Below, in pieces: positions 1-58,485 of a stretch of DNA of 58,485 nucleotides. The notes beneath the pieces were generated by a model. The model worked only from the letters and a program-made list of their open reading frames with translations, searched no databases and was not told where the DNA came from. The stretch spans positions 92,049-150,533 of the forward strand of contig WTWZ01000024.1 in assembly GCA_009773765.1 (NCBI GenBank). The letters run 5' to 3'. Both the position numbers and the translations under genes were made by a program. Within the stretch, counting starts at the first letter, position 1, and each line of letters opens with the position of its first letter. Source of the DNA: Prolixibacteraceae bacterium (lineage in GTDB: Bacteria; Bacteroidota; Bacteroidia; Bacteroidales; Prolixibacteraceae).

Positions 1-336
1 AAACGAATTCCAGCCAATCCAGATTACCGGAATAAACAACAGGACAATTTGCGCAACAGTATAAATAAAAAAACCATCCCTGTGCAATTTCCACATTCTG
101 ATAGCGCCAACAAGCGAAACCGCTGAAAGCGCCATAAACAAAGTAAAATAAAATGGCGAAATGGCTTCAACCGTATGCCAGTTGGAATATTTAAAAATGA
201 ATTCAGATGCTTTTTTGAAAAAAACGGATGCCAGAAAATAAACTATAAAAGCTGTGGCATTGCCAATAAACGATAAAATGCAAAGTGCGGAAAGTAAATC
301 AGGCCGTTTCTTTACTGTTTTTTCTGACGAATTCAT
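1..336 (-). CDS. Membrane protein, 3' end beyond window edge
   Basis: The reading frame is open from an ATG at 336 to the window edge, giving 112 residues that begin MNSSEKTVKKRPDLLSALC. Three hydrophobic stretches are visible (about residues 14-35, 52-72 and 88-107), separated by short charged loops such as RMWKLHRDG, so this is a small multi-pass inner-membrane protein. The C-terminus is missing. I do not recognise a specific family; many Bacteroidota genomes carry short uncharacterised membrane proteins of this kind. It is divergent from surE across a roughly 160-bp gap. Confidence 0.65.
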   Translation of the reverse strand, partial: MNSSEKTVKKRPDLLSALCILSFIGNATAFIVYFLASVFFKKASEFIFKYSNWHTVEAISPFYFTLFMALSAVSLVGAIRMWKLHRDGFFIYTVAQIVLLFIPVIWIGWNSF

Positions 337-473
337 TGCTTTACAAATTTCAGGTAAAAATAAGGTTAAAAGCAAAGCCACAGATTCACAGATTAAAAAA
401 AATCAAAAATCCATGAATCTGTAGCGTCAGGTTTTGTATATTGATGAAAAGGCGCAGCCAAAACAATAATCAT

Positions 474-481
474 TATATTTG
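474..481 (+). promoter_or_regulatory. Bacteroidota -7 promoter box for surE
   Basis: TATATTTG matches the Bacteroidota -7 consensus TAnnTTTG exactly. It lies 18 nt before the surE ATG at 500, so transcription would start a few bases before the gene. This argues against the in-frame TTG at 479, which lies inside the box. No convincing -33 TTTG is present at the usual spacing. Confidence 0.5.
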
Positions 482-499
482 TTCCCTATTCAAAAAAAT

Positions 500-1261
500 A
501 TGTCAGACAGGCCTTTTATTTTAGTTACCAACGACGACGGAATTCACGCCCGCGGATTACGCGAACTTGTTGAAGTAATGCAGTTTTTTGGGGAAATAGT
601 GGTTATTTCCTCAGAAATTTCAATGTCGGGAAAATCTTGTGCAATTACGGTTGACCAACCTTTACGCGCCATTCCGGTTGAAAAAATTCATGGCGTTCCC
701 ACTTACAAATGTAACGGAACGCCGGTTGACGCAGTAAAACTCAGCTTTAACAGTTTGTTCGACCGTAAACCCGATTACGTGGTATCAGGGATTAACCACG
801 GAACAAACTCATCAATAAGTGTAATTTACAGCGGAACGATGGGCGCTGCAATCGAAGGTAGTTTGCATGGCGTTCCATCGGTTGGTTTTTCGCTCGACGA
901 TTACAGCAGCGAAGCCGATTTTTCGAAAGCCAAAATCATTGTTGCCAAGGTTTTTCAGAGTGTGCTCGATAACGGATTGCCGCCTTTTACCTGTTTAAAT
1001 GTAAATGTTCCGCAGGGCAAGCCAAAAGGGATAAAAGTATGCAGGCAGGCACATGGAAAATGGGTGGAGGAATTTGAGAAACGCATCGACCCACACGGCC
1101 GTGAATATCACTGGCTGTCGGGTTATTTTAAAAATTTCGAAATTGATTCAACCGAGACAGATATGTATGCACTCGAAAATAAATATGCCTCGGTGGTTCC
1201 GGTTACCGTTGACATGACTTGTTATAAAACCCTTGCCGAAATTCAAAACTGGAAATTTTAA
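500..1261 (+). CDS. surE: 5'/3'-nucleotidase SurE
   Basis: The 253-residue protein is a SurE-family metal-dependent nucleoside monophosphatase, which in the family dephosphorylates 5'- and 3'-nucleotides and is linked to stationary-phase survival. The N-terminal metal-binding motif TNDDGIHARGL is present near residue 11. The SGINHGTNSS and YSGTMGAAIEG motifs that build the active site follow at about 97-120. Length is normal for the family. I chose the ATG at 500 over an upstream in-frame TTG at 479 because the latter lies in the promoter box. The stop overlaps the start of the next gene by one base (TAATG), and the surE/lpxB linkage is a common Bacteroidota arrangement, so the three genes probably form one transcript. 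Confidence 0.95.
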   Translation: MSDRPFILVTNDDGIHARGLRELVEVMQFFGEIVVISSEISMSGKSCAITVDQPLRAIPVEKIHGVPTYKCNGTPVDAVKLSFNSLFDRKPDYVVSGINHGTNSSISVIYSGTMGAAIEGSLHGVPSVGFSLDDYSSEADFSKAKIIVAKVFQSVLDNGLPPFTCLNVNVPQGKPKGIKVCRQAHGKWVEEFEKRIDPHGREYHWLSGYFKNFEIDSTETDMYALENKYASVVPVTVDMTCYKTLAEIQNWKF

Positions 1262-1563
1262 TGCAACGCCGGAGAACAAATAAATTCGATAATGTTGGTA
1301 TTGGTTTTTTAATCGGTTTTGTGCTGCCGGTGATTGTCTTTTTTGCTGTTTACTTTATTGGTAAGAGCAACGTTTCAATTGCTGATTATACAAACAGTTT
1401 GATGAAATTAAATGTGATGGTTAAACTGGGGAGTTTGTGCGTTTTTTTAAACAGCGCTGCATTCATGGGTTTATTGCAGCTAAAGTTTGAAAAAACAGCC
1501 CGCGGTATATTAGGGGCAACTATTATTTATGCATTCGTTGTATTAATCTCACAGGCATTTTAA
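1261..1563 (+). CDS. Small integral membrane protein between surE and lpxB
   Basis: This 100-residue protein has a basic N-terminus (MQRRRTNKFD) followed by three likely membrane helices (about 14-33, 52-72 and 80-98). No catalytic motif is visible and I do not recognise a named family. It starts within the surE stop codon and ends nine bases before the lpxB ATG, so it is translationally coupled to both. Position between surE and lpxB suggests a role at the inner membrane, possibly linked to lipid A synthesis, but that is inference from context only. Confidence 0.75.
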   Translation: MQRRRTNKFDNVGIGFLIGFVLPVIVFFAVYFIGKSNVSIADYTNSLMKLNVMVKLGSLCVFLNSAAFMGLLQLKFEKTARGILGATIIYAFVVLISQAF

Positions 1564-1572
1564 TTGTTCAAA

Positions 1573-2703
1573 ATGAAATATTATTTGGTTGCAGGCGAGG
1601 CTTCGGGCGATTTGCATGGTTCCAATTTAATGAAGGAGCTAAAGCTCGCTGATGAAAATGCAGAATTCAGGTTTTTTGGCGGCGATTTAATGCAGGCAGT
1701 TGGCGGAGAACTGGTAAAACATTACCGCAAAATGGCATTCATGGGAGTGGTTAACGTTGTTTTGAACCTGAAAACCATCAAACAAAACATGAAACTTTGC
1801 AAAACAGATTTGATTCTTTTCAAACCTGACGTATTAATACTGATTGATTATCCCGGTTTTAACTTTCGGGTTGCCGAATTTGCCAAACAATACAACATCA
1901 AAGTTTTCTACTACATTTCTCCCAAAATATGGGCGTGGAAAGAATACCGTGTTAAAAAAATAAAACGCATTGTGGACCGGATGTTTACCATTTTCCCGTT
2001 TGAAACAGAATTTTACAAAAAACACAATTTCGATGTTGATTATGTGGGCAACCCAACGTTAGATTCGATAGCAGAATTCAGGAGTAAAGCCCTGACAAAG
2101 AAAGAGTTCTTCGAAAAAAACGGATTGGACAACCGCCCTGTTGTTGCACTTATGGCAGGGAGCCGTGTTCATGAGGTAGATAAGTTGTTGCCGCTGATGG
2201 TAAAAATTGCTGAACAATTTATTGGTTTCCAGTTTATAATTGCAGGGGTAACTGCCATCAATCTGGAAGTTTACAATAAATATATTCGGAATAAACCGGT
2301 GAAACTGATTTTCGGACAAACCTACGATATTCTGAATAACGCACACACGGCGCTGGTTGCCTCCGGGACAGCAACCCTGGAAACAGCGTTGTTTGATGTG
2401 CCGCAAACCGTAATTTACAAAATGGAGGGCGGCTGGCTCGTGGATGTGATTTTCCGCAATTTTGTGCTGAAACCCATTGCGGTTTCCTTGCCCAGCATCA
2501 TTGTAAACAAAGTTATTATCAAAGAATTTATTCAGATGAAAATGACATTTGCAAATGTAAGGGCTGAAATGGAAAAACTCTTGTTCGATGAAAATTACCG
2601 TAAAAAAATATTGACTGATTACCAGCGTTTAAAAGAAATACTGGGCGAAACAGGAAGTTCGAAACGCGCAGCACAAAAAATGGTTGAACTTTTTAAACTT
2701 TAA
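1573..2703 (+). CDS. lpxB: Lipid-A-disaccharide synthase
   Basis: LpxB (glycosyltransferase family GT19) joins UDP-2,3-diacylglucosamine and lipid X to form the lipid A disaccharide at the cytoplasmic face of the inner membrane. The diagnostic N-terminus KYYLVAGEASGDLHGSNLM is intact, as are YYISPKIWAWKEYRVKKIK (about residues 112-130), MAGSRVHEV (about 192) and the C-terminal VASGTATLETALFDVP sugar-nucleotide site (about 258). At 376 residues it is full length. The ATG at 1573 places this motif directly at the N-terminus and is preferred to a TTG nine bases earlier. It is the last gene of the surE run. Its presence shows a Gram-negative envelope with lipid A. Confidence 0.95.
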   Translation: MKYYLVAGEASGDLHGSNLMKELKLADENAEFRFFGGDLMQAVGGELVKHYRKMAFMGVVNVVLNLKTIKQNMKLCKTDLILFKPDVLILIDYPGFNFRVAEFAKQYNIKVFYYISPKIWAWKEYRVKKIKRIVDRMFTIFPFETEFYKKHNFDVDYVGNPTLDSIAEFRSKALTKKEFFEKNGLDNRPVVALMAGSRVHEVDKLLPLMVKIAEQFIGFQFIIAGVTAINLEVYNKYIRNKPVKLIFGQTYDILNNAHTALVASGTATLETALFDVPQTVIYKMEGGWLVDVIFRNFVLKPIAVSLPSIIVNKVIIKEFIQMKMTFANVRAEMEKLLFDENYRKKILTDYQRLKEILGETGSSKRAAQKMVELFKL

Positions 2704-2759
2704 ACTTTTAACGCTGAACTTTAAACTAAGTTATTGATTGGTTAAACGTTGTTAGTTCA

Positions 2760-2936
2760 ATGGGCGCAATCAGCAAAGGTGTAAAAGTTGTGTTTTCTTC
2801 CGAAGAAACCGATTCAAATGCAGTTCGGCTGGAAGATGGCAATTATAAGAAATCTGTTGTTGGCACAATTTCATACATGCCCCCTGTTTTTGGCTGTTTT
2901 ATCAGCAGCGTGGTTATCCGCGATTTGGTTTTGTAA
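2760..2936 (+). pseudogene. tcdA: Remnant of tcdA 3' end (tRNA t6A dehydratase)
   Basis: A 58-codon frame from an ATG at 2760 resembles the C-terminal portion of TcdA/CsdL, the ThiF/E1-like enzyme that cyclises N6-threonylcarbamoyladenosine in tRNA. Recognisable segments are KGVKVVFSSEE and the closing GTISYMPPVFGCFISSVVIRDL. The adenylation domain (nucleotide-binding loop, catalytic Cys) is absent upstream, and an in-frame TAA lies about 36 nt before the ATG, so this is a deletion remnant rather than a functional gene. The family assignment rests on recall of the C-terminal motif and could be tested by a profile search. Confidence 0.55.
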
Positions 2937-3000
2937 ACCGGGAATTTCTAAATGATATTTCTTGAAATTCGTTGATTTAGAAAAATTTGAGGTTTTCTGA

Positions 3001-3029
3001 TTGTTTTTTGTAATAATAGTTTACCTTTG
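3001..3029 (+). promoter_or_regulatory. Promoter for RRM/cold-shock transcript
   Basis: TACCTTTG at 3022-3029 fits the -7 consensus TAnnTTTG, with TTG at 3001-3003 about 18 nt upstream as the -33 element. Transcription would begin about 3036, leaving a long leader before the RRM gene at 3279. Confidence 0.55.
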
Positions 3030-3068
3030 GCGCGTTAAAAAAATGGAAACGATTTGATTTTAATTAGT

Positions 3069-3102
3069 CGTCTGTCATATTTTTAACAGATGGTCTTTTT
3101 TT
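3069..3102 (+). promoter_or_regulatory. Leader hairpin with U-tract (possible attenuator)
   Basis: CGTCTGT at 3069-3075 pairs with ACAGATG at 3086-3092 (7 bp with one G-U pair, 10-nt loop), followed by seven T residues at 3096-3102. This is the architecture of an intrinsic terminator. It lies inside the presumed leader of the RRM/csp transcript, so it may act as an attenuator; alternatively it terminates transcription from upstream. Confidence 0.45.
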
Positions 3103-3278
3103 AGTGATTTTTTGAGACAGTCGGGCAGTTCAGCTTTCTTGTTTTTCTCCATGGTATTTATTTGTAAATCAGGATTTACTAATTTTGGGATATGCGTAAA
3201 ACCTGGAAATTGCACAATTTTTGTTGTGCTGTTTGGTATTTAAAAAAATCGAAGGTATTAATTTTTAAAAAGGAACAA

Positions 3279-3596
3279 ATGAACATTTATGTTGGAAATC
3301 TTCCATTTAATTTAGGAGAGGAAGATTTAAAAGAAATTTTCGAAGAGTATGGTGAAGTAACTACCACCAAAGTTATTTCTGATAAATTTTCAGGAAGAAG
3401 CAAAGGATTTGGATTTGTTGAAATGGAGAGTTCTGAAGAAGCAACCAAAGCCATTAAAGAACTGAACAATGCTGAAATCAGCGGTAGAAACATCAAAGTG
3501 AACGAATCGAAACCAAAACCGGCCGAAAGCCGCGGAGGAGGTGGAGAACGTCGCGGCGGTGGCGGCGGCGGTTACCAACGCAGAGAACGCTACTAA
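3279..3596 (+). CDS. Glycine-rich RRM RNA-binding protein
   Basis: The 105-residue protein has a single RNA-recognition motif (about residues 1-78) with RNP2 as IYVGNL near the N-terminus and RNP1 as KGFGFVEM near residue 43. A short Arg/Gly tail ([20 protein letters not shown]) follows. Such single-RRM Gly-rich proteins are common in Bacteroidota and are thought to bind RNA, often induced by cold. The ATG at 3279, with AAAAAGGA upstream as a possible ribosome site, places RNP2 at the usual distance from the N-terminus; an in-frame start at 3192 would add 29 non-RRM residues and is not favoured. The cold-shock gene begins two bases after the stop, so the two RNA-binding proteins are likely co-expressed. 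Confidence 0.9.
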
Positions 3597-3598
3597 CA

Positions 3599-3793
3599 AT
3601 GAAAGGCACCGTAAAATGGTACGATGCAGTTAAAGGATTTGGGTTTATCCAATCTGAAGACAACAAGGATTTGTTTGTGCACCGTTCCGGAGTAAAAGAC
3701 AACGTCTTTTCGTTGGAAGCAGGACAGGCGGTTGAATTTGAAATCAAGGAAAACGACAAAGGTCCTGTAGCAATAAATGTTGAAGTGATTTAA
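3599..3793 (+). CDS. Cold-shock domain protein (CspA family)
   Basis: A 64-residue cold-shock domain covers the entire protein. [17 protein letters not shown] contains the RNP1-like motif KGFGFI, and DLFVHRS is the RNP2-like motif; both supply the aromatic residues that stack on single-stranded nucleic acid. Csp proteins act as RNA chaperones and melt secondary structure. The gene directly follows the RRM gene with a two-base gap and is closed by a strong intrinsic terminator. The shared long leader and hairpin upstream resemble the cis-regulation known for cold-shock mRNAs, which is inference here. Confidence 0.93.
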
Positions 3794-3807
3794 CAAAGCA
3801 ATAAATG

Positions 3808-3843
3808 AAAAAAGGATTCAGTGAAAACTGAATCCTTTTTTTT
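3808..3843 (+). terminator. Intrinsic terminator after csp gene
   Basis: A 15-bp stem (AAAAAAGGATTCAGT at 3808-3822 with its complement ending at 3841) is closed by a GAAA tetraloop and followed by T residues. The A-rich 5' arm means it may terminate in both directions, but the minus-strand gene to the right ends about 150 bases away. Confidence 0.85.
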
Positions 3844-3994
3844 GATCCGAAAATAAAATCTTCCTTTATCCATAGGAACCTTGTCATTTCGAAAGGGCGC
3901 ACATCATGAGAAACTTGTTTCAACAGTAAAATTGAACCGCTCAATTAGTGGAACGCGCGGCTGAGAAATGTTTTACGCTGTTTTCCCTGGGCCA

Positions 3995-5335
3995 TTACTT
4001 TTCCGAAAAACAATACAAAGATTTAAATCCCCTCAAAATCAGGTCATCGCCAACAACTACAGGCGAGGCATGGAAATTATCGTCAAGTGTGTTTGATGCC
4101 AGTATTTCAAAGTTTTCACCGGCTTTTATTACCATACAAATCTTATCGGCAGCAATATACAGTCGGTCATTAACTCCGATGGGCGAAGAAAAAATGGAAT
4201 TTATTCCTTCCATCTTTTGTTTTGCATAAAATAATTTGCCTGTTTTGGCCTCCATACAGGAAACGTAACCTGTGTTCACCCTTAAAAAGTAAAGTTTCCC
4301 ATTCATCAAAACAGGATTGGGGGTGTAAGGTGCATCTTCGGCAAAAGTCCATAAAATGGCATCTGTTCCTGTAATATCCCCTTTTGCTTTTGCCAGATCG
4401 ATGGCTTGCATGGCGCTTCCCCTGAAACCGCTCATCACATATATAATCCCATTTTCATAGATCGGGTTTGGAATTACATTCCGGGTTAAACCGGTGCTGG
4501 TCCATATAATTTCACCTGTTTCAAAATCGTAACTTCTAATCTGGGTTGTTGCGCTGGTTATTACCTGTGGTTTTCCATTTACTTCAACCACAAACGGTGT
4601 TGACCACGATGTGCGTTCTTCGCGTTTCTTTTTCCAAACGTCTTTCCCCGTTTTTTTGTCGATGGCAAATATAAACGATTCTCCCTCGTGATCCCAAAGA
4701 ATAAATATTTTGTCCTTGTACAAATAGGGAGATTCGCCCTCGCCAAAACTCATGTGTTTTTGCATCTGTCCAAAATCGCGTTCCCAAATCACTTTACCTG
4801 AAAAATCAAGGCAAAACAGTCCGCGCGAACCAAAATAAGCGTAAATAAATTCACCGTCTGTACATGGCGAATTCGATGCCCAGCTTCCCAGTTCATGGGT
4901 GCTTTCCTGCGGCCATTCGCGGGCTACGGTGGTTTGCCATTCAATTTTACCTGTTTCACGGTTAACAAGAATTACCCTGTATTCATGAACGGCATCGGTT
5001 TTTGTGCTTGACATTCTTTGCTGCGTTTCACCAGCGGTTGATTCTTCCACTTTGATTTTTTCATCTGTTGGCACCGCAGTTAGTACTATTATTTTATTTC
5101 CCCATACAATGGGTGTGGCATGCCCTTTCCCTGGAATTTCGGTTTTCCATTTCAGGTTTTTGGTTTCACTGAATTCAATTGGCGGATTTCCTTTTATGGC
5201 AACCCCGGTACCCAGGGGGCCTCGCCATTGCGGCCAGTACGCAGAATTTGCATTTTCCTGTGCATTTATTCCGTGAATAAACATAAAAGAAAGGGTTAAG
5301 ATTGTTGTTAAAATTGATAAATTTTTCATTCTCAT
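3995..5335 (-). CDS. Secreted PQQ-like beta-propeller protein
   Basis: The 446-residue protein starts with a Sec signal peptide (SILTTILTLSFMFIHGINAQ, cleavage likely after NAQ) and continues as WD40/PQQ-like propeller blades. It begins WPQWRGPLGTGVA, the typical opening of the PQQ_2 type of periplasmic propellers. Repeated blade motifs include NKIIVLTAV, GEFIYAYFGSRGLFCLD, DKIFILWDHEGESFIFAIDKKTGKDVWKKK and NDRLYIAADK. No PQQ-enzyme catalytic residues are evident, so it is probably a non-enzymatic or BamB-like scaffold rather than a dehydrogenase. A second ATG two codons in could be the true start. It stands alone on its strand. Confidence 0.85.
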   Translation of the reverse strand: MRMKNLSILTTILTLSFMFIHGINAQENANSAYWPQWRGPLGTGVAIKGNPPIEFSETKNLKWKTEIPGKGHATPIVWGNKIIVLTAVPTDEKIKVEESTAGETQQRMSSTKTDAVHEYRVILVNRETGKIEWQTTVAREWPQESTHELGSWASNSPCTDGEFIYAYFGSRGLFCLDFSGKVIWERDFGQMQKHMSFGEGESPYLYKDKIFILWDHEGESFIFAIDKKTGKDVWKKKREERTSWSTPFVVEVNGKPQVITSATTQIRSYDFETGEIIWTSTGLTRNVIPNPIYENGIIYVMSGFRGSAMQAIDLAKAKGDITGTDAILWTFAEDAPYTPNPVLMNGKLYFLRVNTGYVSCMEAKTGKLFYAKQKMEGINSIFSSPIGVNDRLYIAADKICMVIKAGENFEILASNTLDDNFHASPVVVGDDLILRGFKSLYCFSEK

Positions 5336-5519
5336 GGATTATATTGTTTTTAGTTTATTCTTGATTCGACTAATATATTGAATGTATTTATAATTACAAA
5401 ACAATCGTTCTCATCGGAGTTTATTACATACTTATTTTACTTTGGAAATATTGAAAAAAATTAAGTTAAATTTTTCAGAATAAGTAAATAATATCAGGGT
5501 TTCCCACTCGTTTCACACC

Positions 5520-5527
5520 TATATTTG
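5520..5527 (+). promoter_or_regulatory. -7 promoter box upstream of lipoprotein gene
   Basis: TATATTTG matches TAnnTTTG exactly and ends 18 bases before the ATG at 5546, the same spacing seen upstream of surE. No clear -33 TTTG is seen. Confidence 0.5.
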
Positions 5528-5545
5528 AATCGAAAATTTTAAGCC

Positions 5546-7477
5546 ATGTTCAGAAAAATCAACTTAAACCGCTTTTTTAAACCGGTATTTTCAAGATGTA
5601 TTCATAAAACCACCTATTTAATTCTGCTTCTTTTTGTGGTGGCGTGTGAATTTCAGCCTTCAGAAATTCCGCTCACTCAAATGGAAAAACCATCAGCAAA
5701 TGCGCCAACCCTGCTCATTGAAGTAACGCCCGATATGGATACTTTAAAACTGGCAGGCGATGTTTGGACTGAATATAAAATCCATTCAGCAGAAGCAGAA
5801 ATTCGCTGGATTAAAATATCCTTTGATAATACAGAAGTTTATAACGGTGATTATAATTCCAGTTATTTGCCACGGGTTCCGGTGGTTGCAGGAAATTACA
5901 CTGAAGGATTACATTTTATTACCATTCAAACATTTACATCGAGCAACACAGGAAGTATTGCAGATAAATCGGGTGCAGAAGGATTTTTATACGAAGCGGT
6001 TTGGCCGGTTATCATCGCACACAATGTATCACCTGTGCTGAATATTAAGAGCCTTGTTTATAAAAACCCGGGAGTTGAAGTAGTCTGGGATAAATATGAT
6101 TACTATGGATTTCAGTCGTACCAGTTTTCGAAAGGTACTGTGATTGATGGAAATAAAGTTGAAAAACAATTTACCAATTCAAAACAAACCAGTTATACTG
6201 ATTATTCTTACATCGAAGGTGAATATGCCTGGTATTCAGTTTCATTGCAAGGTTGGTATTCAGAAAGTAAAGAGTTTGTTAAACCCATTGAAGCGCCGGT
6301 TACAGAACAATTGCCCGGTCAAAAATTAAAGGTAAACTGGAGAAAAACCTCGAATCCGGGACTGCTTGGATTTTACCATATAAAACTTTCTGCACCTGCT
6401 GGCGCCCGTAGCGAAGAACTGGTTGTTAACAGTGCTGCTGATACTTCAGTAACTTTCAATACCCCGGGATTTGGAGGTGCATACGAAATTCAGGTGCGCT
6501 ATGTACCCAAAACTTATACAGGGCCTTACATCAATTATAATTCAGCAGGAGGAATATCATCCTGGGCGCCGGGCAACCCAATGCCTTCGTTTTACAGGGG
6601 ATTTAACCTGAATGAGACGGGCGAGGTTTTATTGTACGTTCCGGGTAAATTTGTGAAATACAATGTGGCGACAGGAAAAGTAGCCGATTCATTAATGGTG
6701 AATATTTCTGACAATGAAAATATCAGGGTATCCGAAACCGGAAGATATTTCTCGTATTTCAACAACGACGAATTTGTGTTGGTGGAAACTGCAACATGGA
6801 ACATTGTAAACCATTTCAAAGTTCCTTTTTATTATTTCAATTCGCTGAATGCACGAAGTATTTCTATATCCGATAATTATCAGCTCGCAGTGGTTGACCA
6901 TTGGTCGGTTTTATCGGTTTACGATTGCCGCTCTGGAAACGAAGTTTTCAGGAAGGTGAGTGGCAACATCAACAGCATCATGAGTGCAGAAATTAACAGC
7001 GACGGTACAAAAATAATGTATATGGAGGTTGTAAATTATGGTGAGGGAAAAGTGTTGCGCCTTGCAAATTTTGGCACTGCCGGATTAACGGACCTGGGCG
7101 AACTTAAAACAGCCGATTACGATTACAAAACCTGGTTTTCTTTTGCGGGAAATGAAGTTATCATACTGAACAATACTTTTGCGTACAATTATACAGGCGA
7201 AGTGCGAAGTGCAGATGATTTTTCACTCATCAGCCAGTTGAAATTCCCTGAAAGGTTTGTGCCAATTGCGCTTGATACAAAAAATAAACAGGCAATTCTA
7301 AAATATGGATATTCAGGTGGTTACGATTATGGATATGTTGTTGATTTGAAGACTTTCGGAGTCGAAAAAACAATTCCGTACCTGGGCGATTACCGGTCGC
7401 GTTACCTCATTTCTGAAGGGATTGTAATGAGCGGAACAGGAAGATTTCTTTCAGTAAATGATTTAAAAAGTGAATAA
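5546..7477 (+). CDS. Lipoprotein with propeller-like C-terminal half
   Basis: This 643-residue protein has a long basic N-terminus, a hydrophobic stretch and a lipobox LFVVAC with the lipidated Cys at residue 34, so it should be anchored in an envelope membrane. Residues about 50-330 look like fibronectin-type or Ig-like beta modules (WTEYKIHSAEAEIRWIKISF; VVWDKYDYYGFQSYQFSKGT). Residues about 350-640 have repeated GRYFSYFNNDEFVLVET, NYQLAVVDHWSVLSVYD and GTKIMYMEV segments typical of a beta-propeller of the WD40 or YVTN type. No catalytic motif is visible. The next gene, a small outer-membrane barrel, begins two bases after its stop, so the two are probably made together as a surface complex. 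Confidence 0.75.
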   Translation: MFRKINLNRFFKPVFSRCIHKTTYLILLLFVVACEFQPSEIPLTQMEKPSANAPTLLIEVTPDMDTLKLAGDVWTEYKIHSAEAEIRWIKISFDNTEVYNGDYNSSYLPRVPVVAGNYTEGLHFITIQTFTSSNTGSIADKSGAEGFLYEAVWPVIIAHNVSPVLNIKSLVYKNPGVEVVWDKYDYYGFQSYQFSKGTVIDGNKVEKQFTNSKQTSYTDYSYIEGEYAWYSVSLQGWYSESKEFVKPIEAPVTEQLPGQKLKVNWRKTSNPGLLGFYHIKLSAPAGARSEELVVNSAADTSVTFNTPGFGGAYEIQVRYVPKTYTGPYINYNSAGGISSWAPGNPMPSFYRGFNLNETGEVLLYVPGKFVKYNVATGKVADSLMVNISDNENIRVSETGRYFSYFNNDEFVLVETATWNIVNHFKVPFYYFNSLNARSISISDNYQLAVVDHWSVLSVYDCRSGNEVFRKVSGNINSIMSAEINSDGTKIMYMEVVNYGEGKVLRLANFGTAGLTDLGELKTADYDYKTWFSFAGNEVIILNNTFAYNYTGEVRSADDFSLISQLKFPERFVPIALDTKNKQAILKYGYSGGYDYGYVVDLKTFGVEKTIPYLGDYRSRYLISEGIVMSGTGRFLSVNDLKSE

Positions 7478-7478
7478 A

Positions 7479-8177
7479 ATGAAACGATCTGTAATTTTAG
7501 TTTTGGCATTTCTTTTTGCCACCGTAGTTTATTCGCAAGATGAGAAATCGCTTTTGAAACTGGGTTTAACCGGTGGTTTTGGCGGGTATTCTTATGAAAA
7601 TCTATCTGATATCAATGAAGCTGTAATCAACCAGTTACCTTTCGATGCAGCAGTTATTGATAATTTTCCTGACCGGTTTTATTTTGGTGGCGTTGCGCTT
7701 ATCCGGATTGCCAACTGGTATTGGGCCGGGCCTTCATACCAGTTTCATTCTACAGGTTCGCGGGTGGGTGCAAAAGATTATTCTGGCAGTTATCATTTCG
7801 ACCAGATTCTTTCTGCTCATCAGTTGGGTCTTGAAAATGAAATTCGAATTTCGAAAACCATGAAACCTGCAATTTTTTTGGATATCAGTGGCGGAGTGAA
7901 TTTTCCAACCTGGAAAACGGAAGAGGTTTTGGAGATTTCGGGCGAAACAAATGAGGATCGTTCTGAATATGTTGCTGTAAAACCTTTTGTTCTTCCGGCT
8001 TTTAAAGTAAGTTATCCGGTTTATAAAAATTTCTCTGTTACAGCGCAGGCGGGATATTTATTCGATTTGGGTGGAAAATATCATTTGTCAGGCAACAAAG
8101 ATTATCAATCTACCCTCAAAATTCCCTGGAGTGGGTATCGCTTTTCACTTGGTTTGGAATATAATGTTATTTGGTAA
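7479..8177 (+). CDS. Outer-membrane beta-barrel protein, OmpA-like fold
   Basis: The 232-residue protein has a Sec signal peptide (KRSVILVLAFLFATVVYSQ) and then alternating amphipathic strands (KLGLTGGFGGYSYENL, RFYFGGVALIRIANWYWAG, SVTAQAGYLFDLGGKY), ending in a final strand SGYRFSLGLEYNVIW with the terminal aromatic residue favoured by BAM-assembled barrels. It is likely a small 8-stranded outer-membrane barrel. The ATG at 7479 is one base after the upstream TAA; an in-frame GTG at 7470 inside the upstream gene is less likely. Function is unknown, and the coupled lipoprotein is its probable partner. Confidence 0.75.
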   Translation: MKRSVILVLAFLFATVVYSQDEKSLLKLGLTGGFGGYSYENLSDINEAVINQLPFDAAVIDNFPDRFYFGGVALIRIANWYWAGPSYQFHSTGSRVGAKDYSGSYHFDQILSAHQLGLENEIRISKTMKPAIFLDISGGVNFPTWKTEEVLEISGETNEDRSEYVAVKPFVLPAFKVSYPVYKNFSVTAQAGYLFDLGGKYHLSGNKDYQSTLKIPWSGYRFSLGLEYNVIW

Positions 8178-8199
8178 CTTATATTCCGTTTTCTTCTTT

Positions 8200-9630
8200 T
8201 TAAGGAACTGTTATTCTTCTGATTTTAATATTCAGATAGGCAAATAAAATGCTCATCAGCGGGCTGATAATGTTGAAGAATGCATAGGGAGCATAAGCCC
8301 ATGTTTCAACACCCAAAACCCTCGACTGTGTTGCCCCGCAGGTATTCCAGGGAATCAGCACAGATGTCATAGTCCCGCAATCTTCAAGTGTACGGCTTAA
8401 AAGTTCAGGCGCTAAACCTTTGTCCTGGTATGTTTTACGAAACATTCTTCCGGGAACAACGATAGCCAGATATTGGTCTGATGCGGTTGTGTTAAAAAAC
8501 AGGCATGTCACAACGGTTGAAGCAACAAGACTGCCAGTGCTTTTGGCATATTTTACAATGGGTTGGGTAATTCTCCGGAGTAATCCTGCTGATTCCATAA
8601 TCCCACCAAATACCATTGCCGTAAGTATCAGCCAAATAGTGTCAAGCATCCCGCGCATTCCCGAAGTGCTGAGCAACTTAGTAATTTTCGGATCAGAAGT
8701 GGTGAGCGAGATATTACCAAACATCGACTGCATTACAGAGATATATGATGCTTTGGTATAATTATCAGAAACTCCGGCAATTGTTTTGATTATTTCAGGC
8801 TGAAAAATAATACCGAAAATTGCACCCAGCAGGGTTCCTGCAAACAATGCCGGTATCGGGGGCACTTTCAGCAGTATAATGGTAAAAAGTATTAAAGGCA
8901 CCAGAAATAAAAGCGGATTGATGTTAAATGTTCCTTCGATGGCGCTTTGCACAAATTCAACATTTACAACTGCACCTGCAAAATTGTATTTTAACCCGAT
9001 AATCAGAAAAATAAGGAGCGTTAACGAAAACGAGGGTACGGTTGTATATACCATATATCGGATGTGGGTAAACAAATCGGTTCCGGCCATTGCCGGCGCC
9101 AGGTTGGTGGTGTCGCTCAGCGGACTCATTTTGTCGCCAAAATACGCGCCGCTGATAATTGCTCCGGCCACAACCGCCTCATTCATTCCCAGCGCTTTCC
9201 CAATGCCAAGCAGCGCAACTCCAATGGTTGCAACAGTTGACCACGAGCTGCCTGTTGCCATACTTACAATTGAACCCACAACCACTGCGGTCAACAGAAA
9301 TAATCTGGGATTCATTATATCCAGCCCGTAATATATCATGGCCGGCACAACACCGCTAATCATCCATGTACCAGCCAGCGAACCAATCAGTAACAGAATT
9401 AAAATTGAAGGCATTGCCGAACCGATGGTGGAAACTACTTTCGCCCGCACTACCTCCCAGTGATATCCCAACCGTGTGGCAATAATTCCGGCAACTGCTG
9501 CAGCAAATATCAATGCCATTTGGTTTGAACCCGATAAAGTATCTTCAAACAAAAATACATTCAGGGTCAGTAATAAAATCAGGATCAGAATTGGTAACAG
9601 CGCTTCAATCAACCTTGCTTCTCGTTTCAT
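8200..9630 (-). CDS. nhaC: Na+/H+ antiporter NhaC family
   Basis: The 476-residue protein is almost entirely membrane helices (about eleven), consistent with an inner-membrane antiporter. The NhaC-type motif SGAYFGDKMSPLSDTTNLAPAMAG is present near residue 162, preceded by TGSSWSTVATIGVALLGIG. The second half has FFNTTASDQYLAIVVPGRMF and IPWNTCGATQSRVLGV, also shared by NhaC relatives. Family members exchange cytoplasmic Na+ for external H+; some relatives instead exchange organic acids (for example malate/lactate), which the sequence cannot exclude. It converges on the outer-membrane barrel gene with only 22 bases between stops. Confidence 0.88.
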   Translation of the reverse strand: MKREARLIEALLPILILILLLTLNVFLFEDTLSGSNQMALIFAAAVAGIIATRLGYHWEVVRAKVVSTIGSAMPSILILLLIGSLAGTWMISGVVPAMIYYGLDIMNPRLFLLTAVVVGSIVSMATGSSWSTVATIGVALLGIGKALGMNEAVVAGAIISGAYFGDKMSPLSDTTNLAPAMAGTDLFTHIRYMVYTTVPSFSLTLLIFLIIGLKYNFAGAVVNVEFVQSAIEGTFNINPLLFLVPLILFTIILLKVPPIPALFAGTLLGAIFGIIFQPEIIKTIAGVSDNYTKASYISVMQSMFGNISLTTSDPKITKLLSTSGMRGMLDTIWLILTAMVFGGIMESAGLLRRITQPIVKYAKSTGSLVASTVVTCLFFNTTASDQYLAIVVPGRMFRKTYQDKGLAPELLSRTLEDCGTMTSVLIPWNTCGATQSRVLGVETWAYAPYAFFNIISPLMSILFAYLNIKIRRITVP

Positions 9631-9766
9631 CAGGATAAATATTCAGTTACGGCAAAATTGAAAGCAAACTAACATTTTTAAATTGATTTTATTATACGAC
9701 AGAAATTAATTAATTGAAAATAGTACAATTTAATTTTCGGAAAGAATTGATAATTTATTGTTTATA

Positions 9767-9774
9767 TCTTCGTT
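9767..9774 (+). promoter_or_regulatory. Weak -7-like box for repeat-protein gene
   Basis: TATCTTCG differs from TAnnTTTG at one position. TTG at 9747-9749 lies about 17 bases upstream. The AT-rich context and the location 24 bases before an ATG fit a promoter, but the match is imperfect. Confidence 0.3.
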
Positions 9775-9797
9775 TCTATAAAACATAAATGGTATTT

Positions 9798-12700
9798 ATG
9801 AAGTTTTTTTATCTGAAATTTGTTTTTACTGGCTTTTTACTGGCCTTGTTCTCTCTGCAGTCAGTGTCGCAACGCAGCAATGGAATAGCCATTGAAGGGA
9901 AAATCTCAGTTCAGCAGGGGATTGTTGAAGGCGCTTATATACAAATGTTTATGGATGGCCGCCGAATGGATAACTATGGTTTTGGCCCCGATGGACGGTA
10001 CAAAGTGGAACTAAACTACAACCATAAATTCGATCTTATTTTTACGGCGAATGAAAACTTCTCCCAGAAAATTGTAGTCGATGCCACGGTTCCAAAGGAA
10101 GTTTTGCAAAGCGACCCTCGTTTTCCACCTTTCCCTTTGGATATCAATTTATTTACGGAAATTCCCGGAATCGACAAATCGTTTACAAACAATACAATCC
10201 TCAAAATATACTACAATCAAAATGTTGACAATTTTGTTTCGGAACTCTATTATAACGATGCTCAAATTGCCAAACTTATTGAGCAGGCAAAATTGCAGGG
10301 TCAGCAAATTGGAAAGGAATCAGATTTTTTATCGAAATTGACCCGTGCTGAACTGGCTGAAATGAGGAAGGAATACAACTCACTGCTTTCTCAGGCCGAT
10401 AGGCAATACAGCGGCGAGCAGTTTCTGGCAGCCCTTGACGGTTATAAAGCAGCAGGTAAAATTTTCCCAAATGAGCAATTCCCCAAAGACAGGATTGCTG
10501 AAATAAACGATTTGCTTGGATTAATGATGGTTGCCGCCGAATTGGATAAAGCACTGGCCGAAAGGTTCGACCTTTTAATTAAAGAGGCCGGCCAGTTAAT
10601 GATGCATAAAAATTATACCGATGCCCGAAACTCATACAACAGGGCGCTTTCAATAAAACCAAACGATAACTTCGCAAATCAGCAGGTTAACCTGATAAAC
10701 GACTTGCTTAAAAAGCAAATGGCTGACGAACAGTACATCATCATCATCGCCCAAGCCGATAATTCCTTTAAGCAACTGCTTTATAATGAGGCATCAAAAA
10801 GTTACCAGGAAGCACTTACTGTTAAACCGGATGAATCGTACCCTAAAACCAAATTGCAGGAAATAAAAGAAATTTTAGCCAGCGAAGCCAAAAACGCTGA
10901 AAAAATGGAAAGCTACACTCAGGCTATGCAACAGGGTGAAATTATGTTTCAAAAACAATTCTATGAAAAATCGCTTGCCTCGTATGAAAATGCGCTGTCC
11001 CTAAAACCAGGCGATGAAATTGCCGCACGGAAAATTGAAGAGATAAAGGGAATAATGGACAGACTTGCAGATAAACTGATGTATGACAAACTGATTGATT
11101 CGGCAGATAAATCTTATAAAAAAGGCCTTCTGAACGAAGCGCTACCCGATTATGTTGCAGCCGCTGCAATAATACCCGATGACAAATATGCAACCCAGCG
11201 GATTGAAGAAATAAACCAGAAATTACAACTGGCAGGAAATTTCACTGATTTGATTGCAAAAGCTGATAATGAATTTAATACAAAAAATTACAGCGAGGCA
11301 AAATCACTTTATCAGGAAGCATTAAAAATTCGGGCCACGGACAAATATTCGCTCGACCGCGTGAGGGAAATTGACGTTTTACTTGCTGTATTGGGTGTTG
11401 AGGAAAAATACAATGCTTCAATAGCACAGGCAGATGAGTTATTTAATGCCGGCGATTATGAAAATGCCAAAGGAGAATACAACGAGGCTGCCACGATAAA
11501 ACCTAAGGAAAAATATCCAAAAGACAGGATTTTAGAGATAAACACTATTTTAAGCCAGATTGCCAAAACAAACCAGACATACCTGCAAACAATTGCAAAA
11601 GCCGATGGATTAATGATTCAGAAATCTTATGAAAAAGCGAAAGAAGCTTTTGCAGAAGCAAGCCGTATAAAACCGGAAGAGGCTTATCCTGCAGAAATGA
11701 TTATAAAAGTTGACGTATTAATTAGTGAACAAAGCCGTTTCGCTGCCGAAGCTGAGGCCGAACGCATCCGACTTGCACAGGAAGCTGCCGCCGCTGAAAC
11801 AGAAAGATTGGCTGCAATCCAGGCAGAAAAGGACAAAAACTACAGCGAAGCAATTACAAAAGCCGATAATCTTGAAAACGCCCGAAACGAATACCGAACC
11901 GCACAAGCAGTAAAACCCGGAGAAATTTACCCGCAGCAACGGATAACTGAAATCGGAACTTTGCTGGCACAACTTTCAGCAGCGCAAAAGGCGTATGAAA
12001 CAGCTATTGCCAAAGCCGACAAAGAATTTAAGGCAGAGAAATTTGACGCCGCAAAATTGGCTTATACTGAAGCCCAAAAAGCCAAGCCCGAAGAATCCTA
12101 TCCCGGCGAACAGATAGCCAAAATCGATTCAACGGTGGAAACCCGTGTACGCCTTGCTGCCGAAGCCGAAGCCGAACGCATCCGCCTGGCACAGGAAGCT
12201 GCCGCCGCTGAAACAGAAAGATTGGCTGCAATCCAGGCAGAAAAGGACAAAAACTACAGCGAAGCAATTACAAAAGCCGATAATCTTTTCAATGAAAAAC
12301 AGTACGAAAACGCCCGCAACGAATACCGCGCGGCACAAACCGTAAAACCCGGAGAAACCTACCCACAGCAACGGATAACTGAAATTGAAAAAAAACTTGC
12401 TGCATTGGCTCAGGCAAAGAAAGAACAGGAATTGCTTGAAAGGAATTATGCAAATGCAATTCAACAAGCCGACCGGTTTTTTTCAGGTAAAACCTATAAC
12501 CAATCGAAAGGCAAATACAATGAAGCGCTGACTTTGAAACCCGAAGAATCGTATCCGAAAGAGCGGATTGCAGAAATTGACAGGATTCTTGAACAGCAGG
12601 CTATTGATGAAAGATACCGGGTAATAATTGTCGCAGCCGACGGATTTTTCAAAACTGAAAGTTATTTGCAGGCAAAATCTGAATACGAAAAGGCATTAAC

Positions 12701-13400
12701 AGAAAAAACTGAAGAACAATATCCCAAAAATCAGATCGCCAAAATCGACGATATTCTTCAAAAAGGGCAACAACGTATTCTGTCCGAAAAGATAGCGGCT
12801 GAAGATCTTCAGCGCCGGACCGACGAAATTACAAAGTTAAACCGCGAAATTGAAGCCCGCGGGGTGGCAAGCGATGCCGAGCTTAAAAGTATTTACGACC
12901 AGTATATTCGTCAGGCCGACGAATCGTTCGGCTCAAAAATGTATGTTGTTTCGAGGGGTTGGTACTATAAAGCCTGGGATGTTAAACCCGATGAAAATTA
13001 TCCGAAACAACGCATTGACGAAATTAACCGGTTGCTGAACAGTTTGTTGACGAGCCAACGCGACAGGGATTATCAAAGGTTTGTTGATTTGGCCGATTCC
13101 ACATTCCGCGATAACCAGTACGCCGTAGCCCGCGGATGGTATAACAGGGCGCTGGGAATGAAGGCAAATGAGCAATATCCGAAAGATCAAATCAAAGAAA
13201 TCGAAATTAAAATTGCCGAACGAATGGCCGGTCAGTCGGGCCAGCTATTTGAAGCCGATATGCAAAAAGCCGCTGCAGCTTTCGAAGCAAATAATTACAA
13301 CGTTGCCCGCTTCTGGTATAAAATGGCGCTGGAATTGCGGCCCGATGATGTGGACGCGAAAAACCGGTTGAAGGAAATTGATGAAGCGTTGCGAAAGTAG
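9798..13400 (+). CDS. Secreted giant TPR-like repeat protein
   Basis: About 1,200 residues with a Sec signal peptide (KFFYLKFVFTGFLLALFSLQSVSQ). Residues about 25-180 form a small beta-rich N-terminal domain, seemingly a carboxypeptidase-regulatory-like fold. The rest is about sixteen copies of a repeat of around 50-60 residues with the pattern IxxADxxFxxxxYxxAKxxYxxAxxxKPxExYPxxRIxEIxxxL, a TPR-like helical hairpin plus a third helix. Two Ala/Glu-rich coiled-coil linkers (AEAEAERIRLAQEAAAAET) interrupt the array near residues 650 and 790. Such proteins usually scaffold envelope complexes; Bacteroidota gliding and T9SS machines contain related repeat proteins, but I cannot assign it. Either ATG at 9789 or 9798 is possible; the latter gives the more compact signal peptide. 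Confidence 0.85.
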   Translation: MKFFYLKFVFTGFLLALFSLQSVSQRSNGIAIEGKISVQQGIVEGAYIQMFMDGRRMDNYGFGPDGRYKVELNYNHKFDLIFTANENFSQKIVVDATVPKEVLQSDPRFPPFPLDINLFTEIPGIDKSFTNNTILKIYYNQNVDNFVSELYYNDAQIAKLIEQAKLQGQQIGKESDFLSKLTRAELAEMRKEYNSLLSQADRQYSGEQFLAALDGYKAAGKIFPNEQFPKDRIAEINDLLGLMMVAAELDKALAERFDLLIKEAGQLMMHKNYTDARNSYNRALSIKPNDNFANQQVNLINDLLKKQMADEQYIIIIAQADNSFKQLLYNEASKSYQEALTVKPDESYPKTKLQEIKEILASEAKNAEKMESYTQAMQQGEIMFQKQFYEKSLASYENALSLKPGDEIAARKIEEIKGIMDRLADKLMYDKLIDSADKSYKKGLLNEALPDYVAAAAIIPDDKYATQRIEEINQKLQLAGNFTDLIAKADNEFNTKNYSEAKSLYQEALKIRATDKYSLDRVREIDVLLAVLGVEEKYNASIAQADELFNAGDYENAKGEYNEAATIKPKEKYPKDRILEINTILSQIAKTNQTYLQTIAKADGLMIQKSYEKAKEAFAEASRIKPEEAYPAEMIIKVDVLISEQSRFAAEAEAERIRLAQEAAAAETERLAAIQAEKDKNYSEAITKADNLENARNEYRTAQAVKPGEIYPQQRITEIGTLLAQLSAAQKAYETAIAKADKEFKAEKFDAAKLAYTEAQKAKPEESYPGEQIAKIDSTVETRVRLAAEAEAERIRLAQEAAAAETERLAAIQAEKDKNYSEAITKADNLFNEKQYENARNEYRAAQTVKPGETYPQQRITEIEKKLAALAQAKKEQELLERNYANAIQQADRFFSGKTYNQSKGKYNEALTLKPEESYPKERIAEIDRILEQQAIDERYRVIIVAADGFFKTESYLQAKSEYEKALTEKTEEQYPKNQIAKIDDILQKGQQRILSEKIAAEDLQRRTDEITKLNREIEARGVASDAELKSIYDQYIRQADESFGSKMYVVSRGWYYKAWDVKPDENYPKQRIDEINRLLNSLLTSQRDRDYQRFVDLADSTFRDNQYAVARGWYNRALGMKANEQYPKDQIKEIEIKIAERMAGQSGQLFEADMQKAAAAFEANNYNVARFWYKMALELRPDDVDAKNRLKEIDEALRK
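11742..11873 (+). repeat. Internal DNA repeat, first copy
   Basis: This 132-bp block recurs at 12156-12287. The last 99 bp (11775-11873) appear identical to 12189-12287; the first 33 differ at a few positions. It encodes the coiled-coil linker plus the start of a repeat unit. Just after this copy, six codons (FNEKQY) present after the second copy are missing, so the repeat unit here is shortened in frame by 18 bp. Confidence 0.8.
12156..12287 (+). repeat. Internal DNA repeat, second copy
   Basis: Partner of the block at 11742-11873. This copy is followed by the full-length repeat unit including FNEKQYENARNEY. Near-identity at DNA level, including synonymous positions, points to a recent internal duplication or gene conversion. 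Confidence 0.8.
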
Positions 13401-13460
13401 CAGGTTCAGTAAGTCGTCTCTGTTTTCCCTCTGTTTTGTTAATCTGATTAAAACTTTAAG

Positions 13461-14417
13461 TTACCCATAAGTAAAAGCTTCCCTTATCATTTCCAGGCTT
13501 TGTGGAATGGCTTCCATAGGGTCGGCTTTTCCTTCAAATTCAACAGAAACGTAACCTTTGTAATTTACATTTCTGAAAATTTCGGCAACCCGGTTATAAT
13601 CAATATCGAGGGTGTACCATTTGCCGCCTCCAAAATAGGTTTTGGCCTGAACCAGAAAGGTTTTCGGGGCCAGCATTTTCAGTTGTTCATACTGGTTTTC
13701 CAAAAAATTACCGGTGTCGGCGGTAATCTGTAACCACGGCGAATCAACGGCATCAACAATGCGTATTACACCTTCTGCGGTGCGTCCCAGTCCCCAGTGG
13801 TTTTCGAGCCCCAAAACAACGCCGCATTTTTCTGCTGTGGGCAGACATTGTTCAATGGCGTCAATTACCCAATTAAAACCTTCATCATCGGTGTAGCCTT
13901 CCAAAATGGGTTCAATACCTTTGTTTGCCATCAAATCATCGAACGATTTAGTGGTTCCCCAGCGGCCTGTGTTTAGCCGCATGGTTGGAATACCCAGTTT
14001 GTAAGCTACTTCAATCTGGTTAATGGTTTTTTTGATTTCCGCATCCCGTTTCTCCTTTTCGGGGAAAACAAAACCCTGGTGAGTGGAAAAACCCATAATG
14101 TCGAGACCGGCATGAAAAGCCTGTCGTTTCAGTTTTTGCAGGTAACTGTTTTCTTCCGACTGCATTTGAACAAGTAAAAATTCGATGCCGTCGAAACCCA
14201 TTGCTGCCGCTTTTTCAATACAATCTTCAATGGGCGAGTTTTCTTTTGGCCCGTTAAATTGCCAGAACGAATAGGTTGAAACGCCAATTCTGTTTCGCAG
14301 GGTAACTTTTTTAGCGGGTTGATTTTCTGTTTTGGGCGCTGCACACGAAAATGCCAGGCTGCTGCCGGCAACAGCAAGCGCCGATTTTTGAAGAAAGGAG
14401 CGACGGGATGGATTCAT
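13461..14417 (-). CDS. Tat-exported sugar phosphate isomerase/epimerase-like protein
   Basis: The 318-residue protein is a xylose-isomerase-like TIM barrel (AP endonuclease family 2 fold). It opens with a twin-arginine signal, PSRRSFLQKSALAVAGSSLAFSCA, whose end also resembles a lipobox, so it is probably exported folded and possibly lipidated. Barrel segments are visible: YSFWQFNG, GFDGIEFLLVQ, LNTGRWG, VVLGLENHWGLGRT (Glu in a metal site), LQITADTGNF (Asp) and VQAKTYF, and YKGYVSVEFEGK with a closing Glu. These match sugar isomerases or 3-ketoglycoside-processing enzymes of Bacteroidota, and the substrate is not predictable. It sits alone between the repeat protein and a hypothetical gene. 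Confidence 0.85.
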   Translation of the reverse strand: MNPSRRSFLQKSALAVAGSSLAFSCAAPKTENQPAKKVTLRNRIGVSTYSFWQFNGPKENSPIEDCIEKAAAMGFDGIEFLLVQMQSEENSYLQKLKRQAFHAGLDIMGFSTHQGFVFPEKEKRDAEIKKTINQIEVAYKLGIPTMRLNTGRWGTTKSFDDLMANKGIEPILEGYTDDEGFNWVIDAIEQCLPTAEKCGVVLGLENHWGLGRTAEGVIRIVDAVDSPWLQITADTGNFLENQYEQLKMLAPKTFLVQAKTYFGGGKWYTLDIDYNRVAEIFRNVNYKGYVSVEFEGKADPMEAIPQSLEMIREAFTYG

Positions 14418-14447
14418 TATGTTTATTTTTTAAGATGAATATGGTCC

Positions 14448-14455
14448 CAAAAATA
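14448..14455 (-). promoter_or_regulatory. -7 promoter box for Tat-exported isomerase
   Basis: On the minus strand the sequence is TATTTTTG, an exact TAnnTTTG match, 30 bases before the ATG at 14417. No clear -33 element. Confidence 0.45.
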
Positions 14456-14533
14456 CAAACTTTTAGAACTAAAAGATAAACAGCAATTTTTTAACTTTGA
14501 CTGCAAATCCCAAATATTTAATTTTTATTCGCA

Positions 14534-14590
14534 CACAACCTGCAGGTTGTGATTTCCTGCCCGACTTTCGGTCAGGCGGGGATGCAAAAA
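14534..14590. repeat. Perfect palindrome plus adjacent hairpin
   Basis: CACAACCTGCAGGTTGTG (14534-14551) is a perfect 18-bp palindrome. Immediately after it, CCTGCCCGACTTTCGGTCAGG (about 14557-14577, written here in part as CCCGACTTTCGG) can fold into a second hairpin. The segment lies downstream of nothing but the two minus-strand genes' intergenic gap. It may be a repeat-family element; function unknown. Confidence 0.5.
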
Positions 14591-14647
14591 GGAAATGATA
14601 TACAACGAATTGCGGACTCCAAACTCTGAACTCCAAACCCGAAACCG

Positions 14648-15349
14648 TTACATTGCCATCTCGAATCTCTTTTGGATAGACTTTAAAAGGTTAATATCCA
14701 GTTGTCCTGAGTAAATCCGGATGAAATCGGTGATGTTGGAATCGAGAAACATGGCGGCCCTTGCAGAATCAAACATTGCAAAACTGGTATTGTTCCTGAT
14801 GTCGGTGATGACTTCAAGATATTTATCATTTTTAATTAACTTCGGAAGTGCAATGTAGGCAGTTTTTTCCTGCTGGTGGTCTATGTAGATGTTCTCGTCT
14901 ATTTTTTCAAGGCTGAAACATTTGTTGGTTCTGATAATTGCAGTATTTCCGATGTGAACTTTTTTAGCAAAACGTACACCCTGTTCAAAAAAACATTCCT
15001 GAAGCTGATGAATCATTTTGTAATCCGGGAAATTCTTTATTCTGATTGCCGGATATTGCCCGTCTTTAAATTCAAGAACAGAAGCAGCCACATTTAAAAC
15101 CTGCCTGCAACTTAAATCAATGAGTTGGCCATATCTTAAAGCCTCTTCGAGGGTGTAATAATGCTCTGTAAACAGGTATAATGAATTTGGTTTAGTTGGC
15201 ATATTGAACGGTGCAACCCCGTAGTAATTTGAGTAGGGCAGGTTAGCTTCTGCAACACAGGTGTGTTCCATGATGTTTGTTGTAATCGGAACAATTGATT
15301 CTTCTTTAATAATTGCCCCGGTTGCCTGGATGAGATTTTTTGTTTTCAT
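14648..15349 (-). CDS. Conserved hypothetical protein
   Basis: A 233-residue cytoplasmic-looking protein with no signal peptide or membrane helix. The ATG at 15349 (MKTKNLIQATGAII) is preferred to an in-frame ATG nine codons upstream because the extra residues look non-coding. Features include a Tyr-rich stretch PYSNYYGVAPFN, an acidic patch ENIYIDHQQEKTAYIAL, and a C-terminal DLRNNTSFAMFDSARAAMFL-like segment ending in a helix IRIYSGQLDINLLKSIQKRFEMAM. I do not recognise a family. No neighbouring gene on the same strand within 200 bases suggests its job. Confidence 0.65.
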   Translation of the reverse strand: MKTKNLIQATGAIIKEESIVPITTNIMEHTCVAEANLPYSNYYGVAPFNMPTKPNSLYLFTEHYYTLEEALRYGQLIDLSCRQVLNVAASVLEFKDGQYPAIRIKNFPDYKMIHQLQECFFEQGVRFAKKVHIGNTAIIRTNKCFSLEKIDENIYIDHQQEKTAYIALPKLIKNDKYLEVITDIRNNTSFAMFDSARAAMFLDSNITDFIRIYSGQLDINLLKSIQKRFEMAM

Positions 15350-15602
15350 ATCTGATTTTATTAGTAGTACGGCCAATATGTAAAATTCAGTTTTTAATGT
15401 TTATACTGCAGATTATCATAATGGTTACTATTCATTCCAAATTATTTTTGCACCTTAATTGTTTCCTTAAACAACGAAAAATTATAATGAAAAATTAATT
15501 TATAACTAAAATTAGTTTGGATAAAGGTGGGTTTTATTACGAAATGTTTAATATTACGACTGTAAACCAACAGTTAATAAATCATAGTTAAAGCTGTTTA
15601 AA

Positions 15603-17267
15603 ATGAAGAAACAATTTGCGTTTTTAGCCCTGCTTTTAGCGGGATTTACTGTTTTTGCACAAACAGAGATTGAAAAAGGATTAAATGCAATTTCCACCGA
15701 AGCGGTAAAAGGCCAGCTCGGATTTTTGGCATCCGACTGGACGGAAGGCCGTGCAGTTGGCACTAAGGGAGAGTACATTGCGGCAGATTACATCGCTTCG
15801 ATGTTTCAGGTCTTTGGTATCCAGCCCTTTGGCGACGTGGTGTCAACAGCTCCGGCACGGCGCGAATGGATGGCCGGAATCCGTCCCCAAAGCGGTAAAA
15901 GTTACTTTCAGAATTTCAGCCTGATACAGTATGAACCCGGTGAAGAGCAGAATTTTTCTGTAATTTCAACTTCGGAAAACAGCGAAAAATCGGTGGATTT
16001 TGGCCACAAAACCGATTTTAACGTGCGAACCGGTACAGTTGGGCTTTCGGCAAAAGCCCCTGTTGTTTTTGCGGGCTATGGTTTTCAGAATAAGGAAAAA
16101 GGATACGACGACCTGAAAAACATCAGTCTGGCGGGTAAAATTGCGGTGGTACTTACCGGATTTCCCGGGCATCAGGACACAGCTTCGTCGGCCTATAAAA
16201 AGTTCGCACCGGGCGACAGGCGTGCCATGCTTAACCTGGAACGGGATAAAACAACAAATCTTGAAAAAGCAGGCGCAATTGCAATCATTCAGGTTAATCT
16301 TGCTGCCGACCCAATGCTTTCATTTGCCCAAAACCAGATTTACCCCGTAAAAGGCGCACACTACGAAGCCGATAAACCATTACGCACATATTACGACATA
16401 CCGGTGTCGATGCCAGCCGATACGCTTACCGGTAATATCCCGGCTTTTACTGTAACCTCGCGTCTGGCCAACGAAATTATCAAAGGTACCGGTATCAGTT
16501 TTGCTGAATTTGAAAAAACGGCGGCCGGGAAAATGGCCCCTGCTTCGCGCGAACTGTCCGGTAAAATGGTTTCATTCCGCACAACGGTAAAATCGGAAGT
16601 GATTAAAGCCCGCAACGTTATTGGTTATATTGAAGGTGAAAAGAAGGACGAGTTTATTGTTGTTGGCGGACATTACGACCACCTCGGGAAATGGGACGGT
16701 TACATCTGGAACGGCGCCGACGATAACGGCTCTGGAACTGTGGGCGTGATGACCATTGCAAAAGCTTTTTCCGCAACTGGCAAAAAGCCCGAAAAATCGG
16801 TAATTTTTGCCGCGTGGACAGGTGAGGAAAAAGGTTTGTTTGGCTCAAAATATTTTGTTCAGGAAGCCTTGAAGAAAAAGATGAATATTGCAATCTACCT
16901 GAATTACGATATGATTGCCCGCGATACCGAAAGCGACAAAGCCAAAAATAAAGCCGACATGAGCTACACAAAAGCATACCCGGGTATTGAAGTGATAACA
17001 AAGAAAAATATTGCCAGTTACAACATTAACCTTGATATGTCATACAGGGGCGCCGAACGCGCCAGTGGCGGCAGCGACCACGCGCCTTTTGCCCAGCAGG
17101 GAATACCGTACTTCTATTTTATGGCGGCCATGCACCCCGACTACCACCAGCCATCTGACGAACTCAGCAAAATCAACTGGGAGAAAATGACCAACATCAT
17201 CCGTATCGGCTTCCTGAACACATGGGAGTTTGCCAACAGCAACCAGTACCTGCTGAAAACACCTTGA
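15603..17267 (+). CDS. Secreted M28 family zinc aminopeptidase
   Basis: The 554-residue protein has a Sec signal peptide (KKQFAFLALLLAGFTVFAQ). A protease-associated (PA) domain occupies about residues 140-290 (KAPVVFAGYGFQNKEKGYDD, AGAIAIIQVN). The M28 catalytic domain follows with the zinc-site motifs GGHYDHLGKWDG (about 355), NGADDNGSGTVGV (about 369), the catalytic pair GEEKGLFGS (about 407), an Asp in NYDMIARDT (about 438) and the terminal His in GGSDHAPF (about 488). All ligands expected of a di-zinc aminopeptidase are present. Members release N-terminal amino acids from peptides in the periplasm or outside the cell. It is monocistronic and closed by a terminator. Confidence 0.92.
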   Translation: MKKQFAFLALLLAGFTVFAQTEIEKGLNAISTEAVKGQLGFLASDWTEGRAVGTKGEYIAADYIASMFQVFGIQPFGDVVSTAPARREWMAGIRPQSGKSYFQNFSLIQYEPGEEQNFSVISTSENSEKSVDFGHKTDFNVRTGTVGLSAKAPVVFAGYGFQNKEKGYDDLKNISLAGKIAVVLTGFPGHQDTASSAYKKFAPGDRRAMLNLERDKTTNLEKAGAIAIIQVNLAADPMLSFAQNQIYPVKGAHYEADKPLRTYYDIPVSMPADTLTGNIPAFTVTSRLANEIIKGTGISFAEFEKTAAGKMAPASRELSGKMVSFRTTVKSEVIKARNVIGYIEGEKKDEFIVVGGHYDHLGKWDGYIWNGADDNGSGTVGVMTIAKAFSATGKKPEKSVIFAAWTGEEKGLFGSKYFVQEALKKKMNIAIYLNYDMIARDTESDKAKNKADMSYTKAYPGIEVITKKNIASYNINLDMSYRGAERASGGSDHAPFAQQGIPYFYFMAAMHPDYHQPSDELSKINWEKMTNIIRIGFLNTWEFANSNQYLLKTP

Positions 17268-17298
17268 TATTTGAACAAAACCACGGCTTTAAGCCTGC

Positions 17299-17346
17299 AA
17301 AACCCGGGAACAGATTTAAAAACTGCTTCCGGGTTTTGTTTTTTTT
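17299..17346 (+). terminator. Intrinsic terminator after M28 peptidase
   Basis: AAAACCCGGGAACAG (from 17299) pairs with CTGCTTCCGGGTTTT (to 17337) with a single-base bulge and an A-rich loop, followed by GTTTTTTTT. It lies about 30 bases after the peptidase stop. Confidence 0.75.
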
Positions 17347-17384
17347 AATAGAGAAGCGTACAACTAAACTAAAAAACACATATT

Positions 17385-17529
17385 ATGAGCTTATTTGATT
17401 TTTTGAAGAAAAAAGAATTTGAAGAGATACAACAGCTCAAATCACAACTTGAGCTCTGATTATCAGACTGCCCTTGAAATATATACGAAACTTCGAAAGG
17501 AAATTAGTTTATTCAAGTTGGAACTTTAA
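17385..17529 (+). pseudogene. Coiled-coil gene start, truncated (DUF4041-like)
   Basis: The ATG at 17385 opens a 24-codon frame MSLFDFLKKKEFEEIQQLKS that stops at 17457, much like the N-terminus of phage-type DUF4041/GIY-YIG coiled-coil proteins. A second short frame (17461-17529: YQTALEIYTKLRKEISLFKLEL) continues the coiled-coil pattern in a different phase. The rest of such a gene is missing. The family call is a recollection of the N-terminal signature and is uncertain. Confidence 0.35.
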
Positions 17530-17610
17530 ACATATTGTAAACCTTGACAGAATAAAAGGCTACAATTCCGTTAACCTTAGACTTGGTTACACAATGATTG
17601 AAATTAGAAG

Positions 17611-17752
17611 CCCGAACCGATAACAGCCGTTTGCCGCAAGTGGCGGTGACGTGCAAAATTGAAGATTCGTGCTTCTATTCAGCTTCGGTTCAGGTTGACA
17701 GTTCAGTGCTTCAAACGCGCCACTGCGCCAAGTGCCAAACCGTTACCACACA
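17611..17752. repeat. attC-like imperfect palindrome
   Basis: Left arm GATAACAGCCGTTTGCCGCA (from 17619) and right arm ending GCCAAACCGTTACC (to 17747) are imperfect complements, and each arm also folds internally (CCGC AAGTG GCGG). A spacer of about 70 bases lies between. The whole is about 140 bp, with outer GATAAC/GTTACC ends. Its size and shape resemble integron attC sites of gene cassettes. It precedes a toxin-antitoxin pair, the typical cassette cargo. A 76-codon open frame over this segment looks spurious. Confidence 0.35.
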
Positions 17753-17791
17753 GGTTAAAAGAACCGCAGCAAAATTTGTTATCCTCAAATA

Positions 17792-17821
17792 TTGTACCTA
17801 TAATTGTACATATTTTTGTAC
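17792..17821 (+). promoter_or_regulatory. Toxin-antitoxin promoter and triple operator
   Basis: TTGTAC occurs three times at 17792, 17804 and 17816, exactly 12 bp apart; the middle copy contains TGTACA, the core hexamer known for the E. coli yefM-yoeB operator. TATTTTTG at 17811-17818 is an exact -7 box, with TTG at 17792 as the -33 element, so repressor binding would cover the promoter. The predicted start is about 15 nt before the antitoxin ATG. Confidence 0.6.
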
Positions 17822-17839
17822 GAATTAAATAAATAAGCT

Positions 17840-18091
17840 ATGATAACAACAACAATCTCAGATTTCAGAAAAGATATTAAAAAGTATCTTGACAATGTTA
17901 CTCTAAATTTTGAAACCTTGATAATTAACAGAGGCAAAGATACTGGAGTTGTAGTTATGTCGATTGATGAATATAATTCTTTAAGTGCAACTCAGCATGA
18001 ATTGTCATCAAAGAAGAATGAGATGAGACTTGATTCTGCCATAGAAAAAATTAGAAATAGAAATTCCTTCCAAAAAGAGTTATTTGGCTAA
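17840..18091 (+). CDS. yefM: Antitoxin, Phd/YefM family
   Basis: The 83-residue protein has the Phd/YefM N-terminal DNA-binding fold: MITTTISDFRKDIKKYLDNV, then LIINRGKDTGVVVMSIDEYNSL, which is the classic (L/I)(I/V)xxNRGKxxGVVxMSxxEYxSL pattern. The C-terminal part (SSKKNEMRLDSAIEKIRNRN) is the flexible toxin-binding arm. In the family it neutralises YoeB and, with it, represses its own promoter. Its stop overlaps the toxin ATG by one base. The operator upstream carries three TTGTAC copies. Confidence 0.9.
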   Translation: MITTTISDFRKDIKKYLDNVTLNFETLIINRGKDTGVVVMSIDEYNSLSATQHELSSKKNEMRLDSAIEKIRNRNSFQKELFG

Positions 18092-18348
18092 TGAAATACA
18101 CTTTTGTGGATGAGTCTTGGGAAGACTATTTGTTTTGGCAGAAAACCGACAAAAAAATGCTAAAAAGGATTAATGACGTGTTAAAAGGCATTTCAATAAA
18201 TCCTTTTAATGGTATTGGGAAACCAGAACCGTTGAAGTTTAAATATAAAGGATTCTGGTCTCGCAGAATTAATGAGGAACATCGACTAATTTATCAGGTG
18301 AAAGATGATGAAATTTTAATTGCTAAATGTAGGTTTCATTATGAATAA
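18091..18348 (+). CDS. yoeB: mRNA interferase toxin YoeB
   Basis: An 85-residue RelE-superfamily ribosome-dependent mRNase of the Txe/YoeB type. The catalytic residues of E. coli YoeB fall at identical positions here: Glu46 (KPEPLK), Arg65 (EEHRLIY) and His83-Tyr84 at the C-terminus (RFHYE). Length matches the family (84 residues in E. coli). It cleaves mRNA at the ribosomal A site when the antitoxin is degraded. The pair appears intact, with an upstream operator, although it sits between gene remnants, suggesting retention of a former mobile cassette or island. Confidence 0.92.
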   Translation: MKYTFVDESWEDYLFWQKTDKKMLKRINDVLKGISINPFNGIGKPEPLKFKYKGFWSRRINEEHRLIYQVKDDEILIAKCRFHYE

Positions 18349-18417
18349 AATAAAAACCGTGTGGCAATATATAGGACTCTGAGCGGTCGTCACAGCCTGT
18401 CCCGATTTTTCGGGAAT

Positions 18418-18675
18418 CCGCTCAAAGTCCACATCGGAGATTTTCAGGTTAACCACTTCCTGCCCACTCAGTCCTGCCGAGTAGGTTAATGTCATTATCA
18501 CCCGTTGTTTCAGAAGCGTTGGCGCTGAAAAAAGCTCTTTCAACTCAAGGTGGTTCAGTATGGCCGGGAGCCTGGTGTCTTTCTTTAACGAAGGTAGCGC
18601 AATGGCATTTTTGTTCATTCCCAACAGGCGGTAATAATAGCGAAGCCCATTGGTACTTACCAGTTCGAGTTTATT
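18418..18675 (-). pseudogene. Tyrosine recombinase fragment
   Basis: A minus-strand frame reading KLELVSTNGLRYYYRLLGMNK through LPAILNHLELKELFSAPTLL to MTLTYSAGLSGQEVVNLKISDVDFER is the end of the core-binding domain and start of the catalytic domain of a XerC/D-like integrase. The usual catalytic Arg in SAGLRxSE is replaced (SAGLSGQE), and the HxxR and Tyr segments are absent downstream; the frame instead runs into unrelated sequence. It is a non-functional remnant. It lies beside the toxin-antitoxin pair, hinting at former mobility of this region. Confidence 0.7.
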
Positions 18676-18843
18676 TTTTTCATGTGTTTTTATTATCCAA
18701 ATGTATGAAAAAATTAAGTTTTCATTATTAAGGCAAATGCCTGTCTGCCGGCTTTATTCCTGACCTGGACAACTATATTTTTTGAATTTTCAAAAAATAT
18801 GAATGTCTTATAATTGATATTATGTTAAATAATATATTTAAAT

Positions 18844-18874
18844 TTAAAGGAGAGTTTTTGCATCTCTCCTTTAA
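18844..18874 (-). terminator. Hairpin downstream of TPR gene
   Basis: TTAAAGGAGAG at 18844-18854 and CTCTCCTTTAA at 18864-18874 form an 11-bp perfect stem with a 9-nt loop, eight bases after the stop of the minus-strand TPR gene. There is no long T-run on the minus strand, so termination efficiency is uncertain. Confidence 0.55.
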
Positions 18875-18881
18875 CTGGATT

Positions 18882-20063
18882 TTACTTTAATTTTTCAATT
18901 TTCTCAAGAACTTCATTGTATTTATCCATGTCCCTTAAACGATAATACAAGTTTTTAAGCGACTCAAGCACCATTTTATCATCTGGATGAAGTGTGTGGC
19001 ATTTTTCCATGTACGGTAAAGCTATCTCAAACCACTCATCGGCCTTTTTCAGTTCAGCCTCATATCGTGCATTTTCGTTGGTGGGAACTTCCTTTGCAAC
19101 TTCAATTTGCTGAACGCCTTTGTTATAGTACAACGCCCCTAAATTATAGTATGCATTAAAAAACTCAGGGTCAACTTCCATTGTTTTCTTATAAGTTTCA
19201 ATAGCCTTTTGTTCGTTGCCCATTTTTTCGTACAATGCACCTTGTGCAAAATAGTATCTTGGTTTTGTTGCGTCCTGTGCAATTGCCATTTCAAGATATT
19301 TCATGGCCTCGTCTGTTTTGTCAAGATCCATATAAATCTGGATCATGCTTTCCAAAACCCCATTATCCTCCGGATATTTTTCAAAGCCTTCTTTCAAACT
19401 TTCCAAAGCTCCCAAGGTATCATTCATTAACTGATATGATGCTGCGATTAAACTGTATGTGCGTGCCCCATTGTACCCATATTTTGCTGCTTCCTTGTAA
19501 TAACCTATTGCAACGTCATACTTTTCAGCATTGTAAGCTGCCAAACCAGCATTGAATATTATAACAGTGTCAATTGCATCCGGATTATCTTGTCTGATAA
19601 TTGGAATTTGCTGTATATCAAGAACCTGTTTAAATGAAAGCAGGGCTTTCTCATAATTTTCAACCTGAAAGGCTTCTACTGCCTGATTGGTTAAATCGTT
19701 AGTTAACAGGGTTAATTTAATTTTGATGCCTTTGGCATTTGTGCCTTTGGTATCAAGTTCCAAAGCTTTTTTGTACGAGTTTAATGCCTCAGTCAGTGGA
19801 TCGCTGCTTAACTTTTTGATATTTTCATCTTTTGACTGTCCGATTGCCTGAAAAACTTCGCCTTTTACCTCCCAGGTTTTTGGCCATGCAAATGATTTTT
19901 CTGCTTTCGGATTGGATTCATCTGCTGCTTCCTTTATGGCTTCCAAAGCTTCTGCCAGCTTACCTGCATCTTTTAAACTTTGTGCGGTTGTTACTTTACC
20001 TCTTTGCGCAAACACTGATGAAAATGCAATCAATAAGGTCAGTAGAATAACTGTTCTTTTCAT
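18882..20063 (-). CDS. Secreted TPR protein
   Basis: A 393-residue protein with a Sec signal peptide (KRTVILLTLLIAFSSVFAQ) and several tetratricopeptide repeats. The clearest lie in the C-terminal half: AEKYDVAIGYYKEAAKYGYNGARTYSLIAASYQ, LGALESLKEGFEKYPEDNGVLESMIQIYM, TDEAMKYLEMAIAQDATKPRYYFAQGALYEKMG and KAIETYKKTMEVDPEFFNAYYNLGALYYNKG. TPR arrays mediate protein contacts in the periplasm; no enzymatic domain is visible. It has its own near-consensus promoter. It is separate in sequence from the larger repeat protein at 9.8 kb. Function unknown beyond scaffolding. Confidence 0.85.
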   Translation of the reverse strand: MKRTVILLTLLIAFSSVFAQRGKVTTAQSLKDAGKLAEALEAIKEAADESNPKAEKSFAWPKTWEVKGEVFQAIGQSKDENIKKLSSDPLTEALNSYKKALELDTKGTNAKGIKIKLTLLTNDLTNQAVEAFQVENYEKALLSFKQVLDIQQIPIIRQDNPDAIDTVIIFNAGLAAYNAEKYDVAIGYYKEAAKYGYNGARTYSLIAASYQLMNDTLGALESLKEGFEKYPEDNGVLESMIQIYMDLDKTDEAMKYLEMAIAQDATKPRYYFAQGALYEKMGNEQKAIETYKKTMEVDPEFFNAYYNLGALYYNKGVQQIEVAKEVPTNENARYEAELKKADEWFEIALPYMEKCHTLHPDDKMVLESLKNLYYRLRDMDKYNEVLEKIEKLK

Positions 20064-20088
20064 TTTTTACTGATTTTAATTTTTGTTA

Positions 20089-20119
20089 CAAAAATATATG
20101 TTTAAATATTTTATTCAAA
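20089..20119 (-). promoter_or_regulatory. Consensus Bacteroidota promoter for TPR gene
   Basis: On the minus strand, TTTG (20119-20116) is followed after 19 nt by TATTTTTG (20096-20089). Both elements and the spacing fit the Bacteroidota housekeeping promoter exactly. The predicted start is about 20 nt before the ATG at 20063. This is the best promoter match in the window. Confidence 0.8.
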
Positions 20120-20148
20120 TTTGTTTTTAATTAAACACCTGTTTATTT

Positions 20149-22665
20149 TTATTCTAAATTATTTTCTTCATTCTCAGCTATATCTTCATGATGAATTTCT
20201 GCCTCATTATTTGCTTCTACCGCGGTTGGCTCAACATATACCCTCGCAACCGATGCAATTCTGTCGTCGCCTCTCAGGTTAATCAGCCTAACACCCTGTG
20301 TAGCCCTTCCTAACAGCGAAATGGAATTAACATTTAAACGAATTGTTAAACCATTTTGTGTTATAATCATTAAATCATTATCGTTAGAAACACTTTTAAC
20401 AGCAATTAAGCTGCCTGTTTTTTCGGTTATGTTAATGGTTTTTACACCTTTTCCACCCCTGTTGGTGATACGGTAATCCTCAATTTTTGAACGTTTACCA
20501 TAACCATTTTCCGAAATTACCAAAATGTCTTCGTTTTCATCCTGAACACAAACCATGCCAATAACCTCATCACTCTCACTGCCAAGTGTAACACCTCTCA
20601 CGCCTGAAGCTGTCCGTCCTATGGGCCTGACTGTTTTTTCGTTGAAACGGATTGCTTTACCAGAACGCACCGCAAGCATTATTTCACTTTCACCGTTGGT
20701 CAAACGGGCTTCAAGTAAGCGATCCCCTTCTTTGATTGTAATTGCGTTTACACCGTTTAACCGCGGGCGGGAATAGGCTTCCAGGGTTGTTTTTTTGATA
20801 GTACCTTTCTTGGTAGCCAGAATAATAAAGTTGTTATTGATAAAATCCTTATCAGCCAGGGTTTTAACATTAATAAAGGTGAGTACCTTATCATCGGGCT
20901 CAATGTTCAAAACATTTTGAATTGCCCTGCCTTTTGAAGCCCTTGTGCCCTCTGGTATTTCATAAACTTTGAGCCAGAAACATTTTCCTTTTTCGGTAAA
21001 AAGGAGCAAAGTATTGTGCATTGAAGCTATAAATATGTGTTCCAGAAAATCTTCCTCGCGGGTGGTGCTGCCTTTAGAACCAACTCCTCCCCTTCCCTGT
21101 GTGCGGAATTCAGTTAAAGGAGTTCGCTTGATATAACCGAGGTGCGAAATGGTAATTACCATATCTTCGTCGGCGTAAAAATCTTCAGGATTAAATTCTT
21201 CAGCATTTGGAACAACTTCCGATCTTCTTTTGTCTCCAAATTTTTCTTTTATTTCCAAAAGTTCATCCTTTATAATTTGCATTCTCAAACCCGCATTTTC
21301 AAGTACTTTCCTGTAATACTCAATTTGAGCCATAATTTCGTCGTACTCTTTTCGAAGCTTATCCTGTTCAAGTCCGGTTAACTGACGTAACCGCATTTCT
21401 ACAATTGCACGCGCCTGAAGGTCAGTAAATTCGAATCTGGCCATTAATTTTTCCCTTGCTTCATCGGGTGTTGACGAAGCCCGTATAATTGCAATAACTT
21501 CGTCGATGTTATCGCTGGCAATAATTAAACCTTCGAGAATGTGCGCACGTTTTTCAGCCTGTTCGAGTTCGAATTTTGTGCGGCGAACAACAACATCGTG
21601 CCGGTGATCGACAAAATGCCTGATTAAATCTTTAAGATTGAGAATTTTTGGCCGTCCGTGAACCAATGCAATATTATTAACGCTGAACGAGGTTTGCAGT
21701 GCAGTATATTTGTATAACTGGTTTAAAACAACGTTGCTCAAAGCATCGCGTTTAATGTCGTAAACCACGCGCATACCTTCCCTGTCCGATTCATCGTTTA
21801 CATTCGAAATCCCTTCAATTTTCTTATCATTTACCAGATCGGCCGTTTTTTGGATCATTTCGGCACGGTTCACCATGTAAGGGATTTCGGTAACAACAAT
21901 TTTTTCGCGGCCTCCCTCATTTTCGATATGGGCCTTTCCTCTGATTACAATTCTTCCCCTTCCTGTTTCGTAAGCCTCAACAACACCCTGATAACCATAA
22001 ATAATGCCACCTGTAGGAAAATCAGGGGCAATAATTATTTTTATTAATTCAGAAATTTCAATGTCGTTATTATCAATAAATGCGGTTATTGCGTTTATTG
22101 AATCGGTTAAGTTATGAGGTGGCATATTTGTGGCCATACCAACAGCAATTCCTGATGTGCCATTAATAAGCAATTGAGGAATTCTTGTTGGCAAAACAGT
22201 TGGCTCACTTAATGACTCATCGAAATTAGGCTGAAAATCAACCGTATTTTTATCTAAATCGGCCAGGGTTAGTTCTGCAATTTTAGCCATTCTGGCTTCT
22301 GTATAACGCATTGCAGCCGGACTGTCACCATCAACTGAGCCAAAATTACCCTGACCGTCAATCATCGGGTAACGTAACGACCATTCCTGAGCCATTCTGA
22401 CCATGGCAAAATATACAGACGAATCGCCATGGGGGTGATATTTACCCAACACTTCACCCACAATTCTTGCCGATTTTTTGTAGGGCCTGTTTGATAGCAT
22501 TCCCAAATCATGCATTCCAAATAAAACCCTCCGATGGACCGGTTTAAACCCATCGCGTACATCGGGCAACGCACGCGAAACTATTACCGACATCGAATAA
22601 TCAATATAAGCAGATTTCATCTGCTCCTCAATATTTATTCTTATAATCCTCTCTCCTTCAGCCAT
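20149..22665 (-). CDS. gyrA: DNA gyrase subunit A
   Basis: An 838-residue GyrA. The winged-helix region carries [19 protein letters not shown], and the catalytic tyrosine is Tyr121 in [11 protein letters not shown] coiled-coil/tower region follows, then a C-terminal six-bladed DNA-wrapping domain with the GyrA-box-like QGRGGVG and repeated blades ([35 protein letters not shown]). With GyrB it introduces negative supercoils using ATP. Position 82 is Ser (equivalent to E. coli Ser83) and position 86 is Phe where E. coli has Asp87. Length is typical, with an acidic C-terminal tail. It is transcribed divergently from clpC. Confidence 0.97.
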
Positions 22666-22711
22666 TTATATCTGCTTTAACTGGAATTTACTCAATTTTT
22701 AAAAAGACCCA

Positions 22712-22719
22712 CAAAAATA
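22712..22719 (-). promoter_or_regulatory. -7 promoter box for gyrA
   Basis: Minus-strand TATTTTTG is an exact TAnnTTTG match about 47 bases upstream of the gyrA ATG. A TTTG lies upstream but at only 14-nt spacing. Confidence 0.45.
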
Positions 22720-22939
22720 GTAAAATCATCGGTCAAAAGGCTATTTTTCAAACTGATTTAACTTCGGGGTAACGATAAGATATTAACATTTTAACTGACA
22801 ATTCTTCAGTAAGGTAATTTACATTTTAATAACTTCTGACATTATAATTGATTGGTTCGGCTATTTTTAAGTATTTTAGTGGTCTGTTTTTTAAGGAATA
22901 GTTTTTGTTGAAGTAAACAGAAATTTGAAAAAATACAAT

Positions 22940-25468
22940 ATGGATTCACAGTTTTCGCCGAGAATTAAGGACATAATTGGATACAGCAGGGAGGAAGCAG
23001 TTCGTTTGGGAAATGACTATATTGGCCAGGAACATTTATTTCTGGGAATCTTGCGTGATGGGGAGGGGATTGCCACCGATATTCTTGAAAACCTGGGCAT
23101 CGTTTTATCTGAAATAAAAGAACTGGTTGAAAAGAAAATAAGAACTGACCGGGTGATTGATCAGAAGTCTGAAATCATCATGCTGAAATCTGCCGAAAAA
23201 ACACTAAAACTTGTTTATCTGGAAGCGCGTTCGTTTAAAAATGCCACAGTAAACAGCGGCCATTTATTGCTTGCCATATTGAAAGATAGCGACAGTATGG
23301 TCACTCAACTATTAGTTGAATTTGGCATAAATTACTACATGGCAAGAACTCAGTTGCTTGATTACAGTCAGGATTTTGAAGCAAAATCCGATTTCCCGGA
23401 AGGTGAAGACGACGAGGCCGGTGATGAATTTTCGAGAGGGCCTTCAAGGCAACAACCAGGTCCGAAAAAAGGGGCGCCGGTTAAATCGGACACTCCGGTT
23501 TTGGATAATTTCGGCATTGACATCACAAAACTTGCAGAAGACAACAGTCTTGACCCCATTGTTGGACGTGAAAGGGAAATTGAAAGATTAGCCCAGATAT
23601 TAAGCAGGAGGAAAAAAAATAACCCTATCCTAATTGGGGAACCTGGCGTTGGAAAATCGGCAATTGCGGAAGGACTGGCAATCAGAATTGTGAACAAGAC
23701 CGTTTCGCGCATTTTGTTTGACAAACGAGTTGTTAGCCTTGACATTGCATCAATTGTTGCCGGAACAAAATACCGTGGCCAGTTTGAGGAGAGGATGAAA
23801 GCAATTTTAAACGAACTGGCCAAGGTAAATAACGTTATTTTATTTATCGACGAAATTCATACCATTGTGGGTGCGGGCGGAGCAACTGGCTCCCTTGATG
23901 CCGCAAATATGTTAAAACCTGCACTTGCCAAGGGCGATATTCAGTGTATTGGTGCAACCACACTCGATGAATACAGACAACACATTGAAAAAGATGGCGC
24001 ACTTGAGCGCAGATTTCAGAAAATAATGGTGGACCCTACTTCGGTTGACGAAACTATCGAAATTTTACATAACATCAAGTCGCGTTACGAAGATCATCAC
24101 AATGTTAGCTATACAAAGGAAGCAATTGAAGCTTGTGTAAAACTCACCGCCCGTTACATAACCGACAGGTTTTTACCTGATAAAGCTATCGATGCATTGG
24201 ATGAAGTAGGTTCAAGAGTACACATTTCGAATATTAACGTTCCGGAAAACATTATAAAACTGGAAGAGAAAATCGAAAAAATAAAAGAAGAAAAAATTGC
24301 GGCTGTTAAAAGTCAAAATTTCGAACTTGCGGCTAATTTCAGGGATAAAGAAAAAAACCTGTTACTTTTGCTTGATAAGGAAAAAGAGAATTGGGAAAAG
24401 GAACTGGCAAATCATCGCGAAACGGTTGACCAACATAAAGTTGCCGAAGTAGTTGCCATGATGTCGGGAATACCGGTACAGCGTATTGAAACGGCAGAAG
24501 GAAAACGCCTGATGAATATGGCAAATGACCTGAGAAGTAAAGTAATTGGCCAGGAAGAAGCAATTACAAAAATTGTTAAGGCAATTCAGCGCAACAGGGC
24601 CGGATTAAAAGATCCAAACCGGCCAATTGGCTCGTTTATTTTTCTTGGCCCAACCGGTGTCGGAAAAACACAATTGGCCAAAGTACTTGCTACCTATCTT
24701 TTCGATAGCCTCGATTCGCTGATAAGGATTGACATGAGCGAATACATGGAAAAGTTTTCGGTTTCGAGAATTGTTGGAGCTCCTCCCGGATACGTAGGTT
24801 ATGAAGAAGGTGGCCAGCTTACTGAAAAAGTCAGAAGAAAACCATATTCTGTTGTTCTTCTTGATGAAATTGAAAAAGCACATCCTGATATTTTTCATCT
24901 TCTACTTCAGGTTCTCGATGAAGGAAGGTTAACCGACAGTTTGGGAAGAAATATTGATTTCAAGAACACGATTATCATTATGACCTCGAACATTGGTACG
25001 CGCCAGTTGAAGGATTTTGGGCAAGGCGTTGGGTTTGCTGTTAATAAATCTCCTGAGAGCGAAAATGAAAATGCGAAGTATGTAATCCAAAAAGCGCTCA
25101 AAAAAGCCTTCGCCCCTGAATTTCTAAATAGGATTGACGATGTTGTAATGTTTAATCAGTTGGATAAAAAACAGATTCATAAAATTATCGATATCGAAAT
25201 TAAGGATTTGTACAAACGGGTTGAGTTGTTGAATTACAAACTAAAAATATCGTCGGCGGCAAAAGATTTTATTGCTGAAAAAGGTTACGACCCTCAGTTT
25301 GGAGCCCGACCTTTAAAAAGGGCTATTCAGAAATATCTGGAAGATGAAATGGCTGAAATAATTATTAAGGCTTCAATTACTGAAGGCGATACAATTTCGG
25401 TAGGATATGACAAGAAGAATGAAAAGTTGCAAATGCGGATATTAGCGAATAAACATGAATTAAATTAA
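22940..25468 (+). CDS. clpC: ATP-dependent Clp protease ATP-binding subunit ClpC
   Basis: A class I HSP100 AAA+ unfoldase of 842 residues. The double Clp N-domain (about 1-150) opens FSPRIKDIIGYSREEA. An acidic linker precedes AAA-1 with Walker A GEPGVGKS (about 235) and Walker B VILFIDEIHT. A UVR-like middle segment KSQNFELAANFRDKEK (about 455) distinguishes ClpC from ClpB, which has a longer coiled coil. AAA-2 has Walker A GPTGVGKT (about 570), VVLLDEIEKAHPD and the sensor-2 GARPLKRAIQ. ClpC feeds unfolded substrates to ClpP. ATG at 22940 is preferred to a TTG five codons earlier. No CtsR operator is apparent. Confidence 0.93.
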   Translation: MDSQFSPRIKDIIGYSREEAVRLGNDYIGQEHLFLGILRDGEGIATDILENLGIVLSEIKELVEKKIRTDRVIDQKSEIIMLKSAEKTLKLVYLEARSFKNATVNSGHLLLAILKDSDSMVTQLLVEFGINYYMARTQLLDYSQDFEAKSDFPEGEDDEAGDEFSRGPSRQQPGPKKGAPVKSDTPVLDNFGIDITKLAEDNSLDPIVGREREIERLAQILSRRKKNNPILIGEPGVGKSAIAEGLAIRIVNKTVSRILFDKRVVSLDIASIVAGTKYRGQFEERMKAILNELAKVNNVILFIDEIHTIVGAGGATGSLDAANMLKPALAKGDIQCIGATTLDEYRQHIEKDGALERRFQKIMVDPTSVDETIEILHNIKSRYEDHHNVSYTKEAIEACVKLTARYITDRFLPDKAIDALDEVGSRVHISNINVPENIIKLEEKIEKIKEEKIAAVKSQNFELAANFRDKEKNLLLLLDKEKENWEKELANHRETVDQHKVAEVVAMMSGIPVQRIETAEGKRLMNMANDLRSKVIGQEEAITKIVKAIQRNRAGLKDPNRPIGSFIFLGPTGVGKTQLAKVLATYLFDSLDSLIRIDMSEYMEKFSVSRIVGAPPGYVGYEEGGQLTEKVRRKPYSVVLLDEIEKAHPDIFHLLLQVLDEGRLTDSLGRNIDFKNTIIIMTSNIGTRQLKDFGQGVGFAVNKSPESENENAKYVIQKALKKAFAPEFLNRIDDVVMFNQLDKKQIHKIIDIEIKDLYKRVELLNYKLKISSAAKDFIAEKGYDPQFGARPLKRAIQKYLEDEMAEIIIKASITEGDTISVGYDKKNEKLQMRILANKHELN

Positions 25469-25487
25469 TACAGGGGACTGAGAATTA

Positions 25488-27410
25488 TCAGGCCTTTTTT
25501 GGGTTTTTAAACTGCAAGACCATAATTGTTAAATCATCGGCCTGCTTCATCTTTCCTTTAAAAAGGTCGAGCTCCTTTTCAATCTCTCCTATCAATTTTT
25601 CAGGTTTCATACTTTTATTTGCACGGAGTATTTGGTAAAATCTTTCATTTCCGAAATGCATTTTATCAAGATCCTGCATTTCGGTTACTCCATCGGAGTA
25701 CAGTATTAGCGAACTTCCTTGCTCTAAATAGACCAATGACTCATCATAATCTCTGTTCGGGTACAAACCCAACGGCATTCCATGCAATGCATTTAGCTCG
25801 TTAATTTCACCTTTCGAATTTACCACCAGAGTTGGGGTATGGGCTGCGTTACAATATTTTAAAACACCTGTCTTCAAATTTAAAACCCCAACAAACAATG
25901 TAAGAAAAAACTGATGTTGATTTGTTGTAAATATTTCATTATTAGTGTCGGCAACAATTTTCCCGGGCGATTTCAATTTAGAGTTGCTTTTAATTAAAGT
26001 TTGGGCCACACTCATAAAAAAGGCTGCTGAAATACCTTTGCCAGACACATCTCCAATGGAGAAAAACAGATTATCTTCATCCAGAAAGAAGAAATCAAAA
26101 AGATCCCCGCTAACTATTCTTGCCGGTTTGTAAATGGCAAATAAATCAATATCTTCCCTGTTGGCAAATGCCGAAAAATTGATGTTAATCAAACTCATTT
26201 GAATTTCAGAGGCTTCAAGTAAATCCTGTTTCCTTTGTGTATTTAATATTTCCTCCTGATATTGATTGCTCTCAAATTTCTGGTACCACGATTTCAGGTA
26301 ATTCAGGCTTTCGGAAACCAGTTGAACTTCGTCGCTGATTCCAATTTCAACATCTCCCCTGGCACTGCTAAACTTTTTTAGTTGAGTTGTAATAGTGCTT
26401 AGTGGTTGAATTAGTTTGTTGGAAATGTATGTTATGATGAAAAATATGACTAAAATTCCCAGCACCGAGAAAAATAACATTCTTAAAACAAGTAAATAAA
26501 GTGGAACAAATAATTCGTTGTATGGAACAACAAAAAATAGTGTCCATCCGGTTTCATTTATACGAGTGTAGTGTATCCAGCTTTTCCGGTAGTTCAAATA
26601 CTCGGGATACGCGATAAGAGAACCACTATCACCATTTTTCAGCAAATCATTTATTATGGCTTCTGATACTTTGTACTCTTTTTCCTTGATTTTGTATAAA
26701 TTCCTGTTGAGAATCCATTCTTTGTTTGGATGGGTAAGATATGTCCCATCCTTCGAAACCAGAAATGCATAACTATCTTTTTTACCTATCTTGAAACTGT
26801 TGATAGTATCGCTTAAATCAGAAAGCGACAATTCTGTAATAACAGAACCGACTTTAACTAATTCGTTTTCAATATTTTTGATATGTACTGGAGAATAAAA
26901 TCCAACAACCTGTTTATTATTCCTTTCGCAATGAAATACTTCAGTCCAGCCAGGATTTTCGCCTGCCATTATTTCCTCAAAAATCCTCTTTTCATTTTTA
27001 CAACAATAAATTAATTCAACTTCCTTTTGAACAAGTATGGAGTCAGATGACCTGTAAAAATAAAAATGTTTATAGTTCATGTTGGGAATCCCGGAATCAA
27101 TATTCAGGTGCATGGCATTCAGAGAGGGATATTTTAACATCAACTTCGTAACAAAAAATTCAACCTCATTGTGTTGAGCAAAAAAAAAGGCCTGATCTGA
27201 AACATTCGAAGTAATTTCCCTGGTAGAAACCAGTTGCTTTTCACCCAGCATCAGCGCTTTGTAGCCCAGGCTAACAGCCTCATTGTCTATATTTTTTATA
27301 ATGATGTTGCTATTGAAATAATAAGCGATTATAATAAACGCCAAAAAAACACCTGTTACAGCGAGTGAGATATAAACACTTAGCCGGTAAGCAATTGACT
27401 TATTAAACAT
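25488..27410 (-). CDS. Membrane sensor PP2C-type serine phosphatase (SpoIIE/RsbU-like)
   Basis: The 640-residue protein has an N-terminal membrane helix (about 9-30), an extracytoplasmic dCache-like sensor (about 35-300, with GWTEVFHCERNNKQVVGFYSPV and DSYAFLVSKDGTYLTHPNKEW), a second helix (about 307-330), a HAMP domain (NKLIQPLSTITTQLKKFSS) and a C-terminal PP2C/SpoIIE phosphatase (about 400-636). Metal-binding motifs of the PP2C domain are visible: RIVSGDLFDFF, FSIGDVSGKGISAAF and ILYSDGVTEMQ. Such proteins control partner-switching modules by dephosphorylating anti-sigma-factor antagonists. No partner STAS or anti-sigma gene is adjacent, so its target is unknown. A two-cysteine YCC pair lies in the sensor domain. 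Confidence 0.88.
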   Translation of the reverse strand: MFNKSIAYRLSVYISLAVTGVFLAFIIIAYYFNSNIIIKNIDNEAVSLGYKALMLGEKQLVSTREITSNVSDQAFFFAQHNEVEFFVTKLMLKYPSLNAMHLNIDSGIPNMNYKHFYFYRSSDSILVQKEVELIYCCKNEKRIFEEIMAGENPGWTEVFHCERNNKQVVGFYSPVHIKNIENELVKVGSVITELSLSDLSDTINSFKIGKKDSYAFLVSKDGTYLTHPNKEWILNRNLYKIKEKEYKVSEAIINDLLKNGDSGSLIAYPEYLNYRKSWIHYTRINETGWTLFFVVPYNELFVPLYLLVLRMLFFSVLGILVIFFIITYISNKLIQPLSTITTQLKKFSSARGDVEIGISDEVQLVSESLNYLKSWYQKFESNQYQEEILNTQRKQDLLEASEIQMSLININFSAFANREDIDLFAIYKPARIVSGDLFDFFFLDEDNLFFSIGDVSGKGISAAFFMSVAQTLIKSNSKLKSPGKIVADTNNEIFTTNQHQFFLTLFVGVLNLKTGVLKYCNAAHTPTLVVNSKGEINELNALHGMPLGLYPNRDYDESLVYLEQGSSLILYSDGVTEMQDLDKMHFGNERFYQILRANKSMKPEKLIGEIEKELDLFKGKMKQADDLTIMVLQFKNPKKA

Positions 27411-27569
27411 TATAAAATCCCCTTCCCTTTGAGAAATACAAGTTAAGCATTATATTTTAAAATTGAAGAAGTATTTAACATTTGAAAAACATTTTTTCAG
27501 GGATGATTTTAAACCGATGTTTTTGGCAGGCGCAAAATCAGGATAATTGCGAAATCAACTTTCATTTTC

Positions 27570-27599
27570 AAAAAAAAAGCTGCCACACAGGCAACTTTT
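27570..27599 (-). terminator. Terminator after fabG
   Basis: Read on the minus strand: AAAAGTTGCC, TGTGT loop, GGCAGCTT followed by nine T residues. The 8-bp core stem has one G-T pair. It lies about 60 bases after the fabG stop. Confidence 0.75.
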
Positions 27600-27659
27600 A
27601 TATCCGGTTATTAAATTATCGGATTCTGTTTTTTATTCGGTAAAAACCAGTATCATTTT

Positions 27660-28406
27660 TTAAGTATTCATAGCTCCACAAACCGTTATTACCTGTCCGC
27701 TAACATACGACGATAAATCGGAAGCGAGAAATGCAGCAACTCCAGCTACTTCACCAGGAGTGCCGCCACGTTTTAAGGGAATTGATTCTTCCCAAGCTCT
27801 ACGCGCATCTTCAGGTATTTTGGCAGTCATTTCGGTAATAATAAAACCGGGTGCAATGGCATTCGAACGAATTCCCCTTGATCCCAATTCACGCGCTATT
27901 GATTTGGTAAATCCAATAATACCCGCTTTTGAAGCGGAATAATTAGATTGGCCGGCATTTCCGCTAACACCCACAACCGAACTCAGGTTTATAATTGAAC
28001 CACTGCGTTGTTTTAACATTGTTTTTTGCACTGCTTTGGTAAAATTGAAAACCGATTTCAGGTTTACATTTATTACCACATCCCACTGTTCCTCAGTCAT
28101 TCGCATCAGCAAAGTATCTTTGGTTATCCCCGCGTTGTTCACAAGAATATCAACTTGTCCAAAATCGTTTACAATTGTGCCAACCACTTTGTCTGTTTCG
28201 TCAAATTTACTGGCATCAGAAGCGTATCCTTTGGCCTTAACGCCTAAAGCCTGTAATTCGGCCTCCGTATTTTTCATATTATCATCGGCAAAAAGGTCGG
28301 TAAATGCAATATTACATCCTTCCTGGGCAAATTTAAGTGCAATTGCTTTTCCAATTCCCCGCGAAGCGCCGGTTACAATTGCTGTTTTTCCATCAAGTAG
28401 TTTCAT
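27660..28406 (-). CDS. fabG: 3-oxoacyl-ACP reductase FabG
   Basis: A 248-residue short-chain dehydrogenase. Cofactor motif TGASRGIGKAIA is at residue 13, NNAG at about 90, the catalytic Ser in INLSSVVG at about 141 and YSASK (Tyr/Lys) at about 155. C-terminal segment GQVITVCGAMNT is close to the usual FabG ending. In fatty-acid synthesis it reduces 3-oxoacyl-ACP with NADPH. Isolated from the rest of the fab cluster, it could alternatively be a related 3-oxoacyl reductase for another pathway, but the sequence is close to canonical FabG. It has its own -7 box upstream. Confidence 0.88.
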   Translation of the reverse strand: MKLLDGKTAIVTGASRGIGKAIALKFAQEGCNIAFTDLFADDNMKNTEAELQALGVKAKGYASDASKFDETDKVVGTIVNDFGQVDILVNNAGITKDTLLMRMTEEQWDVVINVNLKSVFNFTKAVQKTMLKQRSGSIINLSSVVGVSGNAGQSNYSASKAGIIGFTKSIARELGSRGIRSNAIAPGFIITEMTAKIPEDARRAWEESIPLKRGGTPGEVAGVAAFLASDLSSYVSGQVITVCGAMNT

Positions 28407-28426
28407 ATTTTTAGTATTTTGTTGGG

Positions 28427-28434
28427 CAAAGATA
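28427..28434 (-). promoter_or_regulatory. -7 promoter box for fabG
   Basis: Minus-strand TATCTTTG matches TAnnTTTG 20 bases before the ATG. No clear -33 element. Confidence 0.45.
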
Positions 28435-28460
28435 ATTTTTTAAGTTGTTTTATCGAATTA

Positions 28461-29327
28461 TTATTTAACTGGTATTTTTTCCCAGCCGGAAGGGATAAAA
28501 TCTGCCTGGCGCAAGGGTGTATTGTACCAATATTCAGGGACACAAACCGTTTTTTGATTTGAATTGTTCAATGCTGCAGCCCAAAAACTAAATGTGCTGT
28601 TTGCCAAAATAAAATGTTTACACAAGCTCATTAAATAAAAATCCTCAAAACCCGTGTTCCCTTCAACGAAATAGCAGTTTTCGGTACTCATTGTATTTTT
28701 AACATACTCAATTTCATCTGAGAAAAAAATAAAAAATGGGTTGTCAACTGTTTTTTTAATTTGATTGATAGCATTTAGGTAATAAACATGGGTGCAAATA
28801 CCAAATGAAAAATTATTGATTTTTGGGTTTAAATAATCTGTCCGGCGGACATGGACTGCCACAGAATTTTTTTCCTGAATTAACCTGATGGCTTCAGCTA
28901 TTTTAGAGTTTATTTCAAAATGCGGGGTTAGTTTAGCTTTCATTTCGGGCAAAACTTCTTTGACCAAATTGAAATCTCCCCATCCCACCGAATAGATATT
29001 TTGATTTGAACTTACTTCGCCCAAATCACAATGCGATTTTCGGAAGTCAGCAATAATAAATTTATTGCTTCTTACAGGCTTGATTTTTCTTGAAAATTCA
29101 ATGAAACTAAATCCTTTTGCAGGATGAGTGAATCCGATTTTATGTAATTCGTATTTTCTCCGCAAATCTCTTTTAAAACCAATTCGTGAAAGAAAATTAA
29201 TTTGATTTAGTTTGGTTAAATCGATAATCAGTTCCTTATTGTATTTTTTTGCCAAAAACAAACCCAAAGCGTACGAAAACAACTGGTTACCTATACCATT
29301 GTAAACTGAGCAATAAACTTTCGACAT
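28461..29327 (-). CDS. Alpha-1,2-fucosyltransferase-like GT11 glycosyltransferase
   Basis: A 288-residue protein with the GT11 signatures: NGIGNQLFSYALGLFLA near the N-terminus (G-x-GNQxFxYA) and VAVHVRRTDYLNP at about residue 155 (HxRRxDY), the GDP-fucose-binding region. The C-terminal FILANSTFSFWAAALNN also matches. Members add fucose in alpha-1,2 linkage to surface polysaccharide or O-antigen. It lies among other surface-glycan genes (a DUF4422 transferase and an FkbM methyltransferase divergently placed). Whether it is a fucosyltransferase or a relative with another donor cannot be told. Confidence 0.85.
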   Translation of the reverse strand: MSKVYCSVYNGIGNQLFSYALGLFLAKKYNKELIIDLTKLNQINFLSRIGFKRDLRRKYELHKIGFTHPAKGFSFIEFSRKIKPVRSNKFIIADFRKSHCDLGEVSSNQNIYSVGWGDFNLVKEVLPEMKAKLTPHFEINSKIAEAIRLIQEKNSVAVHVRRTDYLNPKINNFSFGICTHVYYLNAINQIKKTVDNPFFIFFSDEIEYVKNTMSTENCYFVEGNTGFEDFYLMSLCKHFILANSTFSFWAAALNNSNQKTVCVPEYWYNTPLRQADFIPSGWEKIPVK

Positions 29328-29465
29328 TATTCAAACGGTAAAATATTAATCATTTCAGCATGCGGCTAATTTAATTATTTTTAAGCCTGATTTTCTTTTA
29401 AAATCCTGCGTAATCATTCATTTTAATTTATTGCCAGTTCTGCGATTTGATTTAATTTAGCGCGC

Positions 29466-30275
29466 ATGAAAAATTTCTCGATTTACGTTGCGTTTCACCG
29501 CGACGGTAAAATAGTTCCTGAAGATAACCTCTACAAAGCAATTCAGGTAGGTAAAAAAAGCAGTCGGCTCGAACTTGAAATAATCAATGACGCTGAAGGT
29601 GAAAACATTTCAGACAGGAACAACATTTACAGCGAATTAACCGGCTGGTACTGGGTTTGGAAGAACGCACAACACGATTTTGTGGGGACTTCGCACTACC
29701 GCAGGTACTTTACCCTTGAACAAATGTCATTTGTCAGGCGCATTGCTAAACTAATTCTGATTTTTGTAGGACAAAAAAAGAAAAGGCACGGATTGTTTCA
29801 GGTAAATTCGGCAAAACGCTGGAGAAACAGAATTTTGGGAATGGATCAGGCAAAAATACTGATGGAGCAATTTGATGCTTTGCTTCCAGTTAAAAAAAAA
29901 TTCCCTTATACAGTTTATGAGCAATACAAACGACGCCATAAAGAAGAGGACATCATTTTAACTCGCAAAATTATTGAGGAAAAACAACCCGGTTATTTGG
30001 CGGACTTTGATAGAACTTTCAGGTCAAATGAAATATATCCGTTTAATATGTTCGTTTTGCCCTGGAAACTTTTCGACGATTATATGAACTGGCTTTTCCC
30101 TGTTTTGTTTGAACTTGAAAAAAGGTCAGAAATCGATTTTAACGACAACTATCAGAAACGGGTTTGTGCATTTATGGCGGAAAGACTTCAAACGGTTTGG
30201 TTTAACCACAACAAAATCAAGGTAAAAGAACTGAATGTTCTGTATTTCAAAAAAAACAAAGCTGTTCATTTTTAA
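29466..30275 (+). CDS. DUF4422 family glycosyltransferase
   Basis: A 269-residue protein with the DUF4422/capsular glycosyltransferase pattern: an opening sequence MKNFSIYVAFHRDGK, the ISDRNNIYSELTGWYWVWKN segment (about 50-75) and FVGTSHYRRYFT at about 78-89, the near-invariant HYRRYF motif. Such enzymes make capsule or O-chain sugars, some being galactofuranose transferases. No signal peptide or membrane segment is seen, so it is cytoplasmic. It is followed after 49 bases by an FkbM methyltransferase, probably in one transcript. Confidence 0.85.
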   Translation: MKNFSIYVAFHRDGKIVPEDNLYKAIQVGKKSSRLELEIINDAEGENISDRNNIYSELTGWYWVWKNAQHDFVGTSHYRRYFTLEQMSFVRRIAKLILIFVGQKKKRHGLFQVNSAKRWRNRILGMDQAKILMEQFDALLPVKKKFPYTVYEQYKRRHKEEDIILTRKIIEEKQPGYLADFDRTFRSNEIYPFNMFVLPWKLFDDYMNWLFPVLFELEKRSEIDFNDNYQKRVCAFMAERLQTVWFNHNKIKVKELNVLYFKKNKAVHF

Positions 30276-30324
30276 TGGTTTGTGTGATTAATTTTATAAC
30301 TCGGGCAACTTCATTTTTAAAAAC

Positions 30325-31026
30325 ATGTCAGTATTAAATAAAATAAAATATAAACTTCATTTAAAAAACGATTTAAAAAGAAGGCTCAAAATAATCAATC
30401 ATTGTAAAATTGATGTGCTTTTTGATATCGGCGCTAATGTTGGCCAGTATGCCCAAAAAATGAGAAACCTGGGTTATAATAAAAAAATAATTTCGTTTGA
30501 ACCTTTAAAAGCTGATTTTGAAATTTTAAAGCGTACCGCATCCCGCGACAAATACTGGCTTGTATATAATTATGCCCTTGGAGATGAAGATACTTTGGGC
30601 TACATTAACATTTCAGGAAGTTCTGATAACAGTTCGATTTTAAATATGCTGCCTAAACACAGTGAAAGTAAAGCTGGATTAAGTTACATTGCGAAACAGG
30701 AAATAGAAATAAAGAAATTAGATTCTATTTTCGGTACTTTCGTGGAAAGTGAAAATAAAATAATGTTAAAAATTGATACACAGGGTTATGAAAAGAACGT
30801 GATTGACGGTGCGCTTGAATCATTAAAACGAATCAGTGTGATACAACTTGAAATGTCACTTGTACCTTTATATGCAGGTGAAATGTTGATTGCGGAAATG
30901 ATTAAATATCTTGAAAACGTAGGATTTCATTTATTTTCATTGGAAAATGGCCATTATAACCGGCAAACAGGCCAATTATTACAAACCGACGGAATATTTG
31001 TAAATAAAAACTTAGTTGAACAGTAA
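30325..31026 (+). CDS. FkbM family methyltransferase
   Basis: A 233-residue SAM-dependent methyltransferase. The SAM-binding motif is VLFDIGANVGQYAQKMRNLG at about residue 32, followed by ISFEPLKADFEIL; the FkbM-specific KIDTQGYEKNVIDGA lies at about 151. Typical FkbM enzymes O-methylate sugars in glycans or macrolides. With the preceding glycosyltransferase and opposite GT11 it forms a small surface-glycan decoration cluster. The acceptor is unknown. Confidence 0.85.
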   Translation: MSVLNKIKYKLHLKNDLKRRLKIINHCKIDVLFDIGANVGQYAQKMRNLGYNKKIISFEPLKADFEILKRTASRDKYWLVYNYALGDEDTLGYINISGSSDNSSILNMLPKHSESKAGLSYIAKQEIEIKKLDSIFGTFVESENKIMLKIDTQGYEKNVIDGALESLKRISVIQLEMSLVPLYAGEMLIAEMIKYLENVGFHLFSLENGHYNRQTGQLLQTDGIFVNKNLVEQ

Positions 31027-31071
31027 AATGTGATTTAAAAAGTGGCTTAATTAACCTTTTAAAGCTTTTCA

Positions 31072-32469
31072 ATGTTATATCAGTCAACAATATGCGCTAT
31101 TTCAACCTCGCCCGGAATTGGGGCAATTGCCGTTATCCGCCTTTCGGGAAATGAAGCCATTCAAATTGCCGGTAAAGTTTTTCAAAGTCCTAATAAAGAA
31201 AAATTATTAACAGAACAACCAGCCAACACTTTACATTTTGGGCAAATTGTTTTTAAAAATGAAGTGGTTGACGAAGTTATTGTTGCCATTTTTAGGTCGC
31301 CACATTCGTTTACCGGCGAAGATATTGTTGAAATTTCGTGCCATGGTTCTGTTTTTATTCAGCAAGAAATACTTGAAATTTTAGTTGAAAACGGAGCCAG
31401 GTTAGCCTTGCCCGGCGAATTTACCCAGCGTGCTTTTTTAAACGGTAAAATGGATTTATCTCAGGCCGAAGCCGTTGCCGATGTAATTGCCTCGTCGAAT
31501 GCGGCCGCACACAAACTGGCAATTAATCAGATGCGTGGCGGGTTTTCACGGGAAATAAACGATTTACGCGCTAAAATGCTGCATTTTACCGCCATGGTTG
31601 AACTCGAACTCGATTTTGCCGAAGAAGAAGTTGAGTTTGCCAATCGCAGCCAGTTGCGTGCTTTAACCGAAAAAACAGAATCGCTGCTGCGAAAACTTAA
31701 GGATTCATTTCAACTCGGAAATGTTATTAAAAACGGGATTCCGGTTGCAATTGTTGGCGATACAAACGTAGGAAAATCAACACTTTTGAATGCCTTACTC
31801 AACGAAGAAAAAGCAATTGTTTCTCATATTCACGGAACCACGCGCGATGTAATTGAGGATGTGGTAAATATACACGGAACTGCATTTCGGTTTTTTGATA
31901 CTGCAGGAATTCGGGACACCCAGGATCACATTGAAACCCTTGGAATTGAGCGGAGTTACAGCAAACTAACCCTTGCAAGCGTGGTTCTGCTGGTTGTGGA
32001 TATGCAAAACCCCTACCCCATTGTAAAACAACGAATTGACAAGATACGGAAACGAATATATGGCGATCAGAAATTGATTATTGTAGCCAACAAAATTGAT
32101 TCGGGATTGCATGAAACCATTCAGCAAATGGAAGTTACCGAAATCAACGACAATGAAAAGCTGATTTTTATTGCCGCCAAAAAGAAACAAAACCTTGAAG
32201 AACTGATTGAAATGATGATTCATTCAGTAAATATTGATGCTGTGAATCGGGAAGATGTTATTGTAACCAACGCCCGTCACTTTGAAATTCTGAAAAATGC
32301 CCACGAAGCAATTGTAAGGGTATTAAACGGAATTGACTCCGGAATTACAGGCGATTTTTTGGCTCAGGATATTCGAGAATGTCTGCATTATTTGGCCGAA
32401 ATTACGGGAGAGGTGGGAACAGAAGAGGTTCTCGGGCACATTTTTAAGAATTTTTGTATTGGAAAGTAA
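31072..32469 (+). CDS. mnmE: tRNA modification GTPase MnmE
   Basis: A 465-residue TrmE/MnmE. The N-terminal tetrahydrofolate-binding domain opens STICAISTSPGIGAIAVIRLSG. The G domain has G1 GDTNVGKS (about 227), G2 GTTRDVIED, G3 DTAGIRDT and G4 NKID, and the C-terminal FCIGK supplies the Cys used in the family. With MnmG it forms the 5-carboxymethylaminomethyl group on U34 of tRNAs. Its last five codons and stop lie in a 21-bp direct repeat that bounds an integrated element, which restores the same amino acids. It is therefore the host gene of an integration site but apparently intact. Confidence 0.96.
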   Translation: MLYQSTICAISTSPGIGAIAVIRLSGNEAIQIAGKVFQSPNKEKLLTEQPANTLHFGQIVFKNEVVDEVIVAIFRSPHSFTGEDIVEISCHGSVFIQQEILEILVENGARLALPGEFTQRAFLNGKMDLSQAEAVADVIASSNAAAHKLAINQMRGGFSREINDLRAKMLHFTAMVELELDFAEEEVEFANRSQLRALTEKTESLLRKLKDSFQLGNVIKNGIPVAIVGDTNVGKSTLLNALLNEEKAIVSHIHGTTRDVIEDVVNIHGTAFRFFDTAGIRDTQDHIETLGIERSYSKLTLASVVLLVVDMQNPYPIVKQRIDKIRKRIYGDQKLIIVANKIDSGLHETIQQMEVTEINDNEKLIFIAAKKKQNLEELIEMMIHSVNIDAVNREDVIVTNARHFEILKNAHEAIVRVLNGIDSGITGDFLAQDIRECLHYLAEITGEVGTEEVLGHIFKNFCIGK

Positions 32470-32472
32470 CCA
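32452..32472 (+). repeat. attL: core repeat at mnmE 3' end
   Basis: TTTTGTATTGGAAA then GTAACCA. It contains the last codons and stop of mnmE. Compared with the copy at 40540-40560 it differs at one base (AAG against AAA, both Lys). Confidence 0.88.
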
Positions 32473-32510
32473 CCACAAAACAACCAATTATCAAACTATT
32501 AATAAACCCT

Positions 32511-32538
32511 AAAAAGCCCAGTAAAATAGGGCTTTTTT
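32511..32538 (+). terminator. Terminator just inside attL
   Basis: AAAAAGCCC at 32511-32519 pairs with GGGCTTTTT at 32529-32537 around a 9-nt loop, with a further T. It ends mnmE transcription about 40 bases after the att core, and so is supplied by the element. Confidence 0.75.
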
Positions 32539-32594
32539 GATGTTTGTAAATATAGGTTTATTTCGTGTTAATATTAGTTTTTTAATATTATATT

Positions 32595-32611
32595 TGTACC
32601 TTATTTGTACC
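32595..32611 (+). repeat. Putative integrase arm site, left
   Basis: TGTACCTTATTTGTACC, identical to 40485-40501 near the other end and in the same orientation. It is itself a tandem of TGTACC. A further TGTACC lies at 32644. Confidence 0.6.
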
Positions 32612-32634
32612 GTTTTGAAAAACGGGCTTTTTTT
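32610..32634 (+). terminator. Hairpin with T-run near left arm
   Basis: CCGTTT, TGAA loop, AAACGG, then GGC and seven T residues. A short 6-bp stem overlapping the right side of the arm repeat; may insulate the element. Confidence 0.45.
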
Positions 32635-32696
32635 GACTGAATTTGTACCTCGAAAGGTTTACAAATTTTACAAATTGGAACACTTTAATACAGAAT

Positions 32697-32716
32697 AGTA
32701 CAAAATGAGTACAAAA
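32697..32716 (+). promoter_or_regulatory. Paired AGTACAAAA repeats over start codon
   Basis: AGTACAAAA occurs at 32697-32705 and 32708-32716, 11 bp apart and spanning the ATG of the HTH gene at 32705. Such phased repeats over a start fit autorepression, or simply reflect codon coincidence, since the second copy is coding. Confidence 0.3.
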
Positions 32717-33298
32717 ATTGAAGTAATAAGAATTTGCCAGCATTGCGGTAAGGAATTTACAGCCCGGACAACAACAACGGCCTATTGTTCGCTACATTGC
32801 AACAGAATAGCATATAAGGCCAAACAGAGGGCTGAAAAGATTGAAGCAAGCAATAAGGAAACCCAACGAATAAAGAATTTGCCGATTGAGGAACTGAAAA
32901 AAAGGGAATTTTTAACAGTAACCCAGGTTTCAAAGTTAATAAGCTGTTCCCGTCAAAATGTTTACAGCCTCATCAATACCGGAAAGCTGAAAGCGACGAA
33001 CATTTTATTAAAGAAAACAATTGTTAAGCGTTCAGACCTTGATAAACTATTTAAAGAGCCGACCAACCGACTGAAAACCGAAGGCATACCCGAAACACAA
33101 AAGCAGGAATTAAAGGAATGGTTACAGGCTGGGGCGTTTGATATTGCCGACTGTTACTCCTTTAACGAAGTGCAGGACAAATACGGTATTTCTGAAACAG
33201 CATTACAGGAAGTAATTGAGCAAAACAGCATACCAAAAATAAAAAAGGGCTGGTTTGCATACGTTCCGAAACCCATTATTGATAAACTATTGAGTTAA
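32705..33298 (+). CDS. Zinc-ribbon and double-HTH regulatory protein
   Basis: A 197-residue protein. An N-terminal zinc-binding motif is formed by Cys11, Cys14, Cys28 and Cys32 (CxxC ... CxxxC). A helix-turn-helix of the excisionase/MerR-like type (FLTVTQVSKLISCSRQNVYSLINTGKLKA) covers about residues 69-97, and a second HTH-like segment about 150-190 (SFNEVQDKYGISETALQEVI). It is the first gene of the element and likely a directionality factor or regulator. Paired AGTACAAAA repeats lie across its start. Similar proteins begin many Bacteroidota integrative elements, as far as I recall. Confidence 0.75.
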   Translation: MSTKIEVIRICQHCGKEFTARTTTTAYCSLHCNRIAYKAKQRAEKIEASNKETQRIKNLPIEELKKREFLTVTQVSKLISCSRQNVYSLINTGKLKATNILLKKTIVKRSDLDKLFKEPTNRLKTEGIPETQKQELKEWLQAGAFDIADCYSFNEVQDKYGISETALQEVIEQNSIPKIKKGWFAYVPKPIIDKLLS

Positions 33299-33318
33299 AC
33301 CATTTAAATAATAAACTA

Positions 33319-33945
33319 ATGAATGAAAGCGAAATTGATGAAATACTTTTTGGGATTGGAGTTGATAGTTTCAACCGATTTCAAACCTTTATTAAGTTGA
33401 TGCCAAAACTTAAAGGTAAAAGTTATTGGTATGCTTTGCGGAATAGTTACGATATGAGTGATAATCTTTTTGAGTATTCAGGAATTGTAAAGGGTTGTTT
33501 TTTAAAAGATGAACCACAAAGGGAAAATTTAATGTTCCCCGATGAATTTGAATATTTTAAAAACCTACCTGAACAAATTATCATTTTCAGGGGAATGACT
33601 GAAAAAGAATTGAAACAAAAATCTTTTGGCTGTTCGTGGACACTTAAAAAAGAAGTTGCCGAATTTTTCGCAAACACTTACCAAAGGAATTTTGCAACAA
33701 ATCATTTTAAAAAAGTAGTTCACGAAATGACTATTTACAAAAGTGAAGTAATTGCATTTTTCAATAATAGAAATGAGTTTGAAATAATTTACATAAAAGA
33801 CAATGGTAATAAAAGTAAAGTTAAGGCAAAAACCTATTTCAGGGAACAGGCAAAGTTTGTATTTGGATTTTTACCCCGCTGTTTCTCATCCCGAAACAGG
33901 CGAACTAACCCGACGGGAGTTTTTAGGGCTGTATATCAATTCTGA
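33319..33945 (+). CDS. ADP-ribosyltransferase-like protein overlapping integrase
   Basis: The 208-residue frame has the R-S-E pattern of ADP-ribosyltransferases: Arg91 in IIIFRG, Ser106-Trp-Thr108 in the GCSWTLKKEVAEFFA segment, and Glu153-Phe-Glu155 in RNEFEII. Related phage and mobile-element proteins of about this size have the same order (YRG, SWT with A-FF, R-E-E). The last 47 codons (from about residue 162) overlap the integrase start in another frame by 143 nt, so the C-terminus is probably not native. It may be a toxin or defence-type ART; no antitoxin is evident. Fold assignment is from motifs only. Confidence 0.6.
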   Translation: MNESEIDEILFGIGVDSFNRFQTFIKLMPKLKGKSYWYALRNSYDMSDNLFEYSGIVKGCFLKDEPQRENLMFPDEFEYFKNLPEQIIIFRGMTEKELKQKSFGCSWTLKKEVAEFFANTYQRNFATNHFKKVVHEMTIYKSEVIAFFNNRNEFEIIYIKDNGNKSKVKAKTYFREQAKFVFGFLPRCFSSRNRRTNPTGVFRAVYQF

Positions 33946-34981
33946 AAAGGTAAAAGATAAAAACGGCAAAATTAAGAACATCAAATTAAGCCCTATTGAT
34001 AAGCAACACAATACTGATACCTTAAAAATTGCTGAACAGATAAGGCAGAAACGGGAAAATCATTTAAACAAGCCCGAAATTTACACCGGGTACGAAAAGG
34101 AACAATTAAAGATAAAAGAGCAGGGCGAACAAAACTTTGTTGCCTACTTTAAAAAACTTACCGACAAACGAAAAGACAGCAACCATAATAACTGGGTTTC
34201 AACTTATAAATACCTTGAAACATTCACAAAGGGAAATTTGAAATTTGCCGACCTGAACGAAAAATTTTGCGATGAGTTTAAAGAGTATTTACTCAACACC
34301 AAAAGCAATAAAAGCGATAAAGTAACACTTGCCCAAAATTCAGCGGTTTCTTATTTTAATAAACTGAAAGCAGCACTAAAACAAGCCTATAAAGACGGGT
34401 ATTTACAAACCGACCTGAACGCAAAAATTGAACCTATTGAACAGGCCGAAACCCGAAGGAATTTTTTAACTATCAAGGAACTGAACAGCCTTGTAAAAAC
34501 AGAATGTAATAACCCTTTATTGAAAAGTGCAGCCCTGTTTTCAGCCCTCACCGGATTGAGGTTTGCAGATATTAAAAAGCTGGTTTGGGGCGAAATAGAA
34601 TTTGTTGCAAATGACGGTTATGTTATTCGTTTCACACAACAAAAAACAAAAGGAGTTGAGGATTTGCCAATTTCTGAACAGGCTTACAGCTTACTGGGTG
34701 AACGCAAAGAACCCACTGAAAAAGTATTTCCCGGCCTTACTTATTCCGCTTATGAAAACAAACACCTGTTCCAATGGATTGGAGCAGCCGGGATAACAAA
34801 AGATATTACCTTTCATTGTTTCCGGCATACTTTCGCCACCTTGCAACTATCAAAAGGAACTGATATTTATACCGTTTCAAAAATGCTGGGACACCGTGAC
34901 TTGAAAACCACGCAGATTTATGCAAAGATTATTGACGACACCAAACGCAAAGCATCTGATAAAGTAAAATTGGATATGTAA
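33803..34981 (+). CDS. Tyrosine integrase of the mnmE element
   Basis: A 392-residue site-specific recombinase. An N-terminal arm-binding region (VIKVKLRQKPISGNRQSLYLDFYP) precedes a SAM-like core-binding domain (about 110-210) and the catalytic domain. Catalytic residues visible are Arg in ALTGLRFADIKK (about 253), His-x-x-Arg in FHCFRHTFATLQ (about 336), His in MLGHRDLKTTQ (about 361) and the nucleophile Tyr in QIYAKI (about 372). All needed residues are present, so it appears functional. Its ATG lies inside the preceding frame. It most likely recombines the 21-bp core in mnmE and binds the TGTACC arm sites. Confidence 0.93.
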   Translation: MVIKVKLRQKPISGNRQSLYLDFYPAVSHPETGELTRREFLGLYINSEKVKDKNGKIKNIKLSPIDKQHNTDTLKIAEQIRQKRENHLNKPEIYTGYEKEQLKIKEQGEQNFVAYFKKLTDKRKDSNHNNWVSTYKYLETFTKGNLKFADLNEKFCDEFKEYLLNTKSNKSDKVTLAQNSAVSYFNKLKAALKQAYKDGYLQTDLNAKIEPIEQAETRRNFLTIKELNSLVKTECNNPLLKSAALFSALTGLRFADIKKLVWGEIEFVANDGYVIRFTQQKTKGVEDLPISEQAYSLLGERKEPTEKVFPGLTYSAYENKHLFQWIGAAGITKDITFHCFRHTFATLQLSKGTDIYTVSKMLGHRDLKTTQIYAKIIDDTKRKASDKVKLDM

Positions 34982-35003
34982 CCACTTAAAGCATAAAAGA
35001 CAA

Positions 35004-36137
35004 ATGAATGATTTTGAAAACGATTTTGAGCAATATTTGAAACACCTTGATTTAGTTGAAAAAAACGACCCTGAAAAGTATGAATATATCAAAGAAATTG
35101 CAGACAGTATAAAGGATATTGATTTAAGTAAACTAATTGAAAAAATTGCTCTTTCTTTTGAAAAGAGCAAAAATGAATATTCAGAAATAACAGGCAAAGC
35201 GGGTAGAGAAATATTCGCAAAGGAACAAATTGAACTTTACATCTATGCCAACCACAGATTTAAAAGGTTTGGCGAATATTCAAATGCCACCTTTGATAAA
35301 TACCAACCAATATTTATTGAAGCCCTTGATTTTTGGAAAAAGGAACATGAATTTTTAAAGCAGGAACATGAATTTGGAACTGTTTTTAAAGACATTGATA
35401 GTTGGGTTGAATGGCTAACTATTAACCCCGAATTGGCTGAAAAATATTACCCTAATGTTACAAACGGATTAAAGGAAAGAATACAAAAAAGCCCACCTTT
35501 TCAAATGGCTTTAATTATTCAAAAACTACCCGACCATTTCCCGAAATGGAAAACCAAAGCTGAAAAGTATTTTGGCACTAAAAGAAAAAAAATAATAAAT
35601 GGGTATATTAACCTTATCAAAACTGTTTTGTTTGAATACGAATACCCCGGCGAAATAGAACAACAAGCAATTGAAAGTGTTAGGGCTGAACTTACCGAAC
35701 AACTGGAATACTGGGAAAACGATATAAAAAACTTACCACCTCAACCAATTGAAACGAAAACTGAACTTACTCTCCTGAATTTAAAGATTGGAAAAGCATT
35801 TGGTTTTATGAAAGGAAACGATCCCCGTAAACACGAAAAAATTTTGAATGAAACCGATTTTAATAATTTGATTGAATGGATAACTTACTTTTTTGAAAAT
35901 AATTTTGAAGTACCGAGAATTTCTGAACCAATAAAAAAAGTAAATACCAGCAAAGGAAATGTTATTTATACTTTTATGAGTTTTTATAAAAGCGAACACC
36001 CCGCAAAAACCAGACCAGACAGCCTTTTTGAACTTATTAAGGCTTGTTTCAAAGAGTATAGAAACGATGAATTAGATAACCTGAAAAAGACAAAAAAACC
36101 ACAGTATTATGATGTTTTGATTAATGACAATAAATAA
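35004..36137 (+). CDS. Hypothetical protein of the mnmE element
   Basis: A 377-residue, charge-rich soluble protein starting MNDFENDFEQYLKHLD. No signal peptide or membrane helix is evident. The first 130 residues are acidic and helical; a middle Trp-rich segment (SWVEWLTINPELAEKYYPN) and a C-terminal part (IEWITYFFENNFEVPRISEPIKKVNTSKGNVIYTFMSFYK) are distinctive. I do not recognise a domain. It directly follows the integrase by 22 bases and precedes the HTH/RepA genes, so it may be an accessory replication, excision or cargo function. Confidence 0.6.
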   Translation: MNDFENDFEQYLKHLDLVEKNDPEKYEYIKEIADSIKDIDLSKLIEKIALSFEKSKNEYSEITGKAGREIFAKEQIELYIYANHRFKRFGEYSNATFDKYQPIFIEALDFWKKEHEFLKQEHEFGTVFKDIDSWVEWLTINPELAEKYYPNVTNGLKERIQKSPPFQMALIIQKLPDHFPKWKTKAEKYFGTKRKKIINGYINLIKTVLFEYEYPGEIEQQAIESVRAELTEQLEYWENDIKNLPPQPIETKTELTLLNLKIGKAFGFMKGNDPRKHEKILNETDFNNLIEWITYFFENNFEVPRISEPIKKVNTSKGNVIYTFMSFYKSEHPAKTRPDSLFELIKACFKEYRNDELDNLKKTKKPQYYDVLINDNK

Positions 36138-36230
36138 ACTTGTACTTGCCGTAAACACGTAAGAAACCCGTAAAGTAAGCGAAAACCCGTTTCTAATCTT
36201 CGCGAAGTAAAATAAAAAATACTTTGTGAA

Positions 36231-36584
36231 ATGGAACAAGTCTTAACATTCGACCAGTTGCCCACAGCGGTAACAATGCTAACAAAAGAAATTAGCGAAC
36301 TGAAACGCCTGTTAATTGAGAAACAGGAACAAACACCAACCGAACAACCCGACCAGCTTTTAACCATTCAGCAAACAGCCAACTTTTTGAGTTTGGCAGT
36401 ACCCACAATTTACAGCATGGTGAGCCGGGGCGAATTGCCAGTAATGAAGCGAAGCAAACGCCTGTACTTTTCAAAAGTTGAGTTAATCAATTATTTAAAG
36501 CAAGGCAGAAAAAAGACGTTTGCAGAAACAGCAACCGAAGCCGACCAGTATTTAAAAAGAAAGGGGCTGAACAATGGAAAATAA
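36231..36584 (+). CDS. Helix-turn-helix (excisionase-type) protein
   Basis: A 117-residue protein with an N-terminal coiled coil (MLTKEISELKRLLIEKQEQ) and a C-terminal HTH of the MerR/Xis-type (LLTIQQTANFLSLAVPTIYSMVSRGELPVMKRSKRLYFSKVELINYLKQGRKK, about 43-95). This fold is typical of excisionases and small regulators in Bacteroidota integrative elements. Its last 11 bases overlap the start of the RepA-like ATPase, suggesting translational coupling of both proteins. Confidence 0.8.
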   Translation: MEQVLTFDQLPTAVTMLTKEISELKRLLIEKQEQTPTEQPDQLLTIQQTANFLSLAVPTIYSMVSRGELPVMKRSKRLYFSKVELINYLKQGRKKTFAETATEADQYLKRKGLNNGK

Positions 36585-37704
36585 CCAACTGAACAGCCCT
36601 GAATCTTTGCATAAAAGACAAAGCGAAGATACAAATTTTAAATCACTTAACCCCGTGTTCGACTTTGATAAATACGGGATTGGAGCAGAAGATATTAAGG
36701 ACGAATCGGAAAGGCTTTTTAATGAAGGTAACGAAGCCAAAGAAAGTAAAGGACTGTTCACTGTTAAAACTGCAAGCCGATGGATTGAACAGGCGAAAAC
36801 CCGGCCTATTCCCAAAATGCTTTTTGGTGAATTTTGGTTCGAAGGTGAACTTTGTATTTTGTTTGCTGATACCAATTTAGGAAAGTCAATTTTAGCCGTT
36901 CAAATCGGTAACAGCATAAGCCGGGGCGAACAAATACCGGGCTTTAAACTGGAAACACAAAAGCAACTGATTTTGTATTTTGATTTTGAGTTAAGCGACA
37001 AACAATTTGAAAACCGATATTCTGTAAAATTTGAACATCATTACTCTTTTGATAACAATTTTATTCGGGTTGAAATAAACCCCGATGCTTTTGCCCCCGA
37101 TGGGATTTCAAATGAGAATTACCTCAACCATTCATTAGAACGGAGTATTACAGAAACCGGGGCAAAGGTTTTAATCATTGATAATCTTACTTACCTAAAA
37201 AATGAAACCGAAAAGGCCAAAGATGCTTTACCATTAATGAAGCATTTGAAAGCGTTAAAGAATAAATACGGACTATCAATTTTAGCACTTGCACACACAC
37301 CAAAAAGGGATTTATCAAAACCAATTACCCGAAATGATTTACAAGGCAGTAAGATGCTGATAAATTTTTGTGATAGTTCCTTTTCAATCGGTGAAAGCCA
37401 CAGCGACAAAAATTTACGATACCTCAAACAGATTAAGCAACGGAATACCGAACAAATTTACGATGCTGAAAATGTTTGTGTTTGTCAAATTGATAAACCC
37501 TTTAATTTCTTAATGTTTGAGTTTGTGAATTATGGTAAGGAATGGGAACACCTGAAACAGCACACCGAAAAGGACAAAGAAAGCCTAAACGAAAAGGTAA
37601 ACGAACTAAAGCAACAAGGGCGAAGTTATCGGGAAATAGGGGCTGAATTGGGTATTTCTCACATGAAAGTAAGCAGAATTTTAAAGGACTGTAACACACT
37701 GTAA
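36574..37704 (+). CDS. RepA-like AAA ATPase with C-terminal HTH
   Basis: A 376-residue RecA/DnaB-type ATPase of the RepA (AAA_25) group. Walker A is ADTNLGKS (98-105), preceded by GELCILF; the Walker B is KVLIIDNLTYL (about 196) and the following ALAHTPKRDLSKPITRNDLQGSKM matches the catalytic loop of hexameric helicase-like RepA proteins. The C-terminus (about 340-373, LKQQGRSYREIGAELGISHMKVSRILK) is a sigma-70-like HTH. The stop is inside an array of phased repeats that runs past the gene, so the protein may bind its own origin. Initial ~60 residues are acidic and probably disordered. Confidence 0.8.
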   Translation: MENNQLNSPESLHKRQSEDTNFKSLNPVFDFDKYGIGAEDIKDESERLFNEGNEAKESKGLFTVKTASRWIEQAKTRPIPKMLFGEFWFEGELCILFADTNLGKSILAVQIGNSISRGEQIPGFKLETQKQLILYFDFELSDKQFENRYSVKFEHHYSFDNNFIRVEINPDAFAPDGISNENYLNHSLERSITETGAKVLIIDNLTYLKNETEKAKDALPLMKHLKALKNKYGLSILALAHTPKRDLSKPITRNDLQGSKMLINFCDSSFSIGESHSDKNLRYLKQIKQRNTEQIYDAENVCVCQIDKPFNFLMFEFVNYGKEWEHLKQHTEKDKESLNEKVNELKQQGRSYREIGAELGISHMKVSRILKDCNTL

Positions 37705-37752
37705 CACCTGTAACACCCTGTTACAACTGTTACACCTGTTACACCTGTTACA
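37690..37752. repeat. Iteron array, seven copies, two orientations
   Basis: TGTAACA at 37690, 37700 and 37709 and its reverse complement TGTTACA at 37719, 37728, 37737 and 37746. Spacing is 9-10 bp, close to one helical turn. The array begins in the last codons of the RepA-like gene, spans its stop and ends about 15 bases before the primase-like start. This is the classic position and structure of an iteron replication origin, or of an autoregulatory site for the primase gene. The two opposed sets could also pair to a large hairpin. Confidence 0.7.
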
Positions 37753-37767
37753 CTGAAAAGATTAAAA

Positions 37768-38874
37768 ATGAATGAACACCGATACATATTACAGCCATAC
37801 AAGGGAATGAACACCCGCCACCATTGCCCCAGTTGCCAGGTGAATGATAAAACCTTTTCGCTTTACATTGACACCGAAACCAACCGTGAAAGTAATTGCG
37901 GTTACCATTACACCCCGAAACAATATTTTCAGGATCATAATATTTCCTTTGAAGGAACGGAACCAAAAGCATACAAGCCCCGGCCTGTTACAATCAAAAC
38001 AAAGCCTGTTTCATTTATTCCGTTTGAGGTATTTAAAGCCAGCCTGAAAGCACACGAAACAAACCACTTTATAAAATTCCTTATTAGCCTGTTCGGGGTT
38101 GAGGTTGCCAGCCAACTGGTAAGCCGTTATTTTATTGCCACTTCAAAACATTGGAACGGTGCAACGGTATTTTGGCAAATTGATACACACGGCAAAGTTA
38201 GAACGGGCAAAATAATGCTTTACAGCCCCGCCACGGGCAAACGGGTAAAAGAACCTTACAATCATATCAATTGGGTTCATTCATTGCTTAAACAGCCTGA
38301 ATTTGAGTTAAGGCAATGTTTGTTCGGCGAACACCTTTTGAGTATTGACAAAAACAAACCCGTCGCAATTGTGGAAAGCGAAAAAACGGCTGTAATTGCC
38401 AGCGTTTATTTGCCCCGGTTTATTTGGGTTGCCGTTGGCAGTCTTACCAACCTGAACGCTGAAAAATGCAGCATATTAAAGGGGCGAACTGTTACACTAT
38501 TTCCCGACCTGAACGGGTTTGAAAAATGGAACAGCAAGGCAAAGGAACTATCACTCCTTGCCAGTTTTCAGGTTTCCGGTTTACTGGAACGCAAAGCCAC
38601 CGAAGCAGATAAAAAACAAGGTTTCGATATTGCTGATTATTTGATAAAATTTGATTTTCGTGAATTTGCCCCACCTGAACCGGGAGCCAGCGAATTAATC
38701 CCGGCTGTTCAGCAATTTGATGAAGTGAAACCAAAGCCCGAACCAGTTGAAACTTTGACTGAACTTTGCACCGTTGGATCTGTATTTGATTACTATTATA
38801 AAAAAGGGTGCAAACATTTGCCGCCCGGAATAATTATAAATGTACCCGGTTGGCCAAATAATAGATATAATTGA
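37768..38874 (+). CDS. Primase-like protein with zinc finger and Toprim-like core (DUF6371-type)
   Basis: A 368-residue protein. N-terminal residues 18-48 carry a CHC2-like zinc site: HHCPSC and, after 20 residues, CGYHY. A Toprim-like core is suggested by PVAIVESEKTAVIAS (about 205) and TVTLFPDLNGFEKW (about 247), where the Glu and Asp would hold Mg2+. These features are typical of primases of mobile elements and of DUF6371 proteins in Bacteroidota. It follows the iteron array and the RepA-like ATPase, forming a helicase-origin-primase module. The last 80 residues are unassigned. Confidence 0.7.
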   Translation: MNEHRYILQPYKGMNTRHHCPSCQVNDKTFSLYIDTETNRESNCGYHYTPKQYFQDHNISFEGTEPKAYKPRPVTIKTKPVSFIPFEVFKASLKAHETNHFIKFLISLFGVEVASQLVSRYFIATSKHWNGATVFWQIDTHGKVRTGKIMLYSPATGKRVKEPYNHINWVHSLLKQPEFELRQCLFGEHLLSIDKNKPVAIVESEKTAVIASVYLPRFIWVAVGSLTNLNAEKCSILKGRTVTLFPDLNGFEKWNSKAKELSLLASFQVSGLLERKATEADKKQGFDIADYLIKFDFREFAPPEPGASELIPAVQQFDEVKPKPEPVETLTELCTVGSVFDYYYKKGCKHLPPGIIINVPGWPNNRYN

Positions 38875-38906
38875 TTAATTTTACTGTTATCATAAATTGT
38901 ATTGAT

Positions 38907-39113
38907 ATGAAAACAAAAGAACAGGTTTTAACTATTGGTTTAAGAGAAACACTCAAAACCATTATGCAAAAGGAAATTGAAAGGCTACCTGAAACCCTTG
39001 AAGCATTAGAGCCAAAAGAGCGGCTGAACGTGCTTTGTAAATTAATGCCGTTTGTGTTCCCTAAAGTTGAATCGGTACACCCCACAGAAGGCGAACCATT
39101 GCAATGGAGTTAA
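38907..39113 (+). CDS. Small hypothetical protein (mnmE element)
   Basis: A 68-residue protein, MKTKEQVLTIGLRETLKTIMQKEIERLPETLEALEPKERLNVLCKLMPFVFPKVESV. It is predicted to be largely helical. The ATG at 38907 is chosen over an in-frame ATG 12 codons earlier, which overlaps no ribosome site. It resembles the small terminase-small-subunit-like or RNA-polymerase-inhibitor-like proteins of other elements only superficially. Function unknown; it follows the primase by 32 bases. Confidence 0.55.
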   Translation: MKTKEQVLTIGLRETLKTIMQKEIERLPETLEALEPKERLNVLCKLMPFVFPKVESVHPTEGEPLQWS

Positions 39114-39156
39114 ACAAATTCCTTAATAATTTAGGTTTGTGAAAATTATTTTTGAT

Positions 39157-39741
39157 ATGGCAAAAATTTCAACTTTCCCGGCCTTGTACAATGAAGCGTT
39201 GCAAATTAATATTTCAAAACTGAAACAATGGGGCTACCTTGAACCGGGACAAATAAAAAGCGGTACACTTAATTGGAGCAGCAACGGAAACCCCACAGGC
39301 AGCATTTCAATAAGTGGAAACACCCACGACGAACAACCATACATTGAGCTGGATTACAAATTCAGGGATGAACCACGGAAATATAAAATTTACTTTACCT
39401 CAATTCGCTCAAACCTTAACCGGGGCGAAATATGGTATTTCATTTGCCCGCAAACAAAAAAGCGTTGCCGCAAACTTTATTCAATAGGCGGTTATTTTTT
39501 GCACCGTGCAGCGTTCCGGGGCTGCATGTACGAAATACAAACCCGAAGTAAATACAGCAGGTTTTTAAATAAAATGCTGGGTTGTTTAGATATTGACCAG
39601 TATTACGAACAGATTTACAAAAAGCATTTCAAAAAATCGTATGCCGGAAAACCAACAAAAAAGTATTTGAAAATTACCCGGCAAATACAAAGAGCAGAAA
39701 ATATTTCAACCAGGGAACTTGAAAGGCTTTTATTAAGGTAA
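39157..39741 (+). CDS. Hypothetical protein, possibly zinc-binding (mnmE element)
   Basis: A 194-residue protein starting MAKISTFPALYNEALQINISKLKQWGYLEPG; a GTG six codons earlier is also in frame. The first part looks like a beta-rich domain (GTLNWSSNGNPTGSISISGN). The segment YFICPQTKKRCRKLYSIGGYF (about 95-115) has the Cys-x7-Cys and flanking pattern of a small zinc ribbon, and the C-terminus is basic (KKSYAGKPTKKYLKITRQIQRAENISTRELERLLLR), suggesting nucleic-acid binding. I do not recognise the family. Likely part of the element's DNA metabolism. Confidence 0.55.
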   Translation: MAKISTFPALYNEALQINISKLKQWGYLEPGQIKSGTLNWSSNGNPTGSISISGNTHDEQPYIELDYKFRDEPRKYKIYFTSIRSNLNRGEIWYFICPQTKKRCRKLYSIGGYFLHRAAFRGCMYEIQTRSKYSRFLNKMLGCLDIDQYYEQIYKKHFKKSYAGKPTKKYLKITRQIQRAENISTRELERLLLR

Positions 39742-39864
39742 ATTGATGGCTTTTATAATATTAAGTCAAAAACAGAAATAAATTGTCAAATCTTCATAGA
39801 AATATATTGGTTTTCGTAAATTGAGCAAAATTTAAAAAAATCAATCTTTTTTAACTACAAAATC

Positions 39865-40353
39865 ATGAAAAAATATTTTTTAATTCTTTTAATGTTACCA
39901 GTATTTACTAAAGGTCAAAATTTATTAATAGATGAGCAAACAGGAAAATATGCAAAGCAAGCGGTAATTGAAGTTGAAAATCAACCAAAACAGCTAATTT
40001 ATAAAAAAGCGGTTGAATGGATTACACTAAATTATAAATCAGCAAATGATGTTATTCAACTGAAAGATGAAAGCGAAGGAAAAATTATTTTAAAAGGTAA
40101 TTTTTCATCAAATATGTATATGAAAGCGGGTTTGATAGAACATACATTGATATTAGAATTTAAGGACAATAAATTTCGATATTCATATACAGATTTAGCC
40201 TATTATAGCGCTGGAAGTGGTAAAATGCCATTTGAAGGAAATCTGATGTCTAAAAAGAAATTATTATCCAATACTGAACAGGATATTGATAATTCAATTA
40301 AAAGTTTAAGCGAATACATATTTAAAAGCTATAATTCTAAAGACGATTGGTAA
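39865..40353 (+). CDS. Secreted protein with DUF4468-like fold (cargo)
   Basis: A 162-residue protein with a Sec signal peptide (KKYFLILLMLPVFTKG). The rest has alternating beta segments (QAVIEVENQPKQLIYKKAVEWITLNYKSANDVIQLKDESEGKIILKGNF; HTLILEFKDNKFRYSYTDLAYY), as in DUF4468 proteins, which have a TBP-like fold and occur mainly in Bacteroidota. It has its own promoter-like AT-rich upstream region and no obvious tie to the replication genes, so it is probably cargo. Precise role unknown. Confidence 0.65.
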   Translation: MKKYFLILLMLPVFTKGQNLLIDEQTGKYAKQAVIEVENQPKQLIYKKAVEWITLNYKSANDVIQLKDESEGKIILKGNFSSNMYMKAGLIEHTLILEFKDNKFRYSYTDLAYYSAGSGKMPFEGNLMSKKKLLSNTEQDIDNSIKSLSEYIFKSYNSKDDW

Positions 40354-40484
40354 TCCTATTTTTTTGTGTTCAAATGTTATCCGTTCAGCAACGAATGACA
40401 GAACAAAAAGTTTTTTTTCGGTTTGAAAAGTACTCAAAATAAAAACCTAAATTTGGCTATATTTTATTGTTTTCAGTACTGAAG

Positions 40485-40501
40485 TGTACCTTATTTGTAC
40501 C
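40485..40501 (+). repeat. Putative integrase arm site, right
   Basis: TGTACCTTATTTGTACC, identical to 32595-32611, 39 bases inside the attR core. Same orientation as the left copy. Confidence 0.6.
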
Positions 40502-40539
40502 TTGAAAATATAATACATTGATAATCAATTTATGTTATA

Positions 40540-40560
40540 TTTTGTATTGGAAAATAACCA
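40540..40560 (+). repeat. attR: core repeat at right end
   Basis: TTTTGTATTGGAAAATAACC plus A, the second copy of the att core. It encodes FCIGK-stop of mnmE in frame just as attL does, so the host gene would be restored after excision. Confidence 0.88.
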
Positions 40561-40647
40561 AATTAAGCCGGTTTGAACTGTTTAAAACTCTGCAATAACT
40601 TTTTTTGTACAGCCTTTTTTGGAAATGTATTTTTGAAAAAAACAAAA

Positions 40648-41856
40648 ATGGATTTCGAAAAAATTAACAAACGGTACAAGAAAGTATCTTACCATCGGCA
40701 GCCTGATGATTTTAGTATTGAAGAATGGCAGTATGCACTGCGCAAACAATTTGCCGAAAGTCATCCTTTTCGCGTTGAAAAACTTCAAAATAAGGCAGTA
40801 TTTAGCGATTATAGGGTTTATAATCCCGAAACCAAACTCTCGTACAAAATTGCTTTGCGAAGTAACGACAACAGCGCCAATTTTTGTGAATGTAACGATT
40901 TCAAAACCAACGGACTTGGAACATGTAAACACATTGAAGCCGTTTTTTATTACATACATAATAAGCTTAAAAAGGGCGCTTTATTAGGCAAACCTTTCGA
41001 ACAGACATATACATCAATATATCTCGATTACCGGAAAAACCGGAAAATAAGGATTCGGATAGGCACTGAAAATACCCGGGAGTTCAAAGCCTTGGCAAAA
41101 AAATATTTCGATGCCGAAAATTCATTAAAAGAGAGCGAATACGTTAATTTCAACGAAATAGTAGGACAAGGTTTGGCGATAAACGAAAATTTTAAATGCT
41201 ACCCCGATGCGCTTGACAATGTGCTCGAACACCGCGAAAATAAAAGGCGAAACGATTTGGTGCACGAAAAATATGGGAAGCACATTGAAAATGGAGTATT
41301 CGATTCGCTCATTAATGCTAAGCTTTTCCCATATCAAAAGGAAGGTATTTGTTTTGCCGCATCGAAAGGCCGTTGTATCATAGCCGACGACATGGGTCTC
41401 GGTAAAACCATTCAGGCCATCGCTGCAGCCGAATTACTCAGAAAAGAATTAGGTATTTCATCTGCTTTTATTATTTGTCCCACTTCGCTTAAATACCAGT
41501 GGAAAACCGAAATTGCTAAATTCACTGGCCAAACAGCATGGGTTATAGAGGGTGTTTATACGAAGCGGCAGGAACAGTACCGCAACGATTCGTTTTACAA
41601 TATTATATCGTACAATACGGCAGTTAACGACATTAAGGAAATTAATACCACCCAGCCCGATTTGTTTATTCTTGATGAAGCACAGCGCATTAAAAATTTC
41701 ACAAAATGTAAAGCGGCTAAAATCACCTTATACTTTTGTACTTACAGGCACACCGCTCGAAAACAAACTCGAAGAACTGTATTCAATCGTTCAGTTTGTA
41801 AACCCCTTTGCATTAGGCCCTTTCTGGAAATACATGAGCGAATACAGCATATTTGA
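40648..41856 (+). CDS. SNF2 helicase with SWIM finger, N-terminal part (frameshifted)
   Basis: The ATG at 40648 (MDFEKINKRYKK) opens the N-terminal half of an SNF2/RAD54-type helicase. A SWIM zinc finger (CECNDFKTNGLGTCKHIE, about residue 89) is followed by Walker A DDMGLGKT (about 248) and motif II DEAQRIKN (about 344). Beyond motif II, at about 41703, the frame leaves the family sequence and stops at 41856, while the rest of the helicase continues in the next frame. The gene begins about 90 bases after attR, the expected downstream neighbour of mnmE. The frameshift may be genuine or an assembly error. Confidence 0.75.
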   Translation: MDFEKINKRYKKVSYHRQPDDFSIEEWQYALRKQFAESHPFRVEKLQNKAVFSDYRVYNPETKLSYKIALRSNDNSANFCECNDFKTNGLGTCKHIEAVFYYIHNKLKKGALLGKPFEQTYTSIYLDYRKNRKIRIRIGTENTREFKALAKKYFDAENSLKESEYVNFNEIVGQGLAINENFKCYPDALDNVLEHRENKRRNDLVHEKYGKHIENGVFDSLINAKLFPYQKEGICFAASKGRCIIADDMGLGKTIQAIAAAELLRKELGISSAFIICPTSLKYQWKTEIAKFTGQTAWVIEGVYTKRQEQYRNDSFYNIISYNTAVNDIKEINTTQPDLFILDEAQRIKNFTKCKAAKITLYFCTYRHTARKQTRRTVFNRSVCKPLCIRPFLEIHERIQHI

Positions 41857-43123
41857 TGAGGTTGGAAAAATTAAAGGTTATCACGATTTAAACAAAATTG
41901 GTGAGAAACTTGCCGGAACCATGATACGCCGCCGGAAAAAAGACGTTTTGCTGCAATTGCCCAAGCGTATGGACAAAGTGCTATATGTTCCCATGACCGA
42001 AGAACAAGCTGCGATACATAACGATTGCCAGGAAAGCGTTAACCGTTTAGTGATTAAGTGGCGCAGGCAAGGATTTTTGAACGAGAAAGACCGCCAAAGC
42101 CTCATGATTTTCCTGAACATGATGCGGATGGCATGTGACAGTACGTACATCCTCGACCAGAAAACCCGTTTCGATACCAAAATCGGGGAGCTAATGAACA
42201 TCCTTGACGAAGTGTTTGCCGAAGACCAGGAAAAAGTGGTCATTTTCAGCCAGTGGGAACGCATGACCCGATTGGTTGCAGCCGAACTTGACCAGCGAAA
42301 GGTTAAATACCAATACCTGCATGGCGGTGTGCCGGGAAGCGACCGTGGCAAACTATTCGAAGGGTTCAACAATGATGCCGCGTGCAAGGTATTCCTTTCT
42401 ACCGATGCCGGAGGGGTCGGGTTGAACCTGCAAGCCGCTTCAATGTTGATAAACCTCGACATACCATGGAACCCCGCAGTTTTGGAACAACGTATTGCCC
42501 GAATTTACCGTCTTGGACAAAAACGCAATGTTTCAATCATCAACATGGTTTCTGCTGGTACAATTGAGCATAAAATGCTTGGGGTATTGAGCTTTAAAAA
42601 GGGGCTCGCAGAGGGGATTCTTGATCAGGGCGACAATACGATATTTTTGGAAGACAGTAAGTTTAAGGTTTTGATGAACACTGTTGAAAGCCTGGTTGAT
42701 CAAGTCCCGGTACCTGAAACAATTTCTCAGAATTCCTTAGAAAAGGAAGAGAAACAACCTGCTGAAGATATTAAACCTGAAGAAATTATCAAACAAGCTG
42801 AAGAGGAAAACTATTCACAGGGAACACCTACATTTGAAGGCGATGACGATATTAAACAGACCGATAAGGAAATAATTGAACCAGCGGAGCCACTTCCTGA
42901 AACCGGTTCTCCGGCTGAATTGGTAAACATGGGTATGACATTCTTTGGCCGGCTTAGTGAAACTTTATCAAATCCGGAAGCTACCCGGAAACTAATATCT
43001 ACCATTGTACAAAAAGACGAAACCGATGGCAAGACATACCTTAAAATACCTGTCGAAAACCAAAAGATAGTTGAAAATGCTTTTGCATTGTTTGCCGGGT
43101 TGTTGCAAGGTTTGAAAAAGTAG
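41705..43123 (+). CDS. SNF2 helicase, C-terminal part (frameshifted)
   Basis: Continuation in the +1 frame relative to the N-terminal part; an open frame extends from 41552 but homology begins about 41705. Family motifs: YTFVLTGTPLENKLEELYSIVQF (motif III), VIFSQWERMTRLV, STDAGGVGLNLQAASMLINLD (motif V) and QRIARIYRLGQ (motif VI). The last 140 residues (PVPETISQNSLEKEEKQPAED onward) are acidic and disordered, ending in a helix-rich tail. The two parts together would encode about 825 residues. In this genome the activity is likely lost unless the shift is bypassed or artefactual. Confidence 0.75.
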   Translation, partial: NVKRLKSPYTFVLTGTPLENKLEELYSIVQFVNPFALGPFWKYMSEYSIFDEVGKIKGYHDLNKIGEKLAGTMIRRRKKDVLLQLPKRMDKVLYVPMTEEQAAIHNDCQESVNRLVIKWRRQGFLNEKDRQSLMIFLNMMRMACDSTYILDQKTRFDTKIGELMNILDEVFAEDQEKVVIFSQWERMTRLVAAELDQRKVKYQYLHGGVPGSDRGKLFEGFNNDAACKVFLSTDAGGVGLNLQAASMLINLDIPWNPAVLEQRIARIYRLGQKRNVSIINMVSAGTIEHKMLGVLSFKKGLAEGILDQGDNTIFLEDSKFKVLMNTVESLVDQVPVPETISQNSLEKEEKQPAEDIKPEEIIKQAEEENYSQGTPTFEGDDDIKQTDKEIIEPAEPLPETGSPAELVNMGMTFFGRLSETLSNPEATRKLISTIVQKDETDGKTYLKIPVENQKIVENAFALFAGLLQGLKK

Positions 43124-43203
43124 CCGGCACTTAATTTTTATTTTGATGTGAACGCTGTTTTACAAAAACTTATGTGTATTTAATTTCGGGTAATAAAAAC
43201 TTT

Positions 43204-43698
43204 ATGGAAGAAAACGAAGAAGATGATTATATCAGAAACCATGAGAACCTCCCGATTTTCAAAAAGGCAGAGGAGATTTATGATGTAGTTTATCAAATTG
43301 GATTATTAATTCCTGAAGATGACGAACATCTGCAATACATTAAAGGACAAATGCTTGGTGACGCAGGCTTAATATCTTCAAAAATTGCCGGTGCCGAAGG
43401 TGGCGATATTTACGACCTGAGGATGGAAAATGCAGCTATAATCCGAAAAGCTGCCCGCGATTTAATGGTAACCAATCATTCGCTTGAAATGTTTGGATTT
43501 AAGGAGGTGGAATATTTCAATATTGTGCGGGAATTGATTGAAGAGTTCCGTCTTCTTTTTATTGATTGGGTAGCGGGTTTCGACAAATGGAATTATATTA
43601 TCGATCGCTGGGGATTGTTTAATCCACCGGGTGTTGGTCCATTCGACAAAGACCCGGATGACGACATTCCTTTTAATCCGGATGATTTTTTTAAATAA
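43204..43698 (+). CDS. Conserved hypothetical helical protein
   Basis: A 164-residue, acidic, helix-rich protein (MEENEEDDYIRNHENLPIFKKAEEIYDVVYQI). The central part (GQMLGDAGLISSKIAGAEGGDIYDLRMENAAIIRKAARDLMV) and LIEEFRLLFIDWVAGFDKWN resemble the four-helix-bundle proteins of Bacteroidota, but I cannot name a family. A GTG ten codons earlier is in frame; the ATG is preferred. It follows the SNF2 gene at 80 bases. The C-terminal PPGVGPFDKDPDDDIPFNPDDFF is an acidic, disordered tail. Confidence 0.6.
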   Translation: MEENEEDDYIRNHENLPIFKKAEEIYDVVYQIGLLIPEDDEHLQYIKGQMLGDAGLISSKIAGAEGGDIYDLRMENAAIIRKAARDLMVTNHSLEMFGFKEVEYFNIVRELIEEFRLLFIDWVAGFDKWNYIIDRWGLFNPPGVGPFDKDPDDDIPFNPDDFFK

Positions 43699-43735
43699 AT
43701 TGCAACCGTGATTTTAAAATTGAATTCAAAAGAAA

Positions 43736-44773
43736 ATGAATCAAAAATTAAGATTTCCTGCCGAATGGGAAAAACAGTCATTCCTTCAACTTACTTTTCC
43801 GCATCAGGAAAGTGATTGGTCTTATATTTTGGATGAAGTAACTGCCTGTTTTGTCGAAATCATTGAAACCGCTGCAAGGTTTCAGGATGTGCTGGTGGTT
43901 TGCGATAAAGTTGAAAGGGTGAAATCGTTTTTTGATTCCACTCAAAACATCTTTTTTGTTCAGGCTGAATCAAACGATACCTGGGCCCGCGACCACGGTG
44001 GAATTACTGTTGTTGATAATGGAAATGCAGTTATTCATGATTATATTTTTAATGGTTGGGGTAATAAATTTGATGCCGGATTAGACAATCAAATCACAAA
44101 AAAACTTTACGATAAAGGGATTTTTGAAAATTGCAGCTTCAGAACTTTCGAATTGGTTTTGGAGGGTGGTTCACTCGAAAGCGATGGTAAGGGAACGATT
44201 TTAACTACTTCAGAATGTTTGCTTTCGAAAAACCGGAACGACCATTTATCGAAATATGAAATTGAACAGCATCTGAAAGAAAATTTTGGCGCTGAGCGAA
44301 TTTTATGGCTCAATCATGGTTATCTGGCTGGTGATGATACAGATTCGCATATTGATACATTGGCCAGGTTTTGCGATGAAAAAACAATTGCTTACGTAGG
44401 TTGTGAAAACCCTGAAGACGAACATTATGAAGCGCTCGGGCAAATGAAAAAGGAGTTGCAAAAATTCAAAGACTTTAAAGGCAAACCATATAAATTAGTT
44501 GAAGTCCCCCTACCCGATGCCTGTTTTGATACCGAGGGAAACCGGCTTCCGGCAACTTATGCCAATTTCGCCATTATAAACGGAGCAGTTTTGGTTCCGG
44601 TTTACGGCGTTTCGCAGGATGAAAAGGCGATGAAAATTCTTCAAAGTTGTTTTCCTGACCGAAAAGTAATTGGCGTAAATTGCAGGATTTTAATTGAACA
44701 ACACGGATCTTTACATTGCGTTACCATGCAATATCCTGAACTGGTTAAATTGAACAAGAAAATAATTAGTTGA
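43736..44773 (+). CDS. aguA: Agmatine deiminase
   Basis: A 345-residue member of the peptidylarginine-deiminase-type amidinotransferase fold. Signature segments: FPAEWEKQSFLQLTFPH at the start, NDTWARDHGGIT (about 80; Asp of the active site), LEGGSLESDGKGT (about 143), WLNHGYLAGDDTDSHIDTLARF (about 191, with His and Asp) and the nucleophile Cys in HGSLHCVTMQ near the C-terminus. It converts agmatine to N-carbamoylputrescine. The amidase gene starts one base after its stop, giving the full two-step agmatine-to-putrescine route for polyamine synthesis. Confidence 0.9.
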   Translation: MNQKLRFPAEWEKQSFLQLTFPHQESDWSYILDEVTACFVEIIETAARFQDVLVVCDKVERVKSFFDSTQNIFFVQAESNDTWARDHGGITVVDNGNAVIHDYIFNGWGNKFDAGLDNQITKKLYDKGIFENCSFRTFELVLEGGSLESDGKGTILTTSECLLSKNRNDHLSKYEIEQHLKENFGAERILWLNHGYLAGDDTDSHIDTLARFCDEKTIAYVGCENPEDEHYEALGQMKKELQKFKDFKGKPYKLVEVPLPDACFDTEGNRLPATYANFAIINGAVLVPVYGVSQDEKAMKILQSCFPDRKVIGVNCRILIEQHGSLHCVTMQYPELVKLNKKIIS

Positions 44774-44774
44774 A

Positions 44775-45659
44775 ATGAATACGATAAAAGCAGGATTGGT
44801 GCAAATGGCGTGCACAACCAACAAAGCTGCCAACATTCAAAAAAGCATTGGCGAAATAAAGAAATGTGCTTCAGCAGGAGCAGAATTGGTAGTTTTACAG
44901 GAACTTCACAGCAGCCTTTATTTTTGCCAGACAGAGGACACCAAAATGTTCGATTTGGCCGAACCGATTCCAGGCCCGTCAACTAAAATCTTCTCGGAAA
45001 CAGCAAAGGAAAATAGTATTGTACTTGTAACCTCATTATTTGAAAAGCGGGCTGCCGGACTTTATCACAACACTGCCGTAGTTTTTGAAAAAGATGGATC
45101 GATTGCCGGAAAGTACCGTAAAATGCACATTCCCGACGACCCGACATATTACGAAAAATTTTATTTCACACCCGGGGATTTGGGGTTCAACCCAATAAAA
45201 ACCTCCGTTGGAAATCTTGGTGTTTTGGTTTGCTGGGATCAGTGGTATCCAGAGGCTGCTCGATTGATGGCGCTGGCGGGGGCAGATATTTTGATTTACC
45301 CCACTGCAATTGGCTGGGAAAGTACCGACAATTCAGATGAAAAAAACAGGCAATTAAATGCCTGGATGATTTCGCAACGCGGACATGCAGTTGCAAACGG
45401 TCTGCCTGTTATTTCGGTTAACAGAACAGGTTTTGAAGCCGATCCATCGGGTGTAACCAAAGGAATTATTTTCTGGGGAAACTCTTTTGTTGCCGGGCCT
45501 CAGGGAGAAATTACCCATCAGTTTTCGGCAGAAAAAGAACAAACTGAAGTTGTTTCTATTGATCTTTTCCGTTCTGAAGATGTCCGCAGAATATGGCCTT
45601 TCCTTCGTGATCGCAGAATTGACGCGTACGATGAAATTTTAAAGCGATTCCGGGATTAA
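44775..45659 (+). CDS. aguB: N-carbamoylputrescine amidase
   Basis: A 294-residue nitrilase-superfamily amidase. The catalytic Glu-Lys-Cys triad is in ELVVLQELHSSLYFC (about residue 42), YRKMHIPDD (about 116) and LVCWDQWYPEAARLMALAGADI (about 154). The flanking TAIGWES and RDRRIDAYDEILKRF at the end match AguB/CPA. It hydrolyses N-carbamoylputrescine to putrescine, ammonia and CO2, downstream of the agmatine deiminase. No arginine decarboxylase lies nearby, so agmatine would come from elsewhere. Confidence 0.93.
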   Translation: MNTIKAGLVQMACTTNKAANIQKSIGEIKKCASAGAELVVLQELHSSLYFCQTEDTKMFDLAEPIPGPSTKIFSETAKENSIVLVTSLFEKRAAGLYHNTAVVFEKDGSIAGKYRKMHIPDDPTYYEKFYFTPGDLGFNPIKTSVGNLGVLVCWDQWYPEAARLMALAGADILIYPTAIGWESTDNSDEKNRQLNAWMISQRGHAVANGLPVISVNRTGFEADPSGVTKGIIFWGNSFVAGPQGEITHQFSAEKEQTEVVSIDLFRSEDVRRIWPFLRDRRIDAYDEILKRFRD

Positions 45660-45669
45660 CATTAAACCC

Positions 45670-45696
45670 AATAATCGCCTGTTCAGATTATTTTTT
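45670..45696 (+). terminator. Terminator after agu operon
   Basis: AATAATC at 45670-45676 pairs with GATTATT at 45686-45692, followed by T residues, about ten bases after aguB. Because it overlaps the end of the convergent ThuA gene, it may act in both directions. Confidence 0.45.
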
Positions 45697-46647
45697 CAAC
45701 ACAAATTTACGACTGGTGGAATTTTCAGAAGTTGGAAAATCGTCAGGGATTGGTATTGTCACTTTTCCAGTTGCAGCCCATTCAACACCGCGAACAAAGG
45801 AGATAATAAAACCTACCCCTTCGCATGAATAATCATCGTGACCAAGCGTGGTGTGAAAAACGCGGCCTTTGCCATAATCCAAAGCCATTAAAATAGGTTC
45901 GTGCCTGTCGGTGGGCGCTTTTCCCGACATATCTTTTCCGGTGGCAAGAATGGTCATGTTTTCTGCCGGACCGCGCAATTTGGCATAACATTCATCTTTT
46001 GTTGTCATCCAAACCTCCGGCATTCCCTTTGTAATCGGATGATTGGCAATACGAACCGTGATTGGGATTAAATGCTCCGGCCCGTGTGCGCCTGCACTAC
46101 CGGGGGTTGTATCACGCACCAATACGCCTTCGTTGGTATAATACACGTAAGGCCCATCTTTTTCATTGCGGTCTCCCCAACCTCCAAGGCCAATCATTTT
46201 GTTGTATTCATACCAGTCAGGAAACGAGTTGTCGGCAGCATGGACCGATACAAAACCACCACCTTTTTTCATGAATTTTTCAAGCGCCTTTTGTGTTTCT
46301 TCAGGCCAGTCAGCGGCTTTCCATCCAAAGTTTGAAACCACCACATCATAGTTTTTGAACGCCGGAATAAAATCAGGATCCGTTTTTGGTTCTTTTAAAT
46401 CCTGTGTTTCACCAACACCTGCTAATGGAAGGAAAGCTTTTTCACGCTCTGCCTTCCATGTAAATTTAGTGCGACAAATATCCACTTCAAACAAACCTGT
46501 TTCTTCAAGGTACTGCTTCATCATAATCGTTGACTTTGGCCAGACTTCGTGGTTGTTTTGTCCATCAACAATAAGAACTTTCAACTTGGCTTCTGCTGAA
46601 ATCGATAGCAGAAAAATGCAAATAATGCCTAAAATACCTGTTTTCAT
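45688..46647 (-). CDS. Secreted ThuA-domain protein
   Basis: A 319-residue ThuA-type glutamine-amidotransferase-like protein with a Sec signal (KTGILGIICIFLLSISAEA). Visible segments are LKVLIVDGQNNHEVWPKST, VSNFGWKAADWPEETQKAL, GGGFVSVHAADNSFPDWYEYNKMIGLGGWGDR, and VFHTTLGHDDYSCEGVGFIISFVRGVEWAATGKV. ThuA proteins are common in Bacteroidota and are thought to act on sugars in the periplasm, although function is mostly unproven. It shares strand with the mutarotase upstream, but with a gap of about 60 bases. Confidence 0.85.
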   Translation of the reverse strand: MKTGILGIICIFLLSISAEAKLKVLIVDGQNNHEVWPKSTIMMKQYLEETGLFEVDICRTKFTWKAEREKAFLPLAGVGETQDLKEPKTDPDFIPAFKNYDVVVSNFGWKAADWPEETQKALEKFMKKGGGFVSVHAADNSFPDWYEYNKMIGLGGWGDRNEKDGPYVYYTNEGVLVRDTTPGSAGAHGPEHLIPITVRIANHPITKGMPEVWMTTKDECYAKLRGPAENMTILATGKDMSGKAPTDRHEPILMALDYGKGRVFHTTLGHDDYSCEGVGFIISFVRGVEWAATGKVTIPIPDDFPTSENSTSRKFVLKK

Positions 46648-46705
46648 ATTAATTTTTAATTTATGTGTTTCAATTTAATAATTTAAGATGGGCAACAAAG
46701 CCTGT

Positions 46706-47611
46706 TTATTCCGCCAAACCAATTATTGCTGATGTTTCATGGCTTTCGCCCGGCGCAAGTTTTATAACATTGTTAAATGCGTTTACTGCTTCAATGCAAA
46801 TAAAAGAGTGAAAACCATCATCCGGGATATCATCAATTTTTCGGCATGTTTCTTCTCCTGGATTCCAGACAGTTGTAACTTTACTTCCTGATTTTGAAAC
46901 CATTATCCTTCTGCCAAACAATGGATCGTGAATGATACAATCGGCTTCTGTATCGTAATAATGCCGGGTTTCAGCCTGTTTAATTTCAAGTCCTGGTGTT
47001 TCATGTATATAATCGCCACCATCGAGCTGATTAAAATATCGAGTATTTTGCAAACCTTCAACCGCAATTTCTTCAATTGAAGAAATATGATAATACGAAT
47101 GAAGCGCACATGTATATTCAAAAGGTAAAGCTGAGATATTGGTTACCTTCAGGGTTACAGTCAGCGTTTTTCCAACAATTACGGTTAATTCTGCACAGAA
47201 ATCAAAGTTCCAGTAGGCTTTGGTTTTTTCAGATGAACAAAGTTGTAACCTGATCAACGTTTCTCCGGTGGGCAGCGGGGCAGTCTCCTGCAAATTCCAG
47301 TACATCAGCCTCACAAAACCATGTTGTGGTTTTGCCGAATCGGTTTTGTGCGGGCCAAACCAGGGAAAACAAACCGGAATTCCCCCACGAATCGGTCTTC
47401 CTTCTTCGTATTTGCTATCAGGGCTCATCCATAAAACAGGCATTGTTTTGTGAGGTTTGAAATTTGTAATATGGCCGCCATACAAGCAAATATCAGCATC
47501 GGCAAACTTGTTTGAAATGGTTATAAAAGCCATATTTTCTTCCAGTTCAGCAATTCCCAATTCGCCCTCAATGCTAAATTTATCGTCTAATTCATCAATA
47601 TTTAATATCAT
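46706..47611 (-). CDS. D-hexose-6-phosphate mutarotase (YeaD-like)
   Basis: A 301-residue galactose-mutarotase-fold protein. The YeaD-type signatures are present: RPIRGGIPVCFPWFGPHKTD (about 78), CALHSYYHISSIEEIAVEGL (His near 168) and GFHSFICIEAVNAFN (Glu near 272). It equilibrates the alpha and beta anomers of hexose-6-phosphates. No signal peptide, so cytoplasmic. Upstream of ThuA on the same strand, but operon membership is uncertain. Confidence 0.88.
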   Translation of the reverse strand: MILNIDELDDKFSIEGELGIAELEENMAFITISNKFADADICLYGGHITNFKPHKTMPVLWMSPDSKYEEGRPIRGGIPVCFPWFGPHKTDSAKPQHGFVRLMYWNLQETAPLPTGETLIRLQLCSSEKTKAYWNFDFCAELTVIVGKTLTVTLKVTNISALPFEYTCALHSYYHISSIEEIAVEGLQNTRYFNQLDGGDYIHETPGLEIKQAETRHYYDTEADCIIHDPLFGRRIMVSKSGSKVTTVWNPGEETCRKIDDIPDDGFHSFICIEAVNAFNNVIKLAPGESHETSAIIGLAE

Positions 47612-47900
47612 TTTTAGCTATATTTTTTTGTTATGATTCTTGTAATTAACTTAAAATGGTAATTAAACAATTCGTACAAATGTTAAACGGCACAAGGTAA
47701 CAATCATTTTAATTCATTGTTGTCTGGTAAACCGGAAATGTTTATGTTTAATTTATTGTTTGCATAATCGGGCAAAATATCTCTGTTTTCCAATATAAAT
47801 AAAAAGTAAAATAACTGTTGTTTAACATACAAATATTCTTCAGATTGCCAGTCCCGTTTTTGATATTTGTCAATCAAAACACATTAAAAAACAATATCTT

Positions 47901-48335
47901 ATGAAACTCAAAACAATTATTCTTGTTTTTACAGCAATTTCCTTACTTGGTTTTAAAACTGAGAAAACAAAACTAAACGGAACTTACAAAATTGTGAGCG
48001 AGGAAATCGTCATAAATGGTGAGAGTTCTTTTACCCTAAAGAATGACAATAACAGTGGCCTGAAAACCTGGTCAGACAAGTATTTTATGTTTATCAGCAG
48101 TAGTGTAAACGGGTCTCAAATATCTCATTCATTTGGAGGTGGAACATATAATCTGTCGGGTAATGAATATACCGAACAATGTGATTATCATGTTGCACCA
48201 AACTTCCGGGGCATAACTTTAAAACTTCATCTTGAAATAAAAGGCGATACCGTTATTCAGATTTATCCTTGTGATGACAGCCATTATTACGACATAAACA
48301 ATTGCGTAATCCAGAAATATGTGAGGGTGGATTAA
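47901..48335 (+). CDS. Small secreted lipocalin-like protein
   Basis: A 144-residue protein with a likely Sec signal (KLKTIILVFTAISLLGF) followed by a beta-rich domain starting LNGTYKIVSEEIVINGES, similar in outline to lipocalin-like proteins of Bacteroidota. Repeated strands such as YFMFISSSVNGSQISHSFGGGTY and TYNLSGNEYTEQCDYHV are visible. Cys residues near the end could form a disulfide. No family is firmly recognised. Confidence 0.6.
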   Translation: MKLKTIILVFTAISLLGFKTEKTKLNGTYKIVSEEIVINGESSFTLKNDNNSGLKTWSDKYFMFISSSVNGSQISHSFGGGTYNLSGNEYTEQCDYHVAPNFRGITLKLHLEIKGDTVIQIYPCDDSHYYDINNCVIQKYVRVD

Positions 48336-48734
48336 ACCGTAAAGTCATTTATAATCTGATTCATATTATTGATATAAATTCAATTTCAAAACCATTTATC
48401 AGAAGTTTGTATCGCTCTTTTACAAAAGGCGAAATGCAGTAATTTTTACCCAATGGGTAATACTACCTGAATTTTTGAAATGATTTGGATGAAAACTTAT
48501 CCTGGTTTATTTTGCATTCATAAACATGCACTTCTTCGCCTGAGCCTTTTACTACAAAATCCATTTCATTTTGAAGTTTATCCTGCCAGTAAAATACTTC
48601 ACCATACTTTACACGAAGCATGTCCAGAACCAAATCAAAAGAAAATTTACCATTAGAATTTTTGAGTCAACGATTGATTCAAGATGATAAAAAAGTATAG
48701 TTCACCCGCTTTACAGTTGATAATGAACGGTTCA
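48336..48734. other. Intergenic region with gene remnant
   Basis: Beyond the remnant annotated below, this stretch has TTACCCAATGGGTAA (48446-48460), a 15-bp inverted repeat, and AT-rich sequence. No intact gene is seen. Confidence 0.5.
48463..48666 (-). pseudogene. C-terminal remnant of DUF4143-type AAA ATPase
   Basis: A minus-strand frame of about 67 codons, LKNSNGKFSFDLVLDMLRVK, then YGEVFYWQDKLQNEMDFVVK and HVYECKINQDKFSSKSFQKF, resembles the C-terminal nuclease-like DUF4143 domain of ATPases common in Bacteroidota (W-x-x-x-x-x-EvDFvv and E-x-K). A stop lies immediately upstream, and no ATPase domain is left. Confidence 0.5.
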
Positions 48735-50822
48735 TTATTTTACCAGCACCAGGTTCTGAATAAAAAACTCCATCATCCTCTCCGCTGAAACGGCAGTGTG
48801 GCCGCGGTCGGGGCCAACCTGAACCTCGAAGCTTTTGCCAGCTTTTTGAAGTGCCTGGATCAATTGCAGCGAGTTCGACGGGTGAACGTTATTGTCCGAA
48901 GTTCCGTAATAAATCATCAGTTTTCCTTCTAAGTTGGGCGCATATTTCAGCACGCTTGTCAGTTCGTAGCCTTCAAGGTTGGCATCCAGCAGGTTCATGT
49001 AACGTTCGGTGTAAATGTTATCGTAGTTGCGCCAGTCCATCACACCCGAGTTGGCAACCGCTGCATGAAAAACATCGGGAAAACGCAGCAGACACATGGC
49101 AGAAGTGGTCCCGCCAAACGAAGTCCCGTAAATCCCCACCCTGCTTTTATCGAAATACGGGCGGTTGTACAACGATTTTACACCTTCTGCAAAATCATCC
49201 ATTTCGGCATAACCCAGTTTACCATAAATCTGGTCCATAATTGCTTTCCCCTTTCCACCCACATTGCGGCCGTCGATGGAAGCCACCAGAAAACCATATT
49301 CGGTCAGCGCATTCGGATTTACAAAGGTTTCGCGGAATTCATTGGTTTCCGGGCCGCCATAATTGCTCACCAGCAGCGGGTATTTTTTTTCAGGGCCGAA
49401 GTTGGAAGGAAAATGAAGCAACCCGTGCAGTTGGGTTTTTCCATCGACAGAGGTAAAAGTAAAGGCTTCCACTTTTTTCAGGCCGAGTTCGTTGAATTTG
49501 GTCATATCAGAACCTGCCAGTTTGGAAACTGGCCGTCCCTTGTCGTCGAGAAGCTGAGTAAAGGGCGGAATATTGTGCGTTTGCGCCACATCGATAAAAT
49601 ATTTTCCATCAGGTGAAATATCAACCGAATGGTTGTAAGCAGGGTCAGTTAAACGCACTTCGCCGGTGCCGTCGAGTTTCACGCGGTGAAGTTGAAGCTT
49701 CATGTGGTTGTCGCCGCTGCGGGCCATGTAATAAAGTAACCCGGATTTTTCATCAATCTTTTTAATACCCGCCACTTCAAACGGGTGATTGGTTAACACA
49801 GCAATTTGTTTTCCGCTTAAATCGTACAACAGGTAGTTTTTAAACCCGGTCCGTTCTGATGTCCAGATAAACCGTTTGTTATCGCTTAAAAACTGAAATT
49901 CAGGAGAATTGGTGGTATAACTGGGCAACCATTCCTCGCGGACAATAACACGACACTTTCCGGTTTCAGAATTGGCTGCCGTCCACTCCATTAAATTCTG
50001 TCTGCGGTTGGTGCGGTGAAAAAGCAATTCAGTTCCATCGGGCGACCACTGAATATCGTAAATGTAATGCCCCAAAACATCGTCGGTCATCGGTTTTCCA
50101 TCGCGAACATCAACAGTTACCGTTTTTTTCGATTCCAAATCATAAATCATTAAACCCACAACTGGATTAACCGCGCCAACTTTTGTGTAAGGTTCAACCT
50201 CAAGCGAATCGTAAATCTCGGTTTGTTTGTATTGGAGGTAATAATCTCGGACTTTGGTTAAATCGAACGAATAAAACGCCAGTTTTTTGCTGTCGGGCGA
50301 CCACCACATTGCAGTTGTTTGCGCCAGTTCCTCTCCATAAACCCAGGTTGCCGAGCCATATTTAACTCTTTTAGTCTCCGAACCTTCCTCAGTAACGGCA
50401 AATTCATTTTCGCCATCCATGCCGCTGATATAAACATTTCCATCGCAGTAAGTGGCTTTGCTTTTCCCATTGGGCGCATTGGCAAAAGTGTATTGGCGGC
50501 CACGTTCGGGGCGGCCTGCATACATTCTGCGGTAATGAGCCATTGGCGGTTCTTCTCTTTCGGCTTCACCCAATTCAACCGTTTTTTTTGTTTTTATATC
50601 AAACTGTAAACGTTTTCCATTATAACAGTACTCAAACGATTTCCCATCATCAGCCCACTTCACCGAAATTTGCCCCGGCTTTACAGAACCCCTGATTTGG
50701 GGCGCAATTTCCTTGTACCGCCCGTAACCGGGCATTTCTTTTATCCATTGCTGGGCTGATGTTGTAATTGTAAAAACAATAGAAAGGCCAATGGAGATAT
50801 ATAAACAGGGAAAACTCTTCAT
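48735..50822 (-). CDS. S9 family prolyl/dipeptidyl peptidase (DPP4-like)
   Basis: A 695-residue secreted serine peptidase (signal MKSFPCLYISIGLSIVFTITTSAQ). The N-terminal two-thirds are a DPP-IV-type propeller; the C-terminal alpha/beta hydrolase carries the nucleophile in GIYGTSFGGTTSA (about 555), Asp in YYGTSDNNVHPSN (about 650) and His in GPDRGHTAVSAE (about 680). Such enzymes cleave dipeptides or tripeptides after Pro or Ala from peptide N-termini in the periplasm. It is divergent from another S9 peptidase at 50.9 kb, a shared peptide-utilisation region. Confidence 0.9.
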   Translation of the reverse strand: MKSFPCLYISIGLSIVFTITTSAQQWIKEMPGYGRYKEIAPQIRGSVKPGQISVKWADDGKSFEYCYNGKRLQFDIKTKKTVELGEAEREEPPMAHYRRMYAGRPERGRQYTFANAPNGKSKATYCDGNVYISGMDGENEFAVTEEGSETKRVKYGSATWVYGEELAQTTAMWWSPDSKKLAFYSFDLTKVRDYYLQYKQTEIYDSLEVEPYTKVGAVNPVVGLMIYDLESKKTVTVDVRDGKPMTDDVLGHYIYDIQWSPDGTELLFHRTNRRQNLMEWTAANSETGKCRVIVREEWLPSYTTNSPEFQFLSDNKRFIWTSERTGFKNYLLYDLSGKQIAVLTNHPFEVAGIKKIDEKSGLLYYMARSGDNHMKLQLHRVKLDGTGEVRLTDPAYNHSVDISPDGKYFIDVAQTHNIPPFTQLLDDKGRPVSKLAGSDMTKFNELGLKKVEAFTFTSVDGKTQLHGLLHFPSNFGPEKKYPLLVSNYGGPETNEFRETFVNPNALTEYGFLVASIDGRNVGGKGKAIMDQIYGKLGYAEMDDFAEGVKSLYNRPYFDKSRVGIYGTSFGGTTSAMCLLRFPDVFHAAVANSGVMDWRNYDNIYTERYMNLLDANLEGYELTSVLKYAPNLEGKLMIYYGTSDNNVHPSNSLQLIQALQKAGKSFEVQVGPDRGHTAVSAERMMEFFIQNLVLVK

Positions 50823-50905
50823 TTTAATTTGTAATTTATGTTCATTAAATTAGCGCTAAACTTAACTTCGCAAGTTGAAAAAACAAAACATAAACATATA
50901 TTTTT

Positions 50906-50913
50906 TAATTTTG
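50906..50913 (+). promoter_or_regulatory. -7 promoter box for S9A peptidase
   Basis: TAATTTTG matches TAnnTTTG, 22 bases before the ATG at 50936. It lies in the 113-bp divergent region between the two S9 peptidases. Confidence 0.45.
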
Positions 50914-50935
50914 CCACACTTTAAAATCATTCAAA

Positions 50936-53005
50936 ATGAAAACAAATTCATTAATACTGTTAATCATAGCCTTTGTTTCGTTCACAACATTTGCACAGAA
51001 AGACAAATACCTTTGGCTTGAAGACGTGGAAAACCCTAAAGCCCTTGAGTGGGTTAAACAATGGAACGAAAAATCGCTCTCGGTTTTGAAGGGCCACAAA
51101 AATTACCAGGCGGTTTATGATAAAAATCTCGAAATCTACAATTCAGATGAAAGAATTCCAGAACCAGCCATTTACGGCAATTTTGTTTTTAATTTCTGGC
51201 AGGATAAATCCAATCCACGCGGCATTTGGCGAAGAATTCCGGCTGAAGATTACATACAGGGAAAAACAAACTGGGAAATCCTGCTCGATATCGACCAACT
51301 TTCGGTAAAAGACGGTGAAAAATGGGTTTTTAAGGGGGCGGTGGGCCTTTTCCCAAAATACAACCGTTTTCTTGTAAGCCTTTCGCGGGGCGGCGGAGAT
51401 GCAGTTGTTACAAATGAATTTGATGCAACTGCCAAATCATTTGTAGAAAACGGTTTTTACCTGCCCGAAGCCAAAGGCGGCGCCAGTTGGATTGATGAAA
51501 ACACGCTTATGGTTTCAACTGATTTTGGCGATGGAATGACTACTTCTGGTTACCCTAAAAAGGTAAAAATATGGAAACGCGGAACTGCACTCAAAGATGC
51601 CAAACTGGTTTTCGAGGGGAGTGAAACCGATATGGGAACCTGGGGAATGAGCGAGATTAAAGAGCATAAAACTTACCGGATTATCACTCAAAGAACATCA
51701 TTTTATTCAGGCAGTTACCATGTGGTTGAAAATGAAAAACTGATTAAAGCTGAACTTCAGGAAGATGCTGTATTATCGGGAATTTTTAACGACATGGTTA
51801 TTCTTGAACTGAAATCGGATTGGGAAACCGGAGGAAAAACCTGGAAACAGGGCTCTGTACTGAGCATTCCATACAACGATTTAATCACCGGAAAAAAGAA
51901 CTTCGAACTGATTGTGCTCCCCGACGAACGTTCAAGTGTAACCAGCATTTCCACCACCAAAAATGTTTTGCTTGTGAATATGCTGAATAACGTTAAAAGC
52001 GAATTATACAAATTTACCTGGGAAAACGGCTGGAAAACGGAGAAAATGAATGCCCCTGAATTTGGGAACATTACGATGAGCGCAACCGATGAAAACAGCG
52101 ACAAATTCTTTTTCTACTTCACCAATTTCCTCGAACCTTCAACCCTTTTTTTTGGCGATGCGACAACAGGGGAATTAAAAAAAGTAAAATCGCTTCCTTC
52201 ATTCTTCCCTACCGAAAAATATCAGGTACAGCAATTTGAAGCTGTTTCAAAGGACGGGACTAAAATTCCATATTTCGTTGTGAACCTGAAAGAGATGAAA
52301 TATACCGGCAACAACCCCACCCTTTTGTATGCTTATGGCGGCTTCGAAATTCCGATGTTGCCCAGCTACAATTCCGTTACCGGAACCGCCTGGCTTGAAA
52401 ATGGCGGAGTTTATGTGCTGGCAAATATTCGGGGAGGTGGCGAATTTGGCCCCAGTTGGCACCAGGCCGGATTGAAGAAAAACCGCCAGCGTGTGTTTGA
52501 CGATTTTCATGCTGTGGCCGAAAGTTTAATTGATAAGAAAATAACCTCTCCAAAAAAATTGGGAATTTTTGGTGGAAGCAACGGTGGCCTGCTCGTGGGC
52601 GTGGCATACACCCAACGCCCGGATTTGTATGGGGCAGTGGTTTGTGCTGTGCCTCTGTTCGATATGAAACGCTACAACAAACTGTTGGCAGGCGCCAGTT
52701 GGATGGCAGAATACGGAAACCCCGACATACCGGAAGATTGGGAATACATCAGCAAATATTCGCCCTACCAGAATATTAAACCAGGAATGAATTACCCCGA
52801 GGTTTTCTTTACCACTTCAACCCGTGACGACCGCGTACATCCGGGACATGCGCGAAAAGCAGTGGCTAAAATGGATGAACTGGGCTACAAGGTTTATTAT
52901 TTCGAAAATACAGAAGGCGGTCACGCCGGCGCTTCAACCAACGAACAACGCGCACAGATGTATGCACTGATTTATGCTTATTTACAGATGAAACTGATGG
53001 ATTGA
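50936..53005 (+). CDS. Secreted prolyl oligopeptidase family S9A
   Basis: A 689-residue peptidase with a Sec signal (KTNSLILLIIAFVSFTTFAQ). The N-terminus KDKYLWLEDVENPKALEWVKQWNEK is typical of S9A; a seven-bladed propeller follows. The catalytic domain has LGIFGGSNGGLLVGVAYTQRPDLYGAVVC (Ser near 544), STRDDRVHPGHA (Asp near 627) and GGHAG (His near 661). S9A enzymes cleave Pro-containing peptides up to about 30 residues long. Together with the divergent DPP4-like gene it would complete breakdown of Pro-rich oligopeptides. Confidence 0.92.
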   Translation: MKTNSLILLIIAFVSFTTFAQKDKYLWLEDVENPKALEWVKQWNEKSLSVLKGHKNYQAVYDKNLEIYNSDERIPEPAIYGNFVFNFWQDKSNPRGIWRRIPAEDYIQGKTNWEILLDIDQLSVKDGEKWVFKGAVGLFPKYNRFLVSLSRGGGDAVVTNEFDATAKSFVENGFYLPEAKGGASWIDENTLMVSTDFGDGMTTSGYPKKVKIWKRGTALKDAKLVFEGSETDMGTWGMSEIKEHKTYRIITQRTSFYSGSYHVVENEKLIKAELQEDAVLSGIFNDMVILELKSDWETGGKTWKQGSVLSIPYNDLITGKKNFELIVLPDERSSVTSISTTKNVLLVNMLNNVKSELYKFTWENGWKTEKMNAPEFGNITMSATDENSDKFFFYFTNFLEPSTLFFGDATTGELKKVKSLPSFFPTEKYQVQQFEAVSKDGTKIPYFVVNLKEMKYTGNNPTLLYAYGGFEIPMLPSYNSVTGTAWLENGGVYVLANIRGGGEFGPSWHQAGLKKNRQRVFDDFHAVAESLIDKKITSPKKLGIFGGSNGGLLVGVAYTQRPDLYGAVVCAVPLFDMKRYNKLLAGASWMAEYGNPDIPEDWEYISKYSPYQNIKPGMNYPEVFFTTSTRDDRVHPGHARKAVAKMDELGYKVYYFENTEGGHAGASTNEQRAQMYALIYAYLQMKLMD

Positions 53006-53027
53006 TTAATTAACTGGTTGACTAAAA

Positions 53028-53152
53028 AGGTTGACTAAAAAGTAAACTTTCATAGTTACTTGTCATGTTGAGTGTAACCGAAACATCTGTTTTTCAATGA
53101 AATAGATTTTTCACTAAGTTCGAAATAACAAGTTAAAGAGAGTTTTTAGTCA
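53028..53152. repeat. MITE/REP-like nested inverted repeat
   Basis: The outer ends GGTTGACTAAAAA and TTTTTAGTCAGCC are inverted with one mismatch. Inside, ACTTGTCATGTTGAG and TTCGAAATAACAAGT pair imperfectly. The inner part contains the phrase TGTCATGTTGAG / GAAACATCT found in dispersed Bacteroidota repeats. No ORF. A related fragment is near 3875. Confidence 0.5.
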
Positions 53153-53190
53153 GCCTCTAAAAATATTTTATATTTTAAAAAAATAAACTG

Positions 53191-54231
53191 ATGAAACTGT
53201 TTTTTATCCTGCTTTTGGCGCTTTTAAATTCTTTGCAACTTTTTTCACAAACCACGCTTTATGAGATTATAAACGACATGCTTTTGCCACACGAGGGTTT
53301 GCCGCACGGTGTGCCTTCGGGTTACGACTGGCAATCAAAACCGCGCAAAGGCGCTGCAGAACCAAAAGCGGGATGGACAGCGGCCATTGCGTGGGGACAG
53401 GTTTATGAGTGGGCAGGTGGAAACCCGGCAACAAACACCCGGATACAGATTAAGGATTTGGCATTTTATTACCTGAGTAAAAAAGATAATAAATGGTATT
53501 TACTGCAGTCGGCAGTCAGGGTTTCGGGCGCCAATTACCGTGAAGATTTTGTGGGCGATGTGAATAAACCAGCCAGTACCCGGGTTGAAAATGACGGGAG
53601 TGTTTCGGTTACCTGTGGTGGCGGTTTCAACTATCATTTCTGGCCAAACAGCGGACGAATAACCATTCCGGTAAACGATGTTGCCGGTTGCTTTGTAACG
53701 GTTAAAGCCCGGCTTGTTGTTGACGATGCCTCGAAACCCGATGATCGCGAAAAGGGAAGATACCTGATGAGTGTCGGGGGCGACTGGTGGCAATCGCTTA
53801 CCGCGCCGTGGGACAACTTTAAAACCAATGCCGATATCGGGATTGGTCGTTTCAGGTACATAACTTCCGAATGGAAATCGTTTAACATGTATTCTGTTCC
53901 TGCTGATACACTGCGAAACAATGCGCCACCTTTTGTGAGCATAACCACTGGTGCATCAGCTTTCAAAAAAGATATGAGTTTGGATTTTATAAATATTTAT
54001 AACCATTCTGGCGGTTTAAAGATTAGTGTTATTAATCCGGCCAACGAAAAAATTTCATTAACTGTTTATGATTTAAACGGAGGCAAAATCGAAACTCTGG
54101 CCAATCAGCTTTTAACTGGGAGAAACGAAGATTTCTACTGGGACAGTGCATCTTTCAAATCCGGAATATACCTGTTAAAGCTGACTTCAGCCAACCAGCG
54201 TATTACCGAAAAAATCAAGGTTAACTGGTAA
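53191..54231 (+). CDS. Secreted protein with T9SS C-terminal sorting domain
   Basis: A 346-residue protein with a Sec signal (KLFFILLLALLNSLQLFSQ). Residues about 25-260 form an unassigned carbohydrate- or peptide-binding-like domain (GLPHGVPSGYDWQSKPRKGAAEPKAGWTAAIAWGQVYEWAGG). The end (about 265-346), with KISVINPANEKISLTVYDLNGG, FYWDSASFKSGIYLLKLTSANQRITEKIKVNW, matches the type A C-terminal domain used for export by the T9SS (Por) system, so it is delivered to the cell surface. Its enzymatic role is unknown. A repeat element lies immediately upstream. Confidence 0.85.
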   Translation: MKLFFILLLALLNSLQLFSQTTLYEIINDMLLPHEGLPHGVPSGYDWQSKPRKGAAEPKAGWTAAIAWGQVYEWAGGNPATNTRIQIKDLAFYYLSKKDNKWYLLQSAVRVSGANYREDFVGDVNKPASTRVENDGSVSVTCGGGFNYHFWPNSGRITIPVNDVAGCFVTVKARLVVDDASKPDDREKGRYLMSVGGDWWQSLTAPWDNFKTNADIGIGRFRYITSEWKSFNMYSVPADTLRNNAPPFVSITTGASAFKKDMSLDFINIYNHSGGLKISVINPANEKISLTVYDLNGGKIETLANQLLTGRNEDFYWDSASFKSGIYLLKLTSANQRITEKIKVNW

Positions 54232-54527
54232 AATCCATAAAATTTATGTCCATCGATTCATCATTTATTCATTAATTGTAACGCATAACCAGTTTTCTTG
54301 ACGAGGTATAATTTAATGGGTTAAAACTTCAATTTGATTCATTTTCCGGCTAATTTCAACCCTGAATTTAAAAAGTAAAAACTGGCAGTTTTGTTAAAAA
54401 TTTTGAGAAACTGATATGAAAACTTTTGTGATTGAAGGAGAGGAAGATTGTTTGTACCTGAACGACGAAGGTTGAAAAAATTGAAGGATTAGAAATTCTG
54501 AAATAAACCTGCTGTTTGGTGTAGTTT

Positions 54528-54923
54528 TTACTTTTGCCGTTTATCTTCTTTTTCATCCAGAAACCGGCTGATAATCTGAATGACAGAATCTTTCAATGTA
54601 TTGTATTTTTTCGAAACAAGAGTTGTTATACCAAACTGAATGGCAAGCCCAACAATTTTAAGCAATGGATTTTTTGATTTGCCAACCACAATTTTTTTTG
54701 TCAGAAATCCGGTTGTTAAACCGGCAATTATTTCTACAAAATCCTGTTTGTATTTATCAGTGGAATAAAACTCTTTGATAATATTTCGAAAAATATTAAT
54801 TGATTTTATGTTTTCATAAGTATTTAGCAACTCCCTTTTAAGCAGTTGACCTTTTTCTGCCTGTTTAATTTCAAGCGCTTTGATAGTTTCCTGCAGCGAT
54901 TCTTTTGTATATTTTTTTTCCAT
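54528..54923 (-). CDS. Hypothetical protein in YtxH/holin cluster
   Basis: A 131-residue protein, MEKKYTKESLQETIKALEIKQAEKGQLLKRELLNTYENIKS, with a helical N-terminal half and a moderately hydrophobic middle (QDFVEIIAGLTTGFLTKKIVVG, LLKIVGLAIQFGITTLVSKKYN) that may associate with the membrane. Such proteins lie beside YtxH and holin-like genes in many Bacteroidota genomes and are presumed envelope-stress factors, though I do not know a name. It begins 7 bases after the holin-like gene. Confidence 0.65.
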   Translation of the reverse strand: MEKKYTKESLQETIKALEIKQAEKGQLLKRELLNTYENIKSINIFRNIIKEFYSTDKYKQDFVEIIAGLTTGFLTKKIVVGKSKNPLLKIVGLAIQFGITTLVSKKYNTLKDSVIQIISRFLDEKEDKRQK

Positions 54924-54930
54924 AGCGCCC

Positions 54931-55272
54931 TCAGTTCAGCATTTGATTTATCATTGAGTCGTTCAATGGTTTTTTAATCCATTTATTTCTGAAAATAAAC
55001 AGAATGATTGCGACCAATGCATAAAAACCAGCAACCATAAAAAATCCGAGATAGCTTCCTCCCATGATTGTACCCAACCACAGGGCTACCCCAAAATTTA
55101 AGGTTATAAAGAACAGCACAAGCGCTATAACTACCGCAGCGTAAGCAACCAGGCTCGATGTACCGTCGGCAACTTTATCAACTGTTTTTAGCTTAATGAG
55201 TTCTATACTGGTTTTGCTGTATTCCTCTGCACTATTTAACAGCGAGTCGAAGTATTTAAATTTTTCTTCCAT
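54931..55272 (-). CDS. Phage_holin_3_6-type membrane protein
   Basis: A 113-residue protein, MEEKFKYFDSLLNSAEEYSKTSIELIKLKTVDKVADGTSSLVAYAAVV. Two membrane helices (about 45-65 and 72-95) precede a short basic tail (FRNKWIKKPLNDSMINQMLN). The layout (an amphipathic N-terminal helix, then two TM helices) fits Phage_holin_3_6/YqjE-like proteins, which in chromosomes are not phage holins but accompany YtxH/YqjD-type stress proteins. I chose ATG at 55272 over one eight codons upstream. Confidence 0.75.
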   Translation of the reverse strand: MEEKFKYFDSLLNSAEEYSKTSIELIKLKTVDKVADGTSSLVAYAAVVIALVLFFITLNFGVALWLGTIMGGSYLGFFMVAGFYALVAIILFIFRNKWIKKPLNDSMINQMLN

Positions 55273-55340
55273 TCCGATAACTGCAATAAAACACAAATAT
55301 TGTTTAAAATACTGATTTCACGAAACTTAACAAATAACAG

Positions 55341-55404
55341 AAACTGCAGTTACAAAATTCTATTTTACTGATTTTAAGCTAAACAGAAATTGTAACTGCA
55401 GTTT
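55341..55404. repeat. 15-bp perfect inverted repeat between ytxH and holin gene
   Basis: AAACTGCAGTTACAA at 55341-55355 and TTGTAACTGCAGTTT at 55390-55404 are exact complements around 34 bases. It lies between two minus-strand genes. Neither arm is followed by a T-run on the minus strand, so a standard terminator is not supported; it may instead be a stabilising mRNA stem or a protein-binding site. Confidence 0.6.
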
Positions 55405-55412
55405 TGAAAAAT

Positions 55413-55640
55413 TTAATTTGCCGCTTCATTTTTTACTTCTTCCTTCGCTGAATCAAATTTTTCAGAGACTTTGTCAACAAACTCGTTAAATTTTTCTTTC
55501 AGCTCATCGGCATATTCTTCTCCCTTACTCAGAATTTTTTTACGAGTAACTGATCCTTTTTCCGGGGCAAATAAAATGCCCAACAATGCACCGGCAGCAG
55601 CTCCGGCCAAAATCCCCAAGATTACTTTTCCTGAACTCAT
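55413..55640 (-). CDS. YtxH domain protein
   Basis: A 75-residue protein whose N-terminal part, SSGKVILGILAGAAAGALLGILFAPEKGS, is the YtxH glycine-rich membrane helix with the usual F-A-P-x-x-G-S ending. A charged helical tail (KILSKGEEYADELKEKFNEFVDKVSEKFDSAKEEVKNEAAN) follows. YtxH proteins are small membrane proteins linked to general stress. It heads the cluster of three genes on this strand. Confidence 0.85.
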   Translation of the reverse strand: MSSGKVILGILAGAAAGALLGILFAPEKGSVTRKKILSKGEEYADELKEKFNEFVDKVSEKFDSAKEEVKNEAAN

Positions 55641-55750
55641 ATTGTTTATTTTTTAAAATGTTTACTAAAAATAAGGAATTCAGACGACTTTCACTATATA
55701 TTTTTTATAAATATTTTTATAAACGAAACGATTTTGGGGTTTTTGAATTG

Positions 55751-56128
55751 TTAATTCATAGTTTCAAATGCCTGCCTTGCAGTTTCCACGGGTAATTGGC
55801 AAACACCATCCTTACAAACATAAATTAACGTTTTGTCTTTTACGAATCTGTTTTTGAATATGGGAATTTCACTTTCCGATTTTGAAAAAAGCAACAAAAC
55901 ATCAGGCCTGAATTCCTTTTGAAAATCCTTTAAAACCTTTTCTGAACCATCGCCTAAAATTGCAATTTCAAAATAGGGAGAAGTTATTTTCAGCATAATT
56001 GTATCCCAGTTGGCATAAGCCATCGGATATCGGGAAAACTGAGGAGTAACCCGAAGCAACATTTTGTGAATAACAGCCAGATATTCCGCTTTACCCAAAA
56101 TCAGATTATTGGTGTGCTTATGTTCCAT
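55751..56128 (-). pseudogene. C-terminal remnant of YyaL/DUF255-type protein
   Basis: The 125-codon frame (MEHKHTNNLILGKAEYLAVIHKMLLRV) covers only the last part of a YyaL/SPATA20-like protein. Features are AYANWDTIMLKITSPYFEIAILGDG, RPDVLLLF and the closing YVCKDGVCQLPVETARQAF, which matches the tail TAYVCxNxxCxxP. The N-terminal thioredoxin-like and central (alpha/alpha)6 domains, about 550 residues, are absent upstream. It is therefore a remnant, though translation of a short product is possible. Confidence 0.65.
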
Positions 56129-56204
56129 TTTTTTGAATTTTAAATTTGACAACTAAACGCAGATAATGATATTTGTACAATTAAAAATTTGTACCGCTTT
56201 GATA

Positions 56205-56788
56205 TTAAAACGCCAGCTCCTGTTTTATGTTCTTGTTAAAAACCGATATTCGGCGTTTTCTGATTGCATCATAAACATTATTGTAAAAAATATTGTAGTT
56301 GCCGGGCAAAGTTTCAATCACTTCTTCGAAACCCTTTCCATCTTTTTCACAAAATAAAGTGCCCCAATCTTCATCCGGTTCAGTTCCCCAACTTTCTCCA
56401 ACCGGAAGGTTCCCTGCCCTTAGCAGTTCTTCCTGAGGATAGGTGCCATATTTGCAAAATGCGCCTTTCTCGCCGTGAATAATGTATCGCGGACCGGGAT
56501 TATTAACCAGGTAACTGCCAGCGGTTTTCTGAACAAAACATAAACCTGATCGGCCATGTGCGACCCCAGGTTGTATAAAACGCCGGTAAATTCAACGTCC
56601 TTATCTTCAATAATTTCGTTGTATGATTGTATAATTTTTGCTTCTGGAAATAAATTCTGTGAGTTGTTTTTCGTTCTTTCCTAAACGCTCACCACTTCAA
56701 AACGTGGGTTTACTTTTAAAAATAACCCGTGAAAAACCAGTCCGGACATGCCAAACGAAGAAATTGCAGTTTTAACAGATTTACCCAT
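56205..56788 (-). pseudogene. Gfo/Idh/MocA family oxidoreductase, decayed
   Basis: The start, MGKSVKTAISSFGMSGLVFHGL, is the Rossmann opening of Gfo/Idh/MocA dehydrogenases. There is an in-frame TAG after about 35 codons (EVVSV stop ERTKNN), an in-frame deletion of the catalytic EKP region (EDKDV directly followed by EFTGVLYNLGSHMADQ), and a frameshift near ADQVYVLF. The last part, PRYIIHGEKGAFCKYGTYPQ onward to NNVYDAIRK, is in another frame, and the end is replaced. Such NAD(P)-dependent enzymes act on sugars. Confidence 0.8.
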
Positions 56789-56946
56789 AATCCTGAATTT
56801 AATTTTTGAAAAATGTTAACCATACATTAAAGTTGTTGAATAACATCTAAAATAAATGAATTTGATTAACTCAAACTATTAAATAAAAGGATTTTTGATT
56901 GTACTTTCGAATTGAAAAATTCTGGCACTTCAAAAAAACTGAAATA

Positions 56947-57669
56947 ATGGAAAAATTTGTTAATAATTACCTGCATTCTTTTTCATGTTACAACCTTGAA
57001 ACAGGTGAGTTTCCGGGGCCCGTGGTAACTATCTCCCGTCAGGCAGGTTGCTCTGCCCAGCGTTTGGCCATTAAACTTTCGAAAATATTAACCGGTTACA
57101 GTTACATGTCAGAAACAAAAACCGAGGCCGAATGGGAATGGGTTGATAAAAAAGTGTTTGCCAAGGTTGTAAATGAAATGATAGGCGATATTGAGGCAGG
57201 CGATTACAACGACAAAGTTGAAGCAATTGGCATGCTGAAAGAAGTATCGAAAGCATTTGCAGAAGAGAAAGTTTATGATATTTTGGATGAAAAACTGATT
57301 CAGATTTTGAAGGGCATTATTTGCCGTTTGGGGTACGAAGGACGTAAAATTATTGTTGGCCGCTCGGCAGGCGTGATTTTGAACAATGTTCCGAATAAAC
57401 TGAACGTCAGGCTTGAAGCCCCAACTGAATGGAGAATAAACAGGGTGATGCAACTCAACGATTTAAGTCAGGCCGAAGCTGCTGAGTACATTAACAGGAT
57501 GGACACAAAACGTGATTCGTTTATTGAGAAAATTATTGGCAGAAAAGCAGAAAACAACGACTTTGATGTTATTTTTAATTATGCTTCGCTCGAAGATGAT
57601 GAAATAGTTGACGCCGTTGTTAATATTCTTCGTAATAAAAATATAATATCGCTACGCATGGGGTATTAA
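56947..57669 (+). CDS. Cytidylate kinase-like family protein
   Basis: A 240-residue protein of the cytidylate-kinase-like group (PF13189 type). The P-loop-like VVTISRQAGCSAQRLAIKLSKIL is near residue 26, IIVGRSAGVILNNVPNKLNVRLEAPTEWRINRVM near 133, and R/D residues of the LID follow (NRMDTKRDSFIEKI). The ATG at 56947 is chosen, 16 codons after an in-frame ATG. Members phosphorylate small substrates, not necessarily CMP. Stands alone and is closed by a terminator. Confidence 0.85.
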   Translation: MEKFVNNYLHSFSCYNLETGEFPGPVVTISRQAGCSAQRLAIKLSKILTGYSYMSETKTEAEWEWVDKKVFAKVVNEMIGDIEAGDYNDKVEAIGMLKEVSKAFAEEKVYDILDEKLIQILKGIICRLGYEGRKIIVGRSAGVILNNVPNKLNVRLEAPTEWRINRVMQLNDLSQAEAAEYINRMDTKRDSFIEKIIGRKAENNDFDVIFNYASLEDDEIVDAVVNILRNKNIISLRMGY

Positions 57670-57977
57670 AACCCACTTGGAGTTTTGGTTACCATGCATG
57701 CGGAATTTTTCATAATTTGCTACATCTCAACTTACAAAACCTTCTTTCGGGAAGGTTTTTTTATTAAAAACAAAAAAAAACACAGTAAAAAGTAGCGAAT
57801 CTGCCAAATAGTGTTTTAATTTGTAATACGAAGTTTAAAAGTTTTACTGTTAGGGATTTAACTTGATTTTATTTTTTTAATTTTTTTATTGAAAACTTAA
57901 TCTGCAAAAACAAATCGCCGAATGCAAAACCCTTCCAATTTATTATTTTTTATTATTCATTATTCTTTAAATTTTTT
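57670..57977. other. Intergenic region: terminator, then AT-rich leader
   Basis: After the terminator at 57736, the roughly 200 bases up to the RRM gene are AT-rich (T- and A-runs) with no gene. Like the first RRM gene, it appears to have a long AT-rich leader. No exact -7 box is found; TTTTAATTTG near 57813 is close. Confidence 0.4.
57736..57761 (+). terminator. Terminator after cytidylate kinase-like gene
   Basis: AAAACCTTC at 57736-57744 pairs with GAAGGTTTT at 57751-57759, a 9-bp stem with a 6-nt loop, followed by further T residues. Confidence 0.7.
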
Positions 57978-58430
57978 ATGAATTTATTTGTTGCAAAGTT
58001 AAGCTCATCAACTACAGGTGAAGACTTACAAGAACTCTTCTCTGCACACGGAGAAGTAACATCTGCCAAAGTAATTATTGACAGAGAGACCGGTAACTCA
58101 AAAGGGTTTGGTTTTGTTGAAATGGCCAACGACGAGGAAGCAAAAGCTGCAATTGCGGCCTTAAACGAAACTGAACTGGATGGCAAAGAGATTGTTGTTA
58201 AAGAAGCCAATGCACGTGAAGAACGTCCGCGCAGTTCGGGCCAAAGAAGTGGTGGATACCAAAGCAGAGGCGGCGGCGGTGGCGGTTACCAGGGCAGAAG
58301 CGGTGGTGGTGGCGGCGGTTACCAGCGCAGAGATGACAACCGTAGCGGTGGCGGTCGCAGAGATGACAGCCGTGGCGGTGGTGGTGGCCGTAGAGACGGT
58401 GGAAGCAGCGGTGGTGGAAACCGTTGGTAA
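57978..58430 (+). CDS. Glycine-rich RRM RNA-binding protein (second copy)
   Basis: A 150-residue RRM protein. The RRM (about 1-78) has RNP2 LFVAKL and RNP1 KGFGFVEM (about 42). The long tail (about 85-150) is rich in Gly, Arg, Tyr and Ser, with repeats such as [10 protein letters not shown] and RRDDNRSGGG. It is a paralogue of the RRM protein at 3.3 kb but with a tail about 50 residues longer. Here no cold-shock gene follows; a terminator starts 18 bases after the stop. The repetitive tail is encoded by GGC/GGT-rich DNA and may vary in length between strains. Confidence 0.9.
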   Translation: MNLFVAKLSSSTTGEDLQELFSAHGEVTSAKVIIDRETGNSKGFGFVEMANDEEAKAAIAALNETELDGKEIVVKEANAREERPRSSGQRSGGYQSRGGGGGGYQGRSGGGGGGYQRRDDNRSGGGRRDDSRGGGGGRRDGGSSGGGNRW

Positions 58431-58447
58431 GCAAAACGAAAGAAATT

Positions 58448-58478
58448 AAAAAAAAAGCCATCCTTGATGGCTTTTTTT
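58448..58478 (+). terminator. Terminator after second RRM gene
   Basis: An A-run plus GCCATC (to 58462), loop CTT, GATGGC from 58466, then seven T residues. The A/T runs extend the stem to about 13 bp. Confidence 0.85.
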
Positions 58479-58485
58479 ATACCTT

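What the first reader, a model, noticed from the sequence alone, without database searches (positions are those of the whole stretch)
32452..40560. Integrative element inserted in the last codons of mnmE
21-bp direct repeats differing at one base bound about 8.1 kb. Both copies encode the MnmE C-terminus FCIGK and its stop, so the host protein is preserved on either side. The gene downstream of the right repeat (SNF2 helicase) would be the natural neighbour of mnmE. Salmonella genomic island 1 also uses the mnmE (trmE/thdF) 3' end, so an unrelated Bacteroidota integrase appears to have converged on the same site.
Basis: partly seen in the sequence, partly recalled or inferred. Interest (0 to 1): 0.75.

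Follow-up and report, generated by a model that had tools for sequence, protein, structure and literature searches.

The report
Small mobile island parked in mnmE
An 8.1-kb mobile DNA island sits in the last codons of the tRNA-modification gene mnmE without breaking the gene, and relatives of its integrase use the same spot across the Bacteroidota phylum, in islands and in phages.

Summary
Observation confirmed: 21-bp direct repeats, one mismatch, bound 8,088 bp, and both encode F-C-I-G-K-stop. The mobile-element reading is well supported. Of the best 80 integrase relatives in genome contigs, 69 lie directly behind mnmE; 42 of 80 viral relatives have the same codons near int. Metagenomic contig L166 holds right end joined to left end through one perfect core: a circle or tandem junction. 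The element supplies the end of the core and, in 20 of 34 left ends, a terminator-like hairpin; TTTGTACC repeats mark both ends. It has a complete-looking integrase, HTH proteins, a helicase and a primase-like protein, but no recognised relaxase, conjugation or virion gene, so it resembles a phage satellite or relaxase-less mobilisable island. SNF2 is not shown to be mnmE's natural neighbour. "Unrelated, converged" conflicts with a published classification that puts the SGI1 recombinase in the IntCTnDOT subgroup together with Bacteroidetes integrases, and SGI1 ends show the same half-core geometry. Common descent is now the better guess; I could not test it.

The parts
31072..32469 (+). mnmE (host gene; its last codons are the attachment core)
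   Evidence: ORF 465 aa; nearest full-length relatives in same-genus genomes 76-81% identical
32452..32472 (+). attL core, FCIGK-stop + CCA
32511..32538 (+). element-borne intrinsic-terminator-like hairpin just behind the mnmE stop
   Evidence: 20 of 34 left ends have one, 0.12 in shuffles; fold z -2.6. Not listed by the consensus scan (its loop limit is 8), which found terminator-like sites little above chance in the region (12 against 8.3)
32593..32715 (.). left arm-site cluster, TTTGTACC/T repeats, three + and two - (that such repeats are arm-type integrase sites is inferred)
   Evidence: 80 sites in 34 left ends against 1.2 in shuffles
32705..33298 (+). HTH1: excisionase-like, cysteine-rich N-terminus + HTH_17; between mnmE and int in most relatives
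   Evidence: PF12728 3.4e-14; TIGR01764 just below cut-off
33319..33945 (+). ORF2, cargo between HTH1 and int; resembles an ADP-ribosyltransferase by eye (RG...SWT...EFE; motif recalled); last ~50 aa overlap int in another frame
   Evidence: phrog_4776 2.8e-24 (unknown function); L253 48%; fold job not returned
33803..34981 (+). tyrosine integrase with arm-binding, core-binding and catalytic domains; R253 K281 H338 R341 H364 Y373 present (catalytic assignment from the alignment and recall)
35004..36137 (+). ORF4, slot A: mosaic gene directly behind int
   Evidence: no Pfam family
36231..36584 (+). HTH2, helix-turn-helix protein (excisionase/regulator type)
   Evidence: PF12728 2.6e-11
36574..37704 (+). 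AAA_25 replicative-helicase-like protein with C-terminal HTH
   Evidence: PF13481 1.3e-19; 91% identical in L088
37768..38874 (+). DUF6371 + Zn_ribbon_16, primase-like (function inferred)
   Evidence: PF19898 4.4e-67, PF21957; PG0870_Nterm just below cut-off
38909..39113 (+). short ORF, unknown
   Evidence: no family
39157..39741 (+). orf9, protein of unknown function near the right end, also in related elements
39865..40353 (+). DUF4468 protein, right-end cargo
   Evidence: PF14730 2.8e-14; phrog_4002
40486..40501 (+). right arm site GTACCTTATTTGTACC
   Evidence: 14 sites in 12 right ends against 0.1
40540..40560 (+). attR core, second FCIGK-stop; its 3' part is inferred to be the original host end of mnmE

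Best explanation
An integrative mobile element of a Bacteroidota-wide family. A tyrosine integrase of the IntCTnDOT type recombines an attP core with the last codons of mnmE. Inferred reaction: Int binds TTTGTAC arm sites at both ends and exchanges strands inside the core, most likely in TGTATnGG (codons C-I-G). The integrated mnmE then keeps its own 5' part and takes its last codons, stop and what follows from the element, often with a ready-made terminator; the old host end is pushed to the right as attR. The core encodes the conserved FCIGK end of MnmE, so the site is nearly the same in every host and the gene stays intact; this explains the wide host range. HTH1 is the likely excisionase. 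The AAA_25 helicase and the DUF6371 protein probably replicate the excised circle. With no recognised relaxase, conjugation or virion gene, transfer must depend on a helper, most likely a phage (satellite-like), otherwise a conjugative element acting on a borrowed oriT. Slots between HTH1 and int, behind int, and before attR carry exchangeable cargo. Shown: ends, site, family, joined-ends contig, occupancy differences. Inferred: arm-site role, excisionase, replication, helper.
For: repeats; 69 of 80 relatives behind mnmE, 69 of 69 keep FC[IV]GK-stop; 24 of 29 order loci; second core behind int in the window and 13 other loci; the window's element and 12 of the 13 measured at 7.4-11.2 kb, the 13th, L150, spans 5.3 kb; 3' flank conserved at attL, host-like at attR: position 19 p=1.2e-4, position 15 p=0.016; terminators, arm sites; joined ends in L166; 137 mnmE and 33 other labels need 12 changes against 30.7 shuffled; L088: Int 82%, AAA_25 91%, DUF6371 81% but MnmE 49%: transfer between distant hosts; 15 and 108 (occupancy 14 of 29 in the genus, 4 of 14 across the order); 48, 49 (no relaxase family among 99 of 136 ORFs).
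Against: No exact empty site from a close relative. L166 could be a tandem junction instead of a circle. The set A1 used for the 80-locus searches was itself mostly mnmE-linked (17 of 18 rows), which favours mnmE-linked hits. Some integrases of the set lie elsewhere (8 of 80; a 17-row clade). Position-3 and position-12 differences between attL and attR are not significant, so the exchange point is only bounded on its 3' side. The window's own element has not been seen excised. Two weak virion-type matches exist: phiKZ_IP at 7e-4 in one cargo ORF and a small-terminase family at 0.0025 on the HTH end of the window's helicase.
Confidence: 0.88

Rival explanations
1. Relaxase-less integrative mobilisable element: it excises and is conjugated by a resident Bacteroidota ICE through an oriT mimic, instead of being packaged by a phage.
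For: No virion-hijack gene was recognised. SGI1, which uses the same kind of site, is mobilised by conjugation (PMC2297512, passages). Bacteroidetes IMEs are mobilised by ICEs (PMC5704250, passages).
Against: No relaxase or mobilisation family in 99 of 136 ORFs of 13 elements; size and helicase/primase content resemble satellites. oriT was not searched for.
Confidence: 0.35
2. Decaying remnant: a once mobile element, now fixed, whose genes serve the host.
For: Relative to L166 and L088 the window copy has a shorter primase-like ORF (368 against about 424 aa) and lacks their small ORF before the helicase. ORF2 is wedged in and overlaps int.
Against: Integrase, HTH1, helicase, both cores, arm sites and terminator look intact.
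Confidence: 0.2
3. The SGI1 integrase and this one reached the mnmE end independently.
For: Hosts are of different phyla; the SGI1 backbone families are not seen here.
Against: PMC8138268 places the SGI1 recombinase in the IntCTnDOT subgroup with Bacteroidetes integrases; same core codons and same half-core geometry (PMC9035990). Not tested here: no SGI1 Int sequence was available.
Confidence: 0.3

Closest known systems
Salmonella genomic island 1 and related trmE/mnmE islands
   Same: Same target (last 18 bp of mnmE/trmE), int end next to the mnmE side, last bases of attL brought by the element and those of attR by the host, tandem arrays, recombinase of the IntCTnDOT subgroup (PMC2297512 passages; PMC9035990 passages and section 17; PMC8138268 section 11).
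   Different: 8 kb against 42-43 kb; no tra/mps families seen, no integron; host phylum Bacteroidota; AAA_25/DUF6371 module.
Bacteroides NBU1/NBU2-type mobilisable elements
   Same: Bacteroidota tyrosine integrase (NBU1 is named in the IntCTnDOT subgroup), small size; a primase gene in NBU1 (recalled).
   Different: They target tRNA genes and encode a MobP relaxase (PMC5704250, passages); none was recognised here.
Phage satellites (PICI, PICMI, P4-like)
   Same: 7-20 kb, integrase, regulatory and replication genes, no structural genes (start of an abstract in the listing, PMC13376191).
   Different: No helper phage, packaging site or capsid-interference gene shown.
Riemerella anatipestifer 10K genomic island
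   Same: Small Bacteroidota island, tyrosine integrase sufficient for integration and excision (PMC6764341, abstract and passages).
   Different: Arg-tRNA target, 53-bp repeats.

Membership tests
mnmE/trmE-specific integrative element (broad sense) | Insertion in the 3' end of mnmE with the C-terminus rebuilt | tested here: met
mnmE/trmE-specific integrative element (broad sense) | Integrase linked to that site in relatives | tested here: met
SGI1 family | SGI1 backbone (traN, traG, mpsA/B, AcaCD control) | tested here: not met
   no such family named among the window's ORFs; family scans only, no direct comparison with SGI1
SGI1 family | Integrase orthologous to SGI1 Int | not testable with these tools
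   no SGI1 Int obtained; literature only
IntCTnDOT tyrosine recombinases | Arm-binding + core-binding + catalytic domains of the Bacteroidetes type | tested here: met
   PF17293, PF13102, PF00589; residues. That PF17293 and PF13102 mark this subgroup is recalled; the section of PMC8138268 read speaks of updated Pfam entries without numbers
Integrative mobilisable element (IME) | Relaxase | tested here: not met
Integrative mobilisable element (IME) | oriT used by a helper | not tested
   no oriT search made
Phage satellite | Integrase, excisionase/regulator and replication gene without virion genes | tested here: met
   weak virion-type matches at 7e-4 and 0.0025 noted
Phage satellite | Induction and packaging by a helper phage | not testable with these tools
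   needs experiment
NBU elements | tRNA target and MobP relaxase | tested here: not met

The most novel reading that the evidence does not exclude
The 3' end of mnmE is a phylum-wide dock for Bacteroidota mobile elements, served by one integrase lineage shared by small relaxase-less islands and temperate phages. SGI1, the resistance island of enteric bacteria, got its integrase and its mnmE target from this lineage by transfer between phyla, not by convergence.
Probability: 0.4. Interest if true: 0.75.

Novelty: new variant of a known kind. Interest (0 to 1): 0.55.

Why it matters
It adds a protein-gene attachment hotspot to a phylum whose described small elements often target tRNA genes. It explains how one integrase lineage can work in many classes of the phylum: the core is the codons of the conserved MnmE C-terminus. 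It supplies further elements with both ends and a joined-ends contig as material for integration vectors in Bacteroidota. It also turns the 'convergence with SGI1' remark into a testable question about where the SGI1 integrase came from. No paper on mnmE integration in Bacteroidota was seen in the listings of my searches of the held library; long result lists were shown only in part, and subscription papers and preprints are not in the library.

Tried and rejected
Chance repeat: rejected. SNF2 as mnmE's neighbour: not supported. Older nested element between attR and 43174: the best remnant near 43179 differs from the core at 5 of 18 positions (my count), not used. Targets of the 'other' integrases: tRNA scan of 13 loci found one tRNA, not beside int. 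ORF4 relatives: none in viral contigs, 1 of 296 phylum genomes, the own one, but parts in related elements. ORF2 structure: job accepted, not finished at the last look; the ORF4 fold was never accepted. ORF2 against solved structures: nothing useful. 'ART' matches in relatives are mostly the out-of-frame shadow of the int start and were not counted. 'orf8' in my scripts was read in a wrong frame (6 stops) and is ignored. L150 has a second core behind int but I left it out. For one search, rows labelled 'unknown' and proteins under 300 aa were dropped: 170 rows used. Of the 24 non-genus genomes, 17 were asked for and 14 had 3 kb or more behind mnmE.
Full report
OBSERVATION. The two 21-bp repeats are at 32452-32472 and 40540-40560, with one G/A difference in the lysine codon, 8,088 bp apart. 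No third copy exists in the window within 3 mismatches, and shuffles give 0.01. The left copy is the end of mnmE (465 aa), and the right copy repeats F-C-I-G-K-stop. The stretch is less GC-rich (0.350) than its flanks (0.391, 0.397).

CONTENT. In order: HTH_17 protein with a cysteine-rich N-terminus (HTH1), ORF2, tyrosine integrase (arm, core-binding and catalytic domains), ORF4, a second HTH_17 protein, AAA_25 helicase-like protein, DUF6371/Zn-ribbon protein, two small unknowns, DUF4468 protein. The integrase has R253, K281, H338, R341, H364 and Y373. No relaxase, type IV secretion or capsid family was named in the window's ORFs; a small-terminase family matches the HTH end of the helicase at 0.0025, which I take as an HTH match.

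THE SITE BELONGS TO THE INTEGRASE FAMILY. In a sample of 247 genomes of the order, 37 have the integrase at E<=1e-60. Of the 29 loci returned from other genomes, 24 have the MnmE C-terminus upstream on the same strand within the 1.5 kb fetched (in one search one of the five misses is labelled 'other' and four 'unknown'). The profile was built from 18 integrases of which 17 were mnmE-linked, so this sample leans towards such loci. Among 80 viral contigs found with the same profile, 42 have the core within 1.5 kb upstream of int and 11 show MnmE itself. By my count on that output, 19 have the core, no MnmE, and at least 2 kb of other sequence before it, as an attP would; one of these, L189, also encodes a tail protein and a reverse transcriptase, so temperate phages use the lineage too. 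On a 170-row tree the label mnmE/other needs 12 changes against 30.7 when shuffled; this is a FastTree tree with several long branches. Eight of 80 genome loci have another site.

ENDS AND MECHANISM. The window and 13 other loci have a second core behind int. I measured the window's element and 12 of the 13 at 7,396-11,207 bp; the 13th, L150, spans 5,286 bp and was left out. Cores were found by a motif that fixes part of the sequence and has no match in shuffles of the 80 loci. Among loci with integrase identity of at least 60%, the 3' part of the core and what follows are alike in 33 left cores (GGAAAGTAACC in 20 of 33) but not in 11 right cores (1 of 11, p=0.004); position 15 p=0.016, position 18 p=0.04, position 19 p=1.2e-4, position 28 p=1.5e-5. 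Positions 3 and 12 are not significant. So the exchange lies 5' of position 15, and the element supplies the end of mnmE. Behind the stop, 20 of 34 left ends carry a terminator-like hairpin (0.12 in shuffles). TTTGTACC/T motifs number 80 in 34 left ends (1.2 expected) and 14 in 12 right ends (0.1 expected). The shuffles keep single-base composition only, and these sequences are related, so the counts show conservation rather than independent origin. The window hairpin folds at -11.7 kcal/mol, z -2.6. The consensus scanner did not list it (loop limit).

JOINED ENDS. L166, a 6,683-bp contig of the viral collection, has helicase (90% identical), DUF6371 (79%), right-end arm site, one core identical to the window's left core over 21 of 21 bases, then left end, HTH1 and integrase (82%), without mnmE. 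The gene behind int is cut by the contig's right end; the left end opens with a 67-codon frame that matches a stretch behind int in L102 (72%), and the two parts are in the same frame, with no terminal repeat (a one-in-three chance for frame alone). This fits a circle opened inside that gene; a tandem array cannot be excluded.

TRANSFER AND OCCUPANCY. L088 (Chitinophaga) has 82% integrase, 91% helicase and 81% DUF6371 identity to the window, but 49% for MnmE. In the window's genus 14 of 29 mnmE loci, its own included, have an integrase of this kind (35-70% identical apart from the own one) within 1.5 kb (30 loci returned from the 37 genus genomes; one ends inside the core). Across the order 4 of 14 genomes with at least 3 kb behind mnmE have HTH1 and Int there. 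L088 has a second element (integrase 39%) behind its second core. L113's left core is preceded by an element-type right end.

NEIGHBOURS. In G272 mnmE abuts the 174-aa gene. In G271 12 kb without this integrase lies between them, followed by the same three genes. The C-terminal piece of SNF2 occurs in 3 of 37 genus genomes. So the host order before insertion is unresolved, and SNF2 may itself be a newcomer.

CARGO. Scanning 99 of 136 called ORFs of the 13 measured elements gives backbone families (HTH_17, DUF6371, Zn_ribbon_16, AAA_25 or D5_N) and cargo families seen once each: a type IIG restriction enzyme, a HigB-type toxin, a RadC protein, PD-Lambda-2 defence proteins and others; one weak phiKZ_IP match (7e-4) is the only virion-like family among them (the defence library was run on 44 of these ORFs and its list was cut at 25 families). 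The gene behind int is a mosaic. In 34 elements with integrase identity of at least 55% its N- and C-terminal parts recombine: L087 and L101 share the first 185 aa at 74%, while L086, L088, L097, L098, L101 and L107 share about 130 C-terminal aa at 39-92% with mostly different N-termini. The window's copy shares its middle with L098 (71% over 128 aa) and its end with L115 and L126.

KNOWN SYSTEMS. SGI1 uses the last 18 bp of the same gene, forms tandem arrays (PMC2297512, passages) and brings the last 9 bp of attL (PMC9035990, section 17). Its recombinase is listed in the IntCTnDOT subgroup with those of CTnDOT and NBU1 (PMC8138268, section 11). Convergence of unrelated enzymes is therefore the weaker reading, but I could not place the SGI1 enzyme in the tree. 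By gene content the element is closer to phage satellites than to SGI1; membership in either is not established.

VERDICT. A real, well-bounded integrative element, probably still functional, of a widespread mnmE-specific Bacteroidota family. The kind is known; the phylum-wide use of this protein-gene site by islands and phages, and the likely link to SGI1, are the parts worth following.

Noticed in passing
   Followed up: partly
window 35004-36137 and the same slot in 33 other elements: The gene behind int is a mosaic whose N- and C-terminal modules are swapped between elements; function unknown, perhaps exclusion, immunity or defence.
   Followed up: partly
window 33319-33945: ORF2 lies between HTH1 and int in this copy and runs 143 bp into int in another frame; in most close relatives HTH1 is followed closely by int.
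   Followed up: partly
L152, L155, L160 and viral loci such as L170-L180: A 17-row integrase clade of this family without an mnmE core upstream; its target was not found (no tRNA beside int in the members scanned).
   Followed up: partly
L189, L209, L210, L211: Viral loci with two FCIGK-stop cores 21 bp apart upstream of int, as if a short att remnant had been duplicated.
   Followed up: no
L002 (G000:C78): A second integrase (43-50% identical) with an HTH1 relative in the same genome, at a contig end; site unknown.
   Followed up: no
L272 (G176:C15): Contig ends inside the mnmE core in a same-genus genome, as expected at a repeated or variable attachment site.
   Followed up: no
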